Below are positions 1-64,000 of a stretch of DNA of 64,000 bases, in pieces. Origin of the DNA: Roseovarius sp. (GTDB lineage Bacteria > Pseudomonadota > Alphaproteobacteria > Rhodobacterales > Rhodobacteraceae); assembly GCA_021775255.1 (NCBI GenBank), contig JAJFIA010000001.1:62001-126000 (forward strand). The letters are read 5' to 3'. Positions within the stretch are counted from its first letter, which is position 1. Every line of letters begins with the position of its first letter. Below the pieces are notes generated by a model. It was given only the letters and a program-made list of their open reading frames with translations. It was not told the DNA's origin and searched no databases. The position numbers were made by a program, and so were the translations under genes.

Positions 1-5
1 TTTAC

Positions 6-2721
<2,716 letters not shown>

Positions 2722-2741
<20 letters not shown>

Positions 2742-3564
2742 CCCCCCCGCCACGGTTCTGATCTTCGGGGGCAATGGCCGGTTGGGAAGGCTGCTGCGAA
2801 AAGCCTGGGCGCGCCGCCCGCCACATGGGGTTGTACCGCTTTATCAGGCCCGCTCTGGCCCATGTGATTTTTGCTGGCCATCGCCCGCATCGCCCCTGCC
2901 CGCCGCCGAGGCCATCATTGCCCTTTGGGGGGTGACCTCCGGCAGCGATGCCGAGCTTGCCGCAAACACAAGCCTTGCCCATGCCAGCCTTGAAGCCGCC
3001 CACATGAGCGGCGCGCGCCTTGTGCTGCATTTTTCATCCGCCGCAGTTTACGGCAAGGCGCAGGATGCGTGTGAGATAACCCCGCCCCGCCCCGTCAATG
3101 CCTATGGCCGGGCAAAACTGGCGATGGAGCAGGCGATTGCGGATTTTCCCGATGAGGGCATTGCCCATTGCTGCCTGCGCCTGGCCAATGTTGTGGGTGC
3201 CGATAGCCTTGCCCCGGCCCTGCTGGCAGGCCCTGTCAGGCTTGACCGTTTCAATGACGGGCGCGGACCATTGCGCAGCTATATCGGTGTTGGCCATCTG
3301 GCACGGATATTAGAGGCATTGTGCACCCTGCCGGTTGATCATCTGCCGGGGGTGTTGAATATTGCCAGCCCTGAGCCGGTTGAAATGCAGGCCCTGGCAG
3401 AGGCGGCGGGCAAGCGGATCCTCTGGCAGGACGCCCCGAAAACTGCGCTGCAAAAAGTCACGCTTGACAGTGGCAGGCTTGCCCGCTTGCTCCCGGATAT
3501 GGAAGCCCTTACAACCGCCCCCCAAATGATCACAGACTGGCATGAGCTTGAGGCCCGGGCATGA
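2722..3564 (+). CDS. NAD-dependent epimerase/dehydratase family protein (NDP-sugar type)
   Basis: GGNGRLGRLLR Rossmann motif and YGRAKLAME; ATG at 2722 overlaps the gyrA 3' end by 20 nt. Confidence 0.8.
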
Positions 3565-4193
3565 GCGCGCAAAAACGCCTGATGGATATCTGCCTTGCAC
3601 TGGTGCTGAGCCTTGTTTTGGGGCCGATCATGCTGATCCTGGCTTTGCTGATCCTGATCCGCGATGGCCGTCCGGTTTTTTACCGCTCCGAGCGGATGAA
3701 ACGCCCGGATCAGGCGTTTCAGTTGTTGAAATTCCGCACCATGACCGAAGATAAAAACGATAGCGGCGTGACGGCCGGTTACAAGGCCGTGCGGGTCACG
3801 CGGATGGGCCATTGGCTGCGGCGGCACCGGCTGGATGAATTGCCACAGCTTTTTAATATCCTGCGCGGTGACATGAGCTTTGTCGGGCCGCGCCCGCCCT
3901 TGCGCTGTTATGTGGACATGCATCCCGCGCTTTATGCCCGCGTGCTGCAAAACCGCCCCGGCGTGACCGGTTTGGCCACGCTTTATTTTTACCACAGGGA
4001 AGAGAAATTTCTGGCCGCTTGCGCCACGGCAGCCGAGGCGCAGGAGATATATATCCGGCGCTGCATTCCCATGAAGGCACGGCTCGATCTGATCTGGGCG
4101 AAAAATCAAAGCCTGTGTTATGATTCGCAGCTCATATATGAAACTGTGGTCCGGGTGTTTTCCCGGCCAGGGCAGAAAACCGCCCCGACATGA
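3561..4193 (+). CDS. Short bacterial sugar transferase (PglC/WcaJ-type phosphoglycosyl transferase)
   Basis: KRLMDICLALVLSLVLGPIM...FYRSERM...KFRTM...RLDELPQLFNILRGDMSFVGPRP; ATGA overlap with previous gene. Confidence 0.9.
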   Translation: MSAQKRLMDICLALVLSLVLGPIMLILALLILIRDGRPVFYRSERMKRPDQAFQLLKFRTMTEDKNDSGVTAGYKAVRVTRMGHWLRRHRLDELPQLFNILRGDMSFVGPRPPLRCYVDMHPALYARVLQNRPGVTGLATLYFYHREEKFLAACATAAEAQEIYIRRCIPMKARLDLIWAKNQSLCYDSQLIYETVVRVFSRPGQKTAPT

Positions 4194-4293
4194 ATAATGT
4201 GAGCCAGCGGAGGCCGACTTTTGCCCATGTCAGCCTCTCACAGTAATTTTACTGTTCGCGCCCAGGCAAGGCCTGATATGCAGCGACAAATAC

Positions 4294-4412
4294 TTAAAGC
4301 GTTTCGTGAAAAACCTGGCTCACGAGGTTTGGCGCCAAACGCCCGGAACCAATTGATGTTGTGGGCGCATCAAAATCAACTCGTTACTCAAGGTAATCCC
4401 GAAACGCTTTAA
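4294..4412. repeat. Dispersed intergenic element, copy A, with 13-bp perfect terminal inverted repeat TTAAAGCGTTTCG / CGAAACGCTTTAA
   Basis: Perfect 13-bp inverted termini; internal 14-bp palindrome gtttggcgccaaac at 4327-4340; related copy at 22874-22990. Confidence 0.65.
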
Positions 4413-4573
4413 ACAACTATAAACAGACAGGAATTCAAACCACAATATCTTTACTTGTTGAATATGGCCTGCGCGGGCTATTGTTGGTCATGATAAAATA
4501 CCGTTCATGTTAAACTAACCGGCTCCGCTTCGCCCCTCGCGTCACCCAATGGCAAATACGAAGGATTGCTGAT

Positions 4574-6451
4574 TTGCTTTACAATATCGCCATCTCTCTG
4601 ACCCGGTCGCAAAAGCGCTCCATCATTCTTTCGGCGGATGTCATCCTGATCGGGCTTTCCTACATTCTGGCAACATTTCTTTTATCCGATGAAGGCATGC
4701 GCTTATCGCGCCTTTATGAGATGCGCTATGATCTGGCGGTCCTGTTGCTGGTTGGCACCTTGATGACGGTGCTTCTGGGCCTGCACCGGATCAAACTTAA
4801 CGCCTATGAGATGCAAGGCGTGATGGAATCGGCCTTTGTTGCGGCTGTTCTTGCTATTTCGGGCATCCTGTTAACCATGCTGCCTGCAAAATCTGATACC
4901 GCGCCACATCTCTATGTTGTGTTCGGGATGCTGTTTTTGATCCTGTCCGTGGCCAACCGGCTTCTAATGCGGGCCGTGCTTTTGTGGATTTACCGCCGGG
5001 GCAGCCCCGGTATCCGGCTGATGATTTACGGTGCGGGCCAAACCGGGCAACAGCTTGCGGCGGCGCTGGCCACTGATAAATCGGTGCAGCCGATGGTGTT
5101 TGTCGATGATAACCAACGCCTGCACAGCCTGTCGATTGCCGGGCTTCGGGTGCATTCTCCGGCGATGATCCCCACCCTGATCAAAGAGATGGAGATTGAC
5201 CGTATCGTTCTGGCCATGCCAAGCGCCAGCAACAAGGTGCAGGCGGATATTATTGGCAGGCTCGGCGAATTGGGCTGTGAGGTGCATGCGCTGCCGTCAT
5301 TCGCCGATCTCGTGGCCAATACCGCCGCCAGCCTTTCCGACACCAGACCGGTTGATCTCAATACATTGCTGGGCCGCGATCAGATGGTGGATGAGCTGCC
5401 CGGTGTTGCCGACACCTACCAGAACCGCGCGATCCTGATCACCGGCGCGGGCGGCTCCATCGGGTCCGAGCTTTGCCGGCAGCTTGCCTCTTGTCGCCCG
5501 GCGCGGTTGGTCATTCTCGATCACAGCGAATGGTCGCTGTTTGAAATTGACCGCGAATTGCGCAGCCTGAACCCGGAATTCGAGATTGTCCCGGTGTTGG
5601 GCTCGGTGACAGACAAAGCCCTGATCACCGAGGTTATCTGCGATAATTCGGTTAATATCATTCTGCATGCAGCGGCCTATAAACATGTGCCATTGGTTGA
5701 AAACAACGCGGTTGAAGGCATGCATAACAATGTCTTTGGCACCAAATGCTGTGCCGAGGCCGCCCGCGAAGCCGGGATTGAGCGGTTCATTCTTGTCTCG
5801 ACCGATAAGGCAGTGCGCCCCTCAAGCATGATGGGGGCCTCGAAACGCTTTGCCGAATTGCTGATACAGGATCTGGCCACGCGCTCGGCCAACACCCGCT
5901 TTTCCATGGTTCGGTTTGGCAATGTTCTGGGCTCATCAGGGTCGGTCATTCCGCTTTTTGAGGAACAGATTGCCAAGGGCGGGCCGGTCACCCTGACCCA
6001 TAAGGACATGACCCGCTATTTCATGACCATCCCCGAGGCGGTGCAACTGGTGCTTCTGGCCGGTTCGTTTGCCCGCGGCGGGGATGTGTTTGTGCTTGAT
6101 ATGGGCAAGCCGGTGCCGATTGAGCAGGTCGCCCTGAAATTGATCGAAGGCGCCGGGCTCAGCCTGCGCGATGAGAAGAACCCCGAAGGCGATATCGAGA
6201 TACGCATCACCGGCCTGCGCCCCGGCGAAAAGCTGCATGAGGAATTGCTGATCGGCTCGGATATGCTGACCACGCCACATGCCAAGATTCTGCGCGCCCA
6301 GGAAGAACGCCTGTCGGAAATCGAGATGGCCAAGGCGCTGAAATCCCTGCGCAGCGCACTTGATGCGCGCGACAAGGATCAACTGATGGCGATCGTGGCG
6401 CAATGGATTGAACAATCCATTGCCAAGGATGATTTGAGCGTCAATCAATGA
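4574..6451 (+). CDS. Membrane-anchored nucleoside-diphosphate sugar epimerase/4,6-dehydratase (CapD/PglF/WbpM-like)
   Basis: N-terminal TM segments, CoA-binding-like domain, ITGAGGSIGSELCRQ, STDKAVRPSSMMGASKRFAE, RPGEKLHEELL. Confidence 0.9.
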   Translation: MLYNIAISLTRSQKRSIILSADVILIGLSYILATFLLSDEGMRLSRLYEMRYDLAVLLLVGTLMTVLLGLHRIKLNAYEMQGVMESAFVAAVLAISGILLTMLPAKSDTAPHLYVVFGMLFLILSVANRLLMRAVLLWIYRRGSPGIRLMIYGAGQTGQQLAAALATDKSVQPMVFVDDNQRLHSLSIAGLRVHSPAMIPTLIKEMEIDRIVLAMPSASNKVQADIIGRLGELGCEVHALPSFADLVANTAASLSDTRPVDLNTLLGRDQMVDELPGVADTYQNRAILITGAGGSIGSELCRQLASCRPARLVILDHSEWSLFEIDRELRSLNPEFEIVPVLGSVTDKALITEVICDNSVNIILHAAAYKHVPLVENNAVEGMHNNVFGTKCCAEAAREAGIERFILVSTDKAVRPSSMMGASKRFAELLIQDLATRSANTRFSMVRFGNVLGSSGSVIPLFEEQIAKGGPVTLTHKDMTRYFMTIPEAVQLVLLAGSFARGGDVFVLDMGKPVPIEQVALKLIEGAGLSLRDEKNPEGDIEIRITGLRPGEKLHEELLIGSDMLTTPHAKILRAQEERLSEIEMAKALKSLRSALDARDKDQLMAIVAQWIEQSIAKDDLSVNQ

Positions 6452-6457
6452 TAAGGC

Positions 6458-6483
6458 GTAGGGCGGGCTTAAGCCCGCCCTAC
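6458..6483. terminator. 26-bp perfect palindrome between convergent genes (family with 13275, 26531, 57511)
   Basis: gtagggcgggctt/aagcccgccctac. Confidence 0.7.
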
Positions 6484-6498
6484 CGGTAAAAACAGGCG

Positions 6499-7968
6499 TC
6501 AGCCCGGATATAATCTGGTAAACTTGTCATCCAGATAGCGCATCAAAGGCGCTGCATCCGGGGCGTGCCCGCAGGCCCGTTCGATCAGATCACTCGGCTC
6601 ATAAAGCCCGCCATATTGCTGCACATTCTCATTGAGCCACCCGGTTGCCGCCGAAATGTCCCCCGTGGCCAGCCCGGCATCCAACCCCGGCACCGCTTGC
6701 CGCATAGCCTCATGCAGACACCCGGCATAGACATTGCCAAGGCTGTAGGTCGGGAAATACCCAAACAACCCCACCGACCAATGCACATCCTGCAAACAGC
6801 CATTCGACGCGCGGTCCACCTGATAGCCAAAATCAGCCTTAAAGCGGTCATTCCACGCCGCCTCAAGATCACCCGCCGCCAGATCCCCGGCAATCAGCGC
6901 CCGCTCCAGATCAAACCTCAGCATGATATGCAGATTATACTGCACCTCATCCGCCTCGGTCCGGATATAGCCGCGATGCACCCGGTTCACGCTGGCATAA
7001 AACCCATCTGCATCCGCCACGCCCATATCGCCAAAAGCCCGCGTCATCCGGCGATAAAGCCAGCCGCAAAACGCCCGTGAGCGCCCCAGCTGGTTCTCGT
7101 ATATCCGGCTTTGGCTTTCATGCACCCCCATCGACACCCCCTGCCCCAGGGCCGTGAGCCGATAGGCCGGATCAATCCCCTGCTCATAACAGGCATGGCC
7201 CACCTCGTGGATGGTGGAATAGAGGCAGTTGAACGGATCATCTTCGCTGGTCCGCGTGGTGATGCGCACATCGTCGCCGCTGCCTGAACTGAACGGATGC
7301 ACCGCCTTGTCCAGCCGCCCGCGCGCCCAGTCATAGCCAAACCGCCGCGCCAGTTCGCGCGCCAGCTTCATCTGTTTGCCTGCCGGAAAATCCCCCGTCA
7401 CCGCCGCCACTTCCGGCATCGCCAGCGCCGCCTTGCGCAGCGCCACCAATCCGGGCCGCATCCGGGCAAACATCGCCTCAATCCTCGCGCCGGTTATGCC
7501 CGGCTCATAATCCTCCAGCAGGGCGTCATAAACATCACCGCCACCGGCCAGAGCAGCACCTTCTTCGCGCTTGAGCCGCAGCACCTGTTCCAGCACCGGC
7601 GCAAAGGCCTTGAAATCATCACCTGCCCGCGCCTCGGCCCAATGCCCCTGCGCCCGGCTTGTGAGCTTGGCCAGCGCATTGGCCAGATCAGGCGGCACCT
7701 TCCCGGCCCGCTCATATTCCCGGCGGATCAGCCGTAACTGCGCCTCCCCGGCCTGATCCGGGGCCTTGGCCGCCTGCAGCCAATCCCCCACATGCGGATC
7801 GGTCCGGCGCGCATGCAACACCGATTGCAATGCGCCGGTTTCCTCGGCCCGCTGATCGGCAGCCCCCCGTGGCATCATGGTTTCCTGATCCCAGCCCAGC
7901 CGCCCGGCAATCTGCGCCAGCGCCCCGGTCTCGCGGGTAAATGCCATAAGCTTCTGATAGGCCGTCAT
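6499..7968 (-). CDS. Carboxypeptidase M32 (thermostable carboxypeptidase family)
   Basis: Start at MTAYQKLMAFTRETG; YSTIHEVGHACYEQG (HExxH-like HEVGH), GVHESQSRIYENQLGRS. Confidence 0.93.
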   Translation of the reverse strand: MTAYQKLMAFTRETGALAQIAGRLGWDQETMMPRGAADQRAEETGALQSVLHARRTDPHVGDWLQAAKAPDQAGEAQLRLIRREYERAGKVPPDLANALAKLTSRAQGHWAEARAGDDFKAFAPVLEQVLRLKREEGAALAGGGDVYDALLEDYEPGITGARIEAMFARMRPGLVALRKAALAMPEVAAVTGDFPAGKQMKLARELARRFGYDWARGRLDKAVHPFSSGSGDDVRITTRTSEDDPFNCLYSTIHEVGHACYEQGIDPAYRLTALGQGVSMGVHESQSRIYENQLGRSRAFCGWLYRRMTRAFGDMGVADADGFYASVNRVHRGYIRTEADEVQYNLHIMLRFDLERALIAGDLAAGDLEAAWNDRFKADFGYQVDRASNGCLQDVHWSVGLFGYFPTYSLGNVYAGCLHEAMRQAVPGLDAGLATGDISAATGWLNENVQQYGGLYEPSDLIERACGHAPDAAPLMRYLDDKFTRLYPG

Positions 7969-7970
7969 CC

Positions 7971-9113
7971 TCAGCCCTGCCTCAGCGATTGTGCCAATGG
8001 GTACCGGCTCAAGAACCGCAGCCGCAGGATCAGAACCCAGACAACCACCGCCAGAAGCTGATGCAAAATCGCCACAGCCCAGGGCGCGCCATAAATCACC
8101 GTCAGGATGCCTATGAAAACCTGCCCGAAAATCGCCAGAAACGCCCATGAAAACGCAGCCCGCGTCGCCCGGTTGGCGCTCCTGCGCCCGCGCCGCCATG
8201 CCCAAATGGCAAATGCCAGCAACAGATATCCGACTATTCGATGAACAAACTGCACCGTTCCGGGGTTTTCAAACAGGTTGCGCCACAAAGGCTCAATCCG
8301 TCCCATCTCGGGCGGCAAAATCCCTCCCGCCATCAGCGGCCAGTCATTATAGCTGCGCCCGGCATCAATCCCGGCCACCAGCGCGCCGATCTCGATCTGC
8401 AAAAACGTGAAAACCATCCAGACACCAGCCAGTGAATATAGCCGCGGCTCGCCCCCGCGCCGCGCCTGCATCAGATCGCGCGCCTCACGGCCCAGCAGGA
8501 AAATATACCAGGCGATAAAGCCCAAAATCACAAAGGCCAGCCCCAGATGCAGCGCCAGCCTGTAGCTGGCCACATCCAGCATCGCACCAGTTAACCCCGA
8601 GCTCACCATCCACCAGCCAACCGCGCCCTGCAGCCCACCCAACACACCGATGAAAATCAACCGCCCGGTCCAGCCCACGGGAATTTTCCGCAATTCGAGG
8701 AACGCCAAAAACCCAACCAGCCAGACAAGGCCAATGGTGCGCCCCAACTGCCTGTGCCCCCATTCCCACCAATAAATTGCTTTGAAATCAGACAACTGCA
8801 TCCATTGGTTTTGAATCTGAAATTCCGGGATCGCCTGATATTTGGCAAATTCACTGGCCCATGCCGCCTCTGACATTGGTGGCCAGGCACCGCTTAGCGG
8901 CTTCCATTCGGTGATGCTCAGCCCGCTATCCGTGAGCCGCGTCAGCCCCCCCACAAGGATCATCGCCAGCACCAGCGCAAAAAGTACCATCAGCCAGGCC
9001 CGGATCATGCCCCGGTTGCCCCGCCCCCGGCCCTGATCAATCATGCCCGTGCTTTGCGCCGCAGGCCTGCCCGCCTCGCTCACCTCTTCAAATATGCTGC
9101 GTTTTTCGCTCAT
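7971..9113 (-). CDS. ctaA: Heme A synthase (COX15/CtaA family)
   Basis: GGLTRLTDSGLSITEWKPLSGAWPP, EWGHRQLGRTIG, VHRIVGYLLL, LHQLLAVVVW. Confidence 0.93.
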   Translation of the reverse strand: MSEKRSIFEEVSEAGRPAAQSTGMIDQGRGRGNRGMIRAWLMVLFALVLAMILVGGLTRLTDSGLSITEWKPLSGAWPPMSEAAWASEFAKYQAIPEFQIQNQWMQLSDFKAIYWWEWGHRQLGRTIGLVWLVGFLAFLELRKIPVGWTGRLIFIGVLGGLQGAVGWWMVSSGLTGAMLDVASYRLALHLGLAFVILGFIAWYIFLLGREARDLMQARRGGEPRLYSLAGVWMVFTFLQIEIGALVAGIDAGRSYNDWPLMAGGILPPEMGRIEPLWRNLFENPGTVQFVHRIVGYLLLAFAIWAWRRGRRSANRATRAAFSWAFLAIFGQVFIGILTVIYGAPWAVAILHQLLAVVVWVLILRLRFLSRYPLAQSLRQG

Positions 9114-9176
9114 AATCCGCCCGATCCTTTGCCTTTCCCGGCAATTTAATACGCCCGCCCCGCGCCCACAAGCGCC

Positions 9177-9935
9177 TCACTCACCCCGGTTCTTCCAGCG
9201 CACCATCTGCCGCATCACCCCGTGCAACATCTGCACATCGGCGCGCGTCAATGGCATCCGGCTCCACATATTGCGCAGGCTGATCTTCATGCCTTCCGCC
9301 TTGGGCTCGGGATAAAAAAAACCGGCCTGATCCAGCCGCTCCTGATAATGCTCGGCCAGCTTTTCAATCTCGATCTGCTCGGCAAAGTCAGTTTTCGCCA
9401 TGTCCATGCGTTCCGGGGTAATTCCGGCCCGCGCCCGCTGCCATTCATAACTTGTCAGCAACACACATTGCGCCAGATTAAGACTGGCATATTCGGGATT
9501 GACCGGCACATTGATCACCGCATTGGCGCGGGCAATATCGTCATTCTCCAGCCCGGCACGCTCTGGTCCGAACATCACCGCCACAGGCGCGCCTGCCGCG
9601 CATTTTTCCGCCGCCATCCGCATCGCCCGCTCCGGTGTGAAAACCGGCTTGGTCAGCCCCCGCGCCCGCGCCGTGGTGGCAAAAACATAAACGCAATCGC
9701 CGATCGCCTCTGGTGTTGTGGCACAAATCTGCGCCTCATCCAGCAGCCGCCCCGCGCCGCTGGCCATCGCCACCGCCTTCTGATTGGGCCAGCCATCGCG
9801 CGGTGCTATGATCCGCATCCGCTCAAGCCCGAAATTCCACATCGCCCGCGCCGCAGCCCCGATATTCTCGCCCATCTGCGGCCGCACCAGCACAAAAACC
9901 GGTTGTTGATCATCGCCTGGCATCATCCGCTCCAT
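9177..9935 (-). CDS. SpoU/TrmH-family RNA methyltransferase (TrmJ-like)
   Basis: VLVRPQMGENIGAAARAMWNFGLERMRIIAPRDGWP, FGPERAGLENDDI, LNLAQCV. Confidence 0.88.
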   Translation of the reverse strand: MERMMPGDDQQPVFVLVRPQMGENIGAAARAMWNFGLERMRIIAPRDGWPNQKAVAMASGAGRLLDEAQICATTPEAIGDCVYVFATTARARGLTKPVFTPERAMRMAAEKCAAGAPVAVMFGPERAGLENDDIARANAVINVPVNPEYASLNLAQCVLLTSYEWQRARAGITPERMDMAKTDFAEQIEIEKLAEHYQERLDQAGFFYPEPKAEGMKISLRNMWSRMPLTRADVQMLHGVMRQMVRWKNRGE

Positions 9936-10060
9936 AAATCCGCTCCCCGCCTCATAAGCCACACCGCCACAAGTGAAAAGCCATGACACTCCTTTCATTT
10001 TCCCTGAAATACTCCCGCCGGAGGCCCGATACTCTTTTGCCGCAGCCCTGATTTCTTCCG

Positions 10061-10741
10061 ATGGTCAATCGTGTTTTTCCACGCTATGACAAGCAAACTC
10101 TTGAATTTGGAGCGCCAGTTATGGACGATACCGATCAGCCGCAGGTTTACCTCATTACCCCCCCCGCCCCTGATCTCGGCTGGTTTTCCACTACATTAAA
10201 CCAGGTTCTGGCAGCCAATGAAGTGGCCTGCATCCGCCTTGCACTGGCCAGCAGCGATGAAGGTCACATCGCCCGCGCCGCCGATGCCTGCCGCGAGGTT
10301 GCTCATGCTCATGATGTGGCTTTGGTGATTGACAGCCACCTGATGCTGGTTGATCGTCTTGGCCTTGACGGGGTGCATCTTGCGGATGGTGCGCGTAACA
10401 TCCGTGCTGCCCGCAAAACACTGGGCCCCGATGCCATTATCGGTGCCTTCTGCGGCACGTCCAGACATGAAGGTGTGAATGCCGGTGAAGCCGGGGCCGA
10501 TTACATAAGCTTTGGCCCGGTTGGGCAGTCGGCCCTGGGCGATGGCAGCCGCGCCGGGGAGGATTTGTTCGGCTGGTGGTCCGAGATGATCGAATTGCCA
10601 GTTGTTGCCGAAGGCCAGCTTGATCCCGATCTCATCCGCGCCCTGGCCCCGGTCACGGATTTCTTTGCCATCGGTACGGAGATCTGGAACAGCGATGACC
10701 CCGCTGCCGCCCTCCTGGCCCTCACCGCAGTCTTCAGATGA
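10061..10741 (+). CDS. Thiamine phosphate synthase / TenI-like protein
   Basis: VYLITPP, DGVHLADGARNIRAAR, GADYISFGPV, FFAIGTEIW. Confidence 0.75.
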   Translation: MVNRVFPRYDKQTLEFGAPVMDDTDQPQVYLITPPAPDLGWFSTTLNQVLAANEVACIRLALASSDEGHIARAADACREVAHAHDVALVIDSHLMLVDRLGLDGVHLADGARNIRAARKTLGPDAIIGAFCGTSRHEGVNAGEAGADYISFGPVGQSALGDGSRAGEDLFGWWSEMIELPVVAEGQLDPDLIRALAPVTDFFAIGTEIWNSDDPAAALLALTAVFR

Positions 10742-11567
10742 TCCGGCACTCGGGCGGCATGCCCTGCCGCACGATCTGCTCAATATGCGCTGCCAGCTCT
10801 TTTCGGTTGGCAAACCCATCCACCTTGACGGCGGGATGATAAATCACCCTGACAGCGCCCTTTTCCCGCAGCGCCAGTATCTTCAAAAAATGCGGCCCGA
10901 AATCCATGTTCCCCCACCAGCCATAAAATCTTTTGTCCTGACCAACCGGCGCGGTGTAAACAATGCTGACAGGCTGGACATAGGTTTTATGAGTAATAAT
11001 TGGGTTGAAGAACGCCTGAAAAAGTGTTGAATTAAAAGGTAAAACCCGCATCCCATCCGTCGATGTGCCCTCGGGAAAAAACGCCAGCCTCTGCCCGGCC
11101 AACAGCCGCGTCTCAATCAATCCGGTCTGTGCTTTCACATGTTTACGGTCGCGCGATATGAAAAGCGTGCCCGCTAGACGGGTCAGAAACCCGATTACGG
11201 GCCAGCTTGCCACTTCGGATTTCGACAGGAAATACACCCGCATATGCCCGTAAAGGGCGAAAATATCCAGCCAGCTTGAATGATTTGACACAATCGCGCC
11301 GGGGGCTTTCATTACCTCCCCCTCGCGGGTATTTGAAATGCCCAGAATGAAAAACAATGCCCGCGCAACCGATTGCGTAAAATAAGGCGTAATCGGCCGG
11401 TGCAGCCCAAACAGGGGCCTTTCCACCAGCCTGAACATGGCCGTCAGCACCACCCCGATCAGCAGGATCCCAACCAGAATGAGGCAGCCCGCGACAATCC
11501 TGATCCAGCCGCTGAAAGTAATCCCGAACGGCGCATCCTCATCTTCGGGTCGCCAGGTGTAGCTCAC
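10734..11567 (-). CDS. olsA: Lysophospholipid/lyso-ornithine lipid acyltransferase (OlsA-like)
   Basis: PlsC-type NHSSWLDIFAL and FPEGTSTDG motifs; coupled to an OlsB-like GNAT. Confidence 0.8.
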   Translation of the reverse strand: MSYTWRPEDEDAPFGITFSGWIRIVAGCLILVGILLIGVVLTAMFRLVERPLFGLHRPITPYFTQSVARALFFILGISNTREGEVMKAPGAIVSNHSSWLDIFALYGHMRVYFLSKSEVASWPVIGFLTRLAGTLFISRDRKHVKAQTGLIETRLLAGQRLAFFPEGTSTDGMRVLPFNSTLFQAFFNPIITHKTYVQPVSIVYTAPVGQDKRFYGWWGNMDFGPHFLKILALREKGAVRVIYHPAVKVDGFANRKELAAHIEQIVRQGMPPECRII

Positions 11568-12331
11568 GCGCTAACACCCCGTGAATAAAAGGATTTCAGT
11601 TTGTTGTTCATCGCCGATGTATCCATGATCAGGCATATATCGAGGGTATTGAATTTATGATCAATAAAGGCACCATCCCCGACATAACCGCCCAGACGCA
11701 GATAGGCCTTGATCAGCGGCGGCATCTGCCGCATCGCCTCAACCCGGTCAAGCCGGTCCTCGGCGATCAGATCAAGCCGCTGATACTGCCCGGCACAGGC
11801 CCGCACCCGCAATTCCGGTGGGGCCAGATGCCGGTAATGCAACAAGGAAAGCGGCTGCGCTACAGCCTTGGCATCGGTGCCATGAAAGCTGGCCACGCCG
11901 AACATGATATCAATCTCATGCTGCTGCACATAACGCGCCAGCGCCTGCCACAGGTGAAACATCGCTGTACCGCCGCGATAATCGGCGGCCACACAAGACC
12001 GCCCCAGCTCCAGCAATTTGCGCCCCGAGCGTTTCAACGGCGTCAGGTCATATTCATCCTCGGAATAAAACTGCCCCGCCCTTTGCGCCTGATCTTCGCG
12101 CAAAAGCCGGTAAACCCCGATAATTTTCCCATCCCGGCGTTCATCGCTTAAAATCAGATGGTCGAAAAAGGGGTCAAACCGGTCCTGCTCCAGCCGCGCC
12201 TGATGGTCCACCATCAGGCCATCGCCGCCCAGCTCTTCCACAAACACCTCATAACGCAGGTTTTGCGCCGCCCGCAGCTCCTCTGCGGTTTTGGCTAGTC
12301 TTGCGCGAAAATGTGGCTCTGTTCGGCTCAT
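11564..12331 (-). CDS. olsB: L-ornithine N-alpha-acyltransferase (OlsB-like hemolysin-type GNAT)
   Basis: NLRYEVFVEELG, DHLILSD, LELGRSCVAADYRGG, FGVASFHGTD; followed by olsA. Confidence 0.82.
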   Translation of the reverse strand: MSRTEPHFRARLAKTAEELRAAQNLRYEVFVEELGGDGLMVDHQARLEQDRFDPFFDHLILSDERRDGKIIGVYRLLREDQAQRAGQFYSEDEYDLTPLKRSGRKLLELGRSCVAADYRGGTAMFHLWQALARYVQQHEIDIMFGVASFHGTDAKAVAQPLSLLHYRHLAPPELRVRACAGQYQRLDLIAEDRLDRVEAMRQMPPLIKAYLRLGGYVGDGAFIDHKFNTLDICLIMDTSAMNNKLKSFYSRGVSA

Positions 12332-12440
12332 ACCGGCCCTTGGTTATCTGGTTTTACCGGGTTTTAGGGGCGCAGGCCGCCAAAGGCAACGCTTATGAAT
12401 GCAAGAATTTTCCGGCACTGGCAATCAACACAGACCTGCG

Positions 12441-12455
12441 TTAACCATTCAGTAA
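12441..12455. promoter_or_regulatory. Near-consensus CtrA site TTAA-N7-GTAA upstream of olsB
   Basis: ttaaccattcagtaa; CtrA consensus TTAA-N7-TTAA. Confidence 0.4.
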
Positions 12456-12461
12456 CCAAGA

Positions 12462-12650
12462 TCAGGGATCAAAGACCTGAATAAGGGTGATGCGGGCGCT
12501 TTCTATCACAATTTTTCCGGCATGGGGAAAATTGACCGTGATTTTGCCCGCGACATTGGATTGCACCTGCCCCGTCCCCCATTCGGGATGGTCGGGGTGC
12601 GAAACAAAATGTCCCGGTGTGAGGGCCGCGTTTGGGTCCATGATGAACAT
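12462..12650 (-). CDS. DUF3553 domain small protein
   Basis: LTPGHFVSHPDHPEWGTGQVQSNVAGKITVNFPHAGKIVI; divergent from chpT-like gene. Confidence 0.75.
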   Translation of the reverse strand: MFIMDPNAALTPGHFVSHPDHPEWGTGQVQSNVAGKITVNFPHAGKIVIESARITLIQVFDP

Positions 12651-12671
12651 ATTCCTTGAAGGAGGGCGGAA

Positions 12672-13271
12672 TTGCCTGATCATACTGATAAAATCGCCGC
12701 ATTGATAGGCTCGCGTATCTGCCACGACCTGATAAGCCCGGTGGGCGCAATCACCAACGGGATTGAGCTGATGGCGCTTTCAGGCGCGGATCAAAGCCCG
12801 GAAATGGCGCTTGTGGCGGCCAGTGCGGCCAATGCCAACGCCCGGATCCGCCTGTTTCGTCTGGCTTTCGGCATGGCAAGTGAGGGGCAGCGTACAAGCG
12901 CTGATGAAATCCGGACCATCCTGAAAGATGTCTATGCCGACAGCCGTATAGCGGTTGACTGGCAGCCCGAAGGCGATTTCGCCCGCGCCAGCGCCCAGGC
13001 CGCCCTTCTGGCCGTTTTATGCGCCGAAACCGCCGTTGGACTTGGCGGGGAAATCACCGTGAAACATGCAAATGATAGCTGGGAAATCGTTGCGACCGCC
13101 ACGCAGTTGAAAGCCGACCCGGATTTATGGGCCGGCCTGTCAAACCCTGCTAATCTGCCGGATATCGCCCCCCGGGATGTTCAGTTCATGCTGCTGCCCG
13201 ATCATCTGACCCGGCTGGGAAGGTTTTGCCGGTACAGGCTTGCGGATAACAGCATCGCACTGGAATTCTGA
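12672..13271 (+). CDS. chpT: Histidine phosphotransferase ChpT-like (CckA-ChpT-CtrA phosphorelay)
   Basis: IGSRICHDLISPVGAITNGIELM (degenerate DHp with phospho-His) plus degenerate ATPase-like domain, ~200 aa. Confidence 0.85.
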   Translation: MPDHTDKIAALIGSRICHDLISPVGAITNGIELMALSGADQSPEMALVAASAANANARIRLFRLAFGMASEGQRTSADEIRTILKDVYADSRIAVDWQPEGDFARASAQAALLAVLCAETAVGLGGEITVKHANDSWEIVATATQLKADPDLWAGLSNPANLPDIAPRDVQFMLLPDHLTRLGRFCRYRLADNSIALEF

Positions 13272-13274
13272 ACC

Positions 13275-13301
13275 GGGTGGCGGGCTGAAGCCCGCCTTAC
13301 C
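13275..13301. repeat. 27-bp palindromic repeat between convergent genes; exact reverse complement at 26531-26557
   Basis: gggtggcgggctgaagcccgccttacc. Confidence 0.8.
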
Positions 13302-13312
13302 GAAAGACCGGA

Positions 13313-14584
13313 TCAGGCGCGTACCGTGCCGTCGCCCTCAACCAGATATTTGAAACTGGTCAGTTGCGCAGCACCCACCGGGCCCCGGGCATGCATCTTG
13401 CCGGTGGCAATGCCAATTTCCGCCCCCATGCCAAATTCCCCGCCATCGGCAAACTGGGTCGAGGCATTGCGCATCAGGATCGCGCTATCAAGCCGGGCAA
13501 AGAATTCCGCAGCGGTGACGTCATTTTCCGTGAGGATGCAATCGGTGTGATTTGATCCGTGTTTCTGAATGTGTTCAATGGCTTCCGAGGCATTCTTCAC
13601 AGATTTCACCGCAATGATACTATCAAGATATTCGCATCCCCAATCCGCCTCAGCCGCAGGTTTCACCGCCGCCGCAAGCGCCTGCACTGCACCATCACCA
13701 CGCACCTCAACCCCGGCATTGATCAGCGCCTGGATGATATCACGCCCAAGGGTCCGGGCCACATCCTCATGGATCAAAAGACATTCCGCCGCGCCACAAA
13801 TCCCGGTGCGCCGGGTCTTGGCATTCAGCACCACATTCATCGCCTTCTCCGGGTCTGCCGCCTTATCCACATAGATATGCACAATGCCTTCAAGATGGGC
13901 AAATACCGGCACTCGTGCCTCGCGCTGCACCAGCCCCACAAGCCCCTTGCCGCCGCGCGGCACGATCACATCGACCGTATCGGTCATCTGCAACAATTCC
14001 GTCACCGCAGCCCGGTCGCGGGTGGGCACAAGCTGAATGGCATCCTCGGGCAGGCCAGCCGCGCGCAGGCCGGTTACGAGGCAGGCGTGTATCATAGCTG
14101 ACGAGTGAAAACTTTCCGATCCCCCGCGCAAAATCACCGCGTTGCCGGATTTGAGGCAGAGCGCCCCGGCATCCGCCGTCACATTCGGGCGGCTTTCATA
14201 GATCACGCCAATCACCCCCAATGGCGTACGCACCCGGCGAATATGCAGCCCCGATGGCATATCCCATTCCGCCAGAACCTCGCCCACCGGATCGGCCTGC
14301 CCGGCCACGGCGCGCAAGCCGTCAACAATGCCCTGAATGCGCGCCTCATCCAGCATGAGCCGGTCCAGCATCGCGCCCGACAGGCCCTTGTCACGGCCAT
14401 ATTCAAGGTCTTGCGCGTTTGCCGAAAGAATATCCGCGCGCGCCGCCCAGACAGCATCCGCCGCGGCCCGCAATGCGGCCTCTTTATCCCCGGCGCTTAC
14501 GGTGGCAAGCACCATCGCTGCCGCTTTGGCCCGGCGGCCAATATCGGCCATCAACGCCGCAATCCCTGTCTGTTCCGTCATCAT
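13313..14584 (-). CDS. proA: Glutamate-5-semialdehyde dehydrogenase
   Basis: [48 protein letters not shown]; adjacent to proB. Confidence 0.97.
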
Positions 14585-14593
14585 GCCATCCCT

Positions 14594-16743
<2,150 letters not shown>

Positions 16744-17283
16744 TCACCCGGCTTTCCAGCTATAAGTCCAGGTCGCCAAATTGGCATTTCGCGCCACCGA
16801 GAATGCCTCGGCATCACCAAGATACTGAAAACCGCATTTTGTCAGCACCCGCGCCGAGGCGGGATTATCCTGATAAACGCTGGCAAATATGCTTTGGCAG
16901 CGCTGCGGGTTGGCCCGGATCATCGCCTCAACCGCCGCCGAGGCCACGCCCGTATTCCAATATCCCGGCGCCACCCAAAAGCCAATCTCGGATTGATTGC
17001 GATCCATACGCAGCAGGCTGATCACGCCCATCACCTCGGCCCCGCCGGTTTTGCTGCCATCCATCGCCCAGATATCCTCATCGCGCTCAGGATCATGCGC
17101 GCGTTCGATAAACGCCTCGGTGGTGCCCGGCGGCAAAGGATGCGGGATCGTGCCGGTATATTTGGCGACACGGAAATCGCTGGTATGAAGCTCAATCAGC
17201 CCCAGATCCGACAGGCATAATGGCCGCAGCTCAAACCCACCGGCATCCAGCACAGGCTGCATTGGAGATACGTCAAGCTTCAT
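16744..17283 (-). CDS. GNAT family N-acetyltransferase (RimJ/RimL-like)
   Basis: GVISLLRMDRNQSEIGFWVAPGYWNTGVASAAVEAMI, VYQDNPASARVLTKCGFQYLG. Confidence 0.85.
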   Translation of the reverse strand: MKLDVSPMQPVLDAGGFELRPLCLSDLGLIELHTSDFRVAKYTGTIPHPLPPGTTEAFIERAHDPERDEDIWAMDGSKTGGAEVMGVISLLRMDRNQSEIGFWVAPGYWNTGVASAAVEAMIRANPQRCQSIFASVYQDNPASARVLTKCGFQYLGDAEAFSVARNANLATWTYSWKAG

Positions 17284-17888
17284 AAGGTTTCTCCTTTGAA
17301 TAGCACGAACAGAACTGAAAGCACCGTCAACCCGGCCAGGGCCCACATCAGATAGATCTCCGCCCTGCTCCCGGCCAGTGTGTGCGCAATCCGATCCCCG
17401 CCATAGGCCCAGATCGGATGCAGCACCGCCTGCAGGCTGAAAAATGAAATGGCGATGATTGCCGTTGCCTGCAAGGCCGGACTGCCCGGAGCAACGAAAT
17501 TTGAAAATCCCGTGATGATCATCGCCCAGGCCTTGGGGTTGAGCGGATGCACCACCAGCCCGGCGATGAAGCCCGGCGCCTTTGCAACCGATCTACTGTG
17601 ATCAAACCGGATATTGGCCACTTTCCACGCCAGCCAGAAAATATAGGCGGCGGATATCCATTTCAACGCGCTGAAAATTCCCGGCGCGGTTTGCGCCATC
17701 TGCATCAGGCCAAACCCGATCGGCCAGATGATCAGTTGCTTGCCCAGGATCACCCCGCCGATAAACGGCAATGCCGCGCGAAAGCCGAACCGCGCACCGG
17801 TGGCCATCAGCGCCATATTGGCCGGCCCCGGTGTGCCCACTTGGCTGGTGCCGAAAATCATGAAACTGGCCAGTGCGACGGGCATCAA
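17280..17888 (-). CDS. LysE/RhtB family transporter
   Basis: TPGPANMALMATGARFGFRAALPFIGGVILG; NPKAWAM. Confidence 0.85.
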   Translation of the reverse strand: MMPVALASFMIFGTSQVGTPGPANMALMATGARFGFRAALPFIGGVILGKQLIIWPIGFGLMQMAQTAPGIFSALKWISAAYIFWLAWKVANIRFDHSRSVAKAPGFIAGLVVHPLNPKAWAMIITGFSNFVAPGSPALQATAIIAISFFSLQAVLHPIWAYGGDRIAHTLAGSRAEIYLMWALAGLTVLSVLFVLFKGETL

Positions 17889-17959
17889 TGCCTCCGATAA
17901 AATGAAAAAAGGACCGGTGTTGCCACCGATCCCCTAAACTTAAAACCTTAAGGTTCGGC

Positions 17960-18229
17960 TTATTCGGCTGCCTCCACTTGTGGGAGAACCGAAATGAATG
18001 TGCGGCCTTTAAGCCCCTTGTGGAACTTCACGGCACCGGTCACAGTTGCAAAAATCGTATGATCCTTGCCCTGCCCCACGCCATTGCCCGGCCAGAATTT
18101 ATTGCCGCGCTGACGCGCAATGATGTTGCCGGGAATAACGGCCTCGCCGCCATATTTCTTGATGCCTAAACGCCGGCCCGCTGAATCGCGGCCGTTACGG
18201 GATGAGCCGCCTGCTTTTTTATGTGCCAT
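17960..18229 (-). CDS. rpmA: 50S ribosomal protein L27
   Basis: [48 protein letters not shown]. Confidence 0.98.
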
Positions 18230-18240
18230 TTGCTCTCTCC

Positions 18241-18915
18241 TTAACCTTTAGCCAGTGTCGCAGCCTGCGCGATCCAGCCTTCACGCTCGATCCGGCCTTT
18301 GAACGACAGTTTCTCGTCCATATCAGCAACATCCGCTTTCGTCCATGCTGCGATTTGGGCAAAGCTTGTCACGCCGGCGGCGTTGAGCTTTTTCTCAAGT
18401 GCCGGGCCGACGCCCGAAAGCTGCTTGAGATCATCCGCTGCCACATCCGCCTTGGCGGCTTTCTTCGGGGCCGCCTTTGCAGGGGCCGCCTCAGCCTTGG
18501 CTTTCTTCGCGGGCTTGGCCGCAGGTTTCGCCGCTGCTACAACCGCCGCGCCAGAAACCGAGCCTGCGCCAATCGCAGCTTTCACACCGGATTTATCGCC
18601 GCCTTTTTCCAGAATATCCGTCACCCGCAAAAGCGTCAGATACTGACGGTGGCCTTTGGTGCGCTGCGAGCCGTGCTTGCGGCGGCGCTTGACAAAATGA
18701 ATTACCTTGTCACCGCGGATCTGATCAACAACTTCAGCCTGTACAGCCGCGCCATTCACCATCGGCGCGCCGATAACCGGCTTATCGCCGCCCAGCATCA
18801 GAATCTCGTTGAATTGAACTTTTTCGCCGGCGTCTGCTGCAAGTTTCTCAACACGAAGCATATCCCCATTGGATACCTTGTATTGCTTGCCACCGGTCTT
18901 GAGGACCGCAAACAT
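18241..18915 (-). CDS. rplU: 50S ribosomal protein L21 with C-terminal Ala/Lys-rich linker and helix-hairpin-helix-like extension
   Basis: [25 protein letters not shown]...[18 protein letters not shown], then [54 protein letters not shown]-type tail. Confidence 0.95.
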
Positions 18916-19140
18916 GTGCTTTTCCTTCACGTTTTCGCGCGTTACGGCCCCCAAACCTGGGTGTTTTCGGCCCCTTGGCCACCTCACACAGCGCGCCCCA
19001 TCGGAGCGATGTTATCATCCCCGGCGCCAGGAGAATCCCCCGCCGGAATGCGCGCTTATCCAAGCAATCGCGGCGCAAGTCAAGGCTTTGTCACAAACAC
19101 CGCCGCCCCGATACAAATCAGTGCCAGATGCGCGCGCCGG

Positions 19141-19974
19141 TTACAAAGGCTCACTGCTCATGTAAGACGCAACCGCCAGGCCCAGCTTATATGAAATCTC
19201 TTCAAACATCCGGTCAAACCCGGCAAAAATCGCCCGGTTCAGATCGCGGCCTTCCTTGCTGCGAAAAAACGCGGCATATTCTTCAAGCTGTTCGGGCGGC
19301 AGTGGCTGATAGGCCATCACCATATAGGAATTCAGCCATGATACGGCATCCGCCCGCGTTTCTTCCTCCTGCGCCCAGACATCTGAAAGCATCTGCGCCT
19401 CGGTCACATCGCCGCCTATTTCCGGGCCAAGGCCCTCATAAAAGCCGGTAAAAAACATCAGGCTTGAATTCAGCGTCCCTGCGACATTGAGATTGACAAG
19501 ATCGCTGTCATCAATCAGGGCCTGCACCTGTTGCAAAATCGGCGCCTGCTCAGCGGTCAAAACCTCCAGCCGCTGCTTGGCCGCGGCCTCAACATCAGCA
19601 TCGGCAAAAGCACGCCGGGCGGTAAGCTCAAGCCGGATCACTTCGCGGCCGGCATCCGAGCGAAAATATTTCAGCAATGGCGCAAGATCGGTTTGGCTCA
19701 GTTCCGCGTCAAACCCCTGCCGGACCAGTTCCAGCATCCATTCAGGGTCATAAATATCCGCCACCGTCGCATTCCAGCTTTCGGCACTGATACCGCTCAG
19801 CATGTCCTCGGCTATGACCTCGCCATAGCCCTGCCCCTCAATGCGGATGATCTCAACCGTCCCGGCGAACTGCATCAGCTCAACCAGCTCATCAAGATCC
19901 GCCTTGCGATCGGCAAGTGACGCCCCGGCGCTGAAACTGATGATTAAAAATGCGACGAGCCCCCGGATGATCAC
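19141..19974 (-). CDS. DUF2059-type secreted protein, paralog 1
   Basis: N-terminal signal-like segment; repeated helical pattern; sequential paralog of the adjacent ORF. Confidence 0.6.
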   Translation of the reverse strand: MIIRGLVAFLIISFSAGASLADRKADLDELVELMQFAGTVEIIRIEGQGYGEVIAEDMLSGISAESWNATVADIYDPEWMLELVRQGFDAELSQTDLAPLLKYFRSDAGREVIRLELTARRAFADADVEAAAKQRLEVLTAEQAPILQQVQALIDDSDLVNLNVAGTLNSSLMFFTGFYEGLGPEIGGDVTEAQMLSDVWAQEEETRADAVSWLNSYMVMAYQPLPPEQLEEYAAFFRSKEGRDLNRAIFAGFDRMFEEISYKLGLAVASYMSSEPL

Positions 19975-20828
19975 AATTCCTGCCCCGATTGCATCCCCGC
20001 CATTTTTCCCGCAAGCACCTCAAACCGGTTGGCCGTTATCTCATATTGCACTGCATTCAGCAGCTCATAAACCTCCTGCATCAATGGCTGCTCCAGCGCG
20101 TCGGCATAGGTTTTCAGATCATCGTCAGAAATATCCATATAGGTATATGCCGCTGATATCAGGCCGTTTTCCTTCAGCCTGATCCGCAGGTTAGCCTCAT
20201 TTTCAGCCATCAAAGCCCTCAGCATCCCCTCATCAACCTCACCTTCAAGAACCCCGGCATTCGAGGCGGCCATCAAGAACCTCACCTGAATTTCCTGCAC
20301 CGCCTTAACCCCGGTATCGGCCACATCAATCGCCCGGTTCATCCGTTGCAGATATCCGATGCGCAATGATCCTTCTGACACCCACTCATTCACCGCCGCG
20401 CGGCCGATTTCATTCTGCTGATCCGCATCCTTGGACAGATGTGCCGCATTTTCCACCCTGACCAGCCGCTGCCCCAATGGCGAGGCGTAAAACCCGGCCG
20501 CGTGGGCCAGTGCCTCGTCGGACAGGGTCTGCTCCAGAATATCAATGGCAATGCCGCGCATCACTTTCGTATCAAATACCTGCGTTGCCATCCGGGACCA
20601 TTCCGCGCCAAAATCTCCCGCTTCCTTGCCCAGCATCAACGGCGCGTTCTCGGCTGAATTGGCAATACTGTCCAGCGCCACATCAAAACCGGTGATTTCC
20701 AGAAAGGCCTTGACCTGCTCGCGCCCGGCCGCCGCAACCGGGCTTTGCCCTGCCATCAGGGTTATCAGCATTACCAGAAATGCCAGAATTCTTGGGGTTA
20801 TCTGTCTGAAAATCATTTGCCGCATCAT
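19971..20828 (-). CDS. DUF2059-type secreted protein, paralog 2
   Basis: Signal-like N-terminus; EQTLSDEALAHAAGFYASPLGQRLVRVE; ATGA-type overlap with paralog 1. Confidence 0.65.
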   Translation of the reverse strand: MMRQMIFRQITPRILAFLVMLITLMAGQSPVAAAGREQVKAFLEITGFDVALDSIANSAENAPLMLGKEAGDFGAEWSRMATQVFDTKVMRGIAIDILEQTLSDEALAHAAGFYASPLGQRLVRVENAAHLSKDADQQNEIGRAAVNEWVSEGSLRIGYLQRMNRAIDVADTGVKAVQEIQVRFLMAASNAGVLEGEVDEGMLRALMAENEANLRIRLKENGLISAAYTYMDISDDDLKTYADALEQPLMQEVYELLNAVQYEITANRFEVLAGKMAGMQSGQEL

Positions 20829-21001
20829 ATCATTCCCTTTTTGAAAGCCCGTATTCTACACATAATGGGTTTCCAAATAATGTTGAATCACAATTTTGTT
20901 TCGCACCACCAGACAAGGCAGCTCTTTATTTTACCCCAGCGGGCAAAACCCCTTGTCTCGCCCATCAAAGGCCAGTAAACGAAGCGCTCCATTCCCCCTG
21001 C

Positions 21002-21091
21002 GGAGAGGTGCCGGAGTGGTCGAACGGGGCGGTCTCGAAAACCGTTGAGGGTGCAAGCCTTCCCAGGGTTCGAATCCCTGTCTCTCCGCCA
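21002..21091 (+). tRNA. tRNA-Ser (anticodon CGA), CCA encoded
   Basis: Acceptor GGAGAGG/TCTCTCC, anticodon loop CTCGAAA, long variable arm, T-loop GGGTTCGAATCCC, terminal GCCA. Confidence 0.95.
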
Positions 21092-21264
21092 TTTCCCGCA
21101 TTTCTGTGAAAAGATCCTCTCTTGGCTTGAATGAGCTATTCAGGTTGGTTTCCTGACATTCCGAAGCATGGCCGGGCATCACACCATCGCCAGTCTCGCA
21201 TCTTGGGAGCCTAACAACACGCCCACCGGTTTCAACAGCGGTGCCTGATACCTGCCTGCCGCGT

Positions 21265-22542
21265 TCACACCTGACGAAACTGCGCCTCTTGCGTAACACT
21301 CCAGCGCAGGTGCAATTCATAGCCATGCTCACCGGCCACTTCTTTTTCGACCACTCCCTTGTCAAACAGCCAGGCGCGGCGACGGCCGTCTTCAAAGCCC
21401 AGTTCAATCACCGTCTCATGCAGCCCGCCCGACAGCCCGTCGGTGATTACCTGCGCCAGATCCGCCATGCCCTCGCCGGTCACCGCCGACAGGGCCTGCA
21501 CATCCTCGCGCCGCGCCGCTTGTATCAGGATCGCCGCGCGGGCATCGGCATCAAGCAGGTCAATCTTGTTCCAGACCTCGATCACCGGCGTCGCCTGATC
21601 CACCCCGAGGCTTTCAAGGATGGCACGCACATCCGCCGCCTGCCCTTCGGTCTCAATGTGCGAAATGTCGCGCACATGCACGATCAGATCCGCCGCCAGC
21701 ACCTCTTCCAGCGTGGCGCGAAACGCCGCCACCAGCTCGGTCGGCAGATCACTGATAAACCCAACCGTGTCGGACAGGATCACCTCAGGCCCGCCGCCCG
21801 ACAGCTCGATCCGGCGCATGGTCGGGTCGAGCGTGGCAAACAGCATGTCCTTCACCATCACCTCCGCGCCGGTCAAGCGATTGAACAGGGTGGATTTCCC
21901 GGCATTGGTATAGCCCACCAGCGCGACAATCGGAAACGGCACCTTGGCGCGGGCCTCGCGGTGCAGGGCGCGGGTCTTGCGGACCTTGTTCAACTGTCGC
22001 CCCAGCCGCACCAGTTGATCATCTATTGCCCGCCGGTCCGCCTCGATCTGGGTCTCTCCGGGGCCGCCGACAAAACCCAGCCCGCCGCGCTGCCGCTCAA
22101 GGTGGGTCCAGGCCCGCACAAGCCGGGTGCGCTGATAGCTGAGCGCGGCCATTTCCACCTGCAGCACCCCTTCACGGGTGGCGGCGCGATCACTGAAAAT
22201 CTCCAGGATCAGCCCAGTGCGATCCAGCAGTTTCACCCCCCAGGCGCTTTCAAGATTGCGCTGCTGTACCGGGCTGACCGGCCCGTCGATCAACACCAGA
22301 TCCACGCCCGTCGCCTGCATCGCCTGCCCCAGCTCGGCAATCTTTCCCTTGCCAAAAAGCGTGCCCGCATGTGGCCGTTTCAGGCGCACAACCCCCTGCC
22401 CCACCACCTCAAGACTAGGCAGGGCACAAGCCAAGGCAACCGCCTCGGCCAGAGCCGCTTTTGGCTCACGCGCGCCAGAAGATGCTGCGATATCAGGATG
22501 CAGAACCCAGGCCCGGGTCACCGCCTGCTTGGGATCAATCAA
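21265..22542 (-). CDS. hflX: GTPase HflX
   Basis: [43 protein letters not shown]; adjacent to hfq. Confidence 0.97.
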
Positions 22543-22778
22543 GAGGCGTCTTCACCATCATAGAGGTTGACCGGCTGTGACGGCATGATGGTTGAAACCG
22601 CGTGCTTGTACACCAGTTGCGATTGCCCATCGCGCCGCAATAAAATGCAAAAATTATCAAACCAGGTGATAACCCCTTGCAATTTAACGCCATTAATTAA
22701 AAATACAGTCACCGGAATTTTGGTTTTCCGTATCTGATTCAGAAATGCATCCTGTAAATTCTGTCTGTCACCAGCCAT
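22539..22778 (-). CDS. hfq: RNA chaperone Hfq
   Basis: [60 protein letters not shown]. Confidence 0.99.
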
Positions 22779-22873
22779 TGTCCTCGAACCTTTATTCTTT
22801 TGTGCCCCGTTGACCGGCGCAATTTGTCTCCCATAAAGTGACTATGTCGTGCCGCGCCGGGGTTTTCCACCCC

Positions 22874-22990
22874 AAAAGCGTTTCGCCCCATATTTGGAAC
22901 AAGAACTGTGGCGAAACGCACGCTTGCTATCATTGTTGTGGGCGTTTCACACCCAATTCAAAACTTTAATTGACTGCAAAACGCTTTAAA
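22874..22990. repeat. Dispersed intergenic element, copy B (homologous to 4294-4412)
   Basis: aaaagcgtttcg...gttgtgggcg...aaacgctttaaa; gttgtgggcg-to-aaacgctttaaa spacing is 44 nt in both copies. Confidence 0.6.
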
Positions 22991-23024
22991 AAACAGTTTG
23001 TTTCCTGCATTTGTGGCATCGGGC

Positions 23025-24566
23025 TTACGAATCGCGCCAAAGGGCCGGATTTATCAATGCAATTATCGCCAATGTCTCAAGCCGCCCCAGCACCATGGCG
23101 GCGGCCATCACCATCTTGGCGGCATCCTGCATATTCTGCAAATCAACCGGTTGTTCAAGCGCCACCCTTGTCAGCGGCCCGGTGGTTGAAAGCGCCGAGA
23201 TCGCCAGCACAACGGATTGCTCGAAATCCAGCCCAAACATCGACAACACGACCGTTATCAGCGCCAAAGACAGGGCAAACAACATGAAAAACACCCAGGC
23301 AATGAAGGCCCCGCTTCGCCGGATCCGGCGGTTGCGCACGGTTGTACTGCCCACTGAGGAAGGGTGCACCAATTTTTCAAGTTCGCGGCGACCATTGAGA
23401 TAAAGCACATAAACCCGAAGCAGCTTGACCCCCCCCGCGGTGGTCGCCACACCGCCGCCCATCACCGCCAGCCCCATCAAAATCATCCCCGGCGTGTTCA
23501 ACCCCGACCAATCGCGCGCCATGTTCCAGTCGATGCTTTCAAAACCGGTGGTCGACAGGAAGGACAGAACCGTAAACATCCCCCCCCAGAAGGCTTTCAG
23601 AGCCAGGCCAGCATTGGCCACCTCATCAATCTCATATGCGGCAATGAAATGCCGCAGCATCAGCAATACAGGCACCCCAAGAACCAGCACCATCCCCAGC
23701 CTGAATTCAGGATCATTATTCAGCCCCGGCCGGGTGGTTGTCATGGTGTCGGATGAAAATGTAAGCCTTGAAAGCGCAAACAGCATGAACAGAAAAATCA
23801 CTGCCTCGCCGCCAAATCCGGTTTGCGCGCCCTGCATTCCCCCCACCGGTGATATGCCGCTTGTGGCCAGGGTGGCCATGGCGTGCATCACCGCCACAAG
23901 CGGCCTGTCGCCACTGATCACCAACAAAAACCACAAGCCCACCGTCAAACCGGCATATAACGGAAACAACTGTCGGCTCACCTTGGTCAGTCTTTTGCCA
24001 GACGAGGCCCGTTCAAACCGGGCCAGCATCGCGCCGCTTTGCCCCGGCTCTGCCGAGGCGGTAACCTCAAACCCCCCCAGGTTGAGCGGTGCCAGCACCG
24101 CCGCCGCCGAAATCCAGATCAACAACCCCCCCAGCCATCCCACCAGCCCGCGCCACAGGTGCAGGCTATCGGCAAGCCGGCCGGGGGCATCAAATAACGT
24201 GGCCCCGGTGGTTGTCAGGGATGAGACCATCTCAAAATACGCATTGAGAAAACTGGTTGTCTCGGCCCCGGCATGAAACGGCACCGCCAGGAACAGCGGC
24301 AAAACCGTAAAAGCCAGCAGCAAAGAAACCAGATTATCCAGATCACTTCTTTCACGGCGCCCCCGTCCCGACATCGCCAATGCGATGACAAATGCCAGCG
24401 CCAGCCCCAGAATTGCCGCATAGCCAAAGGCCCGCGCCACCGAATGATCATTCTGCGCCAGCGCATGTACCATGGGCACCAGCATCGCCAGGGCTGAAAC
24501 GCCCATCAGGTACAGGATCAAAGGCACATTTTTGAATATCGGGGCCATCACATTTTCTGAAATCAA
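23025..24566 (-). CDS. trkH: TrkH family potassium uptake protein
   Basis: Multi-TM; SLTTTGATLF, TTAGGVKLLR, LSTTGP selectivity-type repeats; coupled to trkA. Confidence 0.92.
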   Translation of the reverse strand: MISENVMAPIFKNVPLILYLMGVSALAMLVPMVHALAQNDHSVARAFGYAAILGLALAFVIALAMSGRGRRERSDLDNLVSLLLAFTVLPLFLAVPFHAGAETTSFLNAYFEMVSSLTTTGATLFDAPGRLADSLHLWRGLVGWLGGLLIWISAAAVLAPLNLGGFEVTASAEPGQSGAMLARFERASSGKRLTKVSRQLFPLYAGLTVGLWFLLVISGDRPLVAVMHAMATLATSGISPVGGMQGAQTGFGGEAVIFLFMLFALSRLTFSSDTMTTTRPGLNNDPEFRLGMVLVLGVPVLLMLRHFIAAYEIDEVANAGLALKAFWGGMFTVLSFLSTTGFESIDWNMARDWSGLNTPGMILMGLAVMGGGVATTAGGVKLLRVYVLYLNGRRELEKLVHPSSVGSTTVRNRRIRRSGAFIAWVFFMLFALSLALITVVLSMFGLDFEQSVVLAISALSTTGPLTRVALEQPVDLQNMQDAAKMVMAAAMVLGRLETLAIIALINPALWRDS

Positions 24567-25939
24567 AAGAAATCTATCGAAACCTGAAGCAGTTGCTCAA
24601 CCTGCGGCACATCCCCGGCCATGGCAAAAAGCACAATCACATCGCCGGCATCAATCCTCAGCTTGGCGGAAGGTTTGACGATCTCATCCCCCTTCCTGAC
24701 ACCGCCCACCAACACCCCCTCGGGGAAGTCAATATCGCGGATCGTCAGGCCTGCGATGTTCGAGGTTGACATCACCTCGGCCTCAATCACCTCGGCCTCG
24801 GCATCACCAATGGAATAGACACCGCGCACCCGGCCATGGCGGATATGGCGCAGGATCGAGCTGACGGTGGTGGCGCGCGGATTGATGAAAGCGTCAATCC
24901 CCAGCGGATCCAGCAAGGGCTGCAAAGTCGGGTCATTGATCAAAGATATGGCCATCGGGCAGCCTGCCGCCTTGGCCCGCACCGCCACAAGCATGTTGGT
25001 TTTGTCATCATCCGTTACCGCCAGCACCGCATCGGCCCGGCTGATGCCAGCCTCATGCAGCAGCGCACTGTCCATGCCATCACCATTCAGTACAATGGTG
25101 CGCTCCAGCGCATCCGCCGCCAGTTCGGCGCATTTACGGCTTTTCTCGATAATCTTGGCCTTGATCCGGCTGCCATTCTTCTCCAGCGTTCTGGCAACGC
25201 CAAGGCCAATATTGCCACCGCCGACAATCACGATACGCTCTTGCTTGGTGTCGGATTTGCCAAAAACCTCCAGCGTCCGGGGAATATCCTCAACCGGCGC
25301 GAAAACATAACATTCATCGCCCGCAAATAGCTGATCGCCCGATTCCGGGGCAAAAAGCCGCCCCTTGCGGCGCACCGCCAGCACCACCACCCGCAGGGTC
25401 GAGAACAGATCATTGAGTTGCCGCAGCGGGGTATTCAACACCGGGCAATCCTCGCCCAGCCGCAGCCCCATCAATTGGGCTTTGCCCTCCATAAAGGTTT
25501 CCGTATCAAACGCGGCAGGCGCATTCAGGCGCTGCAGCGCCGCCTCGGCCACCTCGCGCTCGGGGCTGATCACCACGTCAATCGGCATGTGATCGCGGCG
25601 ATAAAGATCGGAATAGATCGCATCCAGATAGGATTGACTGCGCAGCCGGGCAATTTTTCGGCCGATGGCAAACACCGAATGCGCCACCTGACAGACCACC
25701 ATATTCACCTCGTCGGAATGGGTGGCGGCGATGATCATATCCGCATCGCGTGCGCCGGCCCGGTCCAGCACATCGGGGTAGCTGGCAAATCCCGCCAACC
25801 CCTGCACATCCAGCGTATCCGTGGCCCGGCTTACCAGATCAGGATTGCTGTCAATAACCGTAACATCATTCTTCTCACCAGATAAATGGCGGGCAATCTG
25901 CCAGCCAACCTGACCAGCCCCGCAGATGATGACTTTCAT
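24563..25939 (-). CDS. trkA: Trk system potassium transporter TrkA
   Basis: MKVIICGAGQVGWQIARHLSGEKNDVTVID; two RCK repeats (IVGGGNIGLGVARTLE). Confidence 0.96.
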   Translation of the reverse strand: MKVIICGAGQVGWQIARHLSGEKNDVTVIDSNPDLVSRATDTLDVQGLAGFASYPDVLDRAGARDADMIIAATHSDEVNMVVCQVAHSVFAIGRKIARLRSQSYLDAIYSDLYRRDHMPIDVVISPEREVAEAALQRLNAPAAFDTETFMEGKAQLMGLRLGEDCPVLNTPLRQLNDLFSTLRVVVLAVRRKGRLFAPESGDQLFAGDECYVFAPVEDIPRTLEVFGKSDTKQERIVIVGGGNIGLGVARTLEKNGSRIKAKIIEKSRKCAELAADALERTIVLNGDGMDSALLHEAGISRADAVLAVTDDDKTNMLVAVRAKAAGCPMAISLINDPTLQPLLDPLGIDAFINPRATTVSSILRHIRHGRVRGVYSIGDAEAEVIEAEVMSTSNIAGLTIRDIDFPEGVLVGGVRKGDEIVKPSAKLRIDAGDVIVLFAMAGDVPQVEQLLQVSIDFF

Positions 25940-26075
25940 GAGTTTTGCCTCATCCCTATGTGAACATTCTGCATGACAGATGGCATTTGCAGGGTCAAAT
26001 GCTTTGTCATCTGCCCGCGCCTGCCTATATGATATGAAAATAAGACTTTGGGTCCGGAAAATTGAGGTGCGATGG

Positions 26076-26522
26076 ATGAAAAATGCTTTGATTATCAGCC
26101 TTTGCTCTTTCGGGTTGAGTGCCTGCTCAACATTGCATTTGCAGTATAAAGAAGGCGAGAAAGTCGCCCGTGCCGCAACCGATCTGGCAAGCTGCAAAGC
26201 CTCCGCACTCAAGCAGTTCCCAAAAGACATACGCCTGCGCTACCTGCCGCCATTCTACCCGCCCTATGGTTATTACGGCCCTTATTCATATTACGGTTAC
26301 AGCAGCCCCCAACGCTATGACGCCAATGAAGGCAAACGCGAAACTGCCGTCAAACAATGCATGGCGGATCAGGGATATATCCCGGCGAAAATCCCCGCCT
26401 GCAGCGCCGAGCTGGCCAAAATCACACCGGCGCAAACCACGGTGATATTGCCACCTCTCACCGAAAACTCCTGTGTCATCCGTTACCAATCCGGCGGCTG
26501 GCAGATCGTTAACCCAGGCTGA
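26076..26522 (+). CDS. Small putative lipoprotein, Tyr/Pro/Gly-rich middle
   Basis: MKNALIISLCSFGLSACSTL lipobox; FYPPYGYYGPYSYYGYSSPQ. Confidence 0.6.
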   Translation: MKNALIISLCSFGLSACSTLHLQYKEGEKVARAATDLASCKASALKQFPKDIRLRYLPPFYPPYGYYGPYSYYGYSSPQRYDANEGKRETAVKQCMADQGYIPAKIPACSAELAKITPAQTTVILPPLTENSCVIRYQSGGWQIVNPG

Positions 26523-26530
26523 CCAGCCCC

Positions 26531-26557
26531 GGTAAGGCGGGCTTCAGCCCGCCACCC
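26531..26557. repeat. 27-bp palindromic repeat between convergent genes
   Basis: ggtaaggcgggcttcagcccgccaccc; exact reverse complement of 13275-13301. Confidence 0.8.
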
Positions 26558-26566
26558 CTGACAAGA

Positions 26567-27979
26567 TCACGCGCCCGAGATCTCATCTTCACGCACCTCC
26601 GCCACCCGCGCACCGGCGCGCGCATGGGTCACCACCCCCAGAGATTTCAGCTTGCGGTGCAAAGCGCTGCGCTCCATGCCGACAAATTCGGCGGTGCGGC
26701 TGATATTGCCGCCAAACCGGTTGATCTGGGTCAGCAGATATTCGCGCTCAAACGCCTCACGCGCCTCGCGCAGCGGCAATGTCGCCAATGTCCCGGCCAA
26801 CACAACCCGCCCCTCATTGCGCACCGGTTCCGCCTCTCCGGGAAGCTCGGCCACCGTGATCTCATCGCAGCCCTCGCCAAGGATCAGCACCCGCTCGATC
26901 ACATTGCGCAACTGCCGCACATTGCCGGGCCAGCTCAGGGTCTGCAACAGCGCCGCCGCCTCCTCGCTCAACTGTCTCAATGGCAGGCTCTGCGAGCGGT
27001 TGAACATCCCGATGAAATGCCCCGCCAGCAGCGGTATATCCTCGCGCCGGTCTTCCAGCGAGGGCACAGCAATCGGCACCACATTCAGCCGGTGATACAG
27101 CTCACTGCGAAATCTCCCCGCCGCAATCTCGGCCTCAAGATCACGGTTGGTCGAGGAAATGACCCGCAGATCCACCTGCACCTTTTCCGCGCCGCCAACC
27201 CTCAGGAATGTCTGATCCACCAGCACCCGCAAAATCTTGGATTGCGTCCCCGTGGGCATATCCGCGATCTCATCAAAATAGATCACCCCGCCATTGGCCT
27301 CTTCCAGAAGGCCCGGCTCAATGCCGCGATCCTCGCCCTCGCGGCCAAACAGAACCTCCTCCATCCGGTCGGCCTCAATCGTGGCGCATCCAACGCTCAC
27401 GAAAGGCGCATCCGCCCGGTCGGAATTGGCGTGAATATAACGCGCCGCCATCTCCTTGCCCGCCCCGGCAGGCCCCGACAGCATCACCCGGCCATTGGAT
27501 TTGGTTACCTTGTCCAACTGCCCCAGAAGCGTGCGAAACGCGGGCGAGGCCCCGTGCATTTCCGCAGGCTCCGCGCCCTGCCGCTTCAACACCTGATTTT
27601 CCCGCCGCAACCGGCTTGTTTCCATGCCGCGCCGGATCACCACCATCAACTGATCAATATTGAACGGCTTTTCAATGAAATCATATGCCCCCTGTTTGAT
27701 TGCCGCGACAGCAATCTCAATATTGCCATGGCCCGAGATGATCACCACCGGCACATCCGGGTAATCGCGCTTCACCGCCTTGAGAATGTCAATCCCGTCC
27801 ATATTGCTGTCTTTCAGCCATATATCGAGGATAAGCAGCGCCGGTTGCTGATCGCTGATCGCGCGCATCGCATCATCGGAATTTCCCGCCAGCCGGGTCT
27901 TGAACCCTTCATCCTCCAGAATATCCGCGATCAGTTCACGAATATCGCGCTCATCATCAACAATTAGAATATCTGACAT
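26567..27979 (-). CDS. ntrX: Nitrogen regulation response regulator NtrX
   Basis: MSDILIVDDERDIRELIADILEDEGF receiver, sigma-54-type AAA+ domain, C-terminal HTH; next to ntrY. Confidence 0.95.
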   Translation of the reverse strand: MSDILIVDDERDIRELIADILEDEGFKTRLAGNSDDAMRAISDQQPALLILDIWLKDSNMDGIDILKAVKRDYPDVPVVIISGHGNIEIAVAAIKQGAYDFIEKPFNIDQLMVVIRRGMETSRLRRENQVLKRQGAEPAEMHGASPAFRTLLGQLDKVTKSNGRVMLSGPAGAGKEMAARYIHANSDRADAPFVSVGCATIEADRMEEVLFGREGEDRGIEPGLLEEANGGVIYFDEIADMPTGTQSKILRVLVDQTFLRVGGAEKVQVDLRVISSTNRDLEAEIAAGRFRSELYHRLNVVPIAVPSLEDRREDIPLLAGHFIGMFNRSQSLPLRQLSEEAAALLQTLSWPGNVRQLRNVIERVLILGEGCDEITVAELPGEAEPVRNEGRVVLAGTLATLPLREAREAFEREYLLTQINRFGGNISRTAEFVGMERSALHRKLKSLGVVTHARAGARVAEVREDEISGA

Positions 27980-27991
27980 GATATTTCTCCC

Positions 27992-30241
27992 TCATACTGC
28001 ATGTTTTGCCTCAAATTCCTGTCCGGTCTTCCCGAAAAGCGGCAGCCTGATCACCGCCATCGCGCCGGGATGCGCGCCTTCTTCAAATGGCTCCGCATCG
28101 GTCAGTTCCAGCGTGCCGCCATGCTCTTCAATGATTTTCTTCACGATCGGCAGGCCCAGCCCGGTGCCGTTTACACGGGTCGTCACATAGGGCTCAAACA
28201 ACCGGCTGCGATCCTCCGGCAGGCCTATGCCATTGTCGGAAATCCGGATCACCGCCATATTGCCCTCAATACCGCTTTGCACCCGGATCAGCGGTTTTTG
28301 CCCATCCGCGCCCTGCTTGTGAACCCGGCTTTCAATCGCCTCGCCTGCGTTTTTCAGCAGATTTGTCAGCGCCTGCGAAATCATTGTCGCGTCAATATCT
28401 GCGCACAGATCATCGCCGCTCAGCTTGGTCTCAAACGCAACATCCGGCTGCCCGGTTTCCTGCAGCAGAACCGCCTCACGCAGCAATCGGCTCAGGCTGT
28501 CTTCTTTGGTTTCCGGCTCGGGCATCCGGGCAAATTTGGAAAATTCATCCACGATCCGGCGCAAATCATTGGTCTGACGCACCACCACATCGGTAAGCTG
28601 TGCAAGTTTATCAGCTTCATCCGCCTCAAGCTGCTTTGTGAATTTGCGCTTGATGCGCTCCGCCGACAATTGAATCGGCGTCAGCGGGTTCTTGATCTCA
28701 TGGGCAATGCGCCGCGCCACATCGCCCCAGGCGGCCATGCGCTGTGCCGCCACCAGATCGGTCACATCGTCAAACGCCACAACATAGCCCTCGCGCTTGC
28801 CCTGCTCGTTCAACCGCTCTGACATCCGCACCAGAAGGTTTTCCTGCCGGTTGCCGCGTACCACCTTGATTTCCTCCTGCACAAACCCCTGCGCAACCCC
28901 CATGGCCGAGCCATGCAACCGGCCAAACAGCGCGCCGAATTCCGGCACCGCCACGCTCAGATCAAGCGATTGCTCGTCGCCATGCCAGCCTAGCAAGCGT
29001 TCGGCGGCGCGATTGACAAATGTTACCCGGCCCTTCGCATTCAGCCCAACAACCCCTGACGACACTGAGCCAAGAACCGAATCAAACAGCCGCCTGCGCC
29101 GCTCGACCTGTTGGGTATTGCTCAGAAGCGTCTCGCGCTGGCCTTTCAGTTGCCGCGTCATCTGATTGAAAAACCGCCCCAGCATGGCAATCTCATCATC
29201 GCCCTTTTCTTCGGGCACCTTGACATCCAGATTGCCCTCGCCCACCTGTTGCGCCGCCTGTGCAAGCCGGCCTACAGGGCGCGCCAGCCGCTCGGCAAAC
29301 CACAGGCCCAGCCAGATTGCCGCCAGTATCAAAATTACCGCAAAACCCAGATAAACCAGCCCGAATTCAAACAACACCTTGCCGCGCTCGCTTTCGCGCT
29401 GGCGGTAAAACGTGGCGGTTTCCTGGGTCTGATCCAGCAGGTTCAGAATATCCCCATCGACATTCCTGCTGACATAAAGATACCGGTCCGGCAGCGTCAC
29501 CAGCGGCAGCAGTGCGCGAAATTCGTTATTGTCCCAGTCGCGGATGATGACCACGCCAGCTTCAGTAGCCTGTGTGATCTGTTCTTGTGTTGGTTTTTCA
29601 AAATCAAACAGATAAGAGCGTTCGCCTCGCGCGCGGATATCGCCGGTGCCGTCAATCACATAGGCCTCGCGCAACCCGCGCTGAATGCCGCGCTGACCTT
29701 CTGAAAGAACCAGGCGGATATCGCCATCATCCATGAATACCCGGGCGCGTTTCGTGGAATTGATCACCGCAGCCAGAGCCTTGCCATCGGCAATCAGATC
29801 GCGCCGATGCTCTTCCTCATAGGCCTGTGCGGCGGCCACCGAATCGCTCACAACCCGGCCCACACGGTCGGAAAACCAGGCCTCAAGCCCCATGTTCACC
29901 GTCAAAGTGGCAAAAATGGCCACGGTGATTGTCGGGATCAGCGCCATCAGGGCAAACACGCCCGTCAACCGCATATGCAGCTTTGAGCCGGCGGATTTCC
30001 TGCGCCGGTTGGCCACCATCCGTGCCACCCGCTGCAACACCAGCGCCGCGACCATGATCACATACACAAGATCCGCCAGCAGAACGATGCGTAATATCTT
30101 CGATGAGGCCCCCTGATCCAGCGGCCCCATGACCAGAAAAGTCACCCCCGCCATGGCCGGCCCCAAAATGACCAGAACAATGCCCGCAACACTTTGCAGC
30201 CGCTGCAATCTGCGCAGCCTGCTGAGATGATCCAACGACAT
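27992..30241 (-). CDS. ntrY: Nitrogen regulation sensor histidine kinase NtrY (start uncertain; ORF open to 30358)
   Basis: N-terminal [56 protein letters not shown]. Confidence 0.95.
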   Translation of the reverse strand: MSLDHLSRLRRLQRLQSVAGIVLVILGPAMAGVTFLVMGPLDQGASSKILRIVLLADLVYVIMVAALVLQRVARMVANRRRKSAGSKLHMRLTGVFALMALIPTITVAIFATLTVNMGLEAWFSDRVGRVVSDSVAAAQAYEEEHRRDLIADGKALAAVINSTKRARVFMDDGDIRLVLSEGQRGIQRGLREAYVIDGTGDIRARGERSYLFDFEKPTQEQITQATEAGVVIIRDWDNNEFRALLPLVTLPDRYLYVSRNVDGDILNLLDQTQETATFYRQRESERGKVLFEFGLVYLGFAVILILAAIWLGLWFAERLARPVGRLAQAAQQVGEGNLDVKVPEEKGDDEIAMLGRFFNQMTRQLKGQRETLLSNTQQVERRRRLFDSVLGSVSSGVVGLNAKGRVTFVNRAAERLLGWHGDEQSLDLSVAVPEFGALFGRLHGSAMGVAQGFVQEEIKVVRGNRQENLLVRMSERLNEQGKREGYVVAFDDVTDLVAAQRMAAWGDVARRIAHEIKNPLTPIQLSAERIKRKFTKQLEADEADKLAQLTDVVVRQTNDLRRIVDEFSKFARMPEPETKEDSLSRLLREAVLLQETGQPDVAFETKLSGDDLCADIDATMISQALTNLLKNAGEAIESRVHKQGADGQKPLIRVQSGIEGNMAVIRISDNGIGLPEDRSRLFEPYVTTRVNGTGLGLPIVKKIIEEHGGTLELTDAEPFEEGAHPGAMAVIRLPLFGKTGQEFEAKHAV

Positions 30242-30373
30242 TTTACGTGTCTGCTTGCGTGTCTGTGTTGCCACGCGCCTCACCCATTCACTGGTGGTGC
30301 ACATTTTGTGCACCGCTACATCTTGCGGCGGTTTCGGGCACTGACCCATTTTCGCCACAGGCCTGTGGCGCTT

Positions 30374-31702
30374 TTACATCATTTTTCGCCGCCGTGTCAC
30401 GCGAATATCCAACTGAGTGATTTTCTTACGCAGGGTATTTCGGTTGATGCCCAGCAAATCGGCGCATTTCGCCTGATTCCCGCCGGTTGCCTCCAGCGCA
30501 ATTTCAATCAGCGGCATCTCAACTTCTCGCAAAATCCGCGCATAAATTCCCGCCGGTGGCAGCAGGCCCCCGTGCAGATCAAAATATCGCTGCACATGCC
30601 GCCCCACCGCATCGCCCAATGTCTCATTCACCGCAGGCCGCACCATTGCCTCGGGCACCTGACCCAACGCCTCCGATATATCCTGCGCGCCAATCTCACC
30701 ACCGCTGACCGTCAGCCCGGACCGCCGCAGCACATTTTCCAACTGCCGCACATTCCCCGGCCAACTTTGCTGCCGCAACAGCTCAAGCGCCGCCGGGCTC
30801 AGCTTCAAATCCCCCGCCCCCGCCATGAAATGCGCCGCCAGCAGGCCGATATCCTCGACCCGCTCACGCAGGGGCGGCACATTCAGCACCAGCCCGCTCA
30901 GTCGGTAATAAAGATCATCGCGCATCTCGCCTTCGTTCTTCCGGCAGGTGGCGATAAACCGCGGATTGCCCGCCCCCGGCGCGTCCATCATCCGCACCAG
31001 CCTGCCCTGCGCCTCGGATGACATGCCGTATATATCCTCCAGCAAAACCGTGCCCGATCCAGCCCTGGCCAATATTCGCGCCGGTCCGTCTGCCCCTTCC
31101 AGATCATCCGACACAACCGTCACAAACGGCCCGGAACACCGATCCGAAAGCTCATGAATTACCTTTGCAATCAATGTCTTGCCAGTACCAGACTCGCCAG
31201 AAATCAGAACCGGCATATCCGCATTCATCCCCCGCGCAATCACCCTGAAAAGCCGTTGCATCACCGGGGTTTTTCCCACCAGCGGCAATTCCTCGGGCCG
31301 CTCTGCCGCCATGGGTGCAGGCCCGCCACGCGCCGCAACCGAGTGTTTCATCGCCTGCGCCGTGCGGTGCATCAGATCAGGCAGGTCAAACGGCTTGGGC
31401 AGGTAATCATAGGCCTTGGCTTCCGAGGCCTTGATCGCCGTCATGATGGTATTTTGCGCCGAAATGATGATCACCGGCAAATCCGGCCGGTCCCCGGCAA
31501 TTTTCGGCAGCATCTCAAGCCCGTTGCCATCGGGCATCACCACATCCGAGATCACCACATCGCCCTTGCCCTCGGCCACCCACCGCATCAGCGTGGTCAG
31601 GCTTGAGGTGGCATGAACCTTCGCCCCCGCCCGCGTCAGCGCCTGTGTCAGAACCGTGCGAATGGTGCGATCATCATCCGCGACCAGAACCGTTCCATCC
31701 AT
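30374..31702 (-). CDS. ntrC: Nitrogen regulation protein NR(I) NtrC
   Basis: [25 protein letters not shown]+ [18 protein letters not shown]; Fis-type HTH; coupled to ntrB. Confidence 0.95.
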
Positions 31703-32772
31703 CAGAGTTTCTCCTCTTCATGTGTCGGGGCCATCGGCAGGGACAACCGGAACACGGTCTTACCGTTACTTGAAGAAACAGCCATAAGGCCATGATGTTC
31801 CTCCATTATCTTTGCTGCCAATGCCAGGCCAAGGCCGGTGCCATTCTCGCGCCCTGAAACAAACGGATCAAATATATCCACCGCAATATCGGGCGGCAAT
31901 CCCGGCCCGTCATCAATTATCTCAATCTGAAGCGGCACCGATATGGCCGCCTCTCCCTGTGCCCGGGGCCGCCGCAGCGATTGCTCATATGCGCTGCGCA
32001 GGATAATGTTTCCGCCCTCCGGCCCGGCCGCCTCAGCGGCGTTTTTCAACAGGTTCTGCACCACCTGCAACAACTGATCGGGATCCCCCCAGGCCAGTGG
32101 CAAAGAAGGGTCATAGGCCTCACGCATCCGCATATGCGCCGCAAACCCCAGCAATGCCGAGCGTTTCGCCCGCTCCAGCACATCATGCAGGTTCACCGCG
32201 CGGCACACCGGCGGGCGGGTATCGCCAAATTGCTCAACCTGCTCCAGCAGGGCCACAATCCGTCGGCTTTCACTGACGATCAGATCGGTCATTTCCCGGT
32301 CCTTGGCAGGCAAATTCATCGCCAGAAGCTGCGCCGCCCCGGTGATCCCCGCCAGTGGGTTCTTGATCTCATGCGCCAGCATCTCACCCATGCCAATGGC
32401 CGAGCGTGCCGCCGCTTTCCCAAGATGTTTCTGTGACATCCGGCCCACCAGATCACGCGGCGAAATCAGCAGGATCACCTGCGCTTCAGCCCCGGCCATT
32501 GGCGCCATCTGCAAATTGCACGGCGTGCCCGGACCCGCGCCCACAGCCACCTCAACATCATTGACAAAAACCGGCGTCCCGTCGCGGCGCAGGCGCTGCA
32601 TCGCCGCGTCCATAGGCGCATCTATGCGCAAAACCTGCCCCAAGGGCGCTGCCACCACCGCCCGCGCCGAGCTCATCAGAAATTCCTCCGCTGCCGGGTT
32701 GATCGCGGCAATCGTATCATCGGCGGCCAAAATCAGCCCCGGCACCGGCAAATGCTCCCAAACCCCGATCAT
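31702..32772 (-). CDS. ntrB: Nitrogen regulation histidine kinase NtrB
   Basis: PAS plus [43 protein letters not shown]. Confidence 0.95.
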
Positions 32773-33749
32773 GCCGCCGCCTGCCGCTGATTCAGTAGCG
32801 CCTCGGGGATCAGCCGCAGCACCTCATCGGGATCGCGGCTTGTCAACAGCCGCCCGCGCAGATCAACACAGCCCCCTCTATCCTCCAGATACCAGCCCAG
32901 ATGCTTACGCCCCACCCGATTTCCCAGCGTGCTGCCATAAAACCCCAGCATCGCCTGATAATGCCCCGCCACCATATCGGCCAAAGCAGCCCCCTGCGGC
33001 ACCGCCACCGCCGGACCGCCGCAAAGCGCATGGGCAATCTGCGCCAAAATCCACGGCCGCCCCTGCGCCCCGCGCCCGATCATCACCCCGTCGGCACCCG
33101 ATTGCGCCAATGCCTGATCCGCCGAATTTGCATCCACAATATCGCCATTGGCAATCACCGGAATTTTCACTGCCTGTTTCACCCGCGCAATCGCCGCCCA
33201 ATCGGCGCGCCCCTTGTAAAACTGACAACGGGTGCGGCCATGAATGGTGATCATCGCAATGCCCGCCTCCTCGGCCCGCTTTGCCAGTTCCGGCGCGTTC
33301 AGCAGGTCGTCATCCCAGCCCAGCCTTGTCTTGAGCGTCACCGGCACCCGTACGGCCGCCACCACCGCCTCGATCAGCCCAAGCGCATGATCAAGATCTT
33401 TCATCAACGCCGATCCCGATGCGCCACTGCCGCGCGCGCTTGTCACCTTTTTGGCCGGGCAGCCCATGTTGATGTCAATGATCCTTGCGCCATTAGCTTC
33501 AACCATCCGGGCCGCTTCTGCCATCCAACAGGCCTCACGCCCGGCCAGTTGAACGGCGGTATTTTCATGGTTTAACCCCAGTTCCGCCCGCGCCCGCACA
33601 TCCGGTTTGGCCTGCACCATTTCCTGGCTCGCCACCATCTCGCTCACCACCAGCCCGGCACCAAAGCTCTGCACCAGACTGCGAAACGGCAAATCGGTGA
33701 TTCCGGCCAGCGGGGCCAGCAAAACAGGCGGTGAAACGGTCAGGTCCAT
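32769..33749 (-). CDS. dusB: tRNA-dihydrouridine synthase DusB (NifR3)
   Basis: [56 protein letters not shown]; upstream of ntrBC. Confidence 0.96.
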
Positions 33750-33922
33750 GTCTGGGGCGGGCAAATGCCTAATCCTTGTGCAATGCCGCCGTTCTAGCGG
33801 GCACGACGCTGGGAAACAATGTAAATAAGGCAATAGTAAAGCCCGTGCCCAGCTTTCTGCTCAAAATTTAGGCAATCTATGGCCCCATTGCGATTCACCC
33901 GCCGGACTCGTAAAGAGACCCC

Positions 33923-35059
33923 ATGACAACAGCCGCCATCATCGTTGCCGCCGGTCGCGGCACCCGCGCCGGGGGGGAGGAGCCCAAGCAATGGCAAACC
34001 ATTGCCGGGTGCCGGGTGATTGACCGCACGGTGGGTACTTTCGCCGGTCTGAAAGAGCTGGATCACATCGTCCTGGTTTTGCATCCCGATGATCTGGATC
34101 GCTATCCCGCGAGTGACAGAATTCCGGTGGTGACCGGGGGCGAAACCCGGATGCAATCTGTGCGTAATGGCCTGGAATTTCTGGCCGATGCCGGTATTGA
34201 CCACGTTTTGATCCATGATGTGGCCCGATGTTGTACAAAATCCGGCCATATCCTGTCTGTTTTACACGCTTTGCAAAACGGGCCGAAAAAGGCCGTGGCC
34301 CCGGCTTTGCCCGTCACCGATGCGCTCTGGCGCGGGGTTGAGGGCCGTGTAACCGGCACTCAGGATCGTACCGGGCTGTATCGCGCCCAAACCCCTCAGG
34401 GCTTTGATTTCAATACGATATTAGCGGCTCATCAGGCCCATTCCGGCACGGCTTCAGATGATGTCGAAGTGGCCCTTGCTGCCGGAATTGAAGTGCATAT
34501 CCTGCCCGGTGATGAGGATAACCTGAAAATCACCACGGCTGAAGATTTCATGCGTGCTGAGAAAATACTGGAAAATCAGATGGATATACGTGTTGGTTCA
34601 GGTTATGACGTGCATCGTTTTGGCCCCGGAGATCATGTTGTATTATGTGGCGTTGTGATCCCTTTCGAGCGCGGATTGCAGGGCCATTCCGATGCCGATG
34701 TGGGCCTTCACGCCCTCACGGATGCCATCTACGGCGCCCTTGCCGAGGGTGACATTGGCCGCCATTTCCCGCCCTCTGATCCGCAGTGGAAGGGGGCGGA
34801 AAGCCATATCTTCCTGCGTCATGCCGTCGATCTGGCCCATGTAAAAGGCTATGTTATCAGCAATTTAGACATCACTCTTATTTGCGAACAGCCCAAGGTC
34901 ACACCCCATGCCGAGGCGATGATTCTGGCCCTATCCTCTGTCACCGGCCTAGCGCCAGACCGCATCTCGGTCAAAGCCACCACCACCGAGCGTCTCGGCT
35001 TCACCGGCCGCGCCGAAGGCATCGCCGCTCAGGCCACAGCAACATTGGTGCGCACATGA
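33923..35059 (+). CDS. ispDF: Bifunctional IspD/IspF enzyme
   Basis: N-terminal IspD ([15 protein letters not shown]...KQW) and C-terminal IspF ([38 protein letters not shown]). Confidence 0.97.
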
Positions 35060-35547
35060 TCCACCTTATCACCACCGTCTTCTATATCGGGCATCTGCGC
35101 CCCGCCCCCGGTACCTGGGGATCTTTGGCAGCGATTCCAATGGCTTGGGGCCTGCATATCCTTGGCGGATGGCCTCTTCTGGTGCTGGCAACGCTTCTGG
35201 CATTTGCATTAGGATGGTGGGCTACTGTACTGGACACAAAGGGAAAAACCGATCATGACCCTTCCGAGATCGTGATTGATGAAGTGGTCGGCCAATGGAT
35301 CGCCTTCTGGGTGGTTTCCATCGGAGCCAGCCACACAGGCGCGCCCCTGACCGCGCTCTGGCCGGGCTGGTTGGTCGCATTCCTTGGCTTTCGTTTGTTT
35401 GATATACTCAAGCCCGGCCCTGTTGGTTGGGCCGACCGGCGCGGTGACGCGCTGGGTGTCATGCTGGATGATGTGATTGCCGGCATATTTGCGGCCCTCC
35501 TCGTGGTCGCCCTTGCCGGGCTTTCGCACGGGATGTTGATGAAATGA
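35056..35547 (+). CDS. pgpA: Phosphatidylglycerophosphatase A
   Basis: [47 protein letters not shown]. Confidence 0.92.
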
Positions 35548-36014
35548 CCACAAGTGCCCATCTGATCATACGCGCCCGCGATCAGGGCCTGCGCCTTACC
35601 ACCGCCGAAAGCTGCACTGGCGGGTTGCTTGCGGCCGAGATCACCGAAGCGGCGGGGGCATCCGATGTGTTTGACTACGGGTTTGTCACCTATTCAGATA
35701 CCGCCAAACAGGACATGCTCGGCGTGAGGCCTGACACGCTGAAAGCCTTTGGAGCCGTATCCGAAGAGGTTGCAACCGAGATGGCCGAAGGCGCGCTGAA
35801 ACGCTCAAAAGCCGTTATTTCATTGGCCATTACAGGCATCGCCGGCCCGGGAAGCTCTGACAATAAGCCCGAGGGACGGGTATGTTTTGCCCTTGCCCGT
35901 ACCGGCCACAAGACCGCCGCCAACACGGTTGAATTCGGGGCTTTGGGGCGGGAAAACGTGCGCCAGGCCAGCGTTGATCATGCGATGGACATGCTCGCCA
36001 TGGCGGTAAACTGA
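35544..36014 (+). CDS. CinA C-terminal domain protein / nicotinamide-nucleotide amidase
   Basis: LTTAESCTGGLLAAEITEAAGASDVFDYGFVTYSDTAKQDMLGV. Confidence 0.92.
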   Translation: MTTSAHLIIRARDQGLRLTTAESCTGGLLAAEITEAAGASDVFDYGFVTYSDTAKQDMLGVRPDTLKAFGAVSEEVATEMAEGALKRSKAVISLAITGIAGPGSSDNKPEGRVCFALARTGHKTAANTVEFGALGRENVRQASVDHAMDMLAMAVN

Positions 36015-36034
36015 GCGGGTTTTGCCAATCTGTT

Positions 36035-37303
36035 TTATCGCTTCGGGGCGTCCCATTTTTCCGGTGGAAGCCTGAGCATATATAGTTTCAGCGCCAACCC
36101 GATTGAGACGCCCACGCCGATAGCAACGGTCAGATCAACGAACACCGTCAATAACAAAGTAATCAACAACAACAGCCTGTCAGCAACCGGGGCAGTCATA
36201 TAACCGCGCCATTTATGAGGCTCAGACATATTCCAGGCCGTTATCAACAGAAGTGCAGCCAGCGCCGGCATGGCAAGATACCCGGCCAATGGCGCGGCGA
36301 TCATCACCACAAGCAATATGAAAACAGCATGCATGATGCCCGCAACCGGCGTTTTCCCCCCGGCTTTTATGTTTGTCGCAGTACGGGCAATAGCCCCGGT
36401 TACCGGCATGCCGCCAAATAGTGACGAGGAAATATTGGCAAAACCCTGGGCCAGAACCTCGGCATTTGGCCGGTGTTGACTGTTTTCCATCATGCGATCT
36501 GCAACCAGAGCCGACAGAAGCGATTCAATCGCGGCGAGGAAGGCAATGATCAAGGCCGAGGGCAGCAATTCAATCAAACGATCTAAGGTTATTTCCGGCA
36601 AATGTGGCATCGGCAGATGGTTTGGCAACGCACCAAAGCGCGAGGCTATGGTATCAACCGGCATATCCGCAACAACAACCAGGCCCGAACCGATGGCAAC
36701 CGCAAAAATAAGCCCCGGAAATCTTGGGGCCATACGGCGCAAACCAATGATCAGCAACAGCGAAAGGAGCGCAACAAACACCGCGAAATAGTTGAAACTG
36801 CCCTTCGCATCCCACAGGGCAAGGAGTTTATCATAGAAATCGGCGGGGGGATTCTCGATTGAAAGGCCGAAGAAATCCTTCATCTGGCTGGTGGCGATGA
36901 TAATGGCGATGCCAATGGTAAACCCGTTGACCACCGCCTCGGGGACATAGGCAATCAGCCGACCAATGCGCAGATACCCGGCCAGCACCAGGATTAGCCC
37001 CGCCATGAATGTTGCGATCACCAGCCCATCATAGCCATGTTCGGCGATGATACCGAACACCACGACAATGAATGCCCCCGTCGGGCCGCCAATCTGAACC
37101 CGGCTTCCCCCCAGAAGGGAGACAAAAAAGCCACCGATTATGGCCGTCACCAGACCCTGAGCCGGTGTCCCGCCTGATGCGATTGCAATGGCGATGCTCA
37201 GCGGCAGTGCAATCATTGCCACGGTCATACCGGCCAGAGCATCCGCCCGGAACAAAGACCAGGAGTAGGTTCTTATCGTCGTCAGGATTTTTGGGTGTCT
37301 CAT
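36035..37303 (-). CDS. SulP family (SLC26-like) anion transporter lacking an obvious STAS domain
   Basis: DALAGMTVAMIALPLSIAIAIASG, GLVTAIIGGFFVSLLGGSRVQIGGPTGAFIVVV; protein ends shortly after the TM region. Confidence 0.9.
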   Translation of the reverse strand: MRHPKILTTIRTYSWSLFRADALAGMTVAMIALPLSIAIAIASGGTPAQGLVTAIIGGFFVSLLGGSRVQIGGPTGAFIVVVFGIIAEHGYDGLVIATFMAGLILVLAGYLRIGRLIAYVPEAVVNGFTIGIAIIIATSQMKDFFGLSIENPPADFYDKLLALWDAKGSFNYFAVFVALLSLLLIIGLRRMAPRFPGLIFAVAIGSGLVVVADMPVDTIASRFGALPNHLPMPHLPEITLDRLIELLPSALIIAFLAAIESLLSALVADRMMENSQHRPNAEVLAQGFANISSSLFGGMPVTGAIARTATNIKAGGKTPVAGIMHAVFILLVVMIAAPLAGYLAMPALAALLLITAWNMSEPHKWRGYMTAPVADRLLLLITLLLTVFVDLTVAIGVGVSIGLALKLYMLRLPPEKWDAPKR

Positions 37304-37312
37304 ATGGTAATC

Positions 37313-38617
37313 TCACTCTGCGGATTTTATGGTCAAATAAGTCATCAGGCAATCCGGCGTGGCATTGCTCTCGATATTCTGCCACAGGCGATTGGCATGG
37401 ACAGAGCCAAGTAATCGGGTGGCTTTGGCCAGAATTCTTTCTTGCCGCGCGGTCAGGCTTTGCGGCTGATCAAGATCATGAAACAGCTCATGCACCTCCC
37501 CGCCCCTGAGCGTGATCCACAGCCTTGACTGCATCTCGCTCAGGCTGTCATCCGGGTGCAGCTCAACCTTGTCGCGCAGGGCAAGCAGGGCCGCATCCCG
37601 GCATATGGCATCCTTAAAAACATCCGGCTGTCCGGTGTCATAGCCAGAAAGCCGCAACGCCGCCGTCAAGCGGTAGCTGAATTTAGCCTCCAGCCCGGTG
37701 CCGGGCCGGGCAATGTTGCAGACGCTCATCCAACGCGGATGGGTGTGGATGACAACCCGCGAAATCGCATCGCAATCCAGCGGCAGGACCGGCCCCAAGG
37801 CCTCAAGCATGGCGTGCAGCCCATGACAGCAGGCGTGGTATTTATGGCTTATGGTTTCAAACAGCCAATCCTGCCCAAGCCCGTCAAACGCAGCCATGTT
37901 TTCCGCGCCGTTATGGGTTGCACTGAAACCGGAAACTCCTTCTATTGCATTGGGATCACTGATAAAATCGCGCCCCGCCAGCAAGGCGGCTTCAACCCCG
38001 TTGGCGGCGGCATATCCGGCGTTCATCGGCTTGCCCATGCTGCCAAACTGCGATTTCAGCCCCGATGCGCGGGTGGATACAAGCCCAAGCGCCATCTTCG
38101 TTTGCTTCTGATCCAGTTGCAACAGACGTGCCGCCGCCAATGTGGCGCCAAAGGCCCCGGCCGTGGCTGTCTGGTGAAAACCCGCCTGATAATGGCCGCG
38201 CCCCAGCCATATCCCCACCCGGATTGAGGCCTCGGCCCCGATAAGGGCGGCCTGCTGGAATGCCGCGCCGCTGGCGCCGGTAAGCTGGGCCACGGCCAAA
38301 GCCGCCGGGATCACCGCCACCGAGGGATGGCCGATATGGGCAAAATGCGTATCGTCAAAATCCAGCGCATGGCTGGTGGCCCCGTTGACCATCGCGGCCA
38401 TCCGCGCGGGTGCCTTTTGCGGGTTGCCAAACATGCCGGCCTGTGGGGCACCTGCCTCATCCAGCGCCTGCGCCCGCAGGATTTTGGCAACCGGCTCATC
38501 CCGCCCTGCAATGCCAACCGCGCACCAATCCAGCAAGGATATTTGCATGACGGCCAGCGCCCGGTCGGGCGGGCCGGGATGGGCGGCAAACCGGGCCAGT
38601 TGTTCGGCGATCGTCAT
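37313..38617 (-). CDS. MmgE/PrpD family protein
   Basis: MVNGATSHALDFDDTHFAHIGHPSVAVIPAALA; HKYHACCHGLHAMLEAL. Confidence 0.92.
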   Translation of the reverse strand: MTIAEQLARFAAHPGPPDRALAVMQISLLDWCAVGIAGRDEPVAKILRAQALDEAGAPQAGMFGNPQKAPARMAAMVNGATSHALDFDDTHFAHIGHPSVAVIPAALAVAQLTGASGAAFQQAALIGAEASIRVGIWLGRGHYQAGFHQTATAGAFGATLAAARLLQLDQKQTKMALGLVSTRASGLKSQFGSMGKPMNAGYAAANGVEAALLAGRDFISDPNAIEGVSGFSATHNGAENMAAFDGLGQDWLFETISHKYHACCHGLHAMLEALGPVLPLDCDAISRVVIHTHPRWMSVCNIARPGTGLEAKFSYRLTAALRLSGYDTGQPDVFKDAICRDAALLALRDKVELHPDDSLSEMQSRLWITLRGGEVHELFHDLDQPQSLTARQERILAKATRLLGSVHANRLWQNIESNATPDCLMTYLTIKSAE

Positions 38618-39072
38618 GTCTCAGCCTGCCCATGAAGCGCCCCGGCGCGGGCCTCGAACGCGCGCACGATCCGCTGCATCGCCTCATAAAAGAACAACCC
38701 GCCCGCGGCCTGCAACAGCCGGTTTCTGAACTCAAAATCCACGCTGAATGACACCTCACAGCCCGCGCCCGTGTCGGCGAATTTCCAGGTTGAATTCATA
38801 TGTTTGAACGGGCCGTCTAGATATTCGGTATCAATCTTCAGCACCTCGGGCCAGAGCACAACCCGGCTGACAAAGCGTTCACGAAACACCTTGAAGCTGA
38901 TCACCAGATCGGCCTGCATCACCTCAGATCCATCGGGCATCGGCGTGACCGAGCGCACCCTTGCGGCCGATGTCCAGGGCAGGAAATCCGGATATGATGC
39001 CACATCCGCTACCAGATCATACATCTGCCGGGCGCTATAGGGTAAATTTCGGGTCTCGGAATGGCGTGTCAT
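38614..39072 (-). CDS. Type II START/COQ10-like (RatA family) ubiquinone-binding protein
   Basis: YSARQMYDLVADVASYPDFLPWTSAARV; LDGPFKHMNSTWKF; DFEFRNRLLQ. Confidence 0.92.
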   Translation of the reverse strand: MTRHSETRNLPYSARQMYDLVADVASYPDFLPWTSAARVRSVTPMPDGSEVMQADLVISFKVFRERFVSRVVLWPEVLKIDTEYLDGPFKHMNSTWKFADTGAGCEVSFSVDFEFRNRLLQAAGGLFFYEAMQRIVRAFEARAGALHGQAET

Positions 39073-39147
39073 GGGCCTCATTTATTTTTCGCGTGACAGT
39101 CGCAGGTTATTTCATAGACTGGCAGGGAAAGTGCAAGGGGGATTGCA

Positions 39148-39690
39148 ATGCCGGACCGGCCTTATGTGATAGATCAGATGATCTCGGCCAAATCCATCGC
39201 CGCCCGGATTGAGGATCTGGCGGTTGAAATCAAACAGGAATTTGCGGATTGTGATCAACTGGTGATGGTCGGGTTGTTGCGCGGCTCGTTCGTGTTCATC
39301 GCCGATCTGGTGCGTGAGCTGGATATGAATGTCGAGGTCGATTTTCTGGAAACATCCTCATATGGCAATGACATGGAAAGCAGCCGGGAGGTGCGCATTC
39401 TCAAGGATATTCGCGGCGAGATCGAGGGGCGTGATGTGCTTGTGGTCGAGGATATCGTCGATACCGGCCACACCCTGGCGCATGTGATCCATCTGTTGCA
39501 AAGCCGCCATCCGCGCAAATTGAAAACCATTGCCTTGCTGGATAAACCCTCGCGCCGCGAAGCGAATATTCAGGCGGATTGGATCGGCTTTGAAATACCG
39601 GATGAATTTGTTGTGGGTTATGGCATTGATTTTGCCCAAAGAAACAGGAACCTGCCGTGTATCGGCAAGGTGCGGTTTACGGAGCAATGA
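39148..39690 (+). CDS. hpt: Hypoxanthine phosphoribosyltransferase
   Basis: [52 protein letters not shown]. Confidence 0.95.
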
Positions 39691-39866
39691 ATCCCCGCTG
39701 GCTTTTGCTGATGTCGCGTCTGGCGCGCAATCCGCCCTCGGCGGCGCGGGTCAAGCTGGTACTGGTGGTCATTATCTTGATCGCCCTGATCTATCTGATT
39801 GAGCAATTATTCGGCTGGCCGGATTTCCTGACGGTGACACCGCAAGGCCGGTTTTTGCGGCCCTGA
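39687..39866 (+). CDS. Small single-TM protein (59 aa)
   Basis: ATGA overlap with hpt; [23 protein letters not shown]. Confidence 0.6.
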
Positions 39867-39888
39867 AGCCCGCGCCCGGATGTGTGCG

Positions 39889-40416
39889 TCAGATCACCTT
39901 CAGCCGCGCGCGAAACAACCGCATTTTTTGCTGGTAATGCAGGGCACTTTCGCGCAGGCCGTCAATCGCCGCCGCGTCAAGCTGCCGGATCACCCGGCCG
40001 GGGGTGCCCACAACCAGAGATCCATCGGGAATTTCCTTGCCCTCAGTGATCAGCGCCCCGGCCCCGATCAGGCAATCGCGGCCAATCTTCGCGCCGTTAA
40101 GCACCGTGGCCCCCATGCCGATCAATGTGTTCTCGCCAATCTCGCAGCCATGCAGCATCGCCTTGTGGCCAATGGTGCAGCCCGCGCCGATGATCAGCGG
40201 GAAACCCATATCCGTGTGCATCACGGTATTTTCCTGCACATTCGTGCCCGCACAAATGCTGATCTGTTCATTATCGCCACGTAAAGTGCAGCCAAACCAG
40301 ATGGATGTGGCGGTTTCCAATGTCACCTTGCCAATCACATTGGCATCCGGGGCAATCCAGAAATCCCCATCCTCAGGCAGTACTGGCCGGTCGCTTCCAA
40401 GGGCATAAAGCGTCAT
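39889..40416 (-). CDS. Gamma carbonic anhydrase family protein
   Basis: Left-handed beta-helix hexapeptides: [51 protein letters not shown]. Confidence 0.92.
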
Positions 40417-41054
40417 TTTCGGGCCTCAAATTCGGTTTGCAGGTTGCGCACATGTTCCGTGAGGCCGGGCTGTTGCGAGCGCCTGAGGCGCGAGGCGGTC
40501 ACGATGCTGCGCAGTTTTTCTTCGGTCGCATCCAGATCATCATTGATCAGCACAAAATCATAGCCATCCCAATGGCTGATCTCATCCCAGCTTTTTTGCA
40601 TGCGTTTGGCCACCACTTCGGCACTGTCCTGGCCGCGGGTTTCCAACCGGCGGTGCAGCTCGGCAATCGACGGCGGCAGGATGAAAATGGACAACGTATG
40701 CGCTCCAAGCGCCGAATTGCGAATTTGCTGCGCGCCCTGCCAGTCGATGTCAAACAGCACGTCCTGCCCGCGATCAATCGCCTCCTGCACCGGGGCGCGC
40801 GGCGAGCCGTAGAAATTGCCAAAGACATGCGCATGTTCCAGCATGTCGCCATGGGCCACATCACGTTTGAACCGGGTTTCGCTGAGAAAATGGTAATCCT
40901 TGCCGTCCACCTCGCCTGCGCGCGGTTTGCGGGTGGTGGCGGATACCGAGAATTGCACCTTCGGATCCCAGTGCATCAGGCGCCGTGACAGGGTGGATTT
41001 GCCCGCGCCCGAGGGCGACGAGAGAATGATCAGAAGGCCGCGTCGGTTGCTCAT
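40413..41054 (-). CDS. gmk: Guanylate kinase
   Basis: [54 protein letters not shown]. Confidence 0.97.
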
Positions 41055-41063
41055 GCTATGCCC

Positions 41064-41942
41064 CTATTCCACATTCTGCACCTGCTCGCGCATCTGGTCT
41101 ATCACGGTTTTCAGCTCAAGCCCAAGGGTGGTGAGCGCGGTGGATTGCGATTTGGAACACAGCGTATTGGCCTCGCGGTTGAACTCCTGCGCGAGAAAAT
41201 CAAGCTTGCGCCCGATGGGCGAGCCCTGCGCCAGCAATTCACGCGCCGCACCCACATGGGCGCTCAAACGGGCAATCTCCTCGGTCACATCGGCCTTTAC
41301 TGCCAGCATCGCCAGTTCCTGCGCCACGCGCGATTCCTCGGCCCCATCGGCGTTTTCCATCACCTGCGCCAAAGCCCGGCGCAGATTGGCGGCAACCTCG
41401 GGCTTGCGCGCCTCGGCGGCTTTGGCGGCCTCATCCGTGAGCCGGGCAATATCATCAAGATGCGCGCCCAGCATCATTGCCAAGGCAGTGCCTTCCGTGG
41501 CCCGCATGGTGAGGAAACTTTCCAGCACGCCTTCGAAATCTGCCAGCAAGGCCTTGGAAAGATCGGTTGTATCCTGTTCTTCAGTGCTGGTTTCCAACAC
41601 CCCGCGCAATGACAGGATATCCGCCGCATTGGCCGGGGCCAGTGACAGCCCCTGATCCATCGCCGCCGCTTCTACCTGCGCCATGGCCGCCAGCACCGCC
41701 TGCATCTGCGGCGCATTGATAGATGGCGTTCCGGCCTGATTTTCGGCCACCACCCGCAAGGCCAATGACACGTTGCCGCGCGCCATCGCCTTGCCCAATC
41801 GCGCCCGCAATGCCGCCTCCAGCCCGGCGATCCATTCGGGCACCCTGAGGCGCAGATCAAGCCCCTTGCCGTTGACACCGCGCAGCTCCCATGTCCAGTC
41901 AAAGCCCGCATATGTGCCTTTGCCCGAGGCAAAACCCGTCAT
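41064..41942 (-). CDS. YicC family endoribonuclease-like protein
   Basis: MTGFASGKGTYAGFDWTWELRGVNGKGLDLRLRVP; GRKLDFLAQEFNREANTLCSKS. Confidence 0.93.
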   Translation of the reverse strand: MTGFASGKGTYAGFDWTWELRGVNGKGLDLRLRVPEWIAGLEAALRARLGKAMARGNVSLALRVVAENQAGTPSINAPQMQAVLAAMAQVEAAAMDQGLSLAPANAADILSLRGVLETSTEEQDTTDLSKALLADFEGVLESFLTMRATEGTALAMMLGAHLDDIARLTDEAAKAAEARKPEVAANLRRALAQVMENADGAEESRVAQELAMLAVKADVTEEIARLSAHVGAARELLAQGSPIGRKLDFLAQEFNREANTLCSKSQSTALTTLGLELKTVIDQMREQVQNVE

Positions 41943-42169
41943 TGAATGTAGCACGCCCTGCCCCTTTCGTAACTTACTGTTCTGTCCTACCCACAAGGGG
42001 TCTGTGTGGCAAGCGTGACGGGGCCAATGAGAGCCCCCGTTAACCTTTTGATAACCAAAGTTAACCAATAGAACGGATTTTAGACAAATCATCTAACAAT
42101 TATGCCATTATCTTAATCAACGGCGAAATTGCAGTTGGGCGGGAAGGCCTGACAGGCGGATCGCCAGAA

Positions 42170-42862
42170 ATGCAACGAGTGATCAAGAGGTTTGTTATGC
42201 AAGAAGAGATAATGCCTGAAAAAGTCAGATCGCTGAAGAAATCAACGGCCCAAAGGCGCGATATTGCCGCGTTTTATGGCTATTGGCAAAGCATGCGTCA
42301 CGGGGCAGATGTGCCAAACCGCTCGGAGATTGATCCGCGCGGGATTGAATCACTTCTGGCCAATGCCTTCATCGCCGAAAAGATTGCCCCCGGTCTGGCC
42401 CGGATGCGGATTGCCGGCACACATCTTGCCGATCTGATGGGCATGGAAGTGCGTGGCATGCCGATCAGCGCCTTCATGGCCCCCAATCACCGTGATGCGC
42501 TGGCCGGATTGCTGGTGGATGTGTTTGAACGCCCCGCCACCTTGCAGATCGAGCTTGTCTCGAAGGGCCAAATGGGCAAACCGGACCTGACCGGTACGCT
42601 GGTGATGCTACCCCTGCGCAGTGATCTGGGCGATATTTCACGGGCGCTGGGCTGTCTTGTCACCCAAGGCCAGATTGGCAGCAGCCCGCGCCGGTTTGAG
42701 ATTGCATCGCATCAGATCAGACCGCTGGATTTGTCGCCGGTATCAGGGCAGGTGCAAACCGCCGGCGCTGCCCCCGCAGGCATGGCCGAAAACGCCCGGC
42801 CATTTAGCGGCACGGCACCGCTTTCCGGCAGCGAACGGCCTTATCTGCGGTTGGTTAAGTAA
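42170..42862 (+). CDS. PAS_5-type single-domain protein (start may be 42197)
   Basis: FYGYWQSMRHGADVPNRSEIDPRGIESLLANAFIAEKIAPGLARMRIAGTHLADLMGMEVRGMPISAFM. Confidence 0.75.
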   Translation: MQRVIKRFVMQEEIMPEKVRSLKKSTAQRRDIAAFYGYWQSMRHGADVPNRSEIDPRGIESLLANAFIAEKIAPGLARMRIAGTHLADLMGMEVRGMPISAFMAPNHRDALAGLLVDVFERPATLQIELVSKGQMGKPDLTGTLVMLPLRSDLGDISRALGCLVTQGQIGSSPRRFEIASHQIRPLDLSPVSGQVQTAGAAPAGMAENARPFSGTAPLSGSERPYLRLVK

Positions 42863-42870
42863 AGAAAAAC

Positions 42871-42898
42871 TGGCCCGGAGCCTATAGCCCCGGGGCCA
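42871..42898. terminator. Hairpin between convergent genes
   Basis: tggcccgg...ccggggcca. Confidence 0.55.
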
Positions 42899-42902
42899 TT
42901 AT

Positions 42903-44273
42903 TTATCCGGCACGCTCGGCCTGACGGTCGTTGCGCAGCGCTGACAGCTCCTCAGCCACCAAAAACGCCAGTTCAAGCGATTGGCTGGCATTAAGCCGCG
43001 GATCACAGGCGGTGTGATAGCGATCACTGAGGTCTTCATCGCTGACTGCCCGCACCCCGCCGGTGCATTCGGTCACGTCCTGGCCGGTCATCTCGAAATG
43101 CACGCCGCCGGGGATTGTGCCCTCGGATTTATGCACCGCGAAAAACTCGCGCACTTCGCGCAGCACCGATTCAAACGGCCGGGTTTTGTAGCCCGAGGCG
43201 GATTTGATGGTGTTGCCATGCATCGCATCACAGACCCAGACCACATTCGCCCCCTCATCGCGGACCGTCTTGATCAGGCGCGGCAGGTGCTCGCCCACAT
43301 TGCCCGCGCCAAAGCGGTTGATCAGCGTCAGCCGCCCCGGCTCGTTTTTGGGGTTCAGCGTTCCCATCAGGGATTTGAGATCATCAGATGTCATCGTCGG
43401 GCCGCATTTCAGGCCGATTGGGTTTAGCACACCCTTGCAAAACTCCACATGCGCGCCATCCGGCTGCCGTGTGCGGTCGCCGATCCAGATCATGTGGCCG
43501 GACCCTGCCAGCCATTTGCCCGAGGTGGAATCAAGCCGCGTCAGCGCCTCTTCATATTCCAAAAGCAGGCTTTCATGGCTGGTGTAGAAATCAACCGTTT
43601 GCAACGTGTGCGCGTGATCAGAGTCAACGCCGGCGGCAGACATGAAATCAAGCGCGTCAGAGATATGATTGGCCATGTCGCGATAGCGCGCGGCATTGTC
43701 ACGCTCGGTAAAGCCAAGCGTCCAGGAATGCACCTGATGCACATCGGCATAGCCGCCGGTTGAAAACGCCCGGATCAGGTTGAGCGTGGCCGCGGCCTGG
43801 GTATAGGCCTGCAGCATCTTCTCGGGATCGGGAATGCGCGCGGCCTCGGTAAAGGCCAGCTCATTGATGATATCGCCGCGGTAGCTGGGCAGTTCCACGC
43901 CATTCACCACCTCAGTGGGGGCGCTGCGCGGCTTGGCGAACTGCCCGGCCATGCGGCCCACCTTGACCACCGGCACCTTGGCACCATAGGTCAGAACCAT
44001 CGCCATTTGCAGCATCACCTTGAAAGTATCACGAATGGCATCGGCGCTGAACTGCTCGAAACTTTCGGCACAATCGCCGCCCTGCAGAAGAAACGCCTCA
44101 CCACGCGATGCCGCGCCTAATTGTGCCTTGAGGGTGCGCGCCTCACCGGCAAAAACCAACGGCGGATATTGTGACAGTTTCGATTCAACACGATTGAGTG
44201 CAGCACCATCAAGATACTCAGGCATCTGCACCCGGGGCTTTGCGCGCCAGTCGGATTTTTGCCAGTCAGTCAT
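42903..44273 (-). CDS. Class II 3-deoxy-7-phosphoheptulonate synthase
   Basis: [58 protein letters not shown]. Confidence 0.96.
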
Positions 44274-44459
44274 TGTCATTCTCCGCCAAAAGATAATCAG
44301 AGCCCCGTCTATAAGTGTCTGCAAGCCCTAAAGCAACGGCCAAGCACCCATGTTTCTGATTGCACGGATGTTGAATTTATTTGCCCGGGGCTTGCCAAAT
44401 ATGCCAGTTTGCTAAAAGAGGCAAAATTCCATATGTGCAGGCTTGGAGGTTTGCCCCGG

Positions 44460-45461
44460 ATGAAAACAGGTACAGCAAAAGCAAGCGATGAAACAGCCGA
44501 GGCACCACGGCGGTTTGTTTTTGTCCTGTTGCCGGGGTTTTCACTGCTGAATTTCGCCGCCTCGATTGATTGCATGCGGATCGCCAACCGGATTGCCGGC
44601 AAATCCCTGTATTCATGGACCGTTGCCGGAGATTCGCAGGATTTCATCACCTGCTCGGCCGGGGTGCGGTTTGATCTTGATATGCAGTTGGGCGAGCTGA
44701 ACCGCGATGATACCGCGCTGATCTGTGGCGGGATTGATATACAGCAGGCCACCACCAAACGCCTGCTCAACTGGGTCCGGCGCGAGGCGCGGCGCGGGAT
44801 CAAGCTGGGCGGGCTTTGTACCGCGTCATACGTGCTGGCCAAGGCCGGGCTGCTGGACGGCAAGCGCGCCACCATTCATTGGGAGAACCGCGACAGCTTC
44901 ATCGAGGAATTTGATGAGGTCAATCTGACAAAATCGGTGTTTGTGGTTGATGGCAACCGGATGACAACCGCCGGCGGCACCTCGTCGATTGACCTGATGC
45001 TGAAACTGATTGCCGATGATCACGGTGAGGCCCTGGCCAACGAGGTGGCGGATCAGTTGATCTATTCCTCGATCCGCACCGATCAGGATACCCAGCGTCT
45101 TTCGGTGCCCACCCGCATCGGCGTGCGCCATCCCAAGCTCAGCCAGGTCATCCAGATCATGGAAACCAATATCGAAGAGCCGATCAGCCCGTCCATTCTG
45201 GCGCGTGATGTGGGCATGTCGACGCGCCAGCTTGAGCGGCTGTTTCGGCGCTACCTCAACCGCAGCCCAAAGCGCTATTATATGGAATTGCGCCTGCAAA
45301 AGGCGCGTAACCTGTTGATGCAGACGGATATGACTGTGATCAATGTGGCGCTGGCCTGCGGCTTTGCCTCGCCGTCGCATTTCTCAAAATGCTACCGCGC
45401 GCATTACAACACCACCCCCTACCGCGAGCGCGGCGCGCATGCCTCACGCCTAACTGTCTGA
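44460..45461 (+). CDS. GlxA family AraC-type transcriptional regulator (DJ-1/PfpI-like N-terminus)
   Basis: FVLLPGFSLLNFAASIDCMRIAN, GGLCTASYVLAKAGLLDGKRATIHWE, TAGGTSSIDLML, AraC HTH at C-terminus. Confidence 0.9.
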   Translation: MKTGTAKASDETAEAPRRFVFVLLPGFSLLNFAASIDCMRIANRIAGKSLYSWTVAGDSQDFITCSAGVRFDLDMQLGELNRDDTALICGGIDIQQATTKRLLNWVRREARRGIKLGGLCTASYVLAKAGLLDGKRATIHWENRDSFIEEFDEVNLTKSVFVVDGNRMTTAGGTSSIDLMLKLIADDHGEALANEVADQLIYSSIRTDQDTQRLSVPTRIGVRHPKLSQVIQIMETNIEEPISPSILARDVGMSTRQLERLFRRYLNRSPKRYYMELRLQKARNLLMQTDMTVINVALACGFASPSHFSKCYRAHYNTTPYRERGAHASRLTV

Positions 45462-46550
45462 GGGGGCCAGCCGGTAAAGCGCACCCTGTTTGACACTGAG
45501 AAACCAGATCGTGCCATCGGGGGCCTCGCGGATGTCGCGCACCCGGCCGGTTTCCCTGGATTTCAGTTGCTCCACCTCCGCAAGCGGCGTGCCGGTCAGC
45601 CGTGCGATATAATCAAATTTCAAAGATCCGACAAACATATGCCCGCGCCAGTCGGGCCAGAGCCTGCCGGAATAGATCATCATGCCCGAGGGGGCCATCG
45701 ACGGATCCCAGTAATATTCCGGCTGTTCCATGCCCGGCTTGTGGCTGCCCTCGCCAATCTTATCGCCGGAATAATGCACGCCGTAGGCAATCACCGGCCA
45801 GCCGTAATTGGCCCCCTTGCGGATGAAATTAACCTCGTCCCCGCCCTTGGCGCCGTGCTCGACCACCCATAAATTGCCCTGCAAATCCAGCGCCGCCGCC
45901 TGCGGGTTGCGATGCCCGTAGGACCAGATTGCAGGCCGCGCATCCGGGGTGCGGATGAACGGATTATCCTCTGGAATGCTGCCATCAGGGTTGATCCGGA
46001 TGACCGAGCCGTTTTCCCGGCTCAGATCCTGTGCCGAGGGCCTGTCGCCGCGCTCGCCTATGGTGATGAAAAGCCTGCCATCCAGTGCCTCGACAATCCG
46101 CCCGCCATAATGGCGGTTGGTGTCTGATCCCAGTTTCATTTCAAAAATCACTGTCCAGTTTTCAAGATGGAGGTTGTCGGCGCTGAGAATGGCCGATGCC
46201 ACCGTCGTTCCGGCCCCGTTGGGCTGTGTTTTGGCATAGGCAAAGAACAACTGCCGCGTCTGGGCAAAATCACGCGGCACCATCACATCAAAGAGGCCCC
46301 CCTGACCCTTGACATGCAGCTTGGGCACACCTTCGATCTTTATGCGTTTGCCATCTGTCAGGCACCACAAATCCCCGCCGCGTTCGGTGATCAGAACCGC
46401 GCCACCGGGGAGAAAGCCAAATGACCACGGCTGCTCCAGCCCATCTGTCATTTTGCTGATATTCAGATCCCCTTGCATGCTTTCAAATGCCATCAAAGGG
46501 GAAATCCACAACATCAGAACAATTATATAATTCAATAGATTACGCATCAT
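45450..46550 (-). CDS. PQQ-dependent sugar (aldose) dehydrogenase family, secreted
   Basis: GLEQPWSFGFLPGGAVLITERGG, RNPQAAALDLQGNLWVVEHGAKGGDEVN, GANYGWPVIAYG. Confidence 0.92.
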   Translation of the reverse strand: MMRNLLNYIIVLMLWISPLMAFESMQGDLNISKMTDGLEQPWSFGFLPGGAVLITERGGDLWCLTDGKRIKIEGVPKLHVKGQGGLFDVMVPRDFAQTRQLFFAYAKTQPNGAGTTVASAILSADNLHLENWTVIFEMKLGSDTNRHYGGRIVEALDGRLFITIGERGDRPSAQDLSRENGSVIRINPDGSIPEDNPFIRTPDARPAIWSYGHRNPQAAALDLQGNLWVVEHGAKGGDEVNFIRKGANYGWPVIAYGVHYSGDKIGEGSHKPGMEQPEYYWDPSMAPSGMMIYSGRLWPDWRGHMFVGSLKFDYIARLTGTPLAEVEQLKSRETGRVRDIREAPDGTIWFLSVKQGALYRLAPSDS

Positions 46551-46563
46551 ACCTCAGCTTGTA

Positions 46564-48492
46564 TCAGGCGCGTTTGCTGCCAATCCGGGCAATGCCCAAC
46601 GCCTCCAGCACTTTGGCCTCAATCTGTGCCGCATCAAGGCCCGCCACCTTATACATATCTTCCATGCTGGCCTGATCAATGAAAATATCCGGCAGTACCA
46701 TGGCGCGGAATTTAAGGCCTGCGTCAAACACCGCGTTTTCCGCCAGAAGCTGTGCCACATGGCTGCCAAAGCCACCCACAGCCCCTTCTTCAATGGTGAT
46801 CAGCGCCTCATGGTCGGCGGCCAGTTGCAAAATCATTTCTTCGTCCAAGGGCTTGGCAAAACGGGCGTCGGCAATGGTGGGATTTATGCCGCGCGCGGTG
46901 AGCTTCTCGGCCGCCTTGCGCACCTCGCCCAGCCTTGTGCCAAAAGATAAAAGCGCCACGCGCGCGCCCTTTTGAATAATCCGGCCCTTGCCGATTTCCA
47001 GCACCTCGCCGTGCTCGGGCATCTCTAAGCCTACGCCTTCGCCGCGCGGGTAGCGAAACGCAATCGGGCCGCTATCATGCGCGGCGGCGGTGGCCACCAT
47101 ATGCACCAATTCCGCCTCATCAGCGGCGGCCATCACCACAAACCCCGGCAGGTTGGCAAGGAAGGCCACATCATAGCTGCCCGCATGGGTGGCCCCGTCG
47201 GCCCCCACCAATCCGGCACGATCAATCGCGAACCTGACCGGCAGGCGCTGAATCGCCACATCATGCACCACCTGATCATAACCGCGTTGCAGGAAGGTGG
47301 AATATAGCGCGCAAAACGGCTTCATCCCGCCCGCCGCAAGCCCGGCGGAAAACGTCACCGCGTGTTGCTCGGCAATGCCCACGTCAAAGCAGCGCGACGG
47401 GTAACGCCCGGCAAAAAGATCAAGCCCTGTGCCATCGGGCATCGCCGCTGTCACGGCGCAGATTTTATCATCCTGTGCGGCGTGATCCAGAAGGGCATTT
47501 GCAAACACCTTGGTATAGCTTGGCGCATTGCTTGGGGGCTTCACCTGCGCGCCGGTAACCATATCAAACCGCGCCGTGGCATGGCCACCATCGCGCGCGG
47601 CCTCGGCGGGCGCATAGCCCTTGCCCTTTTTGGTCAGAATATGGATCAAAATCGGCCCGGTGGCACGTTGATGCACCGTACGTAGAACCGGCAAAAGCTG
47701 TTCCAGATCATGGCCATCTATCGGCCCGACATAGCTGAATCCCAACTCTTCAAACAAGGTGCCGCCGACGGCCATGCCCTTGAGCATCTCCTTGGCCCGG
47801 CGCGCGCCTTCCTGAAACGGCTCGGGCAGCAACGATACCGCCCCCTTGGCTGCGGCCTTCAGTTCCTGAAATGGCTCGCCTGCATAAAGCCTTGAAAGAT
47901 ATGATGAAAATGCGCCCACGGGTGGCGCGATCGACATCTCGTTATCGTTGAGAATGACAAACATCCGGCGCTTCAAATGCCCGGCATTATTCAGCGCCTC
48001 GAACGCCATGCCGGCACTCATGGCGCCATCACCGATCACCGCGATGGCATCGCCCAGCCCGGTATCACACACCCCGCCCAGATCACGCGCCACGGCAAAG
48101 CCGAGGGCGGCACTGATCGAGGTGGAAGAATGCGCCGCGCCAAACGGATCATAGGGCGATTCCGAGCGCTTGGTGAAGCCCGAAAGCCCGCCTTTTTGCC
48201 GCAATGTGCGGATACGGTCGCGCCTGCCGGTGAGGATTTTATGGGGATAGCTTTGATGGCTCACATCCCAGATGATCTTGTCGCGCGGCGCGTCAAACAC
48301 CGTGTGCAGCGCCACCGTCAGTTCAACCACCCCAAGCCCGGCCCCAAGATGCCCGCCGGTTTCTGAAACAGCACTTATGGTTTCGGCCCGGATCTCATCC
48401 GCCAGCGCCCGCAGCTCGGCATTCGTCAGCCGCTTGAGATCGGCGGGGCATGAAACCTGATCCAGCAGGGGGGTATTCGGGCGGTTCGACAT
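46564..48492 (-). CDS. dxs: 1-deoxy-D-xylulose-5-phosphate synthase
   Basis: [64 protein letters not shown]. Confidence 0.98.
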
Positions 48493-48525
48493 ATGTAAAT
48501 GCAGCCTCCTTCCGGGCCAGACAGC

Positions 48526-49377
48526 TCACGCCTTGCGGGCAATAACGAACCGCGCCAGATGCTGCAAGCCATTGGCTTCCTTACCATAGACAGACAGGGC
48601 GTCACAGGCCTGATCCGCCAGGGCCCCGGCGCGGGCTTTTGCCTCATCCAGCCCCAGAAGGGAGACAAACGTGGCTTTGCCGGCCTTGGCATCCTTGCCC
48701 ACGGCCTTGCCCGCAGTGGCGGCATCGCCGGTCACGTCAATCACATCATCACGGATCTGAAATGCCAGCCCAAGGGCGCGGGCATAGGCCTGCAATGGCG
48801 CCGTGTCAGCCCCGGCCATCACAGCACCACTTGTGGCCGACCATTCAATCAGCGCGCCGGTTTTACCGGCCTGAAGCCGGGTGATCTGATCCAAAGTCAG
48901 CGGGGAAGCGGCGGATTCGGCCGCAATATCAAGCGCCTGACCCAGCACCATCCCCCGCCCGCCCGCGGCCCGCGCCAGGGCCAAAGCCAGATCGGCGCGC
49001 TTGGGCACATCCTTGTGGCAGACCATCTCAAAGGCCAGAGCCTGTAGCGCATCCCCCACCAGAACCGCCGTTGCCTCATCCCATTTCACATGCACCGTGG
49101 GCTGCCCCCGGCGCAGGGCGTCATCATCCATGCAGGGCAGATCATCATGCACCAGAGAATAGGCATGCATCGCCTCAATCGCCGTCCCGGGCCAGATCGC
49201 ACAGCTATCCTTAATCCCATGCAACCGCGCGCTTTCCATCACCAGAAACGCCCGCACCCGCTTGCCGCCGCGCGTGGCATAGCGCATGGCCTCGCCCACC
49301 GGCCCTTCAAATGGTTTGAGAACCTGATCCAAATGCGATTGTACCCGGTCTGCGACCCCGGCAAGCCGTTCCTGCAT
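48526..49377 (-). CDS. ispA: Polyprenyl synthetase (farnesyl diphosphate synthase)
   Basis: YSLVHDDLPCMDDDALRRGQPTVH (first DDxxD), QIRDDVIDVTGD. Confidence 0.95.
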   Translation of the reverse strand: MQERLAGVADRVQSHLDQVLKPFEGPVGEAMRYATRGGKRVRAFLVMESARLHGIKDSCAIWPGTAIEAMHAYSLVHDDLPCMDDDALRRGQPTVHVKWDEATAVLVGDALQALAFEMVCHKDVPKRADLALALARAAGGRGMVLGQALDIAAESAASPLTLDQITRLQAGKTGALIEWSATSGAVMAGADTAPLQAYARALGLAFQIRDDVIDVTGDAATAGKAVGKDAKAGKATFVSLLGLDEAKARAGALADQACDALSVYGKEANGLQHLARFVIARKA

Positions 49378-49382
49378 TGCGA

Positions 49383-49625
49383 TTACTGGCCTTCCACCGG
49401 TGTCGTGCCGGTGGGTTTGCCGTTGCCGTCCAGGGTGATTGACGCGACCTTTTCCTCGGCCTCTTTCAGCTTGGCCTCGCAGCGTTTCTTCAGCTCGGCC
49501 CCGCGCTCATAAAGCTTTATCGAATCCTCCAAAGCCACATCACCGCGCTCCAGCTTGCCGACAACCTCTTCCAGCGCTTTCATCGCCTGCTCAAATGACA
49601 TCTTGGCTATCGGGGTCTCGGTCAT
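49383..49625 (-). CDS. xseB: Exodeoxyribonuclease VII small subunit
   Basis: MSFEQAMKALEEVVGKLERGDVALEDSIKLYERGAELKKRCEAKLKEAEEKV. Confidence 0.96.
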   Translation of the reverse strand: MTETPIAKMSFEQAMKALEEVVGKLERGDVALEDSIKLYERGAELKKRCEAKLKEAEEKVASITLDGNGKPTGTTPVEGQ

Positions 49626-49690
49626 ACTGTTATCCTTTGATCCTGTAGCACCTAGCATAAACCCACAGGCGGCGAGGTACAATTCACCAC

Positions 49691-51247
49691 TTAGCGGCCT
49701 TTGAAAAATCCGCCCAGAATACCGCGCACAATGCGCCGCCCGGTGGTGCCTTTCAGCTCTTTCAGCACCACGCTTGTGATCGCCGCGCCAAAGCCGCCCG
49801 AGCCGGATTTGCGCGAGGTTGAGCGGCTGACCTTATTACCGGAATAGCGCCGGCCGGCGTTGAATTCACGTTCGGCGGTGGATTGCTCTTCGGCGCGTTC
49901 TTCGGCCTCGGCGGCCTCTTTGGCGGCCTGATCCGCCCGTGCCGCCAGAATTTCATAGGCTGATCTGCGATCCAGCAATTGCTCATATTTGCCCTGCACA
50001 GGCGAGGCGGCCATCACCTGTTTGCGCGTGGCCGCATCTATCGGGCCAAGTTTGGACGAGGGCGGGCGGATCAGCGTGCGCTCGACAATCCCCGGCACGC
50101 CTTTCTTTTGCAGCATCGAGGTCACGGCCTCGCCGACACCGACATCGCGAATCGCATCCACCGTTTCAAACCTCGGATTGGGCCGGTAGGTTTCCGCCGC
50201 CCGCTTGAGCGCCTTGCGGTCGCGCGCCGTGAAAGCCCGCAGGGCATGCTGAAACCGATTGCCCAACTGACCCAGAATATCTTCGGGCACGTCATCGGGG
50301 TTTTGGGTGATGAAATAGATCCCGACGCCCTTAGAGCGGATCAGCCGCGCCACCTGCTCGACCTTGTCCACCAGGGCCTTGGGTGCGTCGTCAAACAGCA
50401 GATGCGCCTCGTCAAAGAAAAACACCAGTTTGGGCTTGTCCGGGTCGCCGACCTCGGGCAGGTTTTCAAACAATTCGCTCAGCAGCCACAACAGGAAGGT
50501 GGCATAAAGCCGGGGGGAATTCATCAGCTTGTCAGAGGCCAGGATATTGATCTGGCCGCGTCCACCCGCGCCCACATGCATCAGATCAGCAAGCTCCAGC
50601 GCCGGTTCGCCGAATAATTTGCTGCCGCCCTGATTCTCCAAAACCATCAACTGCCGCTGAATCGCGCCCACAGATCGTGGCGAAACATTGCCGTAACGCA
50701 GCGCCAGATTATCGGCATTTTCGCCAATCCAGACCAGAAGCGCCTGCAAATCCTTGAGATCCAGAAGCGCCATGCCCTCTTCATCCGCCACCCGGAAGGC
50801 GATGTTCATCACCCCCTCCTGCGCATCCGTCAGCGCCATTAGCCGCGACAGCAGAAGCGGCCCCATATCGGCCAGCGTGGTGCGCACCGGATGGCCCTGC
50901 TGGCCAAATAAATCCCAGAATGTGACGGGAAAACTTTCATAGGAATAGTCATCAATACCAATGGTTTGCGCCCGACTGGTAAAGGCATCATGCAGTTTGA
51001 AATCAGCGCTTCCCGCCGCCGCCAGACCGGAAAGATCGCCCTTCACATCCGAGAGGAACACCGGCACGCCAGCCTTGGAAAACCCCTCCGCAAGGATTTG
51101 CAAGGTTACGGTTTTACCCGTGCCCGTGGCCCCGGCAATCAGCCCGTGACGGTTGGCATATTTCAATGCCATGCCTTGCGCTTCGGCATATTCCGCCCCG
51201 CCGCCACCAATAAATATCTGATTTTCCAAAGCCCGGCCCTCCGCCAC
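49691..51247 (-). CDS. HerA-like helicase, DUF853 family
   Basis: NRHGLIAGATGTGKTVTLQILAEGFSKAGVPVFLSDVKGDLSGLAAAG; FFFDEAHLLFDDAP. Confidence 0.93.
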   Translation of the reverse strand: MAEGRALENQIFIGGGGAEYAEAQGMALKYANRHGLIAGATGTGKTVTLQILAEGFSKAGVPVFLSDVKGDLSGLAAAGSADFKLHDAFTSRAQTIGIDDYSYESFPVTFWDLFGQQGHPVRTTLADMGPLLLSRLMALTDAQEGVMNIAFRVADEEGMALLDLKDLQALLVWIGENADNLALRYGNVSPRSVGAIQRQLMVLENQGGSKLFGEPALELADLMHVGAGGRGQINILASDKLMNSPRLYATFLLWLLSELFENLPEVGDPDKPKLVFFFDEAHLLFDDAPKALVDKVEQVARLIRSKGVGIYFITQNPDDVPEDILGQLGNRFQHALRAFTARDRKALKRAAETYRPNPRFETVDAIRDVGVGEAVTSMLQKKGVPGIVERTLIRPPSSKLGPIDAATRKQVMAASPVQGKYEQLLDRRSAYEILAARADQAAKEAAEAEERAEEQSTAEREFNAGRRYSGNKVSRSTSRKSGSGGFGAAITSVVLKELKGTTGRRIVRGILGGFFKGR

Positions 51248-51305
51248 AATTAAATCACGGTCTGAACATACAAAGTTAAGATTTATCCGCCAGTATAAAC
51301 ATATT

Positions 51306-51384
51306 CTGGTGCTGAGTGTCCTCTCGCATCGGGATTGACTTCCTCCCTGTCAGACTGGCCGCGCCTTCGGGTGCGGCCTTTTTT
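51306..51384 (+). ncRNA. Candidate trans-acting sRNA, resembling the alphaproteobacterial MmgR/suhB (alpha-r8) type
   Basis: -10-like TATAAA at 51294; hairpin tgctgag-tgtcct-ctcgca; hairpin ttgac-ttcctccct-gtcag; cUUCGg-capped terminator ggccgcgcc-ttcg-ggtgcggcc followed by T6; no ORF. Confidence 0.6.
51357..51384 (+). terminator. Rho-independent terminator with UUCG tetraloop
   Basis: ggccgcgccttcgggtgcggcctttttt. Confidence 0.9.
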
Positions 51385-51448
51385 ATTCACACTGGCTCAC
51401 ATTGCATTTTTACTGTTGACCCAAGGGGATAACTGCCCTAGCGTCCGA

Positions 51449-51511
51449 GAAATAATCAAGTCGGCCAGTCCGGCAGGGAGAGACCTGAGAAGAGGCCGAA
51501 TGGCCTCTTTT
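51449..51511 (+). ncRNA. Second candidate sRNA in tandem, antisense-complementary to the core of the first
   Basis: TTGACC at 51416 and a CTAG-containing -10 region ~16 nt later; hairpin cagg-gagaga-cctg; terminator agaggcc-gaat-ggcctct with U-rich tail. Confidence 0.5.
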
Positions 51512-51670
51512 CTGCTTTTTGGCTCTCTGGTTTAGCTGCTCTCAACTCAACTTCATGATGAAACGGGGGATTCCCGCCGGGCGCGACACCCTATCGCATT
51601 CTTTTTACCTGACATGCTGCCCACATCATGCTAGAGCGCCCAAAGATCAATCAAACCGGATGGGGAACAC

Positions 51671-52321
51671 ATGCCCAGATTAACCACCACTCTTTCGCTG
51701 ATTGCCGCCATGGCCCTCAGCACTGCCGTTTTTGCGCAGGAAACCACAACCACGGATACCGCCACTGACGCGACAACGGACACCGCGACAGAAGAAAATC
51801 CCGCAACAACGCAAACCGATGAGGCAACCACAACGGAGTCAGGCCTTGATATGGGTGACAATGTTGTTGCCGACGCACCGTATATCAAGGAAACCTATGG
51901 CGACTGGCAGTTGAAATGCTTTAAGAATGGCACCGAAGACGGGCCTTGCCAGATGTACCAGCTTTTGCACGAATCCGCTGGCAATCCGGTGGCCGAGATC
52001 AGCATTTTCCGCCTGCCCGAAGGCGGTCAGGCCGTTGCCGGGGCGACCGTGGTTGTCCCACTTGGCACGTTGCTGACCAAAGAGCTGAAAATTTCGGTTG
52101 ATGGTGGCCGGGCAAAATCATTTTCCTATGCGTTTTGCAATCAAACCGGTTGTTTTGCGCGGATTGGCCTTACCGCTGATGATGTTGCATCCTTCAAACA
52201 GGGCGTTAACGCCAATCTGGTGATTGTTCCGGCGCAGGCCCCGGATCAAAGCATCACCATCGACGCATCGCTGAGCGGTTTCACAGCGGCTTTTGAAAAT
52301 GTGACAACCCTCAATCAGTAA
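51671..52321 (+). CDS. Invasion-associated locus B (IalB) family protein, secreted, with Thr/Glu-rich linker
   Basis: Signal peptide; YGDWQLKCFKNGTEDGPCQMYQLLHESAGNPVAEISIFRLP; FSYAFCNQTGCFARIGL. Confidence 0.9.
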   Translation: MPRLTTTLSLIAAMALSTAVFAQETTTTDTATDATTDTATEENPATTQTDEATTTESGLDMGDNVVADAPYIKETYGDWQLKCFKNGTEDGPCQMYQLLHESAGNPVAEISIFRLPEGGQAVAGATVVVPLGTLLTKELKISVDGGRAKSFSYAFCNQTGCFARIGLTADDVASFKQGVNANLVIVPAQAPDQSITIDASLSGFTAAFENVTTLNQ

Positions 52322-52341
52322 TTCAGCCTGACCAAACCAAT

Positions 52342-52365
52342 GGCGCAGCTCATCAAAGCTGCGCC
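52342..52365. terminator. Hairpin between convergent ialB-like and KAS genes
   Basis: ggcgcagct-catcaa-agctgcgcc. Confidence 0.7.
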
Positions 52366-52387
52366 TTATTCATTTCAGCAGGCAGCT

Positions 52388-53599
52388 TCAGGCAATCTTT
52401 CGCAGGGCCAGAACGGCATTCAGCCCGCCAAAGGCAAAGGCATTTGACAGCGCCACATCGACGCGCGCCTCACGCGCCTCATTGGGCACCACATCCAGCG
52501 CGCATTCCGGGTCCGGCTCCTGATAGCCAATGGTGGGCGCGATAATGCCATCACGAAGCGCCATGATACAGGCCAGCAATTCCACCGCCCCGGTGCCGCC
52601 AATAAGGTGGCCGTGCATGGATTTGGTTGAACTGATCATCAGCCGGTCGGCATGCTGGCCAAACACATCTGCCACGGCCGCGCATTCGGTTTTGTCATTC
52701 GCCGCCGTGCCGGTGCCATGGGCATTGATATAGCCCACCTCATCGAGATTGATCCTTGCATCATGAAGCGCGCCGGCTATCGCCCGGGCGGCCCCCTGTT
52801 TTGAGGGTGTCACAATATCCGAGGCATCCGATGACATGGCGTATCCCGCGACCTCGGCCAGAATTTCCGCACCGCGCTTGCGGGCATGGTCATAATCCTC
52901 AAACACGAATATGCCCGCGCCCTCGCCCTGTACCATACCGTTGCGATTGGCCGAAAACGGGCGGCAGCCGTCTTTTGACATGACGCGCAAGCCCTCCCAT
53001 GCCTTGACCCCGCCAAAACACAGCATCGATTCCGAGCCGCCCGTGACCATCACCGGTGTTATCCCGCCATGCACCATCTGAAACGCCTGCGCCATCGCGT
53101 GATTGGACGAGGCACAGGCGGTTGAAACCGTATAGCTAGGCCCCTTGAGGTTATACTCCATCGACACATGGCTGGCGGCGGCATTGTTCATCAGCTTGGG
53201 CACCACAAACGGATGCACCCGGTTTTTGCCATCCTCATAAACCGTGCGGTAATTTTCATCGAGCGTTGTCATGCCACCCCCGGAATTGCCCAGAATCACC
53301 CCGGCCTTTGTTGCCAGATCACCGGTAAATTCCAGCCCTGATTGCGCAATCGCCTCGCGCGCGGCAATCAGGGTAAATTGTGTAAAACGGTCATAAAGTG
53401 CAAGCTGCTGCCGGTTGAAGGCCGCGGCCGGGTCATATTCCCTGACTTGCCCGCCAATCCGGATCGACAGGCGCTCGACATCCCGAAATTCCAGATCAGT
53501 AATGCCACTGCGGCCCTCACGCATGGCCTCTAATGTTGTTGCTACACTGGTACCAAGCGCATTGATCGTGCCCGCGCCGGTGATGACAACCCGTTTCAA
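52388..53599 (-). CDS. Beta-ketoacyl-ACP synthase (FabF-like)
   Basis: YTVSTACASSNHA active-site Cys; INAHGTGTAANDKTE; STKSMHGHLIGGTGAVE. Confidence 0.95.
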   Translation of the reverse strand: MKRVVITGAGTINALGTSVATTLEAMREGRSGITDLEFRDVERLSIRIGGQVREYDPAAAFNRQQLALYDRFTQFTLIAAREAIAQSGLEFTGDLATKAGVILGNSGGGMTTLDENYRTVYEDGKNRVHPFVVPKLMNNAAASHVSMEYNLKGPSYTVSTACASSNHAMAQAFQMVHGGITPVMVTGGSESMLCFGGVKAWEGLRVMSKDGCRPFSANRNGMVQGEGAGIFVFEDYDHARKRGAEILAEVAGYAMSSDASDIVTPSKQGAARAIAGALHDARINLDEVGYINAHGTGTAANDKTECAAVADVFGQHADRLMISSTKSMHGHLIGGTGAVELLACIMALRDGIIAPTIGYQEPDPECALDVVPNEAREARVDVALSNAFAFGGLNAVLALRKIA

Positions 53600-53853
53600 T
53601 TCAGCGCTTTCACCAGCTTTTCAATGCCGGAAATGATGCTGGAAACCGATGAGATGTCAAAATCCGTGTTTTTGGGTTCATTGGCATTGAAGGGGATTGA
53701 AATATCAAACTCCTCCTCAATCGCGAAAATGCTTTCCACCAGCCCAAGGCTGTCTATGCCCAATTCTTCCAATGTATTACCAGAGGTCACATCAGACGGA
53801 TCAAGCACCGCCTGTTCGGCGATGATCCGGATAACGCGGGTTTCGATGTCCAT
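53596..53853 (-). CDS. Specialised acyl carrier protein
   Basis: LEELGIDSLGLVESIFAIEEEFDISIPFNANE, phosphopantetheine Ser in GIDSL; coupled to KAS. Confidence 0.9.
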   Translation of the reverse strand: MDIETRVIRIIAEQAVLDPSDVTSGNTLEELGIDSLGLVESIFAIEEEFDISIPFNANEPKNTDFDISSVSSIISGIEKLVKALN

Positions 53854-53888
53854 GAATTACACCCTCATATCTTGTCTGTGCGGCTGAT

Positions 53889-54980
53889 CTACTCGTTTGG
53901 CGGACGATTTGAAACAGCTTTCTTCAGGTTTTGCACATCCGAAGTCAGGCGTTTGAGGCGTCGCAGATTTTTATAAATGCTCAACTGAATGTTCATTCTG
54001 GTGGCCGGGTATCCCAGCATCACCTGACCCTTGGGGATATTTGACAGCACAATCGTGCCGCCACCGGTGACCACATTATCCCCGATACTCAGGTGATCAC
54101 CCACCCCTGTCTTGCCGGCCAACACAACATTTTTGCCAATTCTGGTGGAACCGGCGATGCCAACGCAACCGCATAGCAGGCTGTTTTCACCAATCTCGCA
54201 ATTATGGCCAACCATCACCAGATTATCAATTTTCGTGCCGTTGCCGATGCGGGTATCGCGGATGGTGCCCCGGTCAATCGTGCTGTTTGCACCAAGCTCG
54301 ACATCATCGCCGATCGCCACAGCGCCAAGGCTGTGAATGCGGGTCCAGCTTGGGGCATTTGTCTTGTCCCGCTCGTCCAGGGTTTGGCGCATCTCTTCCA
54401 TCAATGATGTATCCTGCGTCACATAAGAAAAGCCATCCCCCCCGACAATCGCCCCCGGCTGCGCCCTGAACCGCGCACCGATCCTGACCCGAGCGCCGAT
54501 CCTGACCCCTTCCCGCATATATCCATCGGGGCCAATCACAGCATCTGCGCCAATAAAGCATTGCGGCCCGATCACCGTTCCCGCACCGATCCTAGCACCT
54601 TTGCAGATTACCGCCAAAGGCCCGACAGATACCCCTGCGCCCAGATCAGCGCTTGCATCTATCACCGCAGTATCGTGAATGCCCGTGCCCCAGCCCTGCC
54701 CCGGATCCATCATCCGGGTAAGGCCCGCAAGCGCAGGCCGCGGCCGGGGGACAAGGAGGGCCGCCTCAAGCCCGAAATCCCGCCAGTTGGCCCCTTGCCA
54801 AAGCATTGCACAGCGGGCCGCGCCCCGGCTCAGCATTTCAGCATAATCAGGCGTCATTGCCAGCGCCAGATCATCCGGGCCCGCATCTGCGGGCTCGGCG
54901 GCGCCGGTCACTTTCAAATCGGCGGCGCCAACGATCTCCGCCCCAAGCGCCAGCGCTATTTCATGAAGAGTAATGGCCAT
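53889..54980 (-). CDS. lpxD: UDP-3-O-acylglucosamine N-acyltransferase (LpxD family)
   Basis: LpxD N-terminal domain plus hexapeptide repeats; DNLVMVGHNCEIGENSLLCGCVGIAGSTRIG with putative catalytic His. Confidence 0.92.
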   Translation of the reverse strand: MAITLHEIALALGAEIVGAADLKVTGAAEPADAGPDDLALAMTPDYAEMLSRGAARCAMLWQGANWRDFGLEAALLVPRPRPALAGLTRMMDPGQGWGTGIHDTAVIDASADLGAGVSVGPLAVICKGARIGAGTVIGPQCFIGADAVIGPDGYMREGVRIGARVRIGARFRAQPGAIVGGDGFSYVTQDTSLMEEMRQTLDERDKTNAPSWTRIHSLGAVAIGDDVELGANSTIDRGTIRDTRIGNGTKIDNLVMVGHNCEIGENSLLCGCVGIAGSTRIGKNVVLAGKTGVGDHLSIGDNVVTGGGTIVLSNIPKGQVMLGYPATRMNIQLSIYKNLRRLKRLTSDVQNLKKAVSNRPPNE

Positions 54981-55011
54981 GGATACCCCCCGGTCTGGGG
55001 CGTGTTTATCC

Positions 55012-56616
55012 TTATGCAGCAGGTTGCGAAACCCCCGCATTTACCAGAGCCTTCCAGATCAATCCATCGCGGCCATAAACATCACGACGGTACTGCATAT
55101 GACCTTTGGCGCGGGTAAAGGCGGTGCGGTAGATGATATGCACCGGCACATGTTGTTCCAGTTCGATTATCGTTTCACGACCGGTATCAAGATGCGCCTT
55201 GAAAACCTGTTGCGGATTCTTTTCCTGTTTCGACAGCAGTTCATAAGCAAACTCAAACGGCTGTTGCAGGCGGATGCAGCCATGGCTGAAATCGCGTTTT
55301 TCGCGGGCAAACAGGTTTTTCGCAGGGGTGTCATGCAGATAGATATTATGCTTGTTGGGGAACATGAACTTGACCAGACCCAACGCATTGCGCCGTGAAG
55401 GCGGCTGCTTGATATCAAACGGAAAATTGCTTGTGGAAAAGGCGTTGAAATCAACAACCGAGCGATCAATCACCTGCCCGCGCGCATTATAAATCCGCAT
55501 ATGCCCCGCCGCATTGGGGTTGCGTTTCAACATTGGCAGGTATTCCTTCACCGCGATCGAGCGCGGCACGTTCCAGGTGGGGTTGACCACCATGAATTCC
55601 ATCATATCGGAAAATTCCGGGCTGCGCCGGTCATAAGCGTTTTTACCCACCACCGCGCGGGTTTCAAATGTCACGTTGTCATTGTCGATGATGCGGGCGC
55701 TGAAATCGGTGAGATTCACCAGAACATGGCGCTTGCCGCGCTCCTGATTCATCCACCGCTCCCGCTCCATCGCAACAATCACCGTTTGCAGCCGGTATTG
55801 CATGGGTTTGTTGATTTCAGCCATGGTGCCCGGTCCAACCGTACCATCAGGCGTCAGGCCGTGATCCTGCTGAAACATCTGCACCGCTTTTTGCACTTTG
55901 CCGTCATATGTCGTGACCGAGTTGCGCCCCATATATTCCATTGAAATCAGGCGGTTACGCAGCGCAATTACAGCATCCCCCGTGGCCCCGGGTTTAAGCG
56001 ATTTACCCGGCACCAATGGCCCCCATCCGCCTTTTGCGATCAACCGCTCCAACCGCTGCTTTTCTTTCAGCAGGCGGGCATATTCATTGGTGTTGGGCGG
56101 CAAGGCGCGAAAGAAACTCTTGGGATTGTCTTTGCTGATCGCGGTGAGATAGCTCACACGGCTGCGATACGGCACCTGACGCTGAATGCCGCTGTCAATA
56201 TCTGAGGGGATCAGCACGCCGGTCTGCATGTCGCGCGACAGGAGCAGGAATACCCGGCTCATCTCAACCTCGACAAAGCCGCGTTGCCGCGGGGTTTTGG
56301 CGGCTTTCATCCGGGCCATCAGCCCATCGGCATCATAGCGGGCAACCGGCAGGCCATGCACATCCGCCGAGCCAATCGCACGGATCAGTTCCTGGCGGCG
56401 ACGGCGGTCATTGCTGCTGTTGCCAGTCCAGATGCCGGTATAGCCATTTGATTTATAAAAGGCAGCAATATCACGATCTTTTGCCGCGGCTTCGGCAATC
56501 GCCTGTTTGAAGGCGGTTACCTGTGCGTCGGCCGGTTTTGCATTCCAGAAGCTTCCAACAAGAAGCGTCAGGGACAAAAACAACATCCCCATGAAACGGC
56601 TATGAATCTTCTGCAT
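55012..56616 (-). CDS. L,D-transpeptidase (YcbB/LdtD-like) with peptidoglycan-binding domain
   Basis: VVNPTWNVPRSIAVKEYLP; NIYLHDTPAKNLFAREKRDFSHGCIRLQQP (SHGCIR catalytic motif). Confidence 0.95.
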   Translation of the reverse strand: MQKIHSRFMGMLFLSLTLLVGSFWNAKPADAQVTAFKQAIAEAAAKDRDIAAFYKSNGYTGIWTGNSSNDRRRRQELIRAIGSADVHGLPVARYDADGLMARMKAAKTPRQRGFVEVEMSRVFLLLSRDMQTGVLIPSDIDSGIQRQVPYRSRVSYLTAISKDNPKSFFRALPPNTNEYARLLKEKQRLERLIAKGGWGPLVPGKSLKPGATGDAVIALRNRLISMEYMGRNSVTTYDGKVQKAVQMFQQDHGLTPDGTVGPGTMAEINKPMQYRLQTVIVAMERERWMNQERGKRHVLVNLTDFSARIIDNDNVTFETRAVVGKNAYDRRSPEFSDMMEFMVVNPTWNVPRSIAVKEYLPMLKRNPNAAGHMRIYNARGQVIDRSVVDFNAFSTSNFPFDIKQPPSRRNALGLVKFMFPNKHNIYLHDTPAKNLFAREKRDFSHGCIRLQQPFEFAYELLSKQEKNPQQVFKAHLDTGRETIIELEQHVPVHIIYRTAFTRAKGHMQYRRDVYGRDGLIWKALVNAGVSQPAA

Positions 56617-56936
56617 CTTAAAATCTCCCCCAAAAATCACATACCAATACAGCTTACAGCCTATCAGCTTAATCTGTTGATAAAGTCTAATCAAAATCCA
56701 GTCAGTGGGCAAATTGCCGGTGTATCGCGGCAGATAAGCACCGTATTTCATATAAAATTAGAACTTTTGGTCAAGAATGCGCAAATTCCCGCCGAATTTC
56801 GCGGGAAAACGAATCAGGGTAAATCAGGGCTTGGTTCGTGAATCGAAACATGCCATAAAACTCTGGCATCTGGGGATGAGATAGCAAGCCTGCTTTATAG
56901 ACGGGCAAGCCGGAAGAACGGGACGGACACAGAAAC

Positions 56937-57506
56937 ATGACAGATATTAGCTCGATGAGCCTGACGCGGCGCGCGATTATGAAGGCTTTTGCAGCCACAG
57001 CCATAACCGCCGCACCAACATTTTCACAAGCAGCAGGTTTCTTGCGCGGGGCGGGCGATATTCGCCGCATCCGCATGACCTCGCCGCGCACCGGTGAGCA
57101 TCTGGATACGATCTACTGGATCGAGGGTGATTATATCAATGATGCCCTGAAGGAAATATCGCTCTTCATGCGGGATTGGCGCACCGATGAAGTCAAACCG
57201 ATCAATTCCAACACGATTGATATCATGGCCGCAAGTCACAATCTTCTGGATGCGCACGAACCTTACCTGATGCTTTCAGGCTACCGCAGCGCAGCTACCA
57301 ACGCGATGCTGCGCCGCCGCTCGCGCCGGGTGGCCAAAAATTCACGCCACATCAAGGGGCAGGCGGCCGATCTGCGGCTGTCGTCGCGCTCGGTCAGTCA
57401 GATATTTAATGCCGCCAAAGCCTGTGGCGGCGGTGGTGTTGGCAAATACTCGCGCAGCAATTTCGTGCACATGGATTGCGGCCCGGTCAGAGACTGGGGC
57501 AGCTAA
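56937..57506 (+). CDS. DUF882 family (YcbK-like, peptidase M15-type), Tat signal
   Basis: SLTRRAIMKAFAATAITAAPTFSQA; LMLSGYRSAATNAMLRRRSRRVAKNSRHIKGQAADLRL; FVHMDCGPVRDW. Confidence 0.92.
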   Translation: MTDISSMSLTRRAIMKAFAATAITAAPTFSQAAGFLRGAGDIRRIRMTSPRTGEHLDTIYWIEGDYINDALKEISLFMRDWRTDEVKPINSNTIDIMAASHNLLDAHEPYLMLSGYRSAATNAMLRRRSRRVAKNSRHIKGQAADLRLSSRSVSQIFNAAKACGGGGVGKYSRSNFVHMDCGPVRDWGS

Positions 57507-57510
57507 GCGT

Positions 57511-57533
57511 GGGTGGGTTGCACCCACCTTACC
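57511..57533. repeat. Palindromic repeat variant with compensatory changes, between convergent genes
   Basis: gggtgggttgcacccaccttacc. Confidence 0.65.
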
Positions 57534-57579
57534 GGCAACGGCAGATGTAGCTCAGGATTATCTGCACCTGAAACGCCCC

Positions 57580-58527
57580 CTACCCCAATTTTGCCAGCCG
57601 GGCGGCGCGCAGCCGTTCAAAATCGTCGCCCGCGTGATAGGACGATCTTGTCAGCGGCGTGGCCGACACCATCAAAAACCCTTTGCCATAGGCGGCCTTT
57701 TCATAGGCAGCAAATTCATCGGGGGGCACAAACCTGTCCACCGCATGATGTTTGGGGGTGGGTTGCAGATATTGCCCGATGGTCAGAAAATCTATGTCCA
57801 CCGCGCGCATGTCATCCATCACCTGATGCACAGCCTGGCGATCTTCGCCCAGCCCCACCATCAGGCCGGATTTGGTAAACATCGAGGGATCCAGCTCTTT
57901 CACCCGCTGCAACAGGCGCAAGGAATGGAAATACCGCGCGCCGGCACGCACCTGCGGGTAAAGCCCCGGCACCGTTTCGAGATTGTGATTGAACACATCC
58001 GGGCGGGCCTCGACCACCTGCTCCAGCACCCGCGCGTCACAATTCAGGAAATCCGGCGTCAGAATTTCAATCGTGGTTTCCGGGCTGCGGTGCCTTATGG
58101 CGCGGATCGTCTGGGCAAAATGCGCCGCCCCGCCATCTTCCACATCATCGCGGTCAACGGATGTGATCACCACATGATTGAGCCCCAGCCTGGCCACCGC
58201 ATCGGCCACCCGCCCCGGCTCAAACGCATCCAGCGCTTCGGGCGGCTTGCCGGTGGCAATGTTGCAAAAACTGCAGGCGCGGGTACAGACCTCGCCCATG
58301 ATCATCATCGTGGCATGGCCCTGAGACCAGCATTCGCCCACATTGGGGCAGCCCGCCTCTTCGCAGACCGTCACCAGCTTATGCTCGCGCATGATATCAC
58401 GGGTTTCCTTGTATCTGGCACTGCCCGGGGCCTTGACCCTGATCCAGGCGGGCTTTCTCGGCTGGGCATTATCCGGGCGGTGCGCTTTTTCAGGATGGCG
58501 CTGCGATGGGATTTTGAGGTCGCGCAT
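57580..58527 (-). CDS. lipA: Lipoyl synthase
   Basis: [41 protein letters not shown]. Confidence 0.98.
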
Positions 58528-58663
58528 GAATCTTTCCCCGCGAATGATTTGGTAATTCTTTTTACCTATAAGTGGCCACAGGGAAAAGTACCAGTTCCTG
58601 CATTATCTACCGGATGCAGTTTTTAACGAGTACCCCCAAGCCGCGTAACCTGTAATCAGTATG

Positions 58664-58695
58664 CGGCCTGATCCACAGGGGTCAGGCCGTTTTTT
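58664..58695 (+). terminator. Plus-strand rho-independent terminator with no plus-strand gene upstream
   Basis: cggcctga-tccacagggg-tcaggccg followed by T6. Confidence 0.7.
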
Positions 58696-59617
58696 GCCCG
58701 CGAACCTGTGCTGTCAGGGCCTGGCCTGCATCACGCAACGCCAGCGCCAAATCCTGAAACCAGCCTTCATCTTTGGTTGTCTCGCGCCGCACAAGGCCAA
58801 TCTGCCGGGCCGGCTCGGGGGGTGCAAACCGGTGCAGTTGTATGCCCGGCGCGGCGCGGGTTTCGCTTTCGATGGCCAGTTCCGGCAGTAATGTCAGGCC
58901 AAAGCCCGCCGCCACCAGTTTTGACAATGTGGCCAGGGAAGAGGCCCCCATGTTGATCCGGCCATGGCCGCGCCCCCGGCCGCAAATCTCCAGCGCCTGA
59001 TCGGTCAGGCAGTGGCCGTCTTCCAGCAATAAAAGCGCGCTGTTGCCCAGATCATCCGGGCGCAACCGGTCCGTGCCGGCCCCCAGTTCGGCCATCCGTT
59101 GGGGGGATCCGGCAAGCACAAAACGATCCTCGAACAATGGCTGCTCCAACAGCCCCCCCGCCCCGCATGGCAAGGCCATTAGCGCCGCATCAAGATGCCC
59201 GGCCCGAAGCCCCGTGATCAACTGATCGGTCTTCGCCTCGGTGATCTCAACATCAAGCGAAACATCGGCCCCGCGCAGCGCCTCCAGTGCGGCGGGCAGG
59301 ATATAAGGCGCAATCGTGGGAATGACCCCAAGCGACAGCCGCCCCTTCAGCCCCCCCTGCCAGCGCGCGACCTGCTGCAATCCCTGCATCTCGGCCATCA
59401 CCCTCCGGGCATGGGCCAAAATCTGCCGCCCGAAGGGTGTCAGCACAATATCGCGGGCCTGACGCTCGACCAATGCCTGCCCCAGCTCGGTTTCCATTGT
59501 GCGGATTTGCACCGACAAGGCCGGCTGCGAGATATGCACAACCTGCGCCGCCCGGCCAAAATTGCGCTGTTCGGTCAGGGCGATGAAATAGCTGAGCTGT
59601 TTGAGGGTAATATTCAT
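58682..59617 (-). CDS. oxyR: LysR family regulator, OxyR-like
   Basis: MNITLKQLSYFIALTEQRNFGRAAQVVHISQPALSVQIRTMETELGQALVERQ; ALLLLEDGHCLTDQALEICG; divergent from catalase. Confidence 0.9.
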   Translation of the reverse strand: MNITLKQLSYFIALTEQRNFGRAAQVVHISQPALSVQIRTMETELGQALVERQARDIVLTPFGRQILAHARRVMAEMQGLQQVARWQGGLKGRLSLGVIPTIAPYILPAALEALRGADVSLDVEITEAKTDQLITGLRAGHLDAALMALPCGAGGLLEQPLFEDRFVLAGSPQRMAELGAGTDRLRPDDLGNSALLLLEDGHCLTDQALEICGRGRGHGRINMGASSLATLSKLVAAGFGLTLLPELAIESETRAAPGIQLHRFAPPEPARQIGLVRRETTKDEGWFQDLALALRDAGQALTAQVRGQKTA

Positions 59618-59713
59618 AAGACTAGGTTATAACAACAAGAAGAAACTACAACTGGATTTTATGGCACTCATCGGGTCTACCTTGGCAGGATTCCAGAAAA
59701 GAGAGGCAGCCAA

Positions 59714-61168
59714 ATGACTAAACGACTGACAACAACCGCCGGCAATCCGATTGCCGACAACCAGAACTCAATCACGGCAGGGCCACGCGGCCCGGTTTTA
59801 ATGCAGGATTATCAACTGCTTGAGAAACTGGCGCATCAAAACCGCGAGCGTATCCCCGAGCGTGTTGTCCACGCCAAAGGCTGGGGTGCGCATGGCACTT
59901 TCACGGTGACGGCGGATATCAGCCAATATAGCTGCGCCAGCATTTTTGCAGGTGTAGGCAAGCAAACCCCGATGATTTCACGGTTTTCCACAGTCGCCGG
60001 TGAGATGGGTGCCGCAGATGCCGAGCGTGATGTGCGCGGTTTTGCGCTGAAATTCTACACCGATCAGGGCAACTGGGATCTGGTGGGCAACAATACCCCG
60101 GTGTTTTTCATCCGTGATCCGCTCAAGTTCCCCGATTTCATCCATACCCAAAAGCGCCATCCGAAAACCAACCTGCGCTCAAACGATGCCGCCTGGGATT
60201 TCTGGAGCCTCAGCCCCGAATCATTGCATCAGGTCACCATCCTGATGTCCGACCGGGGCCTGCCGCAAACGCCGATGAACATGAACGGCTATGGCAGCCA
60301 CACCTATAGCCTGTGGAATGCCAAGGGCGAGCGGTTCTGGGTCAAGTTCCATTTCAAGACCCAGCAGGGCCATAGCCATTTCACCGATGCCGAAGCTGAA
60401 AAAATCGTCGGCCAAAGCCGGGAGACCTATCAGGAGGCCTTGTTTGGCGCGATCGAGGCCGGGCAATTCCCGAAATGGAAAATGCTGATTCAGGTGATGC
60501 CCGAGGCGGATGCGGAAAACATGCCGTTCAACCCGTTTGACCTGACAAAAGTATGGCCGCACGCGGATTTCCCGCTGATCGAGGTGGGTGAGTTCGAGCT
60601 GAACCGCAACGCCGATAATTACTTCGCCGAGATTGAAAACTGTGCCTATTCGCCCTCTAACGTGGTGCAGGGCATTGGCCATAGCCCCGACAAGATGCTG
60701 CAGGCGCGGATATTCTCTTATGCGGATGCGCATCGTTACCGCCTTGGCACCCATTACGAGGCCCTGCCGGTGAATGCACCGAAATCCGGCCGCGCGCATT
60801 ACCACAAAGACGGCAGCATGCGGTTTTTTGATAATAACGAGGCCAATCCGGATGCCTATTATGAGCCCAACAGCTTTGATGGCCCGGTGGAAAGCCCGGA
60901 AGTGGCCGAGCCGCCTCTGCGTATCTCGGGCGATGCCGACCGCTATAACCACCGCGACGGCAATGACGATTATGCCCAGCCCCGCGATCTGCATGACAAG
61001 GTGATGAACGATGCCGAGCGCGCCCGGCTTTACCGCAATACCGCCGCGCATATGCATGGGGTGGCCGATGACATTATCGAGCGCGCCCTGGCCCAGTATG
61101 CGCGCGTCAGCCAGGCCTATGCCGATGGCATCCGCGCCGAGCGGGAAAAGCTGAAATCAGGCTCTTAA
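59714..61168 (+). CDS. katA: Monofunctional heme catalase
   Basis: [70 protein letters not shown]. Confidence 0.97.
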
Positions 61169-61184
61169 CACACTGATATAAAAG

Positions 61185-61222
61185 AATTGTGCCCGGCATA
61201 TATGTGCCGGGCGCAATTTTTT
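61185..61222 (+). terminator. Rho-independent terminator of katA
   Basis: aattgtgcccggca-tatatg-tgccgggcgcaatttttt. Confidence 0.9.
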
Positions 61223-61223
61223 C

Positions 61224-62345
61224 TCAGGCGATCATGCTGCCCGAATCGCCCAGGTCTTCATAATGCCGCTTCAGCCGCTGCAACGCGATCCTGAGTACGA
61301 TCTTGCCCGAACGCGCCGACCAGCCCATGCGCTTTTCCGCCCGTTCCAGCCCTTCCAGATAGCAGCAGCATCTGAGCACAACATCCCCCAGACCCGGCCC
61401 GAGATCACGCAGCGCGCCCTCAACCCGCGCCCGCGCCGCATCGGGGCCGCTTTGGGATTCCCCGGTGCTTACGCCTTCTTCGCCGGTCAAAAACTGATCC
61501 CAGTTCTGCGCAGCCCTCGGCCCCATTTTTGAAAGCTCGAAGTCTTCGCGCAAACGCTCACCGGCGCGCACCAGATCGTTTGACAGGAAAAGCCGGCCAT
61601 CGCGATCCTTGCGCCGTGCCAGCGCGCTGAGCGGCGTATCGGCAAAGCCGTAGCGGTTGCGCCGGTTGCGCCCCCGGCCCTCACCCAGCGCATCACTTTC
61701 AATCACCTGCCCGGAAAACGGGGCCTGCGCATCGGCAAAGCCTGAGGCCTTGTTTTCCGCCTCAGCCATGAAATGATTAAGGGCCGCGCGCCCGGCGCTG
61801 GTGATTTTATAGCGCGCGATCCGCGCCGGTTTGTCACATGAAATCCAGTTTTTCAAAGCCATTGCCGCGGCTATTTCCCGCTCAACAATCGCTGTGCGGG
61901 TGGAATTGCCCTGATCATCTTCGCGCACAACAACGGCCTTGTCCATTTCCGCCGCCACCGCCAGCACCGCGCCTTTTTCACATAACCGCCGCAAAACCCG
62001 CTGCGATTCTGCCCTCAGGCGGCTATCTGTCAGGGTGTTTTCCTCTTCCAAAACCAACGGCTTATTCTTCATCATGGTCTCCTTGACAAGAGAACCAGAA
62101 ACACGATCAGGCCTCACAACCTGCCTGCCAAGATGGTGTAATGCCTCATCAATAAGCAGATCGTCACGACGGGTTTCAAAGCGCTGGATATGGCGCAAAA
62201 CGGTTGAAGCATGGCAGCCCGCCTGCCGCGCCAAAGCGCGGATCGGGGCCCCGGCCTCGGTATGGGCCAGATAATGCTGCACAGGCTGTGGCACCCAGGC
62301 AGGAAACCCGCCCGGGAAACCGGCCATCGCAGACCCGTTTTGCAT
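61224..62345 (-). CDS. DUF6456-type protein, probable GafA-like GTA activator (N-terminal HTH)
   Basis: N-terminal HTH (IRALARQAGCHASTVLRHIQRFETRRDDLLIDEAL); C-terminal RLREDFELSKMGPRAAQNWDQFL...GDVVLRCCCYLEGLERAEKRMGWSARSGKIVLRIALQRLKRHY. Confidence 0.7.
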   Translation of the reverse strand: MQNGSAMAGFPGGFPAWVPQPVQHYLAHTEAGAPIRALARQAGCHASTVLRHIQRFETRRDDLLIDEALHHLGRQVVRPDRVSGSLVKETMMKNKPLVLEEENTLTDSRLRAESQRVLRRLCEKGAVLAVAAEMDKAVVVREDDQGNSTRTAIVEREIAAAMALKNWISCDKPARIARYKITSAGRAALNHFMAEAENKASGFADAQAPFSGQVIESDALGEGRGRNRRNRYGFADTPLSALARRKDRDGRLFLSNDLVRAGERLREDFELSKMGPRAAQNWDQFLTGEEGVSTGESQSGPDAARARVEGALRDLGPGLGDVVLRCCCYLEGLERAEKRMGWSARSGKIVLRIALQRLKRHYEDLGDSGSMIA

Positions 62346-62387
62346 TCATCTTCCTCCAGTGCGTTTCAAAACCGGCATGAAAACCAG

Positions 62388-62408
62388 TTATCCACAGTTT
62401 TTTACACA
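62388..62408 (+). promoter_or_regulatory. Two adjacent direct DnaA-box matches (TTATCCACA, 3-bp gap, TTTTACACA)
   Basis: ttatccacagttttttacaca region; both fit TTWTNCACA. Confidence 0.6.
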
Positions 62409-62425
62409 ACCTTGACGAGAATTGG

Positions 62426-62440
62426 TTACCGGTTCGTTAA
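62426..62440. promoter_or_regulatory. Near-consensus CtrA site TTAC-N7-TTAA
   Basis: ttaccggttcgttaa. Confidence 0.45.
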
Positions 62441-62573
62441 TTGTTCACGTAATAATAACCATTGTTGACAAAGTGTTAATGAAGCCGAAGCGCTGCGTAC
62501 GGGGGAATCCGGGAAAACGCAACACCCGCTATGATTGTGCAATCATCCTGCCACATAAAGCGGGAGATACCAG

Positions 62574-62882
62574 ATGAACACAATTCTAAAGTCACTTGAC
62601 GACCTTTGCCGCCCACGCCTGTTGATCCGGGCGGCACGATTTGGCATGCAGGAATATCGCCGTGGCGCACATCTTAAACGGCATTTGGGCTATGGGCCTT
62701 TACCGCAAAGCGGCGTGGCGCTCAGGCGGCTGATCGAGATTGAATCCGAGGTGAATGACCAGCGCCAGAATGACAATGCCAGCTATTCGGCCAGCTATCA
62801 TGTTGAGCTGCTGATCGCCATGATGGGCGAGGCACAGATCCTGCGCGCCTCTACCGCAACTCAACCAGAGGCTGTAATGTGA
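62574..62882 (+). CDS. DUF6477-type small protein
   Basis: LDDLCRPRLLIRAARFGMQEYRRGAHLKRHLGYGPLPQSGVALRRLIEIESEVNDQR. Confidence 0.7.
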   Translation: MNTILKSLDDLCRPRLLIRAARFGMQEYRRGAHLKRHLGYGPLPQSGVALRRLIEIESEVNDQRQNDNASYSASYHVELLIAMMGEAQILRASTATQPEAVM

Positions 62883-62890
62883 CCCGCCCT

Positions 62891-62911
62891 GCCCCGGATT
62901 TGATCCGGGGC
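62891..62911. terminator. Palindrome gccccggat-ttg-atccggggc between convergent genes
   Basis: 9-bp perfect arms, 3-nt loop. Confidence 0.6.
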
Positions 62912-62943
62912 GGACGGAGCCGATTTATGAAGTCGGTCTGCTG

Positions 62944-64000
62944 TTAGGTAAACGCATCCGGCATCGAGGCCTTTTTAGCGGCAACATATTTTGCCAAAGC
63001 CTCGGCAATCGCCGGGTCAAGCGGCGGCTGCTGATAGGCGGCCAAAAGGGTGCGCATCCGGGCATTGGCCAGGGTCATGGTATCGGGCGCGCCCTCTTCC
63101 GCCCATGTCTCAAACGGCCTGTAATCCAGCACCTCCGAGCGCCAGAATGCCTGTTTGAAATTGGCCTGGGTATGGGCACATCCCAGGTAATGCCCGCCGG
63201 GGCCGACCTCACGGATTGCATCCATCGCCTGGCCGTTTTCATCCAAAGGAATGCCGCGGGCAAACTGATGCAGAATGCCCAACTGGTCCGCATCCATGAC
63301 AAATTTCTCAAAACTGGCCACCAGCCCGCCCTCAAGCCAGCCGCAGGCATGCAGCATGAAGTTCACGCCCCCCAGCAAAGCCGCGTTATGGGTATGCGCC
63401 GTTTCATAGGCCGCCTGCGCATCGGGCAGTTTTGAGCCACAGAGGCTGCCACCCGAACGGAAAGGCAGGTTCATCCGCCGCGCCAGTTGCCCCGCGCCAT
63501 AGAGGATCTGGCTGGCCTCGGGGGTGCCGAATGTGGGCGCGCCGCTGTTCATGTCGATCGAGCTGACAAAAGCCCCAAACACCACCGGTGCACCGGGGCG
63601 GACAAGCTGATTATAGGCAATGCCTGCCATCACCTCGGCCAGTACCTGCGTCAACGTACCCATCACCGAGACCGGCGCCATCGCCCCGCCAACGATGAAG
63701 GGCGACAGGATTGTGGCCTGATTATTGGCGGCATACACCTCCATCGCGCCCATCATCACATCATCGAATGTCATCGGCGAATTGACGTTGATCAGCGAGA
63801 TCATGCAGGTGTTTTCCTGCACGAATTCCTTGCCGAACAGAATCTCGCACATCTCAACGCTGTCCTGCGCGCGGGAAGGCTCGGTCACCGAGCCCATGAA
63901 GGGCTTGTCGCTCAGGGTCATATGCGCCAAGAGCATATCAAGATGGCGCTTGTTCACCGCCACATCCGTAGGCTCGCACACGGTGCCGCCGGAATGGTGC
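62944..64000 (-). CDS. Trimethylamine methyltransferase family (MttB superfamily), N-terminus outside window
   Basis: GSVTEPSRAQDSVEMCEILFG, LINVNSPMTFDDVMMGAMEVYAANNQATILSPF, HACGWLEGGLVASFEKFVMDADQ, GPGGHYLGCAHTQANFKQAFWRSEVLDYRPFETW; open past the window edge. Confidence 0.92.
   Translation of the reverse strand, partial: HHSGGTVCEPTDVAVNKRHLDMLLAHMTLSDKPFMGSVTEPSRAQDSVEMCEILFGKEFVQENTCMISLINVNSPMTFDDVMMGAMEVYAANNQATILSPFIVGGAMAPVSVMGTLTQVLAEVMAGIAYNQLVRPGAPVVFGAFVSSIDMNSGAPTFGTPEASQILYGAGQLARRMNLPFRSGGSLCGSKLPDAQAAYETAHTHNAALLGGVNFMLHACGWLEGGLVASFEKFVMDADQLGILHQFARGIPLDENGQAMDAIREVGPGGHYLGCAHTQANFKQAFWRSEVLDYRPFETWAEEGAPDTMTLANARMRTLLAAYQQPPLDPAIAEALAKYVAAKKASMPDAFT

Follow-up and report, generated by a model that had tools for sequence, protein, structure and literature searches.

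Genomic context and features of the locus

The window (the whole stretch of 64,000 nucleotides of Roseovarius sp. DNA that was analysed) was found to contain two units on the + strand, here termed RNA1 and RNA2, in the gap between a HerA_C gene (PF05872) on the minus strand and an IalB gene (PF06776) (Table 1). This agrees with the first-pass annotation of this DNA, which had described two terminator-ended units between a HerA-like gene and ialB, and the two complementary 19-mers that it reported, one in each unit, were located exactly where it had placed them. Elsewhere in the window (52388-55040, minus strand), ORFs resembling those for a ketoacyl synthase, an acyl carrier protein and an LpxD-like protein lie in a row, and their translations suggest a cluster for lipid or lipid A acylation.

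Table 1. Features of the RNA1/RNA2 locus, with their positions in the window
Feature	Position	Strand	Remarks
Conserved block upstream of RNA1, GAACATACnnnnTTAA...GCCAGTnTGAA	51264-51300	+	35-genome alignment
RNA1, alphaR8/cuckoo-type sRNA	51306-51384	+	Rfam matches below cut-off; conserved fold; z-score -3.7
RNA1 core, CTCCCTGTCAGACTGGCCG	51343-51361	+	C/U-rich stretch and foot of terminator stem; near-invariant
RNA1 intrinsic terminator and T tail	51357-51384	+	Hairpin 51357-51378; conserved
RNA2 promoter, TTGACC, 17-nt spacer, TAGCGT	51416-51444	+	Conserved genus-wide and family-wide
RNA2, proposed sponge RNA	51451-51517	+	Covariance model; end at T tail
RNA2 5' hairpin, GUCGG-CCAGU-CCGGC	51460-51474	+	U.G/U-A/C-G at one pair
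RNA2 anti-core, CGGCCAGTCCGGCAGGGAG	51462-51480	+	Predicted to pair with RNA1 core and trans siblings
RNA2 intrinsic terminator and T-rich tail	51487-51522	+	Hairpin 51487-51512; strong stem covariation

RNA1 is an alphaR8/cuckoo-type sRNA by motif and architecture

SorX, SorY and CcsR belong to the well-studied stress sRNAs found in photosynthetic Rhodobacteraceae. Comparison of RNA1 to Rfam gave matches to SorX (RF02784; 32.5 bits, E=4e-5, gathering cut-off 46.6), SorY (RF02651; 29.8 bits, cut-off 111) and mmgR (RF00519; 22.7 bits, cut-off 41). Because these scores fall below the respective gathering cut-offs, RNA1 can be classed by its core motif and architecture as an alphaR8/cuckoo-type sRNA, rather than being assigned to Rfam SorX. 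The alphaR8 type is recognized by a single-stranded UUUCCUCCCU-type core that follows a weak hairpin and is itself followed by a Rho-independent terminator (PMC12559287). RNA1 carries CUUCCUCCCU at 51339-51348, which has one difference from UUUCCUCCCU, with a hairpin before this core and a terminator after it. The same order, namely a 5' stem-loop, the CUUCCUCCCUGU core and a terminator, was identified in an alignment of 35 members of the genus, in which the 5' stem-loop is backed by two-sided pair changes.

The conserved block upstream of RNA1, which can also be written as GAACATAC....TTAA....GCCAGT.TGAA, is situated 17 nt upstream of the HerA start, and a sigma-70 scan of it found no site. 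It is the probable promoter region of RNA1 and is possibly common to RNA1 and the divergent HerA gene.

RNA2 has a promoter and terminator of its own

RNA2 matched no Rfam family at E<=1. Its start was placed at approximately 51451 (plus or minus 2) by promoter spacing, and its end by the T tail; the start near 51449 proposed in the first-pass annotation is thus close to, if not quite at, the likely position. The promoter has the consensus TTGACS-N17-TAGCGT, with the 17-nt spacer occurring in 35/35 members of the genus and kept with few exceptions among 160 distinct family sequences; TTGACG/C was present in 155 of these, and T-13/A-12/T-8 were each conserved at 93-95%. It appears to be sigma-70-like, with TTG at -36 and T-13/A-12 being also compatible with RpoH-type recognition, as judged from logos for R. 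sphaeroides (PMC3441632). The 5' hairpin was found to have 99-100% of its cells paired. Bounded family-wide by its own conserved promoter and terminator, RNA2 has, at the sequence level, the character of an independent unit that is typical of sponge RNAs, and we infer that it is transcribed independently.

A small ORF within RNA2 was considered and rejected; an AUG with a short frame occurs in Rhodobacter-like copies and is absent from the RNA2 copy in the window and from most others. In three Rhodobacter-like loci (L114, L123 and L127) RNA2 begins with AUGAAGUCGGCC, with a short peptide frame readable in some copies and no conservation of this frame at other loci.

Distribution of RNA2

The RNA2 covariance model matched 167 of 199 Rhodobacteraceae genomes (one per genus) and 184 of 198 genomes drawn from the order, with all 184 belonging to Rhodobacteraceae (among the named matches, e.g. 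Roseovarius, Ruegeria, Jannaschia, Shimia and Tabrizicola). No genuine match was found in 284 alphaproteobacteria outside this family, the sole match beyond it among 289 class-wide genomes (G649, weak) being rejected as the terminator hairpin that follows a coding sequence. A predicted RNA2-type gene is carried by nearly all Rhodobacteraceae.

Related genomes that keep RNA1 and lose RNA2 or its complementarity had been named in the first-pass annotation as evidence that would speak against a functional pair. Instead, five genomes scored as RNA2-negative (G326, G272, G297, G161 and G340) were found to hold diverged copies of RNA2 adjoining RNA1, which still pair with it at -34 to -36 kcal/mol, and loss of RNA2 is overestimated because of such copies. 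The apparent loss in genera g48, g127 and g254 was likewise rejected, with several cases being misses of the model in which diverged copies were found by eye. RNA2 was not found by the model search in genus g146 (G180, G304 and G366), of which G180 and G366 possess an alphaR8-like sRNA with CCTCCCTGTTGGACTTAGGCCGAG despite having no RNA2 match. Nine genomes (G075, G102, G133, G165, G177, G195, G210, G234 and G236) gave two matches each to the RNA2 model, possibly reflecting a second sponge copy or a terminator-only match.

Complementarity between RNA1 and RNA2

In antiparallel alignment, the cores of RNA1 and RNA2 pair at 18 of 19 positions, comprising 17 Watson-Crick pairs and one U.G pair with a single A.C mismatch, which bears out the complementarity of 17/19 plus one G-U pair counted in the first-pass annotation. 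Loci were paired through covariance-model matches, with pairing based on regex being discarded because the reverse strand of a pair mimics a pair. Across 114 local RNA1/RNA2 pairs the core duplex had a median energy of -38.5 kcal/mol and was at or below -25 kcal/mol in 112, while shuffled RNA2 (3420 shuffles) gave a median of -16.3 and a best value of -32.4 kcal/mol. For the pair of the window, the net gain after the opening of structures was -13.3, against a shuffled median of -4.6 and a best of -17.9 among 200 shuffles; the energy of this single pair alone is not decisive, because net values of -16 to -18 kcal/mol also occur among shuffled controls. The complementarity is nonetheless beyond chance, because conservation extends genus-wide for both units and family-wide for RNA2.

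The A.C mismatch is itself conserved, with position 10 being unpaired in 100/114 pairs. Compensatory changes, for which the first-pass annotation had suggested looking, were not found to be general. When RNA2 was permuted among genomes and the paired cells counted, no excess of co-variation between the two arms was detected (2034 paired cells compared to a permuted mean of 2033.5). There is therefore no statistical evidence for co-evolution of the neighbours, and the pairing appears to be maintained mainly through sequence conservation of both sides. Isolated matched changes (an extra T/A in L037 and GAAC/GUUC in L281) suggest compensatory change in a few single cases. Where pairs are broken (L112 and L277), the RNA1 core has changed and RNA2 is unchanged or still like the complement of the sibling consensus.

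Pairing of RNA2 with trans-encoded siblings

RNA1 was found upstream on the same strand in 73 of 90 sampled RNA2 loci, a ratio that is not an unbiased frequency since the loci were selected for good RNA2 matches. At a minimum of 17 loci, RNA2 and its promoter are kept with no detectable local RNA1 (L127, counted among these, may hold an RNA1 remnant). All five RNA1-less genomes examined possess trans siblings bearing CCTCCCTGTTGGACT cores, which pair with RNA2 at -34 to -43 kcal/mol; for 14 trans siblings the range was -33 to -43 kcal/mol. As in the sponge class, RNA2 is complementary to the cores of multiple siblings (RNA1 and these 14), and its pairing with trans SorX-type siblings is about equal to, and often stronger than, that with RNA1. 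SorX-type matches above the cut-off were identified in 152/199 genomes of the family. Two more siblings are encoded in the source genome, at C1:407172 (SorX 51 bits, above the cut-off) and C26:34037 (43 bits), for which the net gain with RNA2 was -18.2 and -13.0, respectively, beside that of -13.3 for RNA1, with shuffles again reaching -16 to -18.

The C of RNA2 that lies opposite the unpaired A of RNA1 forms a G-C pair with most siblings, although RNA2's own hairpin also needs this C, and that need could likewise explain why it is conserved. In one genome (G082) the RNA1 core has decayed and RNA2 is still a near complement of the sibling consensus; the partner there is putative, with no SorX match at E<=1e-10. 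The target of RNA2 is probably the whole SorX-type sibling family, because RNA2 is kept without RNA1, pairs in trans and has the mismatch only with RNA1, together with the net gain and the case of G082. RNA1 is probably not the main target.

Proposed role of RNA2 and alternative explanations

The feature is real and conserved, and it is likely that RNA2 is an independently transcribed sponge (anti-sRNA) for RNA1 and, mainly, for alphaR8/SorX-type siblings encoded in trans. The suggestion of an sRNA with a neighbouring antisense decoy or sponge made in the first-pass annotation survives as the best-supported reading, but its RNA1-specific form needs widening to the sibling family, with RNA2 not being specific to its neighbour and pairing equally with trans siblings. 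According to the proposed mechanism, the purine-rich GGGAG/GGGGAG segment of RNA2 and its 5' hairpin would mimic a ribosome-binding site, and RNA2 would form a duplex of approximately 19 nt with alphaR8/SorX-type sRNAs at their CUCCCUGUYGGACUGGCC-type core, hiding the mRNA-targeting (anti-Shine-Dalgarno) stretch of its partners and invading each partner's terminator stem at its foot. The local RNA1 would be one target, but siblings encoded in trans would probably be the main ones, and induction of RNA2 would lower sibling activity, resulting in derepression of sibling target mRNAs. Hfq dependence, the direction of regulation, RNA decay and the inducing condition are steps that we infer as part of this sponge model.

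Support for a sponge at the sequence level comes from gene anatomy, conservation, complementarity and the retention of RNA2 without RNA1, and a precedent exists in CrfA of Caulobacter, by which SisA-D are inactivated through pairing at this same alphaR8 core (PMC12559287); by analogy with CrfA, RNA2 would act by sequestering RNA1 and the sibling sRNAs. The absence of statistical co-variation between the arms and the putative status of the G082 partner weigh against it, as do the net energies attained by shuffled controls and the chance that RNA2 acts on mRNAs directly. A single readthrough transcript, in which a long-range hairpin between RNA1 and RNA2 would control termination, processing or stability, had also been raised in the first-pass annotation. 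The segments would pair in cis, and the MFE fold of the joined 212-nt transcript forms the helix, but the near-invariant promoter between the units (~160 distinct sequences), the strong RNA1 terminator, the varying spacing (47-297 nt in 73 pairs) and the retention of RNA2 with no detectable RNA1 render this highly improbable, with promoter conservation and RNA1-less loci ruling it out as a general function. That RNA2 is a dedicated antagonist of adjacent RNA1 only, in a co-evolving cis-linked pair, would suit the 73/90 loci with RNA1 upstream and the single matched changes in L037 and L281. Such exclusive pairing is disfavoured and quite unlikely, given that RNA2 persists without RNA1, that overall covariation is absent and that the conserved mismatch occurs with RNA1 and not with siblings.

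Alternatively, RNA2 may regulate mRNAs directly, and a wobble-pattern scan of the source genome for targets gave other near-matches genome-wide. These near-matches would accord with an RNA2 that is primarily mRNA-targeting, as would the RNA2 core, which is very strongly conserved even at loci that lack RNA1 or have a degenerate one; the alphaR8 sRNAs would then serve as sponges of RNA2, or the complementarity would be a product of inverted-duplication ancestry. This explanation is given a low probability, as the GGGAG/GGGGAG segment resembles a ribosome-binding-site mimic and not a typical mRNA seed, and the complementarity covers the whole conserved core of trans siblings. A proposal compatible with a sponge role, if itself rather doubtful, is that RNA2 of Rhodobacteraceae and StsR of R. 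sphaeroides are orthologs. StsR is of similar size (72 nt), is under stress control by RpoHI/RpoHII and has a mutant in which SorX and SorY levels are higher (PMC8307010); the RpoH-compatible positions of the RNA2 promoter would fit this. However, the stsR mutant has lowered, not raised, CcsR levels, and the pairing of RNA2 with the targets reported for StsR did not clearly exceed that of shuffles in relatives, whether with mraZ/UpsM leaders or with rpoE start regions (of orthologs located with an RpoE protein query, which had no other use). If RNA2 is StsR, the RNA is already known and only the sponge role would be new.

Comparison with known systems

To our knowledge, sponging of alphaR8 sRNAs is known from one species, since 2025. 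CrfA of Caulobacter crescentus pairs with the alphaR8 core of SisA-D, reduces SisA-D levels in an Hfq-assisted manner and relieves SisA-D targets of repression (PMC12559287). Among known systems this is the closest to RNA2, and it follows the same logic: a small RNA that forms a unit of its own has a G/A-rich stretch with complementarity to the UUUCCUCCCU core found in several alphaR8 siblings. No homology between the two was detected, as judged indirectly from the RNA2 model search of the 284 alphaproteobacteria outside the family. RNA2 (~65 nt) further differs in usually lying downstream of one partner (~50-300 nt) and in pairing over ~19 nt, into the partner's terminator foot, and, whereas the CrfA sponge was shown experimentally, RNA2 is a sponge predicted from sequence.

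The chances are about even that RNA2 acts throughout the Rhodobacteraceae as a master sponge which has no relation to CrfA and which governs the activity of every SorX/SorY/CcsR-type stress sRNA simultaneously. Were this true, alphaproteobacteria would have evolved dedicated anti-alphaR8-core sponges on two or more separate occasions, in the Rhodobacteraceae case in linkage with one target, and sponging of alphaR8 sRNAs would be a recurrent strategy. A conserved antagonist of SorX, SorY and CcsR would constitute a missing layer of control, with an sRNA pool switched off by one tiny RNA.

QrrX of Vibrio cholerae, a sponge of the Qrr sibling sRNAs (as described in PMC12559287, from which the comparison was made), is likewise a dedicated sponge for a sibling sRNA family, although the RNAs are unrelated. 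StsR, compared by description and pairing tests, is similar to RNA2 in size and stress-type control and is reported to act on a fellow sRNA, UpsM, but the targets described for it (UpsM, rpoE) differ. SorX, SorY and CcsR1-4 of R. sphaeroides, mmgR/alphaR8 and the cuckoo RNAs have in common with RNA1 and its siblings a CCUCCCUGU(U)GGACU-type core and a terminator, while RNA1 differs from SorX/SorY/CcsR1-4 and mmgR in its 5' stem-loop and locus. The loop of this 5' stem (51316-51327, UGUCCUCU) was nearly invariant in the 35 genomes and forms a second C/U-rich, anti-Shine-Dalgarno-like stretch, situated outside the region covered by RNA2.
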